In this document: positions 1 through 43,416 of the stretch, piece by piece
Layout of the letters: each line of letters starts with the position of its first letter
How positions within the stretch are numbered: position 1 is the first letter of the stretch
DNA from: Myxococcaceae bacterium
GTDB lineage: Bacteria > Myxococcota > Myxococcia > Myxococcales > Myxococcaceae
NCBI GenBank assembly: GCA_016926755.1
Contig: JAFGNZ010000375.1
Location: forward strand, 1 to 43,416
DNA: 43,416 nucleotides
Direction: 5' to 3'
Notes under the pieces: generated by a model
Databases searched by the model: none
What the model saw: the letters and a program-made list of their open reading frames with translations, nothing else
Told to the model about the DNA's origin: nothing
Position numbers and translations under genes: made by a program

Positions 1-531
<531 letters not shown>

Positions 532-559
532 TCCTCCCGTCGTCTGCTGAAGTCCCCGC

Positions 560-601
560 CCGCCGCCCCAGCCTCCGTGCCAGGGCGGCGGTTGCTTTTT
601 C
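560..601 (+). terminator. Rho-independent terminator of rpoC
   Basis: A 9-bp perfect stem, CCGCCGCCC (560-568) with GGGCGGCGG (583-591), closes a 14-base loop and is followed by TTGCTTTTT. It lies just downstream of the rpoC stop and separates that operon from the next gene. Confidence 0.85.
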
Positions 602-624
602 GCCTGCCCCTCGAGCGACCTGAC

Positions 625-668
625 TTGACGGCCATGATGCGTCGCGTTAGTTTGACGCGATACGTCAA
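625..668 (+). promoter_or_regulatory. Promoter with overlapping palindromic operator, upstream of the 693 gene
   Basis: TTGACG (625-630) and TAGTTT (648-653) are separated by 17 bases, a good fit to a housekeeping sigma promoter. Directly over the expected transcription start lies a perfect inverted repeat, TTGACG-CGATA-CGTCAA (652-668). Its position suggests that a dimeric repressor could block initiation. TTGACG also occurs in both the -35 and the operator, 27 bases apart. The regulator is unknown. Confidence 0.5.
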
Positions 669-692
669 CCGCAGCACACAAGGAGAGCGCAC

Positions 693-1118
693 ATGGCGAC
701 CAACGGCAAGGCGAAGAACCTGGAGACGTTCATGAAGCAGCAGCTCGAGGGCGCGCAGAAGCGCTTCGAGGGGCTGGAGCAGGAGGCCGGCAAGGTGCTC
801 AAGACGATCAAGGCCCGCAGCCGCGGTCCGGCCCGTGAGGTGGAGAAGTTCCTGGGGCAGATCAACGCGGACGCCCTGCTGGAGAACCGGAAGGTGAAGG
901 AGCTGGGCCGCAAGGCGACGCAGGTGGGCTCCGAGCTGCGCAAGCGCCTGGATGGCATCCAGACGCGCGCGGTGGAGGCGGTGGGCGTGGCCAGCCAGGC
1001 GCAGGTGAAGGAGCTCAACAAGGAGCTGTCCCGGCTGTCGAAGAAGCTCGACCAGATCCTTCCTCCCTCGGTGAAGAAGGTCACTCCCCGGGCGAGCTCC
1101 CGCGTGTCCGCTTCATGA
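693..1118 (+). CDS. Phasin-like coiled-coil protein
   Basis: A 141-residue, Lys/Glu-rich, almost entirely helical protein with no signal peptide. Heptad-like patterns run through [18 protein letters not shown] and later through [18 protein letters not shown], and the tail is short and basic ([13 protein letters not shown]). This matches the phasin / PhaF-like family, small helical proteins that coat polyhydroxyalkanoate granules and may touch DNA through a basic tail. AAGGAG lies before the ATG. The next gene (1265-1612) has the same build, so the two may act together. Family membership is inferred from composition and pattern; a generic cytoplasmic coiled-coil protein is the alternative. Confidence 0.7.
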
Positions 1119-1264
1119 CGCGCTGATCCATTGGTAAGTCAACGGAGGGAAGGGTGGGGAGGAAACGGGCGTTCCCTTCGTATCCGGGGTGTGCTTACTT
1201 CGCTGCGAACTTTTCTTTGGTCCCGGGCTTTTTCCAGCCTGGGGCGCACTCCCGGAGCGACCGA

Positions 1265-1612
1265 ATGGACAAGCCAGAGGCTCCCCGAGAGAAGAACCCC
1301 GTCGCAGAGGCGTTCGAGCGGGTCTGGAGCCAGGCCCTGGTCGCCGTCTCCACCGCGGAGGAAGAGGTGAACCGGACCCTGCAGCGTGTGGCCGCCACCG
1401 CCGGCTGGAGCCAGGAAGAGGTGAAGCGCCACGCTCGGGAGTTTACCGAGAAGCTGGTGGGACACCGCAGGGAGCTGGAGCGCAATGTGGAGGAGGCCGT
1501 CCGCGGCACGCTCTCGCGGTTGAAGGTGCCCCGCCGGGAGGAGCTGCAGGAGTTCGAGGCGCGGCTCACGCGACTGGCCGAGCGCATTGACGCACTGGGG
1601 CGGCAGAAGTGA
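1265..1612 (+). CDS. Second phasin-like coiled-coil protein
   Basis: A 115-residue helical protein. I start it at the ATG at 1265, preceded by CGGAG seven bases upstream, rather than at farther upstream codons, whose extension would be non-helical and of atypical composition. It contains a long amphipathic helix with the segment VKRHAREFTEKLVGHRREL and ends in EFEARLTRLAERIDALGRQK. That ending is typical of PHA granule-associated phasins, which often finish in a coiled coil. Its stop overlaps the start of the lytic transglycosylase by one base (TGATG), so the two are translationally coupled. No PHA synthase is in view, so the granule role is an inference from the family. Confidence 0.65.
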   Translation: MDKPEAPREKNPVAEAFERVWSQALVAVSTAEEEVNRTLQRVAATAGWSQEEVKRHAREFTEKLVGHRRELERNVEEAVRGTLSRLKVPRREELQEFEARLTRLAERIDALGRQK

Positions 1613-2343
1613 TGCCCCCTGCCGCGCAGGCTCGGGGTGGCAGGTGGCTGGCTCGCCTCCACGTCCTGAGCTCCGGGTGCGCGAAGCTCCCGCTGATCGC
1701 TGGGATGGCGCTCGTGCTGTCGGCGCGCATCATCCCGGTATTGAGCGAGCCGGTGCCTGCCCCCGTGCTGCCCTCGGCTGCCCTGGCGGAGCCGGCCTCG
1801 CATGACGCGGCCTTGATTGACGCGGTGCTGGCGAAGCGGGCCCCGGATCTCGGCCTCACCCTGCGCCGCCAGCTTGGCCAGGCCATCGCCGAGGAGGCTC
1901 GAAGGACGGGCTACGATCCGCTGCTGATCCTGGCCATCATCGACGTGGAGTCGGACTTCGAGGAGGAGGCCGTCTCCGTGAAGGGGGCTCGTGGGCTGAT
2001 GCAGATCAGGCCCAGCACGCTCCACTTCCTCGCCGAGAAGCAGGGCCTGCGGCTGTCCCGCGAGGAGGTCGCCGCCGATCCCGCCCTCTGCGTCCGCCTG
2101 GGCATCCGGTACCTGCGCACCCTGCAGGATCGCTTCGGAGGGGACCTGGACTTCGCCCTCATGGCCTACAACGCGGGGCCCACCCGCATCCGCAAGGCCA
2201 TCAAGGAGGGGGAGGTGGAGGTCTTCCGGCGCTACCCCCGGCTGGTCAAGCGCGACTTCAAGCGGTTCAGGGAGGGGCAGGGCCTGGGAGGGGACTGGGC
2301 CCTGGCGCAGCGTGAAGGCAGCGAGCAACCTCCGGGCCCCTGA
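1612..2343 (+). CDS. Lytic transglycosylase (SLT domain)
   Basis: A 243-residue exported murein lytic transglycosylase that would cleave the MurNAc-GlcNAc bond of peptidoglycan non-hydrolytically. An N-terminal hydrophobic segment (about 27-45) looks like a signal peptide or anchor. The SLT domain spans about 85-215: the catalytic Glu113 is in DVESDF, followed by GARGLMQIRPST and later FALMAYNAGPTRI, which are the ES, GLMQI and AYNAG signatures of family 1. The start is the ATG at 1612, overlapping the upstream stop by one base; the GTG just before it (1609) is an alternative. The tail after about 215 is basic and unmatched. Confidence 0.88.
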   Translation: MPPAAQARGGRWLARLHVLSSGCAKLPLIAGMALVLSARIIPVLSEPVPAPVLPSAALAEPASHDAALIDAVLAKRAPDLGLTLRRQLGQAIAEEARRTGYDPLLILAIIDVESDFEEEAVSVKGARGLMQIRPSTLHFLAEKQGLRLSREEVAADPALCVRLGIRYLRTLQDRFGGDLDFALMAYNAGPTRIRKAIKEGEVEVFRRYPRLVKRDFKRFREGQGLGGDWALAQREGSEQPPGP

Positions 2344-2368
2344 GATTGGGGTGAATGCCCGCCCGTCA

Positions 2369-2394
2369 CGCGCGTTCACATTCGTGTACGCGCG
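2369..2394. terminator. Hairpin after the transglycosylase gene
   Basis: A 7-bp stem, CGCGCGT with ACGCGCG, encloses an inner CAC/GTG pair and an ATTC loop. It lies 25 bases past the stop at 2343. There is no clear T-tract, so it is a weak terminator or a processing site. Confidence 0.4.
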
Positions 2395-2471
2395 CCTTGT
2401 CCGGTCCCTCGGGGTGCGCTAATGGGGCTGCAAGTTCCTGGGACCTTTGAGGATTTCCAGGAGTGAAGCAC

Positions 2472-3182
2472 ATGCACCGCTCGATCTTTGCCACCGCTCT
2501 CATCGCGCTCGCGGCCCTGATGGTGCCCGGCACGGCCCTCGCCGCCTCCGTGTACCTCAACGGCGTGCGCATTGACGGGGTCACCAACCAGAAGTTCGAG
2601 AAGGCCACCGTCCGCCTCGATGAGAATGGAGATGTCCACATCGATGCGCCGGGCTACGCGGTCCGCGTGCAGACGGTACCGTCCACCGCGCCCGCTCCCA
2701 CGCCGGCTCCCACACCCGCCCCCGCGGCTCCCGTGGCAGCCCCTACGGCTCCGCCGCCCGCCGCGCCTGTCGCCCCACCGGCTCCAACTCCGCCAGCCCC
2801 GGCCGAGCCCGAGGAGCCCGCGCGCCTCACCCGGCGCTACTGGCTGGTGACCGAGCAGCCCACCACGGGCATGGCGGAGTACGACATCGACCTTTATATT
2901 AACTCCAAGTGGATCCGGAAACTCCGGAATAGCGAGGAGCAGATCATCTCGGAGATCACCCGCCACCTGCAGCCGGGCAAGAACATCATCCTGCTCAGCG
3001 CTCGCAAGGTCGCTGCTGGAGCGCGGAAGAGTTATTCGCCTCAGCACTACTTCAAGGTCATCATTGGTGAGGGCAACGAGGGCGGGAACACCGTGATGAT
3101 CGACAGGCCGATCGTCACGTTCCAGCGCACGGCTGCGGACACGAAGGACGTATCCCAGGAGTTCACCCTCACCACGCGATAG
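2472..3182 (+). CDS. Exported protein with Pro/Ala-rich linker
   Basis: A 236-residue protein of unknown function. It begins with a clear Sec signal peptide (ATALIALAALMVPGTALAA). A small domain follows (VYLNGVRIDGVTNQKFEKA), then a linker of about 45 residues made almost only of Pro, Ala and Thr, then a C-terminal domain of about 120 residues beginning at RRYWLVTEQPTTG. I place the start at ATG 2472 because AGGAG (2459-2463) is eight bases upstream; the GTG at 2463 overlaps that site and is unlikely to be used. The linker suggests a periplasmic protein with one domain reaching away from the other. No enzymatic motif is visible. Confidence 0.75.
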   Translation: MHRSIFATALIALAALMVPGTALAASVYLNGVRIDGVTNQKFEKATVRLDENGDVHIDAPGYAVRVQTVPSTAPAPTPAPTPAPAAPVAAPTAPPPAAPVAPPAPTPPAPAEPEEPARLTRRYWLVTEQPTTGMAEYDIDLYINSKWIRKLRNSEEQIISEITRHLQPGKNIILLSARKVAAGARKSYSPQHYFKVIIGEGNEGGNTVMIDRPIVTFQRTAADTKDVSQEFTLTTR

Positions 3183-3205
3183 CGCCCGAGGAGGCGGCTG
3201 GTACC

Positions 3206-3670
3206 TTGTTCAATATCGACGAGAGATATCGCGGGCTGCCCGCGAGCCGCGAACAGGTGATCGCGCTCCATACGTCGCTCAACTCGCCGCACCTGTTCAT
3301 CCCGGGTAAGCCGGCGGGGCCGGCGCAGGCGTTCATCCTCGGGCTCCGCGGGTCCACGGGGTTCGCCACCTTCATCTATCTGTACCTGTCCGAGGCCGCC
3401 GAGTGCGCGGTGTACGTCTCCGGCAAGCGCAACACGAGCTTCGAGGAGTACCTGGCCGAGGAGGGCGAGGCGCTCGCCTTCGTCGAGTCCATGGGCTTCA
3501 TGATGGACAACTCGAACTGGCGCTCGCTGCCGCAGCCGACGCAGGAGGAACTGCTGCGGACGCTGCCCGTCTTCTTCCGGGATCCCAAGCAGGTGCCGGC
3601 CGTCCAGAAGAAGGTGGAGGAGAAGCGTAACGCGGCCGCCACGTTGGGTCGGTTCCTCGCCGCCTTCTGA
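3206..3670 (+). CDS. Conserved hypothetical protein upstream of tgl
   Basis: A 154-residue cytoplasmic protein with no signal peptide or membrane segment. I see a compact alpha/beta pattern (FATFIYLYLSEAAECAVYVS) and a mostly helical C-terminal third (TQEELLRTLPVFFRD, then VQKKVEEKRNAAATLGRF). It starts with TTG at 3206; AGGAGG about 11 bases upstream supports this, and no ATG occurs until far into the conserved part. It lies 23 bases after the exported protein and 22 bases before tgl, suggesting an operon with the pilus-assembly lipoprotein. I do not recognise the family, so no function is proposed. Confidence 0.75.
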   Translation: MFNIDERYRGLPASREQVIALHTSLNSPHLFIPGKPAGPAQAFILGLRGSTGFATFIYLYLSEAAECAVYVSGKRNTSFEEYLAEEGEALAFVESMGFMMDNSNWRSLPQPTQEELLRTLPVFFRDPKQVPAVQKKVEEKRNAAATLGRFLAAF

Positions 3671-3692
3671 TCTCCCAGCCCCGAGTCTCCCC

Positions 3693-4445
3693 ATGTCCCG
3701 TGTCTTCTTCGCCTGGCCCCTCGCGCTCGCGCTCGTCCTCTCCGGCTGCAAGCATGTCCCTACGGAGAAGGAGCGGCAGAGCTCCGAGATCCACTACAAC
3801 CTGGGCGTGCAGGCGCAGCAGGCGGGCAACATCCAGGAGGCGCTGAGCGAGTTCCAGCGCGCCGTGGAGCTGGACCCGGAGAACCCCGACGCGCGCAACG
3901 CCCTGGGCATCCTGCTGCACCTGTCCTTCCGGCGGCCCGCGGAGGCCGTGGAGCACTACCAGAAGGCGCTCGAGGTGCGGCCGGACTTCTCCGAGGCTCG
4001 GACGAACCTGGCCAACGTGCACCTGGATCAGGGGCAGTACGACCAGGCCATCAAGCTCTATGAGCAGGTGCTCAACGACATGCTCTACCCCACGCCGTTC
4101 ATCGCCCAGGGCAACCTGGGGTGGGCCTATTTCAAGAAGGGCGACACGGAGAAGGCGCTGGAGAACATCCAGGCCGCGGTGACGCTCAACCCGAACTTCT
4201 GCCTCGGGTACAAGAACCTGGGCCTGATCCACGAGCAGACGGGCAACACCGAGCAGGCGTGCCAGAGCTTCACCCGCTACCGCGAGCAGTGCCCGGAGGT
4301 GGCGGACGCCTACATGCGCGAGGGCGTGTGCCTGGCCAAGCAGGGCCAGGTGGAGACCGCGCGCGAGCGCCTCGGCACGTGCGAGAGCAAGGCCTCCCAG
4401 CCGGCGCTGAAGGATGAGTGCCGCCGCCTGCGGGAGCACCTGTAG
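3693..4445 (+). CDS. tgl: Tgl/PilF-type TPR lipoprotein (secretin pilotin)
   Basis: A 250-residue outer-membrane lipoprotein: signal peptide with lipobox LSGC (Cys19), then about six TPR units from residue ~30 (for example HYNLGVQAQQAGNIQEALSE and ARNALGILLHLSFRRPAEAV). Established knowledge: Tgl of M. xanthus is a ~250-residue six-TPR lipoprotein needed to assemble the PilQ secretin of type IV pili, and it can be transferred between cells. PilF/PilW are its homologues. The next gene is a RodZ-type HTH membrane protein, the same linkage as pilF-rodZ in gammaproteobacteria, which supports the PilF-family call. The Tgl name itself rests on length, lipobox and TPR count, so a paralogous TPR lipoprotein remains possible. 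Confidence 0.72.
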   Translation: MSRVFFAWPLALALVLSGCKHVPTEKERQSSEIHYNLGVQAQQAGNIQEALSEFQRAVELDPENPDARNALGILLHLSFRRPAEAVEHYQKALEVRPDFSEARTNLANVHLDQGQYDQAIKLYEQVLNDMLYPTPFIAQGNLGWAYFKKGDTEKALENIQAAVTLNPNFCLGYKNLGLIHEQTGNTEQACQSFTRYREQCPEVADAYMREGVCLAKQGQVETARERLGTCESKASQPALKDECRRLREHL

Positions 4446-4458
4446 GCCCGGAACGCGC

Positions 4459-4845
4459 GTGGACCACGTCGACTTCGGCAGATATCTCTCCCAGCAGCGC
4501 GAGCTGCGGGGGCTGTCGCGCGAGGACATCTCCCGGGAGACGAAGATCCCTCCGAGCCTCATCGCGGCGCTGGAGGAGGGGCAGGCAGAGCGCCTGCCCT
4601 CTCGGATCTTCGTGCTGAACTACATCCGGGCCTACGCGCACGTGATCGGGCTGGCTCCCGAGGACGCCGTGCTGCGGTACGAGGAGGTGGACAAGGCCAC
4701 TCCGGCGCCCAGCCCGGAGGTGCTGGAGCAGGAGCGGCGGCGGCGCGCGTGGATGGGGCTGGGGATGATGCTGCTCGTGCTGGCGCTCGGCGTGTACGCG
4801 TTTCTGGTGATGAGCGGGAAGCTTCCGCGCCCCTTCGCGGGTTGA
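4459..4845 (+). CDS. RodZ-like HTH membrane protein (short form)
   Basis: A 128-residue protein with an N-terminal XRE-type helix-turn-helix (HTH_25) at about 5-70, including FGRYLSQQRELRGLSRED and an RIFVLNYIRAYAHVIGL-type end. A basic juxtamembrane stretch (RRRR) and one transmembrane helix (about 98-118) follow. RodZ links MreB to the membrane through this HTH in rod-shaped bacteria. This form has only a short periplasmic tail and no C-terminal DUF4115 domain. The start is GTG 4459, just after the tgl stop; upstream codons would overlap tgl and add unrelated sequence. Only eight bases separate it from recO, so tgl, this gene and recO look co-transcribed. Confidence 0.8.
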   Translation: MDHVDFGRYLSQQRELRGLSREDISRETKIPPSLIAALEEGQAERLPSRIFVLNYIRAYAHVIGLAPEDAVLRYEEVDKATPAPSPEVLEQERRRRAWMGLGMMLLVLALGVYAFLVMSGKLPRPFAG

Positions 4846-4853
4846 GAGAGACC

Positions 4854-5588
4854 ATGGAGCGCTTCGTCGACGAGGCATTGGTGCTGTCCACCATGGACTA
4901 TGGTGAGGCGGACCGGCTGGTGACGCTCCTCACGCGCGAGCACGGCAAGCTCACGGCCTTCGCCGCGGGGGCGCGCAAGAGCAAGCGGCGCTTCGCTGGC
5001 GCGCTGGAGCCGTTCATGCGCCTGCGCGTGCAGATCGTGGAGACGCGCGGCAGCACCGTCCGGCTGGACAGCGTTGACATCGCGGCCGGCTACTACACGG
5101 CCCGGCAGGACCTGGCGTTGATCGCCCGGGCCCTGTACGCCGTGGAGCTGTGCCGCGAGCTGACGAGGGATCACGAGCCCCACCCGGAGCTCTTCGCGCT
5201 GCTGGCGGAGTACCTCGCCCGGCTGGACGCCAAGGAGGCGGGCCCTACCTCGCTGCTCGCCTTCGAGCTGTCCGCGCTGGCTCACGCGGGCCTGATGCCG
5301 CGCTTCGACGCGTGCGCGCTGTGTGGCGGGGAGCCCGGCGAGCGGCCCCGCTTCGATCAGTCCCACGGCGGCGCGGTGTGCGAGCCGTGCTGCGGGCGGG
5401 CCCGGGACGCGGTGGCGATCCCTCCGGCGCTGCTCTCGGGCCTGCGGGCGCTGCAGGAGGGGCACCGCACGCCGCTGCCACCCGAGCTGCGCGCGCGCGC
5501 TCGGGGCCTGCTCAACGTCTTCATCTCGCACCACCTGGGCCGGCGCCTCAAGAGCGTGGACTTCATGGCCCAGGTGGGGCTGGACTGA
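4854..5588 (+). CDS. recO: DNA repair protein RecO
   Basis: A 244-residue recombination mediator that loads RecA on SSB-coated DNA with RecR/RecF and anneals strands. The N-terminal OB fold starts at DEALVLSTMDYGEADRLVTL and contains LTAFAAGARKSKRRFAGAL, typical of RecO. The middle and C-terminal part is helical and holds a zinc-binding four-Cys site (CALCGG followed ~25 residues later by CEPCC). The length is normal for the family. ATG 4854 is chosen because it puts the OB fold at the N-terminus; upstream starts overlap the RodZ-like gene. The gene converges with the minus-strand gene ending at 5602, with only 13 bases between them. Confidence 0.92.
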   Translation: MERFVDEALVLSTMDYGEADRLVTLLTREHGKLTAFAAGARKSKRRFAGALEPFMRLRVQIVETRGSTVRLDSVDIAAGYYTARQDLALIARALYAVELCRELTRDHEPHPELFALLAEYLARLDAKEAGPTSLLAFELSALAHAGLMPRFDACALCGGEPGERPRFDQSHGGAVCEPCCGRARDAVAIPPALLSGLRALQEGHRTPLPPELRARARGLLNVFISHHLGRRLKSVDFMAQVGLD

Positions 5589-5601
5589 GGCAGCGGACGG
5601 A

Positions 5602-6240
5602 TCAGCCGCGGACCGAGGACCGCCCCACCGGCTTGAAGGGCTGCTGCTCCACCTCCGCCGCACGCTGGGCCTCCAGCAGCGCGGCCTCCACCGCGGAGAT
5701 CTGCTGCACCTGCTCGGGCTCGGGCGGAGCATCGGACACCGCCTGGAACTCCGGCACGGTATTCGCGCGATCCTTCCACGCGGCCTCCGCGGGGGCCTCA
5801 TACTTCAGCGGATCCTCCGCGGGGGCCTCAGCGCGCAGCGGTGCATCCGGGACGCTCAGAGAGAACCCGGACTCGTTGCGCACCGAGTAGTCCTCGGTGT
5901 CCTTGAAGTAGATCTCGTACGTGGACTCGACCTGCTTCGCGTGCTGCGCGCGCGCCGAGGTGCCTTCCAGCGTCTCCTGCAGGCGCTCCTTGAACTCCGC
6001 GGTCGTCAGCAGGTTGTCGATCCCGCTCAGGTTCACCAGCGGCCGCTTGCCGAGCCCGTCGATCCCGTCCTTCTGCTGCGCGTCGAGGTTGTCGAACCCA
6101 TCCTGGAAGCGCTGCTGCTGGAGCCGGGGGATCTCCTCGACGGGGGGCGTCTCCACCTGATCGCTGACAGGGGGGAGATCCTCGAGCAGTTCACCCGCTC
6201 GATCGACCTGGACACCACGCTTCAGACGAATGGCGCTCAC
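5602..6240 (-). CDS. Hypothetical acidic protein, last gene of the vWA operon
   Basis: About 212 residues, acidic and Glu/Ala/Pro-rich, without signal peptide or membrane helix. The N-terminus reads VSAIRLKRGVQVDRAGELL from a GTG at 6240. A GTG at 6261 is an alternative start, and neither has a clear ribosome-binding site. The central part (FDNLDAQQKDGIDGLG, then LVNLSGIDNLLTTAEFKERL) resembles a structured helical region. The C-terminal half has two copies of an EAPAE motif, from a short DNA repeat near 5785 and 5815. It follows the Cys-rich lipoprotein by 46 bases and is probably in the same operon. I do not recognise the family. Confidence 0.6.
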   Translation of the reverse strand: MSAIRLKRGVQVDRAGELLEDLPPVSDQVETPPVEEIPRLQQQRFQDGFDNLDAQQKDGIDGLGKRPLVNLSGIDNLLTTAEFKERLQETLEGTSARAQHAKQVESTYEIYFKDTEDYSVRNESGFSLSVPDAPLRAEAPAEDPLKYEAPAEAAWKDRANTVPEFQAVSDAPPEPEQVQQISAVEAALLEAQRAAEVEQQPFKPVGRSSVRG

Positions 6241-6286
6241 GTGGGAATTTTCGGAGGCCACGAAGCGAAGTTGCGTCTCTCGCGCT

Positions 6287-7687
6287 TCAGGGAAGCTCTG
6301 TCGCCGGACAGAAGCCTGACAGAGGTGCGCAAGCCTGGATGTAGGTGTGCGGCTGTCCCACAGTGTCGGCACAGTAGAAGCGAGTGCCCGACTCGTTCTC
6401 CACCTGGAAGCCCTTGCACCTGAAGGTCTGCCCGGGCGCGTTGGGATCCGAGGGACAGGCGCCGCCCTCGCCGGTGGTGCAGGAGAAGATGACATCCGTG
6501 CAGTCGAACCCCGAGGGACAGTCCTCATTGCTGGCGCAGTGCGAGCCGCAGAAGTTGCGCGACTGGCCCTCGCTGATGAAGGTGAGGCACGAGGCGGCCG
6601 AGCCGCAGACGCCGGGGGAGGACGTGCAGTCTCGGCAGTCCACGCGGCCCGAACGGTCGGCGCACACTCCCGAGGAGGGGGCGCAGAACAGGTTCACCTC
6701 GCAGCTGGCGTTGATGCGGCAGAACTCGCGGCACTGCCCGCCCTCGCAGGCCTGCTTGTCGGGACAGTCCGCGTCCCGGCGGCACCCCGGGCGGCAGCGT
6801 GCCATTCCGGGATCGCAGAGCTGCCCGAACGCGCAGTGCTCGTCGATCGTGCAGGGCCCGCTGGGGATGCAGTGGTCCGTGGTGATGTCGCAGAAGTTGC
6901 CGCTGGGGCAGTCGGCGTTCGTCGTGCAGTTGCCGAGCGCCTGGCAGAACCCGAGGCTGTTGCAGTACTGGCCCGCCCTGCAGCCCGAGTTGTCGCGGCA
7001 GCGGCAGGCGCCGGAGGCCGCGTCACAGAAGCTGCCAGGGCCACACGCCGCGTCGCTGATGCAGACGCAGCGCTCCCCGGCCGGATCCTTGCGGTAGCCG
7101 GGCGGGCAGCACGAGTCGCCGTTGCACACGCACGCCTTCACCGTGGCGTTGTACGTGTGGTCCACCGGGCAGCAGGAGGTCCGCGCGCAGACACAGTCCT
7201 TGCGCTCGGGATCGTAGCGGTGATCCACCGGGCAGCACTCGTCCGAGCTGCACACGCAGCGCTCCGCCACGGGATCGAACCGGAAGCCCTGGGGGCAGCA
7301 GCTGTCCGCCGTGCAGCGGCACGCGCCCTGCTGGGTGTCGAAGGTGTAGCCGGCGGGGCAGCACTCCTGCTCACCGCACTCGCAGCGGCCCGCCTCCGCG
7401 TTCCACACGTAGGCCACCGGGCAGCAGGCGTCATCGCGGCAGACGCAGGACTCGCTCGCCTCGGAGTACTCGTGGCCCTCCGGACAGCAGGCGGTGTCGC
7501 GGCACACGCACACCCCCGCCTCGCAGCTCATCCCCTCCGGGCACGCCTGATCCGTGAGGCACTCGCAGGTGTCGCCGTTGGAGGCGTAGCCCACGGGGCA
7601 CTCCGGCGTGAGGGCCGTCCGCGCGCAGGCCGACAGCCCGAGCAGGGCCAGGGACGCAAACAGGAGGAGGGCGGTGGAGCGGTTCAC
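6287..7687 (-). CDS. Cys-rich lipoprotein with seven 21-residue repeats
   Basis: A 466-residue secreted lipoprotein, GTG start, lipobox LSAC (Cys21). Residues 62-208 are seven in-register 21-residue repeats of the form C-x4-CCP-x11-12-C-x. A degenerate eighth copy follows, and then units of the type C-x2-D-x-DC-x2-G-x2-C that resemble Dickkopf- or EGF-like Cys modules (for example NADCPSGNFCD and DADCPDKQACEGGQC). No enzymatic domain is visible. So many paired cysteines imply a rigid, disulfide-bonded rod outside the inner membrane. The gene starts six bases after the vWA lipoprotein stop, so the two are almost certainly co-expressed and may form a surface complex. Function unknown. Confidence 0.85.
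   Translation of the reverse strand: MNRSTALLLFASLALLGLSACARTALTPECPVGYASNGDTCECLTDQACPEGMSCEAGVCVCRDTACCPEGHEYSEASESCVCRDDACCPVAYVWNAEAGRCECGEQECCPAGYTFDTQQGACRCTADSCCPQGFRFDPVAERCVCSSDECCPVDHRYDPERKDCVCARTSCCPVDHTYNATVKACVCNGDSCCPPGYRKDPAGERCVCISDAACGPGSFCDAASGACRCRDNSGCRAGQYCNSLGFCQALGNCTTNADCPSGNFCDITTDHCIPSGPCTIDEHCAFGQLCDPGMARCRPGCRRDADCPDKQACEGGQCREFCRINASCEVNLFCAPSSGVCADRSGRVDCRDCTSSPGVCGSAASCLTFISEGQSRNFCGSHCASNEDCPSGFDCTDVIFSCTTGEGGACPSDPNAPGQTFRCKGFQVENESGTRFYCADTVGQPHTYIQACAPLSGFCPATELP
7064..7504 (-). repeat. Tandem 63-bp coding repeats (7 copies)
   Basis: Seven consecutive 63-base units encode the 21-residue CCP repeats of the Cys-rich lipoprotein (residues 62-208). The cysteines and the Pro are invariant while the intervening residues differ between copies, so the array is old and under selection for the disulfide frame rather than freshly amplified. 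Confidence 0.85.
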
Positions 7688-7693
7688 GGGACC

Positions 7694-8770
7694 TCAGGGG
7701 AGGGCGATGGCGTACTCGAAGCGCAGGACCGCGCCCGGGGGAGGCACGTAGTTGCCCAGGAAGGTGACGCTCTGGGTGTCCGCGCGGTACTGCCACCCGT
7801 TCACCACGTCCCTGGGCACCTGGGTCCCGTTGACGAGGACGGTGAGCGAGGCGGAGTCCGGCTTCAGCGACAGCGGGAAGACGCGGCGCAGGGTGTTGAG
7901 GGCCTGGGCGATCTTCACCAGCGTGCCCTCGAAGGACACGTCGCAGATGGAGCCGATGATGCCGCCCGTCTTCGTGGCGGCCGTGCTGTAGCGGAACGCG
8001 GGCTCGGCCAGGCCGCCGTAGTAGACCTCCTCCCCCGGCGGGAAGCAGCCGTCCGGCGTGGTGCCGCCAATGACGGAGAGCGAGGAGAGGTTCTCGTTGC
8101 CCGGCCCCTTCAGGCTGCGCAGGAAGCGCGCGTAGTAGTTGGCGTCACCATAGGAGCTGTCGTCCTCGTCGGTGACGACGATGACGGCGAGCGCGGCGTT
8201 GGGGCGCAGGAAGCCCGCGTTGGGGCCGCTGAGGTTGGGCTCGGTGAGCGCCAGCTCCATCATCCGGAAGCCCTGCTCCAGGCGCGCGCGAGAGCCGGAG
8301 GGGAAGGTGGTGTTCTGGAGGAAGATCTCGCGCGGATTGGGCGTCTCGTTGGTGATGATCTTCGTGGTGCCGCGCAGCGTGCCCCGATCATTGTGGTTCG
8401 TGGAGATGACGCCCATGTGGAAGCGCACCTGGAGCGCGAGCAGCTCCTCCAGGAAGCGCGAGAAGTTGTCGGTGAGCGTCTGCCGCTGGTTGGCCATGGA
8501 GCCGGAGTCGTCCACCACCCAGAGGATGTCGACGATCCCATCCGCCTGGCGCTGCACGTCCACCTGCACGGCGGGAATGGCTGGCGGATCGCGCACCTCG
8601 ACGCGCCGGGTGACGGAGCGGTCCACGGAGGGAGGCAGCAGCTCCACGGGAGAGACACGCGGCGGGGCCACGGAGGGCACGGCCTCGCCGCGCCCCACCT
8701 CTCCGCCCACGTTGTCACAGCCGGGGGCCGCCAGCAGCGCCACGAGCAGCAGGCCGAGACGAAGCTTCAT
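7694..8770 (-). CDS. von Willebrand factor A domain lipoprotein
   Basis: A 358-residue lipoprotein: signal peptide ending at lipobox APGC (Cys18), then a Pro-rich linker, then a vWA domain. The MIDAS motif D-x-S-x-S is at 87-91 in VVDDSGSM, and VIVVTDEDD supplies the later acidic metal ligand. vWA domains bind metal and mediate protein-protein contacts. The C-terminal ~100 residues (beginning near SLKPDSASLTVLVNG) look like a beta-rich module. I start at ATG 8770, which gives a proper lipoprotein signal; longer starts do not. This is the first gene of a three-gene minus-strand operon and is divergent from the lipoprotein gene at 8943. Confidence 0.85.
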   Translation of the reverse strand: MKLRLGLLLVALLAAPGCDNVGGEVGRGEAVPSVAPPRVSPVELLPPSVDRSVTRRVEVRDPPAIPAVQVDVQRQADGIVDILWVVDDSGSMANQRQTLTDNFSRFLEELLALQVRFHMGVISTNHNDRGTLRGTTKIITNETPNPREIFLQNTTFPSGSRARLEQGFRMMELALTEPNLSGPNAGFLRPNAALAVIVVTDEDDSSYGDANYYARFLRSLKGPGNENLSSLSVIGGTTPDGCFPPGEEVYYGGLAEPAFRYSTAATKTGGIIGSICDVSFEGTLVKIAQALNTLRRVFPLSLKPDSASLTVLVNGTQVPRDVVNGWQYRADTQSVTFLGNYVPPPGAVLRFEYAIALP

Positions 8771-8942
8771 GGCGCGGAGAATGTCGTAAGCGCCTCGGGC
8801 GCCGCAAGTTCGTGGCCGGTCGGATCCGAGCGAGGTGTGACAGGAAAGTCGCGATCCTGGTTTGCGGGCGCCGACCATGCCGGGCATCATCGAGCCCATG
8901 GCGCCAGGGCCGGCTGGGATGAGCGCCGCAGATCCGAATCCC
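8771..8942. promoter_or_regulatory. Divergent intergenic region
   Basis: These 172 bases separate two divergently transcribed lipoprotein genes and must hold both promoters. I see no convincing -35/-10 pair and no hairpin with a T-tract. A GCGCC/GGCGC pair near 8790 is the only notable symmetry. Confidence 0.35.
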
Positions 8943-10271
8943 ATGAAACCCGTTCATGTCCTCGTGTTGTGCCTTGCCGTCACCAGCTGTCAGTGCGGCA
9001 CGGAGCAAGTGCCCAACCCCATCACCCTGCGCCTCCGCAACGACACCTCTCAGGCGATCTTCGTCGACGCGACGGGCGGGCGGCAGGGGCTGAGCGTGCA
9101 GCGCCGACAGGACCAGGCGTGGAGCACGTTCGTGGAAGAGCTCGGGTGCGACTGTCAGTCGTGCGAGCGCCACTGTGACTCCGCCTGCTTCTGCCCGGCG
9201 GCGGCGCCGCAGGCGCCCCGGGTGCTCAAGGTTCCCCCAGGCGCGACGGTCGAGCGCGTGTGGACCGGCTTCGTCCAAACACTCGAGGAGGTCTCCGCGT
9301 GCGGGATTGCCCCAGGCCAGTCCGACACCTGCCTGGAGGCGGACGTCCCTCCGCTCGACGAGACCCTCCGGCTCCAGCTCTGCTACGCGCTGGCCGTGCC
9401 CGGCCTCGGCCCCACGGATGGGAGCGCCCCCGTGCCCGGCCTCTTCCCCGTGGACTCCCAGGTGTGTGTCCACCAGGAGTTCATCACCGCGGACGGAGAG
9501 GTGGAGATCCGCCCACCCCCTCCGTCCCCGTGCTCCCAGGACACGGAGTGCACCGCGCCAGCGCTCTGCCTGCAGCAGGTGTGCACCACCACCTGCCCGG
9601 CGCATGACTTCCGCCCCATGGGTGGCGCCTGGCAGGTGCGCGTCCTGGAGCCCGAGGAGCAGGGCGTCCCCGGCTTCTTCTCCCGCGGCACCGGTGCAGG
9701 GGGGCGGCGGCTCCTCGCCGGCACCGGCACCCTCACCTCCGTGCGCTACTCCAACGGCACCATGACGCTCCAGCTCTCGCGCGCGGCGGCTCCCTCCGGC
9801 GAGTACAAGGCGACCATCGCCCTCTCGCTTCCTCCGGAGGCCGCGGTGCCGCTCCAGGTCGGCGAGTCGCTGGCCGTGCACGTGGTGGATGCCTCCACCT
9901 CCGCGATCCCCGAGAACCGCGCGCTCGCGCTCCGGGAGGCGGGAGGGGCCCTGCTGCTGGCGGCGGATCCGGGGCAGCTCGGCGCGGTGCTGGGGAGCGA
10001 GGAGACGAGCCCCTTCACCGTGAGCTCGCTCCCAGGCGCCGTGGGCTGCGAGGACACCCCGTGCGGCAAGCGGGCCTTCCACCGCACGGAGTTCCGCGGC
10101 GGCACCACCGCGGTGGCGCTCGAACCGGGGGAGAGCGAGGAGGTGGTTGCCTCCAGCGCCACCTGGAACGTCATCAACCTCTCCAATAGCAGCTATGGGT
10201 CGACTTCCTGCGCGCTCGCGAGCCAGATGCCCTACGTCCTCGTCAACCGGCGAGTGGCCCAGGGCCCCTGA
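8943..10271 (+). CDS. Lipoprotein of unknown function
   Basis: A 442-residue protein starting at ATG 8943, where MKPVHVLVLCLAVTSC gives a lipoprotein signal (Cys16); earlier in-frame starts would bury it. The N-terminal ~200 residues contain a Cys cluster (GCDCQSCERHCDSACFC) and a segment on bound-ligand-like beta structure (ITLRLRNDTSQAIFVDATGG). A short Cys module (CSQDTECTAPALCLQQVC) resembles the units in the Cys-rich lipoprotein across the divergent promoter. The C-terminal half is beta-rich (GTGTLTSVRYSNGTMTLQLS). No known enzyme motif is seen. The shared Cys module suggests it belongs to the same surface system. Confidence 0.75.
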   Translation: MKPVHVLVLCLAVTSCQCGTEQVPNPITLRLRNDTSQAIFVDATGGRQGLSVQRRQDQAWSTFVEELGCDCQSCERHCDSACFCPAAAPQAPRVLKVPPGATVERVWTGFVQTLEEVSACGIAPGQSDTCLEADVPPLDETLRLQLCYALAVPGLGPTDGSAPVPGLFPVDSQVCVHQEFITADGEVEIRPPPPSPCSQDTECTAPALCLQQVCTTTCPAHDFRPMGGAWQVRVLEPEEQGVPGFFSRGTGAGGRRLLAGTGTLTSVRYSNGTMTLQLSRAAAPSGEYKATIALSLPPEAAVPLQVGESLAVHVVDASTSAIPENRALALREAGGALLLAADPGQLGAVLGSEETSPFTVSSLPGAVGCEDTPCGKRAFHRTEFRGGTTAVALEPGESEEVVASSATWNVINLSNSSYGSTSCALASQMPYVLVNRRVAQGP

Positions 10272-10298
10272 AACAAGGCGGTTTCAGTTCGAGGAGAC

Positions 10299-10327
10299 GT
10301 GACCGGCGCCAGGGCGACCGGTAGCAT
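10299..10327 (+). promoter_or_regulatory. Promoter of the first kinase gene
   Basis: GTGACC (10299-10304), a 17-base spacer and TAGCAT (10322-10327). Only 11 bases separate the -10 element from the ATG at 10339, predicting a leader of about four bases. The next kinase gene has the same arrangement. Confidence 0.55.
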
Positions 10328-10338
10328 GCAGGCTGCCC

Positions 10339-12429
10339 ATGCCAAGACAGGCATCCGCCACCGGGGCTGACCCCTACCGCGGCCGGAAGATCGCAAGGTA
10401 CGAGATCCTCACCCGACTCTCCGTGGGGGGCATGGCGGAGCTCTTCCTTGCGTTCACCTCGGGGCCGGGCGGCTTCCGCAAGTTCGTCGCGCTCAAGCAG
10501 ATCCTGCCGGACGTCAAGACCGACGAGTTCGTGAAGATGTTCCTGGACGAGGCGCGCATCACCGCGGCCTTCTCCCACCCGAACATCGGCCAGGTGTTCG
10601 AGCTGGGGCAGGACGACGACGAGCTGTACCTGGCGATGGAGTTCCTGCCCGGTCAGAACCTCGAGCAGGTGCTGATCGCGGCCAGCCGCTTGCGCCCGTT
10701 GCCCGTGGGCTTCGCCGCCCGCGTCGCGCGCGACGTCTGCCTGGGCCTGCACTACGCCCACCACTTCACCGCCCCCTCCGGCCGCAGGGTGGCGGTGGTG
10801 CACCGGGACATGGCCCCGCGCAACGTGATGATCACCTACGACGGCGTGGTGAAGGTGATCGACTTCGGCATCGCCAAGGCCAAGGGGCGCATTGCCCGGA
10901 CCCGAGTGGGCATGGTGAAGGGGACCAGCGGGTACATGTCCCCCGAGCAGGTCCGGGGCCAGGATCTCGACGGGCGCAGCGATCTCTTCACCACCGGCGT
11001 GCTGCTGCACGAGATGCTCTGCGGCCAGCGCCTGTTCGACACCTCGGACGAGGACGCGATGATGCGGCAGATCGCCAATGCCGACATCCCGCCGCCGCGC
11101 TCGATCAACCCGGACGTGCCCGAGGCGCTCGATGCCGTGGTGATGCGCGCCCTCGTGAAGGACCCGGCCCGGCGCTTCGCCACCGGGCGCGAGATGGCCA
11201 AGGCGATCGAAGTCGCCATGGGGCCGGAGATCTTCGACGAGGAGGCGGTGGCCGAGCTGATGCAGTCCCTCTTCGCGGAGAAGCGCCTGAAGACGCTCGC
11301 GCTCCTGGACTACGCCAGCCATGACGACGAGCGCGTGAGCGACATCGTCGAGGCGCTCCAGGAGAAGACGATCGGGGAGGCGCCCGAGCCGGAGCGGGAG
11401 CCCGCCGAGGCTGCCGCCACGGATCCCATGAGGGCGCTGCCCCACCTGGAGCCCGCGGCACGTCCCGCTCCACGGCGAGCCAGCGCGGGCGCGAGGCTTT
11501 CACAGCGCAAGCAGGCGTCGGGAGGCGATCCGCCCAGGGCCCGGCCATTCCCAGCCCAGGCCCGGCTGGGCTCGGAGGCCGCGCTGCGCCGGGAGCAGCT
11601 CGTCGACGACGATGCACCCACGCAGGTGGGGATCGTGCGTGGGGCGCCTGAGCGCTCCCCCGAGCCCGAGCCCCGAGAGAGTCGGCGTCCCCCGAAGATG
11701 GGCATCTACACGCTTGGCCCCGTGGCGCCCAAGGCACCCGCGGAGCCGAGGTCCATCCCGGAGGACAGCGAGACGGTCGAGACCTCGCTGGTGTCGGAGG
11801 TCTCCCGGGTGTCGCGTGTCTCCATGGCGCTGACGGCCCTGCACCGCCCCGCGCGCCGGACGCTGTGGCTCATCGGCGCCATGGTGCTGGCGGGCCTCGC
11901 GGTGCTCTTCATGCCGGCGTCCCTGAGGAGCAGGCTCGGCGCATGGTTCACCTCCGCCGGCCAGTCTGCGTCCCAGCAGCTCGCCCCCCCACCCGAGCCC
12001 CAGGCCGCGCCCCCTCCAGCCCCCGCTCCGACGGCCCCCAGCCCCGCGGCGCCACCCGCGGATGCCTACGAGCCTCCGCCGCCCGCCGAGGAGCACGGCG
12101 CCCAGCAGGCGCGCCCCGAGCAGGAGAGCCCCACTCCCGCCAAGGACTCCCAGCCCGCGAGTCCCACGCGAAGCGTGACGAAGCCTGGGGGAATCCCCAA
12201 GAAGGCGCCCAAGGCCGCCGCCGTGGCTCCCGCGAAGAAGCCTGACGCGCCTCCTTCCCCATCTGTTGAAACTCCAGCAATTCAGGATAAGTCGGAGGGG
12301 CAGGAGGGGGCCGCGCCCGCCGAGGAGGCGCCCGAGCCTATCGAGCCCTCCACCGGGCCCGCCGAGGTTGATCCCTCCATCCAGCCGCTGGAGCTCTCCC
12401 CACCGTCGACCTCCGGCGAGGGCCTGTAG
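10339..12429 (+). CDS. Membrane Ser/Thr protein kinase (Pkn family), copy 1
   Basis: A 696-residue Hanks-type kinase. The domain spans about 21-290: glycine loop SVGGMAELF (28-36), Lys53 in VALKQI, Glu71, HRD at 155-157 with Asn162, DFG at 175-177 and SPE at 201-203. The catalytic loop reads HRDMAPRN, so the Lys usual in Ser/Thr kinases is Ala here, as occurs in other myxobacterial kinases and tyrosine kinases. A Pro/Arg-rich linker follows, one transmembrane helix (about 508-528), then a Pro/Ala/Glu-rich extracytoplasmic tail with no sensor domain I can name. It is followed by a close paralogue. Substrates are unknown; the FHA proteins at 21412-28556 are plausible phosphothreonine readers. 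Confidence 0.88.
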   Translation: MPRQASATGADPYRGRKIARYEILTRLSVGGMAELFLAFTSGPGGFRKFVALKQILPDVKTDEFVKMFLDEARITAAFSHPNIGQVFELGQDDDELYLAMEFLPGQNLEQVLIAASRLRPLPVGFAARVARDVCLGLHYAHHFTAPSGRRVAVVHRDMAPRNVMITYDGVVKVIDFGIAKAKGRIARTRVGMVKGTSGYMSPEQVRGQDLDGRSDLFTTGVLLHEMLCGQRLFDTSDEDAMMRQIANADIPPPRSINPDVPEALDAVVMRALVKDPARRFATGREMAKAIEVAMGPEIFDEEAVAELMQSLFAEKRLKTLALLDYASHDDERVSDIVEALQEKTIGEAPEPEREPAEAAATDPMRALPHLEPAARPAPRRASAGARLSQRKQASGGDPPRARPFPAQARLGSEAALRREQLVDDDAPTQVGIVRGAPERSPEPEPRESRRPPKMGIYTLGPVAPKAPAEPRSIPEDSETVETSLVSEVSRVSRVSMALTALHRPARRTLWLIGAMVLAGLAVLFMPASLRSRLGAWFTSAGQSASQQLAPPPEPQAAPPPAPAPTAPSPAAPPADAYEPPPPAEEHGAQQARPEQESPTPAKDSQPASPTRSVTKPGGIPKKAPKAAAVAPAKKPDAPPSPSVETPAIQDKSEGQEGAAPAEEAPEPIEPSTGPAEVDPSIQPLELSPPSTSGEGL

Positions 12430-12461
12430 CTTCCCTGGAGCGCTGGGCAGCGAGCAACCCC

Positions 12462-12490
12462 GTGACGGGATGGGGTTCCACGGCTAGCAT
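12462..12490 (+). promoter_or_regulatory. Promoter of the second kinase gene
   Basis: GTGACG (12462-12467), a 17-base spacer and TAGCAT (12485-12490) duplicate the layout upstream of the first kinase. The start codon at 12501 is 10 bases past the -10 element. This also explains why the GTG at 12462 is not a real start: it is the -35 element. Confidence 0.55.
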
Positions 12491-12500
12491 GGGGTCCTCG

Positions 12501-14684
12501 ATGGCGATTCAGGGAGGAGCCCCGGCGGACGATCCCGACCGTGGGCGGCGCATCAGCAAGTACGAGATCCTCACGCGGCTCTCCGTGGGAGGTATGGCGG
12601 AGTTGTTCCTGGCGTTCACCTCGGGCCCAGGCGGCTTCCGCAAGTTCGTCGCGCTCAAGCAGATCCTGCCGGACGTCAAGACCGACGAGTTCGTGAAGAT
12701 GTTCCTGGATGAGGCGCGCATCACCGCGGCCTTCTCCCACGCGAACATCGGCCAGGTGTTCGATCTGGGCGAGGAGGCCGGCGAGCTGTACCTGGCCATG
12801 GAGTTCCTGGCCGGCCAGAACCTCGAGCAGCTCATGAAGGCGGTGGACAAGCGGGACGAGCCGCTGTCCCCGGGCTTCGCCGCCCGCGTGATCCGCGACG
12901 TCTGCCTGGGGCTGCACTACGCGCACCACTTCGTCGATCCCTCGGGCCGCTCCGTCGCGGTGGTGCACCGGGACATGTCCCCGCGCAACGTGATGGTCAC
13001 CTACGACGGCGGGGTGAAGGTGATCGACTTCGGCATCGCCAAGGCCAAGGGGCGCCTGGGCCGCACGGCGGTGGGCATGGTGAAGGGGACGGGCGGGTAC
13101 ATGTCCCCCGAGCAGGTGCGCGGGCACGAGCTCGACGGGCGCAGCGACCTGTTCTCCGCCGGCGTGCTGCTGTACGAGATGCTCTGCGGCCAGCGCCTGT
13201 TCAACGCGCCCGGCGACGCCGCGATGATGATGCAGATCGTGGAAGGGGAGATCCCTCCGCCTCGCACGATCAACCCCGCGGTGCCCGAGGCGCTCGATGC
13301 CGTGGTGATGCGCGCGCTCACGCGCGACAAGTCCAAGCGCTTCGCCACCGGGCGCGAGATGGCCAAGGCCATCGAGGCGGCCATGGGGCCGGAGATCTTC
13401 GACGAAGAGCGGCTGGCCGCGCTGATGGAGGAGCTCTTCGCGGAGAAGCGCCAGAAGACCCGCGCGCTCCTGGAGTACGCCAGCCGCGATGACGCCCGCA
13501 TCAGCGAGGCCGCGGGCGCCCTCCAGGATGATCCCGGAGACGCGGCGCTCACCGCGCCCGTGAAGCGGGTGCCCAGGACCCGGCCCACGCCGGCGCCGGT
13601 TCCCTCCGCGCGTCAGGGCTCGGGGACGCCTCCTCCCCGCGCGCGCAAGCCCGGGAGCAACCCCGCGCAGACCGCCGTCCCCTCCACGCCTCGGGGGGCT
13701 CGGCCCCGCATCACCGCCCGCCAGGAGGTGGAGGAGGCGCCCGAGGCCGAGGATCAAGAGCCAGACAACACGCTGGCCACGCAGCCCTTCAAGGCGCGTC
13801 CCGGAGGGCGACCGGGGGCCCGTCCGATACCCCCCAGGCCTGCCCGGACGCGTCCGCCCCCCGGCACTCCGGTGGACGAGGACAGCCAGGGGTCTCGCTG
13901 GGCCGGACGGCTGTTCCTCCTGGTCTTCTTCGGCGCGATTGGCGGCCTGCTCTACCTGGAGCCGGTCCGGGCCATGCTCAAGCCCGGGTATGACTCCGCC
14001 GTCGCCTGGGTGAGGGCGGAGCTGGAGCTCGACCCACCGCCTCCGCCCGAGCAGGTGCCCTGGCCGCCGCCGCCCCTGAAGCCGCCACCGAATCCGCTGG
14101 CGCCGCAGGAGAACAGCCCACCTCCCGAGCCCACCCCGAGCGAGGCCACGGCGGCCGCGGCCGATCCCGCCCCCTCGGAGGACCCCAAGGCGAAGGATGG
14201 CAAGGGCCCGGAGAAGTCGGGCGGCGCCGTCGCCAAGACGCCGAAGACTGGCACCTCCAAGCCGAAGCCTCAGCAGGTGGCGAAAGCCGAGCCTGGGACG
14301 GGCCCTGGGGCGACCACCCCCACGGCGGTCACCGGGACGCCGCCCAAGGATCTGAATGAGCAGCTGCAGGACGAGCCCAATACCACGGTGGAGGCGAGAC
14401 CCGAGGGCCAGGCGGAGCTGGTGGACACCAGCAGTCCCCAGGCCATGAAGAAGGCCAAGATCGGGCTGCTCACCCTCAGGACGGTGCCCCCGGCGGCGGT
14501 GTATGACGGCCAGACGAGCCTGGGCACCACGCCGCTGGTCAAGGTCCCCCTCAATGCCGGCACCTACCGCCTGCGCCTCGTGGATCCGGAAGGCAACAGT
14601 CGGCTCTTCTCCGCGCCCGTCGATGTCGCGAAGGAGAAGAAGTACACCATTCGTCTCGGGGACCTCCCTCTGTACGAGGACTGA
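12501..14684 (+). CDS. Membrane Ser/Thr protein kinase, copy 2, with PEGA-like tail
   Basis: A 727-residue paralogue of the preceding kinase, with the same motifs (SVGGMAELF, VALKQI, HRDMSPRN, DFGIAKAKG, SPEQVRG). ATG 12501 is chosen because it makes the N-terminus exactly as long as in the first kinase before the shared ISKYE/IARYE segment; upstream starts would lie in the promoter. A Pro-rich linker, a transmembrane helix (RLFLLVFFGAIGGLLYLE) and a long Pro/Lys/Ala region follow. The C-terminal ~75 residues (LLTLRTVPPAAVYDGQTSLG onward) look like a PEGA domain, a surface-binding module. Part of the catalytic-domain DNA is almost identical to copy 1, pointing to recent duplication or gene conversion. 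Confidence 0.88.
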   Translation: MAIQGGAPADDPDRGRRISKYEILTRLSVGGMAELFLAFTSGPGGFRKFVALKQILPDVKTDEFVKMFLDEARITAAFSHANIGQVFDLGEEAGELYLAMEFLAGQNLEQLMKAVDKRDEPLSPGFAARVIRDVCLGLHYAHHFVDPSGRSVAVVHRDMSPRNVMVTYDGGVKVIDFGIAKAKGRLGRTAVGMVKGTGGYMSPEQVRGHELDGRSDLFSAGVLLYEMLCGQRLFNAPGDAAMMMQIVEGEIPPPRTINPAVPEALDAVVMRALTRDKSKRFATGREMAKAIEAAMGPEIFDEERLAALMEELFAEKRQKTRALLEYASRDDARISEAAGALQDDPGDAALTAPVKRVPRTRPTPAPVPSARQGSGTPPPRARKPGSNPAQTAVPSTPRGARPRITARQEVEEAPEAEDQEPDNTLATQPFKARPGGRPGARPIPPRPARTRPPPGTPVDEDSQGSRWAGRLFLLVFFGAIGGLLYLEPVRAMLKPGYDSAVAWVRAELELDPPPPPEQVPWPPPPLKPPPNPLAPQENSPPPEPTPSEATAAAADPAPSEDPKAKDGKGPEKSGGAVAKTPKTGTSKPKPQQVAKAEPGTGPGATTPTAVTGTPPKDLNEQLQDEPNTTVEARPEGQAELVDTSSPQAMKKAKIGLLTLRTVPPAAVYDGQTSLGTTPLVKVPLNAGTYRLRLVDPEGNSRLFSAPVDVAKEKKYTIRLGDLPLYED

Positions 14685-14693
14685 CTGTCGTCC

Positions 14694-14722
14694 TTGACGG
14701 TCTCGGACCCCATCACTAGGGT
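14694..14722 (+). promoter_or_regulatory. Promoter of glyQS
   Basis: TTGACG (14694-14699), a 17-base spacer and TAGGGT (14717-14722). Ten bases separate the -10 from the glyQ ATG at 14733, so the mRNA should have an extremely short leader. No T-box or other riboswitch fits between them. Confidence 0.65.
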
Positions 14723-14732
14723 CCGCGCGACC

Positions 14733-15705
<973 letters not shown>

Positions 15706-15716
<11 letters not shown>

Positions 15717-17814
15717 TCTGCTGCTGGAGGTGGGCGCGGAGGAGATCCCGGCCTCTTTCATCGGCCCCGCCCTGGAGGACCTCAAGCGCGTCATCACCGA
15801 GCGCCTGGAGGCGGCGCGCCTCAAGCACGGCGAGGTGCGCACCTACGGCACGCCGCGGCGGCTGGCGGTGTGGATCAAGGAGGTGGCGGACTCCGGCGAG
15901 GACGTCACCAGCGAGAAGCTCGGCCCGAGCGTGAAGGCGGCCTTCGACAAGGAAGGCAAGCCCACCGTGGCCGCCACCAAGTTCGCCGAGTCCCTCAAGG
16001 TGCCGGTGAGCGAGCTGGGGAGGACCCAGACGGCCAAGGGCGAGTACCTGTCCGCCAAGGTGCAGGAGAAGGGCCGCCCGGCCACGGAGATCCTCCCGGA
16101 GACGCTGCACGCGGCGGTCCACGGCATCAACTTCCGCAAGTCCATGCGCTGGGGTGATGTGGATCAGGCCTTCGCGCGGCCGGTGCAGTGGCTGGTGGCG
16201 CTGCTGGGCGGCGAGGTGGTGCCGGTCGTCTTCGGGGACGTGAAGAGCGGCCGCACCACGTACGGCCACCGCTTCCTGGCGCCCGGCGCCATCGAGCTGG
16301 CCCGGCCGGCCGACTACGAGGCGGCGCTGGAGAAGGCGCACGTGGTGGCGGACATCCCCAAGCGGCGCGCGCTGCTGCTGGAGAAGATCCGCGCGGCGGC
16401 CAAGGGCACCGGCGGCCAGCTGCTGGAGGACGAGGCGCTGGTGGATCAGGTGACGAACCTGGTGGAGCTGCCTGCGCCCGTGGTGGGCACCTTCGAGGCG
16501 CGGCACCTGGAGCTGCCGCCCGAGGTGCTGGTACAGGAGATGAAGAGCCACCAGCGCTACTTCTCCCTCGCGGATGCCAAGGGCAAGCTGCTGCCCAAGT
16601 TCATCGCCGTGTCCAACACGCCGGTGAAGGACGAGAAGCTGTCCGTGCGCGGCTACGAGCGCGTGCTGCGCGCGCGCCTGGCGGATGGGCGCTTCTTCTT
16701 CGACGAGGACCGGAAGACGCCGCTGCTGGAGCGGGTGCCGAAGCTGGCCCGCGTGGTGTGGCAGGGGCAGCTCGGCAGCTACGCGGAGAAGGTGGATCGG
16801 TTCCGGGCGCTCGGCGTGTTCCTGGCGGAGCGGGCGGGCAAGGCGAGCGAGCGCTCCACCATCGAGCAGGCGGCCACGCTGGCCAAGGCGGATCTCGTCA
16901 CCGGCATGGTGGGTGAGTTCCCCGAGCTGCAGGGCGTGATGGGCCGTGAGTACGCGCGCGCCGCCGGGGAGCCGGAGGCGGTGGCCCTGGCCATCTTCGA
17001 GCACTACCTGCCGCGCAACGCCAACGACGCGCTGCCCACGCAGGATGCGGGCGCGCTGATCGGCCTGGCGGACCGGCTGGACACCCTGTGCGGCATCTTC
17101 GCCATCGGCAAGTCGCCCTCCGGCGCGGCGGACCCGTTCGGCCTGCGGCGCGCCTGCCTGGCCATCGTCCACATCGTGCTCGGGCGCGGGTACCGCTTCT
17201 CGCTGTCGGCGGCGGTGGACGAGGCGCTCAAGCTGCTGGAGCCGAAGCTGCGCAACCTCAAGCGCAAGCCGGGCGAGCCCGAGCCGCGAGAGCAGGTGCT
17301 GGAGTTCTTCCGCGGACGGCTCAAGGCGCTGTGGTCGGAGAGCTACCGGACGGACGTGGTGGAGGCGGTGCTCTCGGTGGGCTTTGACGACCTGGTGGCG
17401 GCGCGCAAGCGGCTGGAGGCGCTCAGCGGCCTGGTGGGCCACGCGGACTTCACCCCGCTGGCGGCGGCCTTCAAGCGCGTGGTGAACATCGTGGAGAAGC
17501 AGGGCAAGGACGTGTCGAAGGGGCAGACCCTCCCGGAGAAGTTCCGGGACGAGCCCGAGCGGGCCCTCCACGCCGCCTTCACCCAGGCCAGCGGCCGGGT
17601 CGCCGCCTTCGTGAAGGCGGACGACTTCTCCGGAGCCCTCAAGGAGATCACCGGCCTGAAGCCTGCGGTGGACACCTTCTTCGACAAGGTGACGGTGATG
17701 GCCGAGGACAAGGAGCTGCGCGAGAACCGCGTCCGCTTCCTCACGGAGATCGGCGCCCTGTTCAACCAGGTGGCGGATTTCTCCAAGATCCAGGCAGAGG
17801 CCAGCTCCGCCTAG
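15706..17814 (+). CDS. glyS: Glycyl-tRNA synthetase beta subunit
   Basis: A 702-residue beta subunit, needed for tRNA binding and for the stability of the alpha catalytic core. It starts at GTG 15706, 11 bases inside glyQ; the N-terminus [18 protein letters not shown] is the standard beginning of this family. Later it has the conserved [20 protein letters not shown] and [20 protein letters not shown] segments, followed by the C-terminal DALR-like anticodon-binding part. Length and arrangement are typical, so the enzyme should be intact. Confidence 0.97.
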
Positions 17815-17861
17815 GAGAGCGGGCGGGCTGACGGCTGGGGAATAGGCGCAACCCTTTATGG

Positions 17862-17890
17862 TTGCCCGGGGCAGGGGTGGTTCCTACACT
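17862..17890 (+). promoter_or_regulatory. Promoter of the lipoprotein pair
   Basis: TTGCCC (17862-17867), a 17-base spacer and TACACT (17885-17890), with 13 bases to the ATG at 17904. The spacing is consistent with the other compact promoters in this window. Confidence 0.5.
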
Positions 17891-17903
17891 CCGCCCCCTT
17901 CTG

Positions 17904-19331
17904 ATGCGCCCCCTCATCCTCATCTCCGCGTTGGTCTGGGCGGGGTGTGCCGACAATATCGAGACACGGCACCCTCCCACTGACCGTTTCGTCTACCCCA
18001 GCGGGATCGCCCACCTGCCGGTGGTCGGCTCCACGAACGGCGCGCTCTACGTCGCGAGCGCCAACTTCGACAAGTGCTTCGACCGAGGCACCCTGTTGGC
18101 GGTCAACCTGGACGCCGAGGGCCTGGGGTTGCCCGCGCTCGGCGCCGTAGGCCCGAGTGATCCCCCGGTGGAGATCACCGATCTCCAGATCGGCGCCGAG
18201 TCCTTCGTGGAGATCGAGAGCTTCGCGGGGCAGATGGCCCTGTGGAACCCGGGCGGCAGGGACCCGCGGCTCTTCGTGCCCACGCGCGCCGAGGAGAGCT
18301 ACCTGCACGCCATCGACATCAATGCGCAGAGCCCGACGACGCTGAGTTGTCGGGGCATGGAGGAGCGCAACTGCATCCCGGGCGCCCTGTCGCTGACGAG
18401 CAACATCTCGGGCTCCCAGGAGGATCTGCCGCGCGCCCCGGCGCCGCTCGGGGTGACCATCGGCAGGGACTCTCCCGAGGTGTGGGTGACGCACATCGAG
18501 GCCGCGGACTCGCCGGCCCGCACCGCGCAGGGCTTCCAGACGTACCTGGTGCGCCTGCCGGATGCGGGCGCGGAGCCGCTGAGCCTCAGCACCGAGAACT
18601 TCATCTCCCTGTCCTCGGGGGGGCTCGCGATTGGCGGTGCCCACGCGACGGCCCTGGGGAAGCGCTACACGTACGTCACGGGCCGCTCCTTCGGGCTGGG
18701 CGTGCAGGCCCAGGGCGCGAACTTCCTGTTGCGGCTGGTTGACCGCAGCAACACCAGCCGCGTCCTGGAGACGGGCCTCAGCACCAACTACCGGACGCTC
18801 GAGGCGCGGGATGTGGTGCTGGGCGAGTACAACCAGGCCCTGGACAAGGAGCGCCTCTACATCGTCGCGCGCGGGCCAGACTCCCTGATCGTCGTGGACG
18901 TGCTGGGCGTCAGCTCCGATGTGCCGACCGTCGCCATCGTGGACGCCGTGCTGCTGCAGGACGGCGCCAGCTACGCGAAGGTCATCCACCGCGGGGCGCC
19001 CGGGGTGGATGATGACGTCGTCGCGGTGACGTGCACCGCGTCCGCGCGGAGGCAGGGCGTGGTGGCCCTCTACGACACGCGCCTGGGGCAGATCGTCAAG
19101 CAGGTGGATGCCGTGGGCTCGCAGCCCTTTGGGATCGCCCTGCACCAGCCGAGCGCCACCGCCGCCCGGCTCTTCGTCACCAACTTCGGCGACGGGCGCG
19201 TCGCCGTGATCGACATCCCTGATCTCTACAAGCCGCAGGATGCGCGCCTGGCCGCCTACCTTGGCGCCCGCCAGGGGCGCGACGAGAAGCAGGGGACCTC
19301 TACGTGTGAGCAGCAGGAGACCGAGCCTTGA
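17904..19331 (+). CDS. Lipoprotein, likely beta-propeller
   Basis: A 475-residue lipoprotein, ATG 17904, lipobox WAGC at Cys15 after a very short signal peptide. Repeated strand-turn segments such as GALYVASANFDKCFDRGTLL, SLIVVDVLGVS and RVAVIDIPDLYKPQ recall YVTN/NHL-type propellers, which often bind ligands or other proteins. A DVVAVTC segment and ARLFVTNFGDGRV near the end are typical of a propeller blade. There is no enzymatic signature. The stop overlaps the start of the next gene (TTGA), indicating translational coupling and probably a shared complex at the cell surface. Confidence 0.75.
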   Translation: MRPLILISALVWAGCADNIETRHPPTDRFVYPSGIAHLPVVGSTNGALYVASANFDKCFDRGTLLAVNLDAEGLGLPALGAVGPSDPPVEITDLQIGAESFVEIESFAGQMALWNPGGRDPRLFVPTRAEESYLHAIDINAQSPTTLSCRGMEERNCIPGALSLTSNISGSQEDLPRAPAPLGVTIGRDSPEVWVTHIEAADSPARTAQGFQTYLVRLPDAGAEPLSLSTENFISLSSGGLAIGGAHATALGKRYTYVTGRSFGLGVQAQGANFLLRLVDRSNTSRVLETGLSTNYRTLEARDVVLGEYNQALDKERLYIVARGPDSLIVVDVLGVSSDVPTVAIVDAVLLQDGASYAKVIHRGAPGVDDDVVAVTCTASARRQGVVALYDTRLGQIVKQVDAVGSQPFGIALHQPSATAARLFVTNFGDGRVAVIDIPDLYKPQDARLAAYLGARQGRDEKQGTSTCEQQETEP

Positions 19332-21349
19332 GGCACGTCATCGTATTCCTCGCGCTGGCCGCGGGGCTTCTCAGCGGGTGCTCCGACACGGAGGCGGTCC
19401 CTCAGCCCGTGGGGCTGGGGGGGACCTATGATCTGGCCCTCATGGGCCGGTACGTGTTCGTCACGTCCTCGGATCGCAATGAGCTGCGCGTGCTGGATCT
19501 CGAGGCCAGCCCCCGTGACTTCGTCCGGGCGCCCAACCCGCTCGAGCCGTTGGCCGTCCCGGTGCTGCCGCGGCCGTCGAGCCTGACGCGCGACGTGCGG
19601 TACAAGGACGAGGGAGGCCAGGTCAACGAGGACACGGCGGGCCCCTACGTCTACGCGCGGAGCTTCGGCTCCGACGAGATCTCCGTGGTGGCGGGGGATC
19701 CGGCCTACTTCAAGGAGCTCAAGCGGCTGGAGGGGCTCGGCTTCGTCACGGCGTTCGCGGCGCGGGGACCGGAGGGCAATCGCGCTACCAGCGTCCTCTA
19801 CTACGCCGTGCAGAATGGCCCGGACGCGACGCTCTACCGGGTGAGCCTGCCAGGGCCGGACACCCTCACGCAGGACACGGCCTTGACTTTCGAGCCGCTG
19901 CCGGCGGTGACGATGCAGGGCGAGACGGTGACCGCGCTGCTCGTGCTGCCGCCGCCGCCGGGGCAGGGGGCGCTGGATCCGCAGCCGCTCGTCATCGCCA
20001 CCCGGAGCACGACGGGCGCCGGAGGACGGACGTTCCGTCTGGAAGTCAACAATCCCCAGGCGACCCCGGTGAACTATCAGTTCGGGGTCCCGGTGCGCCT
20101 GCTGGCCACGCACCCCAGGGCGGAGGTGCCCGAGCCCGAGTGGGTACAGTGCGCGTTCGATCCGGAGAGGAAGAGCGGAGAGGCCTTCCTGCCCCCGGAG
20201 CCGGTGCCGGCGGGGCAGAACGTGTTCGGGGTGCTCGAGGAGGGCTCCTGCGGCGGCCAGCCAGAGTGCTCGGGAGTCGTCGCGGTGGATGCGAGCACGG
20301 GCGCGCGAGCCACGGACGCCACGGGGCTGCCCATGCTCCCCATCCAGACCGGCGGGGCGCTGCCGACCGGGTTGACGCTGGCGGCGGGGGCCGAGGTGCG
20401 GATCGACTGCCGGGGCGACTTCAACGGCGTGGTGAAGCGCCCCCTGGTGGGGATCGTCCCGGCCTCCAACGGGGAGATCACCCTCTTCGACGCGCTCAAC
20501 ATGCGGCAGTTCGATCTCAACCATCAGGTGGAGGCCGGCTATGCCTTCTCGCTGATCGACAGCGCCGGAAGGGACAAGGACTTTACCGTGGAGGAGCTCC
20601 GGACCCACCTCTCCGCGCAGGTGCTCTACGGGGTGACTCGGGACAACACCTACCGCCTCGTGTTCCAGGGCCTGCTGCCAGGCCTCGTGGAGCTGCCCAG
20701 GACGGACAGGGAGTGCGCCCCCGGCTCCGGGAGCACCTGCTTCGCGGTGGCCACCAGCGCCGTCCAGAACGTGGACGTGGGGGACGTGATCGTTCTGCAG
20801 GGCGCGGCGGGCTCGTGCGAGGCGGAGCTCGTCGTGAGCGAGAAGCGGGAGTCAGAGCTCGTCACACAGACGCCCATCCCCGCGCAGTGCTCCAGCACGG
20901 AGCTGCCGAACTTCTCCGTGCGCGCCGCCAGCGCGGCCCGGCCCTTCGTGGTGTCCAGCGACAGGGCGGGCTTCCTCGGGCGCGTGGGGGAGGGCATCCC
21001 CCTCTCCGTCCCCGGCAGCTACTTCTTCCACCCTGGGCCCGTCCTGCAGCCGGATCCCCAGGAGCTCGTCCTGACGTTGAACCTGATCGCCCGCGGCCTC
21101 ACGCGCGGGGACCAGTACGTCCTGAACACCCTCTCCAACTACCAGCCCTTCGTCTTCGGGGTGGACACCGCGACCGTGACCTCCGGGCTGGCGGCCTACC
21201 GGCTCCCTGGCTCCGTGGTGTACACGCAGGTAGGAGACGCACACTACGCCTATGTTGCCTATCCCTCAGCGGATGGCATTCTCCAGGTGGCCCTGGAAGC
21301 CATCCAGGACAATGCCGCCAACTCAACCGGGCTGGTAAAATTCGAGTAA
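19328..21349 (+). CDS. Coupled large lipoprotein
   Basis: A 673-residue lipoprotein starting at TTG 19328, which overlaps the upstream TGA by four bases. The signal peptide ends at lipobox LSGC (Cys18). The N-terminal part again looks like propeller blades (LALMGRYVFVTSSDRNELRV, then YVYARSFGSDEISVVAGD). The C-terminal ~250 residues are different and beta-rich (VLYGVTRDNTYRLVFQGLLP). No catalytic motif is seen. The TTG start and overlap mean it is probably translated by ribosomes finishing the first lipoprotein. The pair may be a two-protein surface module; no function can be assigned from sequence alone. Confidence 0.75.
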   Translation: MRHVIVFLALAAGLLSGCSDTEAVPQPVGLGGTYDLALMGRYVFVTSSDRNELRVLDLEASPRDFVRAPNPLEPLAVPVLPRPSSLTRDVRYKDEGGQVNEDTAGPYVYARSFGSDEISVVAGDPAYFKELKRLEGLGFVTAFAARGPEGNRATSVLYYAVQNGPDATLYRVSLPGPDTLTQDTALTFEPLPAVTMQGETVTALLVLPPPPGQGALDPQPLVIATRSTTGAGGRTFRLEVNNPQATPVNYQFGVPVRLLATHPRAEVPEPEWVQCAFDPERKSGEAFLPPEPVPAGQNVFGVLEEGSCGGQPECSGVVAVDASTGARATDATGLPMLPIQTGGALPTGLTLAAGAEVRIDCRGDFNGVVKRPLVGIVPASNGEITLFDALNMRQFDLNHQVEAGYAFSLIDSAGRDKDFTVEELRTHLSAQVLYGVTRDNTYRLVFQGLLPGLVELPRTDRECAPGSGSTCFAVATSAVQNVDVGDVIVLQGAAGSCEAELVVSEKRESELVTQTPIPAQCSSTELPNFSVRAASAARPFVVSSDRAGFLGRVGEGIPLSVPGSYFFHPGPVLQPDPQELVLTLNLIARGLTRGDQYVLNTLSNYQPFVFGVDTATVTSGLAAYRLPGSVVYTQVGDAHYAYVAYPSADGILQVALEAIQDNAANSTGLVKFE

Positions 21350-21411
21350 TTGGGCGGGACGGGACGGCTCTGCTATCGTTCCCACCTCTCAGACTTTCCG
21401 AGTCGACACCG

Positions 21412-22299
21412 ATGATTGACCAGAACTCCCGCCCCGCTCGTAAGGTTGGTATCGCCGACCACCTGTGGGAGACGTTTGAAGAGATGGCCCAGCAGATGGG
21501 CTCGGACCGCGACGCGCTCATCAACCAGGCGCTGTTCATGTTCGCGCGGCTCAACGGGTTCATCGAGGTGGGCAAGTCCTCGCGCGCCGAGGTGCCGGCG
21601 CCGCTCAACGTGGTCTCCTCTGTGCCGCCGCAGCCCGTGCGCCCCTCGGGCGGTGGGCTCCCCGTGGGCAAGTCCGGGCCACCGGTGCTCTCCGCGGCCC
21701 CCGCGCCCGTCAAGCCCGCGCCCATCCGGGACGAGCCCTCGTCCCGTCAGCCCCCGCGCCCGGTGGATGATCGCCCCTCGTCCAACGCCCTGGACAATGA
21801 TCCGGTGCGCCGCGAGGTGGCCGAGCGCGTGCTGGAGACCGCCGCCGAGCTCGAGCGCCTCATCAAGGGCAAGAACGAGCCACCCCAGCCGGTGGACGAC
21901 GACGCCCTGGACGAGGATCAGCCTCCTGACGCGCCCGAGGACTCGGGCCTGCAGGACATGGGCGATGACCGGCGCGACGACGAAGAGCCCATGGACGATG
22001 AGGCGGGTGACGAGGAGGGCGCCGCGCTCTACCTCATCACCGAGACGGGCGATCAGCAGAAGATCGTCAATGATCGCTTCATCATCGGCCGCGGCAAGCA
22101 CTGCGACTTCGTGATCAACTCCGGCAAGGTCTCCCGCGAGCACGCCGTGATCCTGCGCGAGGGTGCTGACTACTTCATCGAGGATCTCGGCTCCTCCAAC
22201 GGCACCTGGTTCAACAAGCAGCGCATCAAGCGGCGGAAGATCGAGGACGGGGACGAGTACTTCATCTGCAGCGAGAAGATCCGTCTCGCCGTCCGCTGA
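21412..22299 (+). CDS. Ribbon-helix-helix-like plus FHA domain protein
   Basis: A 295-residue soluble protein. Residues about 10-50 (KVGIADHLWETFEEMAQQMG, then SDRDALINQALFMFARLNGF) resemble a ribbon-helix-helix (Arc/CopG) fold. A long Pro-rich then acidic linker follows. The C-terminal FHA domain (about 205-295) has the conserved FIIGRG, SREHAVI and DLGSSNGTWFN motifs that bind phosphothreonine peptides. It stands just upstream of the prepilin peptidase and secretin, and like the FHA domains of the downstream ATPase and membrane protein suggests that this Tad-like cluster is controlled by Ser/Thr phosphorylation. DNA binding is an inference; the RHH fit is from pattern only. Confidence 0.82.
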   Translation: MIDQNSRPARKVGIADHLWETFEEMAQQMGSDRDALINQALFMFARLNGFIEVGKSSRAEVPAPLNVVSSVPPQPVRPSGGGLPVGKSGPPVLSAAPAPVKPAPIRDEPSSRQPPRPVDDRPSSNALDNDPVRREVAERVLETAAELERLIKGKNEPPQPVDDDALDEDQPPDAPEDSGLQDMGDDRRDDEEPMDDEAGDEEGAALYLITETGDQQKIVNDRFIIGRGKHCDFVINSGKVSREHAVILREGADYFIEDLGSSNGTWFNKQRIKRRKIEDGDEYFICSEKIRLAVR

Positions 22300-22352
22300 G
22301 CGCTCCCGAGCCTTCCTGGGCCTCGGGGTGTTCACCATTTGACTGAATGCGG

Positions 22353-22395
22353 GGCTCCCTGATTTAGTCCGGGAGCCTGTCCGGAGTCGGACAGG
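22353..22395 (+). promoter_or_regulatory. Two overlapping hairpins before the prepilin peptidase gene
   Basis: Hairpin 1 pairs GGCTCCC (22353-22359) with GGGAGCC (22371-22377). Hairpin 2 pairs CCTGTCCG (22376-22383) with CGGACAGG (22388-22395) around a GAGT loop. They share two bases, so they cannot form completely at the same time, and the second lies only six bases before the ATG. They could be a terminator of the upstream gene or a translation control element. Confidence 0.45.
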
Positions 22396-22401
22396 CGACG
22401 G

Positions 22402-22938
22402 ATGACCCCTGTTCAGATCTCGCTGTGGACAGTGCTCGGAGTGGCCCTGGTGATCTCGGTGGTGACGGATGTCCTGCGCCAGCGGATCCTCGACATCGTC
22501 ACCTATCCGCTGATGGTGATCGCGCTCGGGGTGCGCCTGGCGGCCGAGGGCCTCGGGGATCTGGAGCGGGGCCTGCTCAGCGGGCTGGTGTCGGGGGTGG
22601 GGCTGGCGGCGGTGCTCCTGCCCGGGGCGCTGCGCGGGAAGATGGGCTGGGGCGACGTGAAGCTGATGGGCGGGGTGGGGGCGGTGCTCGGCTTCCCCGC
22701 GGTGCTGGCGGCCGGGGCGTTCATCTCCCTGGCGGGTGCCTTCCAGGCGGTGGTGACGATCATCTGGAAGGGCGAGGTCTGGGACACGCTCTCCGCCGCG
22801 GGGCGGCGCTGGGCGGTGCGGGCCAGGCTGCTGCGCGAGGACACGGTGCGCGCGCCGCAGCGGCACATCCCCTACGGAGTGGCCATCGCCCTGGGGACTT
22901 TCTGGGCCATGTGGTGGCAGCAGGCAAACTCGGGTTAG
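22402..22938 (+). CDS. Prepilin peptidase (A24, TadV/CpaA type)
   Basis: A 178-residue polytopic membrane aspartic protease that would cleave prepilin signal peptides. The first catalytic Asp is Asp23 in VVTDVLRQRI; the second lies in the conserved GxGD motif, here GWGD (82-85, Asp85). There is no N-methylation domain, as expected for the short Tad/archaeal type. It is followed by the secretin and then the CpaF-type ATPase. Pilin genes are not in the window, so its substrates must be elsewhere. In M. xanthus a split Tad-like system (Kil) has this kind of arrangement. Confidence 0.9.
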   Translation: MTPVQISLWTVLGVALVISVVTDVLRQRILDIVTYPLMVIALGVRLAAEGLGDLERGLLSGLVSGVGLAAVLLPGALRGKMGWGDVKLMGGVGAVLGFPAVLAAGAFISLAGAFQAVVTIIWKGEVWDTLSAAGRRWAVRARLLREDTVRAPQRHIPYGVAIALGTFWAMWWQQANSG

Positions 22939-22970
22939 CTCGGATTCGACGCGCAGAGGGGACTCGCACG

Positions 22971-24422
22971 ATGTTCACACGCTTCACGCAGCACGCCGCG
23001 GCGCTTGGCGCCTTCCTGGTCCTGCTCCTGGGCGGCACCGCGCTGGCGCAGGAGGGCAGCACCATCGCCCTCGGCGTGGGCACGCAGAAGGTGGTCACCA
23101 TCCCGGGCATCACCCGCATCGCCCTGGGTGATCCGAGCATCGCCGAGGTGAGGACCATCGGGAACAACCAGGTCCTCATCGTCGGCCAGAGCGAGGGCAA
23201 GACGACGCTGCTCATCTGGAAGAGCTCCGGCCAGCGCGTCAGCTACCTGATCGCGGTGCGGCGGCAGGATCCCAACGAGATCATCTCCGAGATCAAGAAG
23301 CTGCTGGGCGAGATCGAGGGCGTGTCCGTGCGCATGGTGGGTGATCGCATTTACCTGGACGGGCAGGCGTACACCACGCAGGACGCGGACCGGATTGATC
23401 AGGTGGTGTCGCTGTACCCGAACGTGAAGAGCTTCGTGAAGGTGGCCCCCAACGCCAAGAAGCTGGTGGCGCAGAACCTCAACGCGGCCTTCCAGAAGGC
23501 GGGCCTGCGCAACGTGCAGGCCAACGTGGTGGGCGCCACCATCTTCCTGGAGGGCTCGGTGGAGAGCCAGCAGGATCTGCAGAAGGCGGAGCTGGTGGTG
23601 AAGGCCTTCGGGGAGAAGGTGGAGAACCTGCTGGTGGTGGGCATCAAGCGGATGATCCTCTCCGAGGTGCAGTTCGTGGAGATCCGCCGCAACAGCCGGG
23701 ATCGCTACGGCATCCGCTACCCCACGGACATCACCGGCACCGTGGCGGCCGGCGCCACCTTCGCCCAGGAGCTGTACCCGAGCACCTTCGGCTCGGGCAC
23801 CTCCAGCGTGAACATCTCGGCGGGCTCGGAGCTGTCCTTCGGCTTCCAGGCCAATGACGGCTACGGCCGCCTGCTGGCGCAGCCCAAGCTGGTGTGCGCC
23901 AGCGGCGAGAAGGCGGAGTTCCTCGCCGGCGGCCAGGTGCCCATCCCGCTCATCACCAACAACCAGTTCTCCGTGGAGTTCAAGCCCTACGGCGTCATCC
24001 TCAACCTGCGCCCCACCGCGGACCGCAACGGCAACATCCAGACGGAGATCGAGGCGGAGGCCTCGGAGATCGACACCTCGGTGGCGGTGTCCTTCGGTGG
24101 CTCGGCCTCCATCCCCGGCTTCCGCACCCGCAAGGTGAAGACGAACGTCACCGTGCGGCACGGGGAGACGATCGTGCTGTCCGGCGTGTTCAGCCATGAC
24201 GAGCAGAAGGCCGTGTCCAAGCTGCCCGGCCTGGGCCACATCCCCATCGTGGGCGAGCTGTTCAAGAGCCGCGCGTTCGACTCCACCAAGCGCGAGCTGG
24301 TCATCTTCGTCACCCCGCGCATCGTCAACCCGGACTCGGACAAGATCCGCACGATCATCGAGGACGTGAAGAGCCGCTACAAGCAGGCCCGCAGCGAGGT
24401 CAACTTCAACATCTTCGACTGA
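22971..24422 (+). CDS. Tad-type outer-membrane secretin (CpaC/RcpA)
   Basis: A 483-residue secretin with a Sec signal peptide (LGAFLVLLLGGTALAQ). The N-terminal pilus-assembly domain (about 30-105: KVVTIPGITRIALGDPSIAE and later EGKTTLLIWKSSG) is followed by a BON-like region (about 105-190), and the C-terminal two-thirds is the secretin beta domain (RLLAQPKLVCASGEKAEFLA, then VKLPGLGHIPIVGELFKSR-like sequence). It would form the outer-membrane channel of a Tad-like machine. ATG 22971 is chosen because GAGGGG lies upstream and it yields the signal peptide. In the M. xanthus Kil apparatus the secretin is KilC; I infer, but cannot prove, that this is its counterpart. Confidence 0.92.
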   Translation: MFTRFTQHAAALGAFLVLLLGGTALAQEGSTIALGVGTQKVVTIPGITRIALGDPSIAEVRTIGNNQVLIVGQSEGKTTLLIWKSSGQRVSYLIAVRRQDPNEIISEIKKLLGEIEGVSVRMVGDRIYLDGQAYTTQDADRIDQVVSLYPNVKSFVKVAPNAKKLVAQNLNAAFQKAGLRNVQANVVGATIFLEGSVESQQDLQKAELVVKAFGEKVENLLVVGIKRMILSEVQFVEIRRNSRDRYGIRYPTDITGTVAAGATFAQELYPSTFGSGTSSVNISAGSELSFGFQANDGYGRLLAQPKLVCASGEKAEFLAGGQVPIPLITNNQFSVEFKPYGVILNLRPTADRNGNIQTEIEAEASEIDTSVAVSFGGSASIPGFRTRKVKTNVTVRHGETIVLSGVFSHDEQKAVSKLPGLGHIPIVGELFKSRAFDSTKRELVIFVTPRIVNPDSDKIRTIIEDVKSRYKQARSEVNFNIFD

Positions 24423-24524
24423 GGCGCGCCTGACTGCCTGGCTCGGGGCCGGCCTCGTCTCCGCTCGGAGGCGGGCGCCGGCCTCGCCGCTTCGCGGCCC
24501 CTTGCGAAACCCGCGCCAGCCTCT
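24423..24524. other. GC-rich spacer between secretin and ATPase genes
   Basis: The gap between the secretin stop and the ATPase start is 137 bases. It contains a GCCGGCCTCG sequence twice (near 24449 and 24477) and several GC-rich inverted segments, but no hairpin with a T-tract. I see no gene in it. The final part contains the ATPase promoter. Confidence 0.35.
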
Positions 24525-24552
24525 TTGAGCCTGGGAGTGCGCTTGGTACCAT
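24525..24552 (+). promoter_or_regulatory. Promoter of the FHA-CpaF gene, apparently leaderless
   Basis: TTGAGC (24525-24530), 16-base spacer and TACCAT (24547-24552). Only seven bases remain before the ATG at 24560, so transcription should begin at or very near the A of the start codon. The ATPase thus has its own promoter inside the cluster. Confidence 0.5.
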
Positions 24553-24559
24553 CCGCCCC

Positions 24560-26341
24560 ATGTTTCTAGTCACACTTGCCGAGAAGGGCGGCGGCGTGGA
24601 GCAGATCGAGTTCGAGAAGAACGAGATCACGATCGGCCGCCTCGAAGGGAACGACATCGTTCTCGCCAAGGGCAACGTCTCCAAGTACCACTCCCGGATT
24701 GTCTCCAAGGACGGCAAGTTCATCGTCGTGGACATGAAGTCCACCAACGGCACCTTCGTGAACGGCAAGAAGATCGCCGCGCCGATGGTGCTCAAGCCTA
24801 CCGACAAGGTCTACATCGGCGACTACATCATCAACGTGGAGCCGCTGGAGCAGAGCGCCACGGGCGCGGGTGTGCCCGAGGAGGAGCCGGAGGAGGGCTA
24901 CGAGGACGAGCCCTACGAGGAAGAGCCTTACGAGGAGGAGCCGGCGCCCGTGCCGGCGCGCGCCCAGGCGCTGGGGGCCGCGCAGCCGGATCCCTCCAAG
25001 AAGAACATGCCGGCCTCGCTGGCGGCCTCCCTGCAGCGCAACAAGCGCAAGGTGGATCCGCGCATCGAGCGCTACACCCGGCTGCAGAAGGAGATCCATG
25101 ATCGGCTGATCGAGTACCTGGATCTGCGCCGCATGGACATGGACCGGCTCGGGGACGAGGAGCTGTGGCGCCGGACCGAGAAGGCCATCCGCGACATCAT
25201 CGATCAGATGGACGCGGACCAGGAGCTCCCGGAGGACGTGGACCGGGAGGATCTGCTCACCGACGTGATCAACGAGGCGCTGGGCCTCGGGCCGCTGGAG
25301 GCGTTCCTCGCGTCCGAGGACATCAGCGAGATCATGGTGAACCACGCCAACCAGATCTACATCGAGCAGCGCGGCAAGCTGATGATGTCGGAGAAGACGT
25401 TCTCCTCCAACCAGGCGGTGCTGGGCGTGATCGAGCGGATCGTCGCGCCGATCGGCCGGCGCATCGACGAGTCGAGCCCGCTGGTGGACGCGCGCCTCAA
25501 GGACGGCAGCCGCGTGAACGCCATCATCCCGCCGCTGGCGCTCAAGGGCCCGTGCATCACCATCCGCAAGTTCAAGAAGGACGCGCTGAAGATCCAGGAT
25601 CTGATCAAGTACAAGACAGTGACGGCGCAGATGGCCGAGTTCCTGGAGATGTGCGTGCGGGCGCGCAAGAACATCGTCATCTCCGGGGGCACGGGCTCCG
25701 GGAAGACGACGACGCTCAACATCATCAGCTCCTTCATTCCAGAGGGGGAGCGCATCATCACGGTGGAGGACGCGGCGGAGCTGCAGCTGCCGCAGGAGCA
25801 CTGGGTGCAGCTGGAGAGCCGGCCGCCCAACCTGGAGGGCAAGGGCGCCATCACCATCCGCGATCTGGTGAAGAACTGCCTGCGCATGCGGCCGGACCGG
25901 ATCGTGGTGGGCGAGTGCCGCTCCGGCGAGACGCTGGACATGCTCCAGGCGATGAACACGGGCCACGACGGCTCGCTCACCACGCTGCACGCCAACACGC
26001 CGCGAGACGCGATCGCCCGGCTGGAGACGATGGTGCTCATGTCCGGGATGGAGCTGCCGGTGAAGGCCATCCGCGAGCAGATCGCCAGCGCCGTGCACAT
26101 CATCGTTCAGCAGACGCGCTTCTCGGACGGGACGCGCAAGATCTGCTTCATCACCGAGGTGTCCGGCATGGAGGTGGACATCGTCACCCTGCAGGACATC
26201 TTCTACTACAAGCAGGACGGCTTCACGGACGACAACAAGATACGGGGTCGGTTCGTGGCCTCGGGGTTCGTGCCCAAGTTCTATGACGATCTGCAGCGCA
26301 AGGGCATCCCGGTGAACATGAGCATCTTCCGCGAGGACTAG
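24560..26341 (+). CDS. FHA-CpaF/TadA secretion ATPase fusion
   Basis: A 593-residue motor ATPase. Residues 1-98 are an FHA domain (ITIGRLEGNDIVL, STNGTFVNGKKI). An acidic Glu/Tyr/Pro linker of about 50 residues and a helical region follow. The C-terminal two-thirds is a CpaF/TadA hexameric ATPase with Walker A GGTGSGKTT (about 376-384), the Asp-box region ITVEDAAELQLPQEHWVQLE, Walker B RPDRIVVGECRSGE and the His box MNTGHDGSLTTLHANTPRDA. It would power assembly of a Tad-like pilus. An N-terminal FHA domain on this ATPase implies control by phosphorylated partner proteins. In M. xanthus Kil this role belongs to KilF. The motor is intact by motif. Confidence 0.93.
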   Translation: MFLVTLAEKGGGVEQIEFEKNEITIGRLEGNDIVLAKGNVSKYHSRIVSKDGKFIVVDMKSTNGTFVNGKKIAAPMVLKPTDKVYIGDYIINVEPLEQSATGAGVPEEEPEEGYEDEPYEEEPYEEEPAPVPARAQALGAAQPDPSKKNMPASLAASLQRNKRKVDPRIERYTRLQKEIHDRLIEYLDLRRMDMDRLGDEELWRRTEKAIRDIIDQMDADQELPEDVDREDLLTDVINEALGLGPLEAFLASEDISEIMVNHANQIYIEQRGKLMMSEKTFSSNQAVLGVIERIVAPIGRRIDESSPLVDARLKDGSRVNAIIPPLALKGPCITIRKFKKDALKIQDLIKYKTVTAQMAEFLEMCVRARKNIVISGGTGSGKTTTLNIISSFIPEGERIITVEDAAELQLPQEHWVQLESRPPNLEGKGAITIRDLVKNCLRMRPDRIVVGECRSGETLDMLQAMNTGHDGSLTTLHANTPRDAIARLETMVLMSGMELPVKAIREQIASAVHIIVQQTRFSDGTRKICFITEVSGMEVDIVTLQDIFYYKQDGFTDDNKIRGRFVASGFVPKFYDDLQRKGIPVNMSIFRED

Positions 26342-26348
26342 GCCGGCC

Positions 26349-28556
26349 ATGCCCACCCTGGTTGTCCGTCACCCTGACGGCAGTGAAACCGAGCACGAGC
26401 TCTCCGGCGAGCTGACGATTGGCCGCCTGGAGGGCAACGATCTGATCCTCACCGAGGGTGGGGTGTCACGCCAGCACGCGCGCCTCTTCGTCGAGGGCAG
26501 CAAGGTGATGCTGGAGGATCTCAACAGCGCCAACGGCACGTATGTGGATGGGGAGCGCATCTCCGGAGTGACGCCGCTGACGGCCCAGTCGCAGGTGGTG
26601 CTGGGGGACTACGAGCTGAAGCTCAAGGCCATGGCCCGGCCGGCCACCGGCGTGCGCAGGGCCTCGAAGCCCTCCGGCCCGCAGCCGGAGGCTGCCTCGG
26701 GGGGCTCGCGCGCCACCCGCGCCATGCCCAGCGTCAAGCCGGCCCGCCCGCCGGCCAGGCGCGAGCGCCCCTCGCCCAGCGCGGCTCCGGCCGCCACCGG
26801 CGCCTCGCCCGTGCTCCGCGGCCTCACCGGCCCCTGGGCGAACATGCTCTATCCCCTCAAGGGCAAGCTGCTGGTGGGCCGCGCGCCGCCGGCCGGGGTG
26901 CTGCTGGAGGACGACTCGATCAGCCGCAAGCACGCGGAGGTGGAGCGCCAGGCCCGCGGGGCGGTGTTCCTGCGCGATCTGGGCAGCGCCAACGGCACCC
27001 TCGTCAACGGAGAGCGCATCGGCCAGGAGCCGGCGGAGATCTTCCCAGGAGACATCCTCCAGTTCGGCATGGTGGAGGTGGTGTACGAGTCGGGCGAGGA
27101 GGCCAGCGGCGCGCTGCGCCGGGATGTGGGCGGAGCGGTCGCCGCGCGGCGCTCACGAGAGCGGGAGGAGAGTGATGCGCCGCCGCCCAGGAAGAGCCGG
27201 AAGCTGCTCGTGGTGGCGGGCGGGGCGGTGACGCTCCTGCTGGCGGCGGGCGTCGTCAACAAGCTCATCACGCCGGTCCCTCCGGTGGTGCCCGGAGGGG
27301 GCCTGCCCGCGCAGCCCCAGGTCGATCCCAGAGAGCAGATCCAGGCGCTGCTGAGCGAGTGTCGCTCCTTCGCCTCCATGGAGATGGGCAACGAGCCCCA
27401 GTGGGAGAAGGCCGAGGCGGCGTGCGATCAGGCGCTCAACCTGGATCCCATCAACCCCGAGGCCAACTCGCTGATCAAGCGCATCAAGCTGGAGAAGGAG
27501 GCCTCCGAGTACTTCACGCAGGGCACCAAGATGCTCCAGCGCCTCAAGGAGGAGGACGCGGTCGATCTGCTGCGGAAGATCCCCAAGGAGAGCCAGTACT
27601 TCCGCCGCGCGAAGATCCGGGTGGACGAGGCGATGGAGCAGGTGAAGAGCCGCGCGCTGGATGACTGCAAGCGCTACCTGCGCGACGGGCAGTGGACGGC
27701 GGCGGTGCCCCGGTGCGATCGGTACATGGGCTTCTGGTGCCAGGGCGTGTCTCGCGAGGACATCGAGCCGCCGCTGGGCTTCACCCTGTCGCTGCAGGGC
27801 CGGATCGGCAAGAAGGAGTGGCGCCCCAAGGACAAGCTCTTCGTGCAGTTCCTCAGCGCGCGCAAGCGGCTGGATCCCCAGGCCGAGCCGTGGAAGTGCC
27901 CGGTGACGGACTTCGTCGACAACGGGCCGGTGGAGGGCCCCGAGGGGATGGTGAAGAGCATGTTCAAGGCGCGCTACCCCAACGCCTACATGAACGCCGC
28001 CATGTTCGACTACTGGGGTGGCCGCGGGAACGAGGCGCTGGCCAAGTTCCAGAAGGTGCGCTCCAACTACGAGCAGGCCTCGCTCCACGGCCAGGTGGAT
28101 CTGCTGATCAAGGACGTGTCCACCGTGGATCAGCTCTTCAAGGCCGGCTCCTCGCTGCTCCAGCTGGAGGATGTGGAGAAGGCCGCCGAGCCCTTCGACG
28201 AGGCGCTGGAGGTGGACAAGCGGATCATGGGGGAGCTGTGGGAGAAGGCCCCCTCCTTCTACAAGCGCAACATCCAGCAGGACATCGCGGAGAAGTCCTA
28301 CGCGCGGGGCCGGCACTGGGCGCAGCGCGAGGATCAAGCCAAGGCCTGCCGGATCTGGAAGGTCGGCTTCCGCTTCTACAAGGGCAACACCGATCTCATC
28401 CGCGTGCTGAGCAACGTGTGCTCCACCCAGGGCAACCGGATGCTCGGCGCGGCGGGGAGCTGCCAGGATCTGGTTGACGTGGAGCACTTCGCCGTGCCGG
28501 GAGACGGGCTCGACGAGAAGATCGCGGCGAAGAAGCAGGAGCTGAAGTGCAGGTAG
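26349..28556 (+). CDS. Double-FHA, single-pass membrane protein with TPR-like C-terminal half
   Basis: A 735-residue protein. Two FHA domains sit at the N-terminus: FHA1 (about 1-98, LTIGRLEGNDLIL and SANGTYVDGERIS) and FHA2 (about 155-245, SISRKHAEVERQA and SANGTLVNGERI). One transmembrane helix (about 285-304) follows, so the FHA domains face the cytoplasm. The periplasmic ~430 residues are helical with TPR-like segments (EKAEAACDQALNLDPINPEA and LALAKFQKV-like units) and a few Cys. It starts seven bases after the ATPase stop, so it is co-transcribed. It may link the ATPase and the secretin across the envelope in response to phosphorylation. The exact role is inferred from position and topology. 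Confidence 0.85.
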   Translation: MPTLVVRHPDGSETEHELSGELTIGRLEGNDLILTEGGVSRQHARLFVEGSKVMLEDLNSANGTYVDGERISGVTPLTAQSQVVLGDYELKLKAMARPATGVRRASKPSGPQPEAASGGSRATRAMPSVKPARPPARRERPSPSAAPAATGASPVLRGLTGPWANMLYPLKGKLLVGRAPPAGVLLEDDSISRKHAEVERQARGAVFLRDLGSANGTLVNGERIGQEPAEIFPGDILQFGMVEVVYESGEEASGALRRDVGGAVAARRSREREESDAPPPRKSRKLLVVAGGAVTLLLAAGVVNKLITPVPPVVPGGGLPAQPQVDPREQIQALLSECRSFASMEMGNEPQWEKAEAACDQALNLDPINPEANSLIKRIKLEKEASEYFTQGTKMLQRLKEEDAVDLLRKIPKESQYFRRAKIRVDEAMEQVKSRALDDCKRYLRDGQWTAAVPRCDRYMGFWCQGVSREDIEPPLGFTLSLQGRIGKKEWRPKDKLFVQFLSARKRLDPQAEPWKCPVTDFVDNGPVEGPEGMVKSMFKARYPNAYMNAAMFDYWGGRGNEALAKFQKVRSNYEQASLHGQVDLLIKDVSTVDQLFKAGSSLLQLEDVEKAAEPFDEALEVDKRIMGELWEKAPSFYKRNIQQDIAEKSYARGRHWAQREDQAKACRIWKVGFRFYKGNTDLIRVLSNVCSTQGNRMLGAAGSCQDLVDVEHFAVPGDGLDEKIAAKKQELKCR

Positions 28557-28591
28557 GCTCCGGGCGCCTGCCTGGGCGGCTCGGGGAAGCG

Positions 28592-28620
28592 TGGACAGGG
28601 GAGGGGAGGCGCGCTAAGGC
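28592..28620 (+). promoter_or_regulatory. Promoter of polA, apparently leaderless
   Basis: TGGACA (28592-28597), 17-base spacer and TAAGGC (28615-28620). The polA ATG at 28627 is only six bases past the -10 element, so the start codon would be at about the 5' end of the mRNA. Confidence 0.5.
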
Positions 28621-28626
28621 CGGGGC

Positions 28627-31323
28627 ATGGTCCCGAGCCCACCGCGCTCCGCGCCCGTCCTCACGCTGATTGACGCCTCCGGCTTCATCTTCCGCGCCTA
28701 CCACGCCATCCCCCCGCTCTCCACGAGCAAGGGGGTGCCCACCAACGCCGTCCTCGGCTTCACGCGGATGGTGCTCAAGGCGATCAAGGATCTGCAGCCC
28801 ACGCACCTGGCGCTCGCCTTCGACAAGGAGAGCCGCACCGAGCGCCAGAAGATCGATCCCAACTACAAGGCCCACCGCGAGGGCCCGCCCGAGGATCTGG
28901 TGCCCCAGTTCGAGCTCATCCGCCGGGTGGTGGACGTGCTCAACCTGCCCATCCTCGAGGTGGCCGGCTGGGAGGCGGATGACGTGATCGGCACGCTGGC
29001 CCGCCGCGCGAAGCAGGAGGGCTTCTGCGTCCAGGTGGTGACGGGGGACAAGGACTTCATCCAGATCGTCGACGAGGACGTGCGCCTCTTCGATCCGATG
29101 AAGGACGTGCACACCGGCCCGGCGGAGGTGAAGGAGCGGCTGGGCATCGAGCCCCGGCAGATGCGCGACTACCTGGCCCTCGTGGGCGACGCGGTGGACA
29201 ACATCCCCAAGGTGCCGGGGATCGGCCCGAAGACGGCCACGGAGCTGCTCCAGCAGTTCGGGGACGTGGACACGCTGCTCTCCCGCCTGGACGAGGTGAA
29301 GAAGCCGAAGATCCGCGAGGCGCTGGCCGCCCACCGCGAGGGGCTGCTGAAGGCCCGGAGGCTCGTGGAGTTCAAGACGGATCTCGATCTGAAGTTGTCC
29401 ACCGCGGAGCTCGCCCGCCGCCCGTTCGACACGGCGCGCGCCAAACAGCTCTTCACGGAGCTGGAGTTCTACCGGCTGGTGAACGAGCTGCCCGCGGACA
29501 CCGCCGCCTCCCAGCCCGCCACGCCCGCCACGCCCGCCGCGCCCGCCGCGCTCATCACCACCGAGGAGGAGCTGCGGGCGTTCGCGGAGGCGGCGCGCGC
29601 GGCCGGCTCCCTCTTCCTGGTGCCCGCCTACGAGGGGCCGCCCTTCACCGCGCCGCTGGTGGGCCTGGGGCTGGCGCTCCCGGAGGGGCGCACGGCCTAC
29701 GTGCCCCTGCGCCACCCGTTGATGCTCGGCGCCCGCCAGGTGTCGGAGGCGACCTTCACCGCCGTGATGCGCGAGCTGCTGGGGGACGCGGGGGTGAAGA
29801 AGGGCGGGCATGATCTCAAGGCGCTCACCCTGGTGCTCGCCGGCAGCGGGCTGCCGCTGTGGGGCGGCCACGACGACGTGGAGCTGCTCAGCTACCTGCT
29901 CAACCCCTCGCGCCGGGAGCACGCGCTGGAGGATCTGGCCCGGGAGCGGCTCAACACGGAGCTGCCCGCGCTGCCCGCCACCGGGAAGAAGGCCAAGGGG
30001 CTGGCGGAGCACACCCCGGAGGAGGTGGCCGCCGCCTATGTCTCCCGCGCGGACGCGGCGCGGCAGCTGGCCCCGGTGCTCTGGAAGGAGCTGGAGGAGG
30101 CCGGGCTGGCGAAGCTGGCGCGCGAGCTGGAGCTGCCGCTGCTCCCCGTGCTGGCGCAGATGGAGCGGCGGGGCGTGAAGGTGGACACCGCCGTGCTCCA
30201 GGCGATCTCCGCCAAGGTGGACGCCGAGTGCGTGGCCCAGGAGAAGAACATCCACCAGCTGGCCGGGCGCGAGTTCAACGTGGGCTCCAACCCGCAGCTG
30301 GCCCAGGTGCTCTACACGGATCTGAAGCTGCCCGTCCTCAAGAAGGGCAAGACGGGGCCCTCCACCGATCAGGAGGTGCTGGAGAAGCTGGCCGAGCAGC
30401 ACCCGCTGCCGGGCGCCATCCTCGAGTACCGATCGCTGTCCAAGCTCAAGAGCACCTACCTGGACACGCTGCCCACCCTGGTGGCCCGGGATGGACGCAT
30501 CCACACCACCTACCACCAGGCGGCCACCGCCACCGGGCGCCTGTCCTCCTCGGATCCCAACCTGCAGAACATCCCCGTCCGCACCGAGCTGGGCCGGGAG
30601 ATCCGCCGCGCCTTCATCGCCGAGCCCGGCCACCAGCTCGTCTCCGCGGACTATAGCCAGGTGGAGCTGCGGCTGCTGGCGCACATCGCCGAGGATCCCG
30701 TCCTCATTGACGCCTTCCAGCACGACGAGGACATCCACAGCCGCACCGCCGCGGAGATCTTCGGCGTCCCCCCGGACAAGGTGGATCGCGAGCAGCGCCG
30801 GGTGGCCAAGACGGTGAACTTCGGCATCGCCTACGGCCTGTCGCCGCACGGGCTGTCCACGCGCCTGAGCATCCCCGTGGAGGAGGCGCGCGACATCATC
30901 GAGCGCTACTTCACCCGCTACGCCGGCATCCGCACCTACCTGGAGGAGACCGTCGAGCGCGCCCGGAAGACGGGCTACGTGGAGACGATGTTCGGCCGGC
31001 GGCGGCTGATGGCGGATCTGCACTCACGCAACCGCCAGGTGGCCCAGGCCGCCGAGCGCGCCGCCATCAACATGCCCATCCAGGGCACGGCGGCCGATCT
31101 GATCAAGAAGGCCATGCTGGAGGTGGATCAGGCGCTCGCCAAGGAGCGCCTGCGCACCGTGATGCTCCTCCAGGTGCATGACGAGCTGCTCTTCGAGGCG
31201 CCGGACGCCGAGGTGGAGGCGGTGAAGGAGCTGGCGCGCCGGTGCATGTCGCAGGTGGCCAGCCTCAAGGTGCCCCTCAAGGTGGACGTGGGCGCCGGCA
31301 AGACGTGGGCGGACGCCCACTGA
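28627..31323 (+). CDS. polA: DNA polymerase I with degenerate 3'-5' exonuclease domain
   Basis: An 898-residue repair and primer-removal polymerase. Residues ~10-290 are the 5'-3' exonuclease (LTLIDASGFIFRAYHAI, LALAFDKESRTERQ, VTGDKDFIQIV, GDAVDNIPKVPGIGPKTA). The middle domain (~315-520) has the fold position of the 3'-5' exonuclease but lacks its carboxylates. By alignment to E. coli Pol I, Asp355/Glu357 become Pro/Tyr in FLVPAYEG, Asp424 becomes Leu in HDLKAL, and Asp501 becomes Ala in YVSRAD. The polymerase domain is intact: motif A DYSQVELRLLAHI, motif B RRVAKTVNFGIAYGLS, motif C QVHDELLFE. Proofreading is therefore probably absent, as in Taq-type enzymes. The substitutions are read by eye. 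Confidence 0.95.
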   Translation: MVPSPPRSAPVLTLIDASGFIFRAYHAIPPLSTSKGVPTNAVLGFTRMVLKAIKDLQPTHLALAFDKESRTERQKIDPNYKAHREGPPEDLVPQFELIRRVVDVLNLPILEVAGWEADDVIGTLARRAKQEGFCVQVVTGDKDFIQIVDEDVRLFDPMKDVHTGPAEVKERLGIEPRQMRDYLALVGDAVDNIPKVPGIGPKTATELLQQFGDVDTLLSRLDEVKKPKIREALAAHREGLLKARRLVEFKTDLDLKLSTAELARRPFDTARAKQLFTELEFYRLVNELPADTAASQPATPATPAAPAALITTEEELRAFAEAARAAGSLFLVPAYEGPPFTAPLVGLGLALPEGRTAYVPLRHPLMLGARQVSEATFTAVMRELLGDAGVKKGGHDLKALTLVLAGSGLPLWGGHDDVELLSYLLNPSRREHALEDLARERLNTELPALPATGKKAKGLAEHTPEEVAAAYVSRADAARQLAPVLWKELEEAGLAKLARELELPLLPVLAQMERRGVKVDTAVLQAISAKVDAECVAQEKNIHQLAGREFNVGSNPQLAQVLYTDLKLPVLKKGKTGPSTDQEVLEKLAEQHPLPGAILEYRSLSKLKSTYLDTLPTLVARDGRIHTTYHQAATATGRLSSSDPNLQNIPVRTELGREIRRAFIAEPGHQLVSADYSQVELRLLAHIAEDPVLIDAFQHDEDIHSRTAAEIFGVPPDKVDREQRRVAKTVNFGIAYGLSPHGLSTRLSIPVEEARDIIERYFTRYAGIRTYLEETVERARKTGYVETMFGRRRLMADLHSRNRQVAQAAERAAINMPIQGTAADLIKKAMLEVDQALAKERLRTVMLLQVHDELLFEAPDAEVEAVKELARRCMSQVASLKVPLKVDVGAGKTWADAH

Positions 31324-31338
31324 CGCACCAGAAAAGTC

Positions 31339-31382
31339 CGCGGGAGGGAGCGCCCAACCCCTGAAAGGCACTCCCCCCCGCG
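31339..31382. terminator. Bidirectional terminator between polA and the 31610 gene
   Basis: A 12-bp stem, CGCGGGAGGGAG (31339-31350) with CTCCCCCCCGCG (31371-31382), has one mismatch on the plus strand (A-C) that is a G-U pair on the minus strand. T residues follow on both sides (TTT after it; GACUUUU on the minus strand). It can end polA and, more stably, the minus-strand transcript containing the structured RNA. Confidence 0.7.
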
Positions 31383-31405
31383 TTTCCCCTCCCGCCAAGA
31401 ACAAG

Positions 31406-31603
31406 GCCGACCCGTCCGACCGACGAGGCGCGTGGACCCCCATCCACGCGTCCCATGCGGCCCTCAGCGAGCTCACCTGCCCCCATGCAGGGAACTCGCC
31501 CCCCGTTTCGCGTCACGAAGACCCCCATGCCCCGCGACGCGCCCCCATCCTCCGCCGGCCCTCGGACACTCCCTTGCGGGAGCATCAAGCCGGACGGGTC
31601 GGC
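31406..31603 (-). ncRNA. Candidate structured RNA with AUGGGGG hairpin loops
   Basis: A 198-base element read on the minus strand, beginning six bases after the stop of the 31610 gene. A perfect 13-bp closing helix (31591-31603 with 31406-31418) encloses four hairpins. H1: CUCCC-GCAA-GGGAG (31582-31569). H2: a 12-bp stem (31541-31530 with 31520-31509), loop CAUGGGGGU. H3: CCUGC/GCAGG (31491-31476), loop AUGGGG, extended by GCGAG/CUCGC. H4: CGCGUGGA/UCCACGCG (31450-31429), loop UGGGGG. Three G-U pairs in H2 and others in H3 and H4 become A-C or C-A mismatches on the plus strand, and the GNRA tetraloop exists only on the minus strand, so the minus strand is the RNA strand. It may be a 3' UTR-derived sRNA. 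I know no Rfam family with this form. Confidence 0.55.
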
Positions 31604-31609
31604 ACGCCT

Positions 31610-32131
31610 TTAATGAACCGAGAGCGGCACGCGCTCCGACCCGGAGCCCGGCTGGAGCCCAGCCTCGGAGGGCCGATCGAACCACTCCACCACCAGGCCA
31701 CCGAAGGGCACGCGAGGCCCCTCGGCGGACGCATCCTTGAGGCGCTGCAGCAGCGCCACCGCGGAGTCCACCGCCTCATCCACGCAGCGGTTCACCACCG
31801 CGCGCTCGGCATCCCCGCCGCCCAGCACCTCCACCGCATCCACCATGCAGCGCCGCAGCAACGCGAACTCTTCGTAGAGGGCCCGCGCGCCGCGCTCCGG
31901 CGACAGGCGCAGCACGGCCCGCGTGCGGCTCCAGGGGCTCGTCTCGTTCCCCGCCAGGCTCGCACCCACTTCGCGGATGAACGACTCCACCAGCCCATCC
32001 AGGAGGCTCTGGGGGGGATGCACCTGCGAGCCGCCCATGCACCGCACTCGCCTCCAAGCAGCGGCGAGCCGATCCGGCTGATGGGTGAAGACCCGCGCCA
32101 CCCCCACTGCTCGCCTTCCTCGCTCCGTCAT
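31610..32131 (-). CDS. Helical protein resembling RsbRD N-terminal sensor domain
   Basis: A 173-residue, mostly helical soluble protein. I start it at ATG 32131 because GGAGG lies nine bases upstream. The core (SLLDGLVESFIREVGASLAG, then ALYEEFALLRRCMVDAVEVL and CVDEAVDSAVALLQRL) has the spacing of the RsbRD_N domain that precedes kinase or STAS modules in stress sensors, but here it stands alone. The last ~25 residues (PSEAGLQPGSGSERVPLSVH) look disordered. The structured RNA begins six bases beyond its TAA, so the two are likely on one transcript. Function is unknown; a free-standing ligand- or partner-binding domain is the best guess. Confidence 0.65.
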   Translation of the reverse strand: MTERGRRAVGVARVFTHQPDRLAAAWRRVRCMGGSQVHPPQSLLDGLVESFIREVGASLAGNETSPWSRTRAVLRLSPERGARALYEEFALLRRCMVDAVEVLGGGDAERAVVNRCVDEAVDSAVALLQRLKDASAEGPRVPFGGLVVEWFDRPSEAGLQPGSGSERVPLSVH

Positions 32132-32405
32132 CTCTGGTGTCCTCCGCGTCACGCCCCCAGCCAAAGCAAGTCGCCGGCCAGCGCTCCGGGAGTCACGGTG
32201 CTCAAGAAAATCAGGATGTTGGAGGATCCCCTAGCCCCAGGGTGGGCGTGGGGCCGTAATTTCTTCGGGTGTGGCGCAGTAAGGATCTTCTGGGAATGCC
32301 CGTTCCTACTGCCTGCCTCATGTGATCCGAAGTGGGGCGGATGGTGATGGAGGGAGGGCTTCAAGCCGACCTTGTCGCGGAGGTGGAAGGGGACTGGAGG
32401 CGTCC
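32132..32405. other. Divergent intergenic region, 274 bases
   Basis: This lies between the start of the minus-strand RsbRD-like gene and the small plus-strand gene. It is less GC-rich than its neighbours. I see no clear -35/-10 pair in either direction and no tRNA or CRISPR. Short pairs such as GGGAA/TTCC near 32293 are the only symmetry noted. Confidence 0.3.
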
Positions 32406-32531
32406 ATGAATGCTCATGAACGCATGTTGATTGCCATCCAACTCGACGCCGTGGAGGCGCAGCTGGCGCGGCAGTTCGGCAGAAAGCCTCAGGCCCCTCC
32501 GCTGGTGGATGCACCGCCCTTGGCGCAGTAG
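32406..32531 (+). CDS. Small protein, 41 residues
   Basis: A short reading frame, ATG 32406, with GGAGG five bases upstream and coding sequence of normal composition: NAHERMLIAIQLDAVEAQLA looks like an amphipathic helix, followed by a Pro-rich end. Its stop codon (TAG, 32529-32531) falls in the loop of the downstream hairpin. The good ribosome-binding site and helix support a real gene; homologues would be needed to be sure. No function can be proposed. Confidence 0.5.
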   Translation: MNAHERMLIAIQLDAVEAQLARQFGRKPQAPPLVDAPPLAQ

Positions 32532-32544
32532 GCGCCAAGGGTGG
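32514..32544. terminator. Hairpin between convergent genes
   Basis: A perfect 10-bp stem, CCCTTGGCGC (32517-32526) with GCGCCAAGGG (32532-32541), extended outward by one G-U and two GC pairs, with a five-base loop containing the small gene's stop. It has no T-tract. Lying between the small gene and the end of the minus-strand peptidase gene (32547), it may serve both. Confidence 0.6.
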
Positions 32545-32546
32545 AT

Positions 32547-33680
32547 TCAGTGCAGCGTGGGCTTGGGAGGACGGGGGCCGCGCTCCGGCTCATTGTCCAG
32601 GAAGTCCCGGGGATCGTCGCTCACCGCCTCCATCCACTCCGGCGCTGTGGGATCGGCGGGGGCCGCGGGCGGCAGGGCCTGCTGCTGGGCCTCGGCGGCC
32701 AGCACCCGGAGCGCGGCGTCCTCGGCGGCCTCCTCGGCGGCCATCGCCTCCAGCCGGGCAGCCTTCTGCCTCTGGCGGCGGACGTAGGCGATCACGCAGA
32801 GGCCCGGGGCCAGCAGCCACACGAGCTGCATGCTGGTCGTCAACGGCAGCCAGCCGAAGCGCGTGGCCAGCCCCTCGCGCCAGGCGTTCTCCTCCACCAT
32901 CAGCGAGGAGTGGAAGGCCTTGCCGAAGGCCATCTCGAAGGGCTCTCCCCGGGCCACGCCGTCCAGCAGCTGCTCCATGGCCGCCGGGCCATGGCGCGAG
33001 GCCAGGAAGGCCACGAAGTCCGCGCTCTGGGCGTACGCCACCTCCACGTCCGAGGGCATGTCCGGCCACGCCGAGGCCAGATCCTCGAAGTTCAGGACGG
33101 CCTCCTGAGTCACCGCGCGGAAGAGCGCCGCGTAGTGGGAGAGGGCCACACGCTCGCCGGTGAGGTGCTGGGCGAGCCCCTCCTGGAACCAGCGGGGCCA
33201 GCTCCGCCCGAACTGCCCCAGCGCCACGTGCGCCAGCTCGTGCCGCAGGGTGATGGGCCCCTCCGGGCCGCCCATGCTGCGCGCGTTCAGCAGGATGATG
33301 CCGTGGGAGGGGTAGGCCAGCGCTACGGCCCAGCCGGGAGGCGCGCCGCCCGGCAGCGCCAGCGCCTCGTACTCCTGGCGATCCCGGCCGACGCGGATCT
33401 CCGTGATGCCCGGCCAGTCCCGCCCGAGCACCTTCACGAAGGAGTCGCGCACCTGCTCGATCCGCTCCGCCAGCGCCCGGGCCGAGCCCTCCGAGTGGGC
33501 GGTGTAGAGGATGCGGAAGCGCCGGGTGGTGAGCTCTCCGGCCACCAGCTCGGGGCGCGGCGTGGGCACCAGGGCGGGCTCGCTCTGGCCATGCGTGCTG
33601 GCTCCTCCCTGCTGGGCAAGAGCCAGAGGGGCGGCCAGCAGCAGGCACAGGAGCACGAACAGGCGCATGACGGGACTCAC
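32547..33680 (-). CDS. Membrane-anchored peptidase MA-like metallopeptidase
   Basis: A 377-residue zinc peptidase with a Sec signal peptide. The gluzincin motif is HELAH at 147-151 (within TLRHELAHVALGQFG), with the third ligand Glu167 in WFQEGLAQHL. A transmembrane helix (about 282-300) and a cytoplasmic, Ala/Glu-rich tail follow. Start: GTG 33680, which overlaps the upstream stop as GTGA; the ATG at 33668 lacks a ribosome-binding site. It would act on periplasmic proteins; the substrate is unknown. It is the last gene of a run proC, divIVA, yggU, peptidase on the minus strand. Confidence 0.85.
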   Translation of the reverse strand: MSPVMRLFVLLCLLLAAPLALAQQGGASTHGQSEPALVPTPRPELVAGELTTRRFRILYTAHSEGSARALAERIEQVRDSFVKVLGRDWPGITEIRVGRDRQEYEALALPGGAPPGWAVALAYPSHGIILLNARSMGGPEGPITLRHELAHVALGQFGRSWPRWFQEGLAQHLTGERVALSHYAALFRAVTQEAVLNFEDLASAWPDMPSDVEVAYAQSADFVAFLASRHGPAAMEQLLDGVARGEPFEMAFGKAFHSSLMVEENAWREGLATRFGWLPLTTSMQLVWLLAPGLCVIAYVRRQRQKAARLEAMAAEEAAEDAALRVLAAEAQQQALPPAAPADPTAPEWMEAVSDDPRDFLDNEPERGPRPPKPTLH

Positions 33681-33976
33681 GTTCCCTGAGACATAACAGC
33701 CTCGACCGTGGCGGCATCAACCCCATGGAGCACGATCCGCTTGCGACGCGACGCGTCACCAGCGACGAGCACCACCTGCCGTTTGGGAATGCCCAACTGC
33801 TTGGCGAGGAACTCCACCAGGGCGGCGTTGGCCTCGCCATCCACGGGCGGCGCGGCGAGCTGGATCTTCAGCAGCCCGTCATGCACGCCCACCACGCGGG
33901 TGCGCGAGGCGCGCGGCTGGACGAGCACCGCCAGCTCCACGCCCTCGGGCACGGGTTTGAGCCAGGGGGGCGCCAC
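33677..33976 (-). CDS. yggU: YggU/DUF167 family protein
   Basis: A 99-residue protein of the DUF167 (YggU) family, recognised by AVLVQPRASRTRVVGVHDG, LKIQLAAPPVDGEANAALVE and the end KRIVLHGV. The biochemical role is not established. In many bacteria it lies next to yggS, proC and yggT, and here it follows proC and divIVA on the same strand. The start is GTG 33976, three bases after the divIVA stop. The TGA overlaps the GTG of the peptidase gene, so the two are coupled. Confidence 0.88.
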   Translation of the reverse strand: MAPPWLKPVPEGVELAVLVQPRASRTRVVGVHDGLLKIQLAAPPVDGEANAALVEFLAKQLGIPKRQVVLVAGDASRRKRIVLHGVDAATVEAVMSQGT

Positions 33977-33979
33977 GGG

Positions 33980-34507
33980 CTACTCGCCGCTGTTGGCCTT
34001 CTTCTGCGAGAGGAAGGAGACGTTGTCTTCGATCCGGGCGTAGTCCCGCTCCGCGAAGCTGGGGCCGGCGAACGTCTCCAGCAGCTTGCGGTGGGCCTCC
34101 ACCACCGAGCGCACCTGGGACTCGAACTGGGCGCGCTGGCGCTTGAGCTCGTTGATGTCCTCCACCACCTGCACCAGCTTCTGGTGGGCGCCGTGGACGA
34201 TCTTCTCCGCCTGGTGCTCGGCGTCCGCGATGATGATCTCCGCCTCCTTCTTGGCGGCGGCCTTCAGGTCCTCGCTGATGCGCTGGGCGGTGACCATCGT
34301 CTCCTGGAGGGTGCGCTCGCGCTCCTGGTACTGCTCGATGCGCAGCTGGGCGCGCTTGAACTCCTCCTTGAGGGCGATGTTCTCCTTGACGACTTCCTCG
34401 AACTCCCCGGCCAGCAGCTCCAGGTAGGCCTCCACCTCGCGGCGGGAGAAGCCGCGGAGGGCGGTGTCGAACCGCTTCTGCCGGATGTCGAGCGGGGTGA
34501 TCTTCAT
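33980..34507 (-). CDS. divIVA: DivIVA domain coiled-coil protein
   Basis: A 175-residue protein with the DivIVA N-terminal membrane-sensing segment ITPLDIRQKRFDTALRGFSR (residues ~3-22), then a long coiled coil (about 30-150) with EVVKENIALKEEFKRA and the Ala/Lys-rich KKEAEIIIADAEHQ. DivIVA proteins bind curved membrane and mark poles or division sites. Its place between proC and yggU matches the yggS-proC-yggT-divIVA cluster seen in other phyla. Start ATG 34507. Its specific role in myxobacteria is not known to me. Confidence 0.9.
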   Translation of the reverse strand: MKITPLDIRQKRFDTALRGFSRREVEAYLELLAGEFEEVVKENIALKEEFKRAQLRIEQYQERERTLQETMVTAQRISEDLKAAAKKEAEIIIADAEHQAEKIVHGAHQKLVQVVEDINELKRQRAQFESQVRSVVEAHRKLLETFAGPSFAERDYARIEDNVSFLSQKKANSGE

Positions 34508-34522
34508 GGGCCGGAGTATAAG

Positions 34523-35356
34523 TTAACGCTCGGACTTCTCCAGGAACTGCTCACCCAACTCGCGGGCGCGGCGGGTGGCGGCCTCCACCGCGTTGATCAG
34601 GGTGGTGCGCAGCCCGCCCGCCTCCAGGGTATGCAGGCCGGCGATCGCGGTGCCGCCGGGGCTCGTCACCTGATCCTTGAGCTGGCCGGGGTGGCCGTTC
34701 GTCTCGATCAGCAGCTGGGCGCTGCCGAGCACCGTCTGGGCGGCGAGCTTGAGCGCGGTGTAGCGCGGCAGTCCCACCTTCACCCCTGCGTCCGAGAGCG
34801 CCTCGATCACCAGGAAGACATAGGCGGGGCCGCTGCCGGACAGGCCGGTGACGGCGTCCAGCAGGTTCTCCTCCACCACGGTGGTGGTGCCCACGGCCTG
34901 GAAGATGCGGCTGGCGACGGCGAGATCCTCGTCGCTGGCGTGCTCGCCGCGGGCCAGCGCGCAGGCCCCCGCGCCCACCAGGGAGGGGGTGTTGGGCATG
35001 GTGCGGATGATGCGGGCCCCGGCGCCCAGCCTGCGCTCCAGCGCGGCGATGGGCACGCCGGCGGCCACGGAGATGACGAGCTTGCGGTGATCCAGCGCGG
35101 GGGCCACCTGGACGACCAGCTTGTCCATGGCCTGCGGCTTGACGGCGAGCACGATGATGTCCGCGTCCCGCGCGGCGGCCAGGTTGTCCTGGGTGGTGCG
35201 CACGCCGTAGGTGCGCTGCAGCTCCTCCAGGCGCTCGGCGCGGCGGCCGGTGGCGATGATGCCCTCGGGGCGCGCGGCGCCGGAGCGCAGCAGGCCCTTG
35301 ATGAGGGCCTCGGCCATGTTGCCGGCGCCGAGGAAGGCGATGGTGCGATCGAGCAT
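34523..35356 (-). CDS. proC: Pyrroline-5-carboxylate reductase
   Basis: A 277-residue enzyme that reduces 1-pyrroline-5-carboxylate to proline with NAD(P)H, the last step of proline synthesis. The N-terminal Rossmann motif is FLGAGNMAEALIKGLL. Also seen are TMPNTPSLVGAGA and the family signature in the C-terminal half, GLSGSGPAYVFLVIEAL ... VTSPGGTAIAGL. ATG 35356 puts the Rossmann fold at the N-terminus; upstream starts give unrelated Arg/Pro-rich sequence. It precedes divIVA by 15 bases and is likely cotranscribed with it. Confidence 0.96.
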   Translation of the reverse strand: MLDRTIAFLGAGNMAEALIKGLLRSGAARPEGIIATGRRAERLEELQRTYGVRTTQDNLAAARDADIIVLAVKPQAMDKLVVQVAPALDHRKLVISVAAGVPIAALERRLGAGARIIRTMPNTPSLVGAGACALARGEHASDEDLAVASRIFQAVGTTTVVEENLLDAVTGLSGSGPAYVFLVIEALSDAGVKVGLPRYTALKLAAQTVLGSAQLLIETNGHPGQLKDQVTSPGGTAIAGLHTLEAGGLRTTLINAVEAATRRARELGEQFLEKSER

Positions 35357-35373
35357 GGTGGGGGCTCCGGGGC

Positions 35374-35871
35374 TCACGGCCTGGCTCCGCCCCAGCGCGC
35401 CGCCACGTTGAGCGCGGCGGACTGCAGGGCCAGCGGGAGACGGGGATCCTTGGACGCGGCCTCCACGGTGGCGCGGGCGGAGGGGGTGCGCTGGTAGAGC
35501 AGCCCGTCCAGGGCCTGGATCTTCAGGGCGTCCGGCAGGCGCGGGTTGCGCACCACGCCGCTGAGGATCTCCTCGGCGCGCGGGTGCTGGAAGAGAGAGA
35601 TGGCGCGCACGGCGGCCGACTGGACGCGCGGGCTGGGATTCCACAGGAACGTGGACAGCGGCCCCAGGGCGCGCGGATCTCCCAGCAGGGCGAGATCCTC
35701 GAGGGCGATGGCACGGATCTCCTCGGGGGCGGGCTCGGCGGCCCACAGCAGGGCGCGCAGCAGCGCCTGGTCCGGGCCCACGGGGGGGGACTCGGCCGGG
35801 GGGGCGGCGGCGCCCTGGGCGAGCGCGGTGGGGGCGGCGAGCAGGAAGCCGGCGAGCAGCAGGTGACGCAT
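35374..35871 (-). CDS. Exported HEAT-repeat protein
   Basis: A 165-residue secreted protein: signal peptide (HLLLAGFLLAAPTALAQG), then a Pro-rich stretch and about four HEAT-type helical pairs (for example IRAIALEDLALLGDPRALGP, then VRAISLFQHPRAEEILSGVV). HEAT repeats form protein-binding surfaces; no catalytic site is seen. It ends 17 bases before the proC start on the same strand, so it may head that operon. Start ATG 35871. Partner unknown. Confidence 0.78.
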   Translation of the reverse strand: MRHLLLAGFLLAAPTALAQGAAAPPAESPPVGPDQALLRALLWAAEPAPEEIRAIALEDLALLGDPRALGPLSTFLWNPSPRVQSAAVRAISLFQHPRAEEILSGVVRNPRLPDALKIQALDGLLYQRTPSARATVEAASKDPRLPLALQSAALNVAARWGGARP

Positions 35872-36030
35872 GGCGTGCCTCGGGGCAGGGGGAGGTGGGT
35901 TCTACCGGAAAAACGCCGGGTTGGGACGGCCGGCGAAAACCGGGAAGCCGATTTCTTGACGGGATCCCGGATCGTGGGAGGGTGTCGGTGCTACAGGCAT
36001 GTGACGCCTACAGGAGATCGGGAAGCAGCC

Positions 36031-36549
36031 ATGAGTCCGGTGGCAGTGAGCTGGCAGACCCTGGAGAACGTCGAGGTGGAGTGCACCCACTGCGGCGTGC
36101 GGATGACGCTGCACGAGGGGAGCGGGCGGCGGGTGAAGTACTTCCGCTGTGGCTCCTGTCACCGCTGGGTGTCCAGCACCTACACGGAGATCTTCCGCAC
36201 GGACGCCAAGCTGCGCACGCACCCGGTGAAGGACACGAGCGCCGAGGACGCGAACTTCCTGCAGGTGAAGGATCGGCTGGATCGCTGGCTGGCGGCGCTG
36301 GAGGAGCAGGATCCGTACCGGATGCTGGGGGTGTCGCCGCTGGACTCGCCGGAGGTGGTGCGGGCGCGCTACCGCGAGCTGGCGCTGGAGCGCCACCCGG
36401 ACCGGGGCGGCTCGGCGGACAAGATGCGCGAGCTGAATGACGCCTACGAGCGGATCCTCAAGCACCGGCAGCGCAAGCGCGAGGAGGCCGTGGCTCAGCG
36501 CAAGCGGGTGGAGGACGCCGCGGTGTCCCTGCCGGCCCGGAGCAGGTAG
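36031..36549 (+). CDS. Zinc ribbon plus J-domain protein
   Basis: A 172-residue cytoplasmic protein. Residues 18-43 form a four-Cys zinc ribbon (CTHC at 18-21 and CGSC at 40-43). The C-terminal part (about 95-165) is a J domain: DPYRMLGVSPLDSPEVVRAR, HPD at 122-124, and the end helix MRELNDAYERIL. It would stimulate DnaK ATPase with the zinc ribbon choosing the client, unlike true DnaJ, in which the J domain is N-terminal. Start ATG 36031 with CAGGAG upstream. Its 3' end overlaps the convergent SpoIIM-like gene by 55 bases. Confidence 0.85.
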   Translation: MSPVAVSWQTLENVEVECTHCGVRMTLHEGSGRRVKYFRCGSCHRWVSSTYTEIFRTDAKLRTHPVKDTSAEDANFLQVKDRLDRWLAALEEQDPYRMLGVSPLDSPEVVRARYRELALERHPDRGGSADKMRELNDAYERILKHRQRKREEAVAQRKRVEDAAVSLPARSR

Positions 36550-37475
36550 GCCCAGAAGAGCGCCCCCAGGGTGAGCCCCAGCAAGGCCTTGAGCCAGGTG
36601 GGGAAGAGGCTGCCCGGGGAGATGAAGCCCTCCACCACGGCGATGGCGGCCAGGAAGGGCGCGCAGCCGAGCACGAGCTTCACCGCGGCCTTTGCGCGCA
36701 GGGCCAGCGCCTGCGCGCGCGGCAGCTCCCCCGGATCGATCAAGGCCTGGCCGAGGATCAGCCCCGCGCCGCCGGCGATCGTGATGATGGACAGCTCCAC
36801 CGGGCCGTGGGCGGAGATGAAGTCCAGCAGCTTCAGCCCCATGCCCTCGCGCGCGCACAGGGCGGTGATGGCGCCGATCTGCACCCCGTTGTTGACCAGG
36901 GTGAAGACCGTGCCCAGGCCGAGGAGGATGCCCGAGGCGAAGGTGAAGATGATGACGGTGAGGTTGTTGGTGGCGATGCCGGAGGAGACCGCGTTGGGCG
37001 GGGCCACGGAGAGGATGTCGTCGGTCCACATCCGCCCCTGGGCCACGTAGTCTCGCACCCCTTGGGGCACCAGCAGCTCCGCGCCGCGCGGCTCCAGCAG
37101 CACCACCAGCGCGCCCAGCAGCAGCCCCAGGAGGAAGAAGGCGGCGCTCACGGCGACGAAGCGGCCCTCGGCGCGCAGGGTGGCGGGGAACTCGCGGCGG
37201 AAGAAGTCGCGCACGGCGCTCCAGCGCTCGCGCGGGGGCTGGTAGATGGCGGCGTAGGCCTGGGCGCAGAGCTGGTTGAGGAAGCGGTGGACATCCGTGC
37301 CCGGGTAGAACGTCTGCGCGTGCGCCAGATCCGCGGCGGCGCGGCGGTAGAGGGTGTCCAGCCTGCGCAGCTCCGCCAGGCCCATGCCGCCTTCGCGCTG
37401 GCGGGCCAGCAGCCCCTGGAGGGACTCCCAGTCCGGGCGCCGCCGGCCGACGAAGGTGGGGAGGGGCGCGGCCAC
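36495..37475 (-). CDS. SpoIIM-family membrane protein (DUF95)
   Basis: A 326-residue protein with about five transmembrane helices and an N-terminal helical cytoplasmic domain (about 1-100). The conserved core NNLTVIIFTFASGILLGLG ... FISAHGPVELSIITIAGG matches stage II sporulation protein M, which in Bacillus helps remodel peptidoglycan during engulfment. In Gram-negatives it usually sits next to RDD and MoxR/vWA-type genes, as here with RDD. The GTG start at 37475 is one base after the RDD stop. Its 3' end overlaps the J-domain gene. Its role in myxobacterial envelope or spore formation is a guess. Confidence 0.85.
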   Translation of the reverse strand: MAAPLPTFVGRRRPDWESLQGLLARQREGGMGLAELRRLDTLYRRAAADLAHAQTFYPGTDVHRFLNQLCAQAYAAIYQPPRERWSAVRDFFRREFPATLRAEGRFVAVSAAFFLLGLLLGALVVLLEPRGAELLVPQGVRDYVAQGRMWTDDILSVAPPNAVSSGIATNNLTVIIFTFASGILLGLGTVFTLVNNGVQIGAITALCAREGMGLKLLDFISAHGPVELSIITIAGGAGLILGQALIDPGELPRAQALALRAKAAVKLVLGCAPFLAAIAVVEGFISPGSLFPTWLKALLGLTLGALFWAYLLRAGRDTAASSTRLR

Positions 37476-37476
37476 C

Positions 37477-38244
37477 TCAGCGCACCTGGGCCAGGGCCCG
37501 GAGGAAGCCCTCGGTGGAGGGGGCGGAGGCGAGGACGGCGGTGCGCTCCTCCTCCGTCAGGCCGCCGAAGCGCTCCACCATGCGGGCCCCCAGCCGCCGC
37601 CGCGCCTCGGGCTCCAGCCAGGGGGCGCGCTCGAGGAAGGCGAGGATGAGCTCCACGTCCCGGGCGCCCAGGCTCACGGAGGCAGTCGCCACCCTGGAGC
37701 CGGGCACCAGCGAGGCCTGCGCGGCGGGGGCGGTGTACTTGTCCAGATCGAAGCGCTCCTCGCGCACCAGGAGCGTGCCGGCCACCAGATCTCCGAGCCG
37801 GCGGTGCTGCTCCGTGAAGAGCATGCTGAGGCAGCCGGTGGTGTAGAGCATGGGCAGGAAGTCCACCGCGCGCAGCAGGTTGCGCACGGCGCTCTCGTAC
37901 AGGCCCACCGGCGAGCCATCCACGCGCACCACGCGGATGCCCACCAGGCGCTTGCCGGGCGACTGCCCGTTGAAGAACACCTCGACCAGGGTCGAGTACA
38001 TCCACTGGGTGGCGAAGGCGCCCAGGACCAGCAGCGTCTGGGCCAGCCCGGACAGCCCCTGGAAGAGGCCGAGCACGTCCGAGACGAGCAGCGAGAAGAC
38101 GAAGTACGCGGTGACCCAGAAGAAGAAGAGGATCAGCGCGTCGATGAGCCAGGCCATGCACCGGAAGCCGATTCCGGCGACGGGCAGGGTGAGCGCGACG
38201 CGCTCGGGGGTGGCGACTTCCAGGCTGGGGGATGAGGCGGACAT
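37477..38244 (-). CDS. RDD family membrane protein
   Basis: A 255-residue membrane protein with the RDD domain (GFRCMAWLIDALILFFFWV, then NGQSPGKRLVGIRVVRVDG and HRRLGDLVAGTLLV), three to four helices, and a cytoplasmic C-terminal helical region (VELILAFLERAPWLEPEARR). Start ATG 38244 is preceded by GGAAG; ATG 38259 is an alternative. It forms an operon with the SpoIIM-family gene. RDD proteins are of poorly known function, some transporting ions. The fruA gene is divergent, with 256 bases between them. Confidence 0.85.
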   Translation of the reverse strand: MSASSPSLEVATPERVALTLPVAGIGFRCMAWLIDALILFFFWVTAYFVFSLLVSDVLGLFQGLSGLAQTLLVLGAFATQWMYSTLVEVFFNGQSPGKRLVGIRVVRVDGSPVGLYESAVRNLLRAVDFLPMLYTTGCLSMLFTEQHRRLGDLVAGTLLVREERFDLDKYTAPAAQASLVPGSRVATASVSLGARDVELILAFLERAPWLEPEARRRLGARMVERFGGLTEEERTAVLASAPSTEGFLRALAQVR

Positions 38245-38500
38245 TTCACTTCCAAGCATATGCCGGCCCTGGCCAGTGTCCGGGAGGGAGAATGGTGCGT
38301 TGCCTGGCTGACAACGCCCATGCCTTGACGTCTGAACCCCCTGGACTCCGGGGCGAGTCGTGCCCACTTGACACTCCGCCTCGGACCGGTCGTGCGGAGT
38401 GCCCGTTTGGTGGTAATTCTCTGCCCAAGCTGGTGGACCGAGGCCAGTGAAATGGACGCACCCGAACTCAAACTAGCGCCATGACAGCTGGGGGGCTCAC
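38245..38500. promoter_or_regulatory. fruA upstream region
   Basis: These 256 bases lie between the divergent RDD gene and fruA. A perfect TTGACA occurs at 38368-38373, but no good -10 follows at 16-18 bases. TAATTC (38413-38418) is the only other -10-like word. GTCGT-N8-GACAC (38357-38374) keeps one exact half of the palindrome I recall for MrpC (GTGTC-N8-GACAC), the CRP-family protein that binds upstream of fruA in M. xanthus; the other half is poor. Binding is unproven. Confidence 0.4.
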
Positions 38501-39190
38501 ATGGCAACGAATCAGGTCGCTGTACGTGTTTCCGTGCTCGAAGGACCGTGGGCTGCCTACAAAGGGCTGGCCGAGGGCCTTCGGGGAGAGGGACTCCAAG
38601 TCATGTCCGTGACGCGCGATGTCCGCGCGCTGCTGGACAGCCTGGGGACCGATCCGCCGCAGGTCGCCATCCTGGACGTTGAGCCAGATGGCGAGACGGC
38701 GGAGGGGTGCTCGGTGACGGAGGGGCTCAGCCTGCTGCGTGAGGCCCGCAAGCGTCGCCTGGAGGTCCGCATGCTGATGCTGTCGGCGGTGAACGCGCCG
38801 GACGTCATCTCCCAGTGCTTCGAGGAGGGGGCCTCTGGCTACCTCTTCCGCGTCGGGCTGGGAGTGGGCTCGGTGGTCACCGCGATCCAGGGGCTGGTGA
38901 AAGGAGAGCGCCTGTTCCCCGTGCAGTTGCTGCGCAACGACTTCGAGCAAGCACCCGTGGTGAGCCAGCCGGCCAGCGTGCTGCACTCGCTCACGCAGCG
39001 TGAGCGCGAGGTGCTGGCCTACGTGGCGGGAGGCGCGGACAACCTGAAGATCTCCGCGCACCTGCAGATCGCCGAGCGGACGGTGAAGTCTCACGTGACG
39101 CAGCTCTACCGGAAGCTGGGGGCGGAGAACCGGACCCAGCTCGCGCTGCGCGCCTGTCACCTGGGCGTGCGGCCGCCGCCGGATCTCTGA
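38501..39190 (+). CDS. fruA: Developmental regulator FruA
   Basis: A 229-residue response-regulator-like protein: N-terminal pseudo-receiver (about 1-130) and C-terminal LuxR-type helix-turn-helix (LTQREREVLAYVAGG, then AERTVKSHVTQLYRKLG, about 164-215). Established knowledge: M. xanthus FruA is 229 residues, controls aggregation and sporulation genes downstream of MrpC and C-signal, and its putative phosphorylation site is Asp59. Here Asp59 is in VAILDVEP, and the usual acidic pair near the N-terminus is absent (SVLEGPW), the reported reason that FruA may not be phosphorylated. Start ATG 38501. Length and D59 match exactly, so the name is quite safe. Confidence 0.9.
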   Translation: MATNQVAVRVSVLEGPWAAYKGLAEGLRGEGLQVMSVTRDVRALLDSLGTDPPQVAILDVEPDGETAEGCSVTEGLSLLREARKRRLEVRMLMLSAVNAPDVISQCFEEGASGYLFRVGLGVGSVVTAIQGLVKGERLFPVQLLRNDFEQAPVVSQPASVLHSLTQREREVLAYVAGGADNLKISAHLQIAERTVKSHVTQLYRKLGAENRTQLALRACHLGVRPPPDL

Positions 39191-39198
39191 CCGGCCAG

Positions 39199-39225
39199 CC
39201 CTCTCCCCCGGATCTTGGGAGAGGG
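39199..39225 (+). terminator. Hairpin after fruA
   Basis: A perfect 9-bp stem, CCCTCTCCC with GGGAGAGGG, closes a nine-base loop eight bases past the fruA stop. There is no T-tract, so it would be a weak intrinsic terminator or an mRNA-stabilising hairpin. Confidence 0.5.
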
Positions 39226-39267
39226 AGCTCCAAGCGGTCGCGTGGGACGGGAGGAGGCCGGGCACAT

Positions 39268-40419
39268 ATGCTCGGCGCTCTCTCCAGTGAAAGGCGTCTC
39301 GTGCTCCGCTCCCTCCTTGTCGTCGGCTGCCTCCTGGGCCTGGGCTGCGCCTCGGCTCCAAAGCCTGCTCCCGCGTCCGTCGCCGAGCCGGCCGCCGCGG
39401 CCGAGCGCCCTGCCTCCTTCCGGCGTCCGGACTACCTCTCCCCTTCGGAAGTGGTGAAGCGGCTGGAGGCGTCGAAGGTCTCGTATCGCCTCGATCCGAA
39501 GGACTCACCGCCTGGAGGCTGGGCGGAGCAGCTCTGGCCCATGAAGGTCGACCCGATCCCCTTGCCTCGGGTGGTGGTCGAGGACGGCAGCCGGGTCCTC
39601 CGGGAGTGGCCGACGAACCCAGCGGCGGAGGCGTTCCTCCTCCAGGCCGAGGAGCACTTCAAGGAGCGGCGCTACCCGGAGGCCGCGAAGCTCTACGAGC
39701 AGGCGCTCGCGGTGTGCCCGGACTGCTACCTGGCGCGGGCGTACCTGGGGGATGCGCTGCTCTTCAGCGGGGATGCGGCCGGCGCGCTGGTTCACTACCA
39801 GAAGGCCACGGAGCTGAACCCGGATGACTACCGGCTCCACTACTTCCAGGGCAGCGCGCTGGCGCGGCTGGGGCGGCTGAAGGAGGCCTACGAGGCCTTT
39901 GCCTGGTCGCTGGTGCTCAACCCCCGCAACCCCTCCTTGCGCCACTTCTTCCGGCAGAACCGGGGGCTGGGGATGGTGCTGCGGGACGATGTGCTCGTGC
40001 CGCGAGGCTCCGCGCGTCAGGAGGGGGAGGAGGTGCTCATCGAGTTCGATCCCGACTACGGGGCGGCGTGGCTGGCCTTCGCCAACTGCAAGGCGCTCTG
40101 GCTGGGCGAGGCCTCGCACCGCGAGGAGATGACCGGCACCGCGGAGCACCAGTTCACGTCCGTGGAGGAGACGGAGTGCCTGATCTCGGCGGCCATGGTC
40201 CACGCGGCGCAGAAGGAGCAGGGACAGGACGAGCGCGCGGATCCCTCACTGGAGCGGCTGGTGGCCGTGATCGAGGACGGCATGGTGACCGAGCTGATCC
40301 TCTTCGAGATGGCGGCGCGCGTGCACCCGCAGTACACGCTGACGCTCGATGACGAGCAGCGGCAGCGGCTGAAGGCCTACGTGCTCAAGTACGTGCTGCT
40401 GCCGGTGATCGAGCTGTGA
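39268..40419 (+). CDS. TPR lipoprotein downstream of fruA
   Basis: A 383-residue outer-membrane or periplasmic lipoprotein with lipobox LGLGC. After a Pro/Ala-rich stretch there are two to three TPR units in the middle (AAKLYEQALAVCPDCYLARA, then AGALVHYQKATELNPDDYRL). The C-terminal ~150 residues are a different domain (EVLIEFDPDYGAAWLAFANC onward) that I do not recognise. Start: ATG 39268 has GGAGG upstream, but GTG 39301 gives a tighter lipoprotein signal and is a real alternative. It lies downstream of fruA behind a hairpin, so partial co-transcription is possible. Probably a scaffold protein. Confidence 0.78.
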   Translation: MLGALSSERRLVLRSLLVVGCLLGLGCASAPKPAPASVAEPAAAAERPASFRRPDYLSPSEVVKRLEASKVSYRLDPKDSPPGGWAEQLWPMKVDPIPLPRVVVEDGSRVLREWPTNPAAEAFLLQAEEHFKERRYPEAAKLYEQALAVCPDCYLARAYLGDALLFSGDAAGALVHYQKATELNPDDYRLHYFQGSALARLGRLKEAYEAFAWSLVLNPRNPSLRHFFRQNRGLGMVLRDDVLVPRGSARQEGEEVLIEFDPDYGAAWLAFANCKALWLGEASHREEMTGTAEHQFTSVEETECLISAAMVHAAQKEQGQDERADPSLERLVAVIEDGMVTELILFEMAARVHPQYTLTLDDEQRQRLKAYVLKYVLLPVIEL

Positions 40420-40457
40420 GCTCGATTCGCCACCATGCTGGAGAGAGGGATATTCGC

Positions 40458-41102
40458 ATGAGACTCAAGACGACTTTAGAAAGCACCATGGCTGTACTCC
40501 TCAGTGCGATGCTCGTTTCCTGCAATGCCACACGCACCACCGCTCCAAGCCGCGATGACGAGTTCTCTCGCTTTGTGCTCGTCATCAGAGAGTTGCCTGA
40601 TGGTGAGGCTTCCTACGCATGGCAACAAGCCTCGGAATTCGAGCTTTCGCGATACAGGTATCAGTCAAGCGCCGGTGCCGCGGGTCGACACATTGTGCTG
40701 GTTGGCAACCGGCAGCGCGACTGTGATGCGGAGCTTCTCGAGTGTATGCGTGAGTGTATGAGTCGCCCGCTTCCGCGAGGGTTCGGGCATATCACCTCTG
40801 GCGGGCGCGGGCTGGGGGGCAAGGAAGAATATTGTCGTGGTCGGTGCAATCAGCCGTACCTCGACTGTAAAAAGCTTCAAGAGTTGGAGCCCCAAGAGTT
40901 CACGGCACTCGATGGGGCGCTGGATTGGTTGAAACACCACCGTGAGTCCATTCTGGTGGGGAGCGTGGTTGTGATCGCGGGGGTGGTCTTCATTGTCGTC
41001 TCCGCCGGAGCGGGAGTCTTGGTCCTCGCGCCGGCAGTGCTCTTGACGGCATCTGGGCTTGACTCGGGAGCAAGCAGTGTGGCGGTGTCGCATGAAGGCT
41101 GA
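40458..41102 (+). CDS. Lipoprotein with twin CX3C helical-hairpin motif
   Basis: A 214-residue lipoprotein, ATG 40458, GAGAGAGGG upstream, lipobox LVSC (Cys22). It has a mirrored Cys pattern: C89-x6-C96-x3-C100 then C126-x3-C130-x6-C137, which predicts two helices joined by disulfides (like twin-CX3C proteins). Residues ~166-196 form a hydrophobic segment, followed by a short Ser/Gly-rich tail. It is encoded in DNA less GC-rich than its neighbours, suggesting acquisition. The next gene overlaps it by 11 bases. Its Cys layout and lipobox recall the carrier part of myxobacterial polymorphic (SitA-type) lipoprotein toxins, but no toxin domain is seen. Confidence 0.75.
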   Translation: MRLKTTLESTMAVLLSAMLVSCNATRTTAPSRDDEFSRFVLVIRELPDGEASYAWQQASEFELSRYRYQSSAGAAGRHIVLVGNRQRDCDAELLECMRECMSRPLPRGFGHITSGGRGLGGKEEYCRGRCNQPYLDCKKLQELEPQEFTALDGALDWLKHHRESILVGSVVVIAGVVFIVVSAGAGVLVLAPAVLLTASGLDSGASSVAVSHEG

Positions 41103-41679
41103 AGATATCTCCCTTGAGACACGAGAGCTTCTCGGTCGGCTTTACGAGGAGACTCCATCTCCAGAAGAGAAAGCACGGCTTCAGGTGGCGATGGACGCGC
41201 TCGGGTTCATCTCAGCCACCGGCCAATCCCACGATTTCGCAGACTATCGCAAGAGCCTTGATGACAAGGCTCCTCCACTGGTGGTCGCCGCATTCAAAAC
41301 GCGTGCGGAGGCAGACCACTGGTTGATGACTCATCCCAACCCGCCACATCACGCCAATGTCTTGATTGGGGGCGTGTATCACCACGTCATCTATTCCCGG
41401 ACGGACAATCGGCGTTATCTACCGCCCACGCCCATCATTGAGTTCTACCTTGAAGAGATGATCAGTGGGGGGCTCCCTGAGCCTGTGGCGTCCTTCGGTA
41501 CGCGCAAGGAGGCAGACGCATGGCTCGACAGTCAACCCGAGCCACCGCGCCAGAACTTCATAACGATTGCAGGCGAGTACTATCTCGCGGTGTATCATTA
41601 CAAGGTCAACATCCGTGCCTTGTACCCCATCTCAATGGCCGCGAAGTCGGAGCAGAGACGCGAGCAAGGAGAGGAATGA
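41092..41679 (+). CDS. Cytoplasmic protein with two ~50-residue repeats
   Basis: A 195-residue protein starting at ATG 41092, overlapping the lipoprotein by 11 bases. It has no signal peptide. An N-terminal helical part (~1-55, SLETRELLGRLYEETPSPEE) precedes two related repeats at about 62-112 and 130-181: each has VA-x-F-x-TR-x-EAD-x-WL, PP, then an IGG/IAG-x-YY/YH strand and an R-x-LYP-type end. The duplication resembles a tandem alpha/beta domain. As the small partner of a lipoprotein it could be an immunity or regulatory protein; this is inferred from gene order only. Composition is less GC-rich than the genome. Confidence 0.75.
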   Translation: MKAEDISLETRELLGRLYEETPSPEEKARLQVAMDALGFISATGQSHDFADYRKSLDDKAPPLVVAAFKTRAEADHWLMTHPNPPHHANVLIGGVYHHVIYSRTDNRRYLPPTPIIEFYLEEMISGGLPEPVASFGTRKEADAWLDSQPEPPRQNFITIAGEYYLAVYHYKVNIRALYPISMAAKSEQRREQGEE

Positions 41680-41718
41680 TGTGTGGCTCGTGCCCGGACT
41701 GACGCTCTCCTCAGCGCG

Positions 41719-43272
41719 TCAAGCCCCCCGGCGCTGGAGCCGCAGGAGCCCGAGGAGCAGCAGGGCGAGCGGGGCACTCCCCGTCGCACCGCAGCCGCAC
41801 CCGCTGGAGTCCCCATCCTCCGGCGGAGGGAGCCCACCTCCATCAGGGGCCCCGGTCCCCGCATCCGGCACTTCGGTCCCTCCATCCTGCCCACCGCCGC
41901 CTCCCGTGCCGAAGCCCAGGGCGCCGATGTCGAGCGCGCTGCCCTGAGGGCGTGGCTCGCTCGCGCGGTGCTTCACGTACTGGCGGGACAGCGGGTGGGC
42001 ACTGGTCTCGGCCGGAGGAGCAACCGCCGCGCCGCGCAGGGGCGAGGAGGCGAGGAGGTGGAGATCCTGCCCCTCGAGGTTCACGAAGCCCGGATCCGCC
42101 CCGGTCACGTTGCCGCCCGTGTCCGTCACCGAGCCCGTCACCGTCCCGAACGAGGACACGTAGCCGGGCTTGTACCAGTTGCCCCCGTGGCGCAACGCGC
42201 CCGCGGCATCCGTCAGCGAGAGGGTATTTCCCCCCGCGGCGGCGACGAGCACCACGTTGCCCGTGACGTGGGCTGTCTGCGCGTTGCTGGACAGCCGCAG
42301 CAGCGTCGTGCGGTCGGTGCGGGTGGAGACGACCGTGTTGTTCCAGAAGTAGAGCGTGCCGCGGTAGTTCGGCTCGGTGCCGTTGTCCCCGCCGAAGTGG
42401 ACGATCTGCCGGTTGCCAGCCCCCTCGGGCTCGATGAGCACGTTGCCGTACACGAAGGTTCGCGCGTACGACGAATCCGCCCGGTACGAGGCGTTGTCCG
42501 ACTCCACCAGATCGAGCTGCCGGTTGCCGCCCTCGATCCAGTTGTACCGGACGACGGTGCCCGCCGAGCGATCCTTGAGGTTGTTGCCGAGGCAGCCCGC
42601 GCACAGCGGACCGAACCGGTTGTACTGGTACACGATGCCCAGCGCCTCGGTGTACGCGTTGTGCTCGTAGATGCTGCCCGAGTTGCCGTTGCCGTGGATG
42701 TAGTTGCCCTCGATGAGGACGTCCTCCGTGTTGGGCGCGATGAACAGCCCGTTGCCGCTGTCCTCGAGGACGCAGTCGCGGATGACGAGGTGCGCGCCCT
42801 TCTCGATGTAGATGCCCGAGGCATTGTCCTGGTAGGTGGAGGCGCCGTTGCGGCCGGTAAAGGAGCCTCGGGCTCGGCGCAGGTGCAGCCCCTCGATGAC
42901 GATGTGGGAGGGCAGGGTGTCCAGCGGACTGTTGGAGCCGCCGATCTTGATGATGCCGCGCTCCTCGCCCCAGTAGTTGAGCTGCGAGCGCGTGGTGGCG
43001 CCCTCGCCGTGGATGATGGGCAGGTTGCCCTGGGCATCCGGCACGCCTCGGACCGTGATGGGCGCCGCCTGAGTCCCGCTTCGACCGATCACCCACTTCT
43101 CGGCGTAGGGCGTGGGGCGCGCGTGGATGAGCACCGTGTCTCCGGGGCCGAGCGACTCCCAGGGCACCTCGCCAATGGCGGCGTAGGACTGCCCGGGGCC
43201 CACGCGGTACTCCGCGGCGCGGGCGATCAGCGGGAACGACAGCAGCAGGACGAGAGGGCGGATCAGGCGCAT
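41719..43272 (-). CDS. MYXO-CTERM parallel beta-helix protein
   Basis: A 517-residue secreted protein, ATG 43272, signal peptide (LVLLLSFPLIARA). The body is a right-handed parallel beta-helix with repeated strand motifs such as NASGIYIEKGAHLVIRDCVL, GNGLFIAPNTEDVLIEGNYI and NNTVVSTRTDRTTLLRL, a fold used by polysaccharide lyases and carbohydrate-binding proteins. After a Gly/Asp/Pro linker it ends in SSGCGCGATGS, a hydrophobic helix and LRLQRRGA: the MYXO-CTERM signal processed by myxosortase, which attaches proteins to the surface. Substrate unknown; a polysaccharide target is likely. A group II intron end lies 64 bases upstream. Confidence 0.88.
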   Translation of the reverse strand: MRLIRPLVLLLSFPLIARAAEYRVGPGQSYAAIGEVPWESLGPGDTVLIHARPTPYAEKWVIGRSGTQAAPITVRGVPDAQGNLPIIHGEGATTRSQLNYWGEERGIIKIGGSNSPLDTLPSHIVIEGLHLRRARGSFTGRNGASTYQDNASGIYIEKGAHLVIRDCVLEDSGNGLFIAPNTEDVLIEGNYIHGNGNSGSIYEHNAYTEALGIVYQYNRFGPLCAGCLGNNLKDRSAGTVVRYNWIEGGNRQLDLVESDNASYRADSSYARTFVYGNVLIEPEGAGNRQIVHFGGDNGTEPNYRGTLYFWNNTVVSTRTDRTTLLRLSSNAQTAHVTGNVVLVAAAGGNTLSLTDAAGALRHGGNWYKPGYVSSFGTVTGSVTDTGGNVTGADPGFVNLEGQDLHLLASSPLRGAAVAPPAETSAHPLSRQYVKHRASEPRPQGSALDIGALGFGTGGGGGQDGGTEVPDAGTGAPDGGGLPPPEDGDSSGCGCGATGSAPLALLLLGLLRLQRRGA

Positions 43273-43336
43273 GACCGGATTATGAGGCAGGCGGCGCGCA
43301 GGAGGCGTGCGCTTCGACGTGAACTCCCAGAACGTG
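43273..43336. promoter_or_regulatory. Upstream region of the beta-helix gene, flanking the intron
   Basis: Sixty-four bases between the beta-helix start and the intron 3' end. It would contain the gene's promoter or the original 3' exon target. I see no clear -10 element. The intron insertion may have separated the gene from its upstream region. Confidence 0.3.
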
Positions 43337-43416
43337 GTCGGGTAGACCGGGGCAGTTGCCCACCCCGGCCCCCCACAGATCCGGACGTGCGGAATTGCCG
43401 CATCCGGCTCCTCGGC
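43337..43416 (-). mobile_element. Group II intron, 3' end (domains V and VI), partial
   Basis: Read on the minus strand, 43410-43378 is domain V: a GAGCCGGA/UCCGGAUC lower helix (with the AGC catalytic triad at positions 2-4), a CG bulge, and a UGCGG/CCGCA upper helix with a CAAUU loop. Domain VI follows (CCGGGG ... CCCCGG around UGGGCAACUG with the branch-point A region), then the 3' end CUACCCGAC, typical of bacterial group II introns. The intron ends at 43337. Its reverse-transcriptase ORF would be outside the window. One lower-helix position is G-A rather than G-U. Confidence 0.75.

Follow-up and report, generated by a model that had tools for sequence, protein, structure and literature searches.

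An apparently new family of structured RNA with repeated GGGG-capped hairpins behind a myxobacterial gene with a sigma-54-type promoter

The window under study is the whole stretch of 43,416 nucleotides of contig JAFGNZ010000375.1 (assembly GCA_016926755.1, a member of the Myxococcaceae). Within it, the polA gene (28627–31323, plus strand, assigned by Pfam DNA_pol_A and synteny) converges on a minus-strand gene (31610–32131, with the start at 32131) that encodes a 173-aa protein of unknown family and is called the host gene below. Directly downstream of the host gene lies an element at 31406–31603 on the minus strand, of which the convergent polA gene is a neighbour and not a part. The element begins six bases past the TAA of the minus-strand reading frame and a T-rich tract comes after its closing helix; the original prediction, which was made from the sequence alone, had placed it six bases after a stop codon and before a terminator. 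That prediction took it for an undescribed structured RNA. Based on its fold, on 55 homologues aligned to a covariance model and on covariation, the element is a real structured RNA with three GGGG-capped hairpins, which is conserved in fruiting myxobacteria.

Read along the minus strand, the element opens and ends with the closing helix P1, whose 5' arm (31589–31603) is paired with its 3' arm (31406–31420) in 99.9% of the cells among 52 distinct sequences, and the 3' arm is likewise supported by pairing and covariation in these sequences. A helix of 13 bp had been proposed here; the helix is present, but its length is 15 bp, with a G-U and a C-G pair added. The next hairpin, H1 (31565–31586, both-side changes in 5 of 9 pairs), does carry the predicted GCAA tetraloop in this genome, but the loop is not conserved in the relatives. 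The covariation alignment then defines an inner helix P2, with a 5' arm at 31560–31564 and a 3' arm at 31424–31428. Between these arms are located an unpaired AUGGGGG tract 5' of H2 (31542–31548, from motif positions and the accessibility prediction) and three hairpins with apical GGGG, namely H2 (31509–31541, predicted loop 31523–31528, both-side changes in 10 of 10 pairs), H3 (31467–31499, predicted loop 31481–31486, 7 of 12 pairs) and H4 (31429–31450, GGGG tetraloop 31438–31441 with a U-G closing pair, 4 of 9 pairs). The unpaired tract is also G-rich in the relatives, where its most frequent forms are GGAGGGAGC/T, TGAAGGGGGC and TGATGGGGGC.

All four AUGGGGG copies reported for the minus strand were found in place (31542–31548, 31522–31528, 31480–31486 and 31437–31443), and three of them are indeed hairpin apices in this genome. 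The relatives, by contrast, keep only the GGGG, and the closing pair covaries; that of H4 is U-G in 41, C-G in 8 and U-A in 3 sequences. GGGG itself occurs in the H2 region of 51 of the 52 distinct sequences and in the H3 and H4 regions of all 52. Over the whole window and both strands, AUGGGGG has 5 copies, compared with 8.1 expected by shuffling, and 4 of the 5 fall within 112 nt.

The closing helix is GC-rich, and the T-rich tract directly past it (31397–31404, minus strand), picked up by a sequence scan, is terminator-like; TTT is found inside the last 11 alignment columns of 45/52 distinct sequences. Further along the same strand, just before the polA stop codon, the interval 31332–31397 holds another inverted repeat, GCGGGAGGG / CCCTCCCGC, and after it TTTT; this could be a back-up terminator.

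The minus-strand fold has a free energy of –124 kcal/mol and a z-score of –5.57, and is equalled by 0 of 200 shuffled sequences. However, fold energy cannot assign the strand, because the plus-strand fold has the identical z-score and also beats all 200 shuffles. Instead, the strand follows from the homologue alignment, in which the minus strand read as RNA has 316 G-U cells against 24 A-C cells; the minus-strand sense, originally argued from the G-U pairs of the single sequence, is thus borne out across the homologues.

A DNA search of 59 relatives recovered the whole or most of the element in 13 other genomes at 70–90% identity, and part of it in a fourteenth, all of the same family (loci L009–L022). 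A first covariance model, built from 15 sequences, matched 58 of the 96 genomes of the family at one place each, so that the covariance search proposed earlier as a check has found its homologues; three of these matches are fragments at contig ends. With a second model, the same 58 were found among 145 genomes of the order, and under Infernal's stricter filters no match outside the family was seen among these 145. The alignment was made from 55 of the 58 matched genomes, with the three contig-end fragments left out, and contains 52 distinct rows. The carriers belong to eight genera (handles g1, g4, g8, g12, g15, g17, g23 and g43). Those with names, taken from 15 records with an exact match to a 39-base pattern from the 3' part of the element, include Myxococcus xanthus AM003, other Myxococcus, Corallococcus and Pyxidicoccus species, and Citreicoccus inhibens.

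Among the 38 genomes of the family with no covariance match, six belong to carrier genera and 32 to genera without any match. In three of the six (G076, G080 and G084) the contig ends inside the RNA, in two (G072 and G090) it continues for 34 and 82 bp beyond polA and stops there, and in the last (G075) neither the RNA nor polA was matched. The only closely inspected genome among the 32, G014, has an empty site. In G018 and G029 the host gene is present and the stretches examined gave no model match. Since contigs break inside or near the RNA, it is easily missed in drafts. Assemblies broken inside it are those of G009, G074, G076, G077, G079, G080 and G084 (L020, L037, L103–L105, L181–L184), and breaks within about 50 nt of it were noted in others (G070, G098, G107 and G111). 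The contig end in G076 carries letters that we take to resemble a sequencing adapter.

The covariation alignment was fitted to the covariance model. Among its 52 distinct sequences, 95.6% of the pair cells are standard pairs, and 30 of the 60 base pairs show changes on both sides, compared with a mean of 14.7 in shuffles and 4–11 for slid structures; for covariation the alignment scores 0.257 and the shuffles 0.161. Counts of pair changes are inflated by relatedness, and events were therefore also counted by simple parsimony on an independent tree made from the host gene DNA, which covers 51 of the 52 sequences (one locus lacks the gene). This gave 55 double changes, distributed over 27 pairs, compared with 3–8 when the partners are shifted by 1–3 columns. 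It should be noted that 43 changes turned a pair into a non-pair. The claim of a structured RNA is upheld by these compensatory changes, and a chance fold is ruled out by the covariation.

Several other identities were considered. A protein-coding element was rejected, as no reading frame is open in all 52 sequences and the lengths of the element fall in all three classes modulo 3; a conserved protein frame, which had been named as an observation that would speak against the RNA, is therefore not found. The sense frames are open in 0–26 sequences and the antisense frames in 36–42, the latter being as expected of GC-rich DNA. A repeat or mobile element was rejected too, since the genome itself has one full copy, the other hits of the own-genome search being short (17–52 nt), and each matched genome has one match. 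At gathering scores, the Rfam search of the whole window left the element without a match, as did the search of the loci of five relatives, and the element alone gave no match at E ≤ 5, in agreement with its description as undescribed. The same window scan returned a group II intron (RF00029, 42.6 bits) at the window end, at 43337–43412 on the minus strand. A retron msr-msd RNA was set aside in view of the absence of an Rfam match and of a reverse transcriptase among the four neighbouring proteins scanned. In addition, the element is not a homologue of the small RNA Pxr (RF01812), as it is unmatched in Rfam and the Pxr of this genome (122.5 bits) lies on another contig; Pxr has a different locus, a 109-nt model, a different fold and a loop of seven C, and is treated below as a candidate partner.

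The host gene has an orthologue at 54 of the 55 RNA loci, where the gap from its stop codon to the RNA is 6–64 nt; at the 55th locus (L020), the contig ends at the RNA. The longer gaps, up to 64 nt, are those of the Corallococcus group (L181–L183, L070, L084), and in L181–L183 the gap contains a small hairpin-like sequence and then a T-run, possibly an attenuator. The host protein had no Pfam or NCBIfam match above cut-off and, with a PDB profile, only hits with E > 0.05; a scan of genome contigs confirmed no relatives of it. Although the C-terminal tail is variable, the last residue is a histidine in 54 of 54 homologues. Orthologues of the host gene are also present in genomes without the RNA, and in G014 the stop codons of the host gene and polA are only 19 bp apart with no RNA between them. 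It follows that either the gene is older and the RNA joined it later, or G014 has lost the RNA. In some genomes polA is displaced, and the RNA stays with the host gene.

Upstream of the host gene, a sigma-54-type promoter, CTGGCCGGCGACTTGCT, is located at 32165–32181 on the minus strand, with –24/–12 elements of the form GG-N10-GC. The pattern TGGC-N7-TTGC, which we take to be the –24/–12 consensus of the sigma-54 type, was found in 59 of 59 located homologues of the host gene, mostly 49–51 nt before the start codon, and has two occurrences on both strands of the whole 43-kb window. The count started from 62 sources, in three of which the gene was not located (L020, as well as L177 and L178, whose genomes lack the RNA). 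This conserved pattern suggests that the host gene is under sigma-54 control. Two further conserved blocks, around GAAGAAATTAC and GCTGATTTTCTTGA, lie upstream of the promoter at about 32190–32290 (minus strand), and are possible sites of enhancer-binding proteins. Near the start of the RNA, no conserved promoter was seen. Because of this, and because the C-terminal tail of the host protein is variable across homologues, the simplest reading is that the RNA is transcribed as the 3'UTR of the host gene. The position is of the 3'UTR type, with a conserved gene directly in front and the terminator-like tract behind, as had been suggested earlier together with the G-rich loops, whose GGGG is kept. 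The likeness drawn at that time to the cuckoo RNAs of Rhodobacter, which have C-rich loops, holds for the genomic position and is limited to it.

What could such an RNA do? A stem needs no conserved loop, and the GGGG loops are therefore probably binding sites. In 51 of the 52 sequences, at least three GGGG tracts have a predicted opening cost below 1 kcal/mol; the element of the window has five such accessible tracts, and 35 of the 52 sequences are predicted to have only three. When 578 stretches of 200 nt were sampled from both strands, only one had more than two accessible GGGG tracts (it has six), and this one overlaps the element. In the window element, the fifth G of a hairpin loop is predicted to cost 2.1–3.8 kcal/mol. 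True GGGG tetraloops are sterically poor kissing loops.

The explanation that we favour, to which we give a probability of roughly 35%, is a 3'UTR-derived regulatory RNA that acts as a multivalent GGGG trap for C-rich RNA loops, with Pxr as the likeliest partner. The sigma-54-type promoter would drive the 173-aa gene and the transcript would end in the RNA, with the closing helix and the T-rich tract serving as terminator; the RNA may then be retained as the tail of the mRNA or be released from it as a stable species of about 200 nt. With GGGG in the free loops of three hairpins, and a further G-rich single strand, it could pair with C-rich RNA loops as a multivalent trap. Activation of the gene through sigma-54 would then let the RNA sequester Pxr, or destabilise it, and so help to lift the block that this sRNA places on fruiting-body development. 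The analysis shows the structure, its strand, the conserved GGGG loops, the place behind the gene, the promoter sequence and the presence of Pxr in the genomes concerned; that gene and RNA are transcribed together, that the RNA is released and pairs, which partner it has and how it affects development are points that we infer. The stricter form of this proposal, in which the RNA is a built-in Pxr antagonist, that is, the tail of a sigma-54-controlled mRNA that usually has three to five free GGGG sites, each able to catch the C7 loop of a Pxr molecule, is tentative, with the odds against it.

Known systems offer partial parallels, and by analogy with RosA and SroC the myxobacterial RNA could work like them. 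According to the accessible part of its description, RosA of Bacillus subtilis has a length of about 225 nt and three G-rich regions, pairs with the C-rich RNAs RoxS and FsrA, and sponges RoxS (PMC8216469). The similar length and the three G-rich regions, which in RosA face C-rich sRNA seeds, are shared features (PMC8216469). However, RosA is stand-alone, has a sigma-A promoter and has two of its G-rich regions single-stranded, whereas the myxobacterial RNA follows a gene and carries its GGGG in hairpin loops. SroC, a sponge of GcvB, originates in the 3'UTR of an mRNA whose promoters are of the sigma-70 and sigma-54 types, as summarized in the available text of PMC9731577; it differs in having a described release by RNase E, and Hfq was not found in the myxobacterial hosts tested. 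GlnZ, from the 3'UTR of glnA, is also similar, being described there as a 3'UTR of about 185 nt with its own terminator that is released from the mRNA, but it acts on mRNAs through a seed region, and its processing needs Hfq and RNase E (PMC9731577).

Pxr is the candidate partner in this hypothesis for reasons that lie in its first loop, UCCCCCCC, which has seven C, is unpaired in the prediction and has an opening cost of 0. The core GGTTCCCCCCCACC was found in 49 of 50 Pxr loci, in 80 copies including tandem ones, and the 50th locus has C6. Deletion of the loop of SL1, or the change of its fifth base from C to A, removes the Pxr block, as far as the accessible text reports (PMC5684412), and the sources, seen in part, describe the loop as essential and M. 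xanthus as being without hfq (PMC5684412, PMC5568312, PMC11928866). In the same sources, the direct targets of Pxr are given as unconfirmed, and pxrA is proposed, with a predicted pairing mainly via the third stem-loop (PMC5684412, PMC5568312, PMC11928866). In the accessible part of another report, starvation for as little as 0.5 h leaves no detectable active form of Pxr; the route is described as hypothetical, and the authors postulate either an additional ribonuclease or a partner that stabilises Pxr (PMC10217877). We calculated a predicted pairing energy of –11.0 kcal/mol for UGGGGG with the Pxr loop; if the loop is the predicted one of 8 nt, the published C-to-A change at the fifth base leaves no run of four C and the predicted energy falls to –7.2 kcal/mol. 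The change costs some G-tracts little, for example from –9.3 to –8.7 kcal/mol (predicted) for GGAGGGAGC. For each of the four G-tracts tried, the predicted pairing with the anti-Shine-Dalgarno sequence is weaker than that with Pxr (for UGGGGG, –7.8 versus –11.0 kcal/mol), which makes the anti-Shine-Dalgarno sequence the less likely target.

The distribution is less telling. Based on the Rfam model search only, Pxr was found in 93 of the 145 genomes of the order at E ≤ 0.001, of which 61 are above Rfam's own cut-off and the rest weaker; it is present in all 58 RNA carriers and also in 35 genomes without detected RNA, and is thus found almost throughout the family. Since Pxr and its intact C7 core also occur in genomes without the RNA, the co-occurrence is no sign of co-evolution. 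Besides, a match as short as GGGG:CCCC must arise often where the GC content is high, and the sequence therefore does not single out Pxr. Pxr is published as a myxobacterial sRNA with a sigma-54-type promoter, and we found such a promoter in 12 of 12 aligned Pxr loci. Upstream elements common to pxr and the host gene were sought and rejected, as the conserved blocks look different; a shared timing of the two promoters is therefore conjectural.

The same structure and accessibility would also suit a trans-acting sRNA whose GGGG loops pair with C-rich stretches of several mRNAs or other sRNAs, Pxr not being the main partner. GGGG is generic and any exposed C4 can pair with it, and Pxr and its C7 occur without the RNA; however, three copies of one seed fit the titration of a single partner better than ordinary target choice, and Hfq was found in 0 of 6 genomes tested. 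Such an sRNA is possible, if on the whole not likely. A trap of another kind, in which the GGGG-capped hairpins serve as an array of sites for an RNA-binding protein, would have just this architecture of repeated hairpins, conserved apical sequence and covarying stems. CsrB and RsmZ, for example, have repeated hairpins with one apical motif, the GGA loops of which bind CsrA. The likeness ends at the motif, as the conserved myxobacterial loops are GGGG and not GGA, and CsrA was found in 0 of 6 genomes tested; a CsrA-binding sponge was rejected on these grounds, and we regard protein titration in general as unlikely.

It is harder still to see the RNA as a cis element only, whether it were to terminate or stabilise the host mRNA in an elaborate way or to separate the convergent genes as a barrier in both directions. 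Its place directly behind the gene, with the T-rich tract after the closing helix, would suit this role, but a terminator needs neither three conserved GGGG loops nor several internal helices, in G014 the convergent genes have stop codons 19 bp apart and no RNA, and where polA is displaced the RNA has kept its place behind the host gene. We consider this quite unlikely. An intra- or intermolecular G-quadruplex as the functional fold, which the five accessible GGGG tracts of the window and the G-rich single-stranded tract of the relatives might bring to mind, appears very improbable, for each GGGG of H2–H4 sits in a hairpin with covarying pairs and most sequences (35/52) have only three accessible GGGG tracts.

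If the trap for Pxr is real, one signal of the state of the cell would lead to a new protein and at the same time disarm the checkpoint of fruiting-body formation, and a sponge RNA would exist in myxobacteria, in hosts where Hfq was not found. To our knowledge, few regulatory RNAs are known in myxobacteria, and no other myxobacterial sponge RNA was met in the literature searched. Neither is the present RNA described there, the search having covered titles and abstracts, with most subscription papers and all supplements outside reach. The sigma-54-type promoter and the Pxr idea are additions beyond the original prediction. Even if Pxr is not the partner, there remains an RNA family with strong support, in which GGGG-capped hairpins recur and which is absent from Rfam and linked to a sigma-54-type promoter; it is apparently new, of the 3'UTR type and unusual in these hairpins. 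The Pxr idea lends itself to a direct test in the model species M. xanthus, which also has this RNA with its several complements of the Pxr loop. Pxr itself occurs in tandem arrays of about 2–5 copies per genome (L213–L221; genera g8, g12 and g4), and the copies examined from these genera retain the C7 core.
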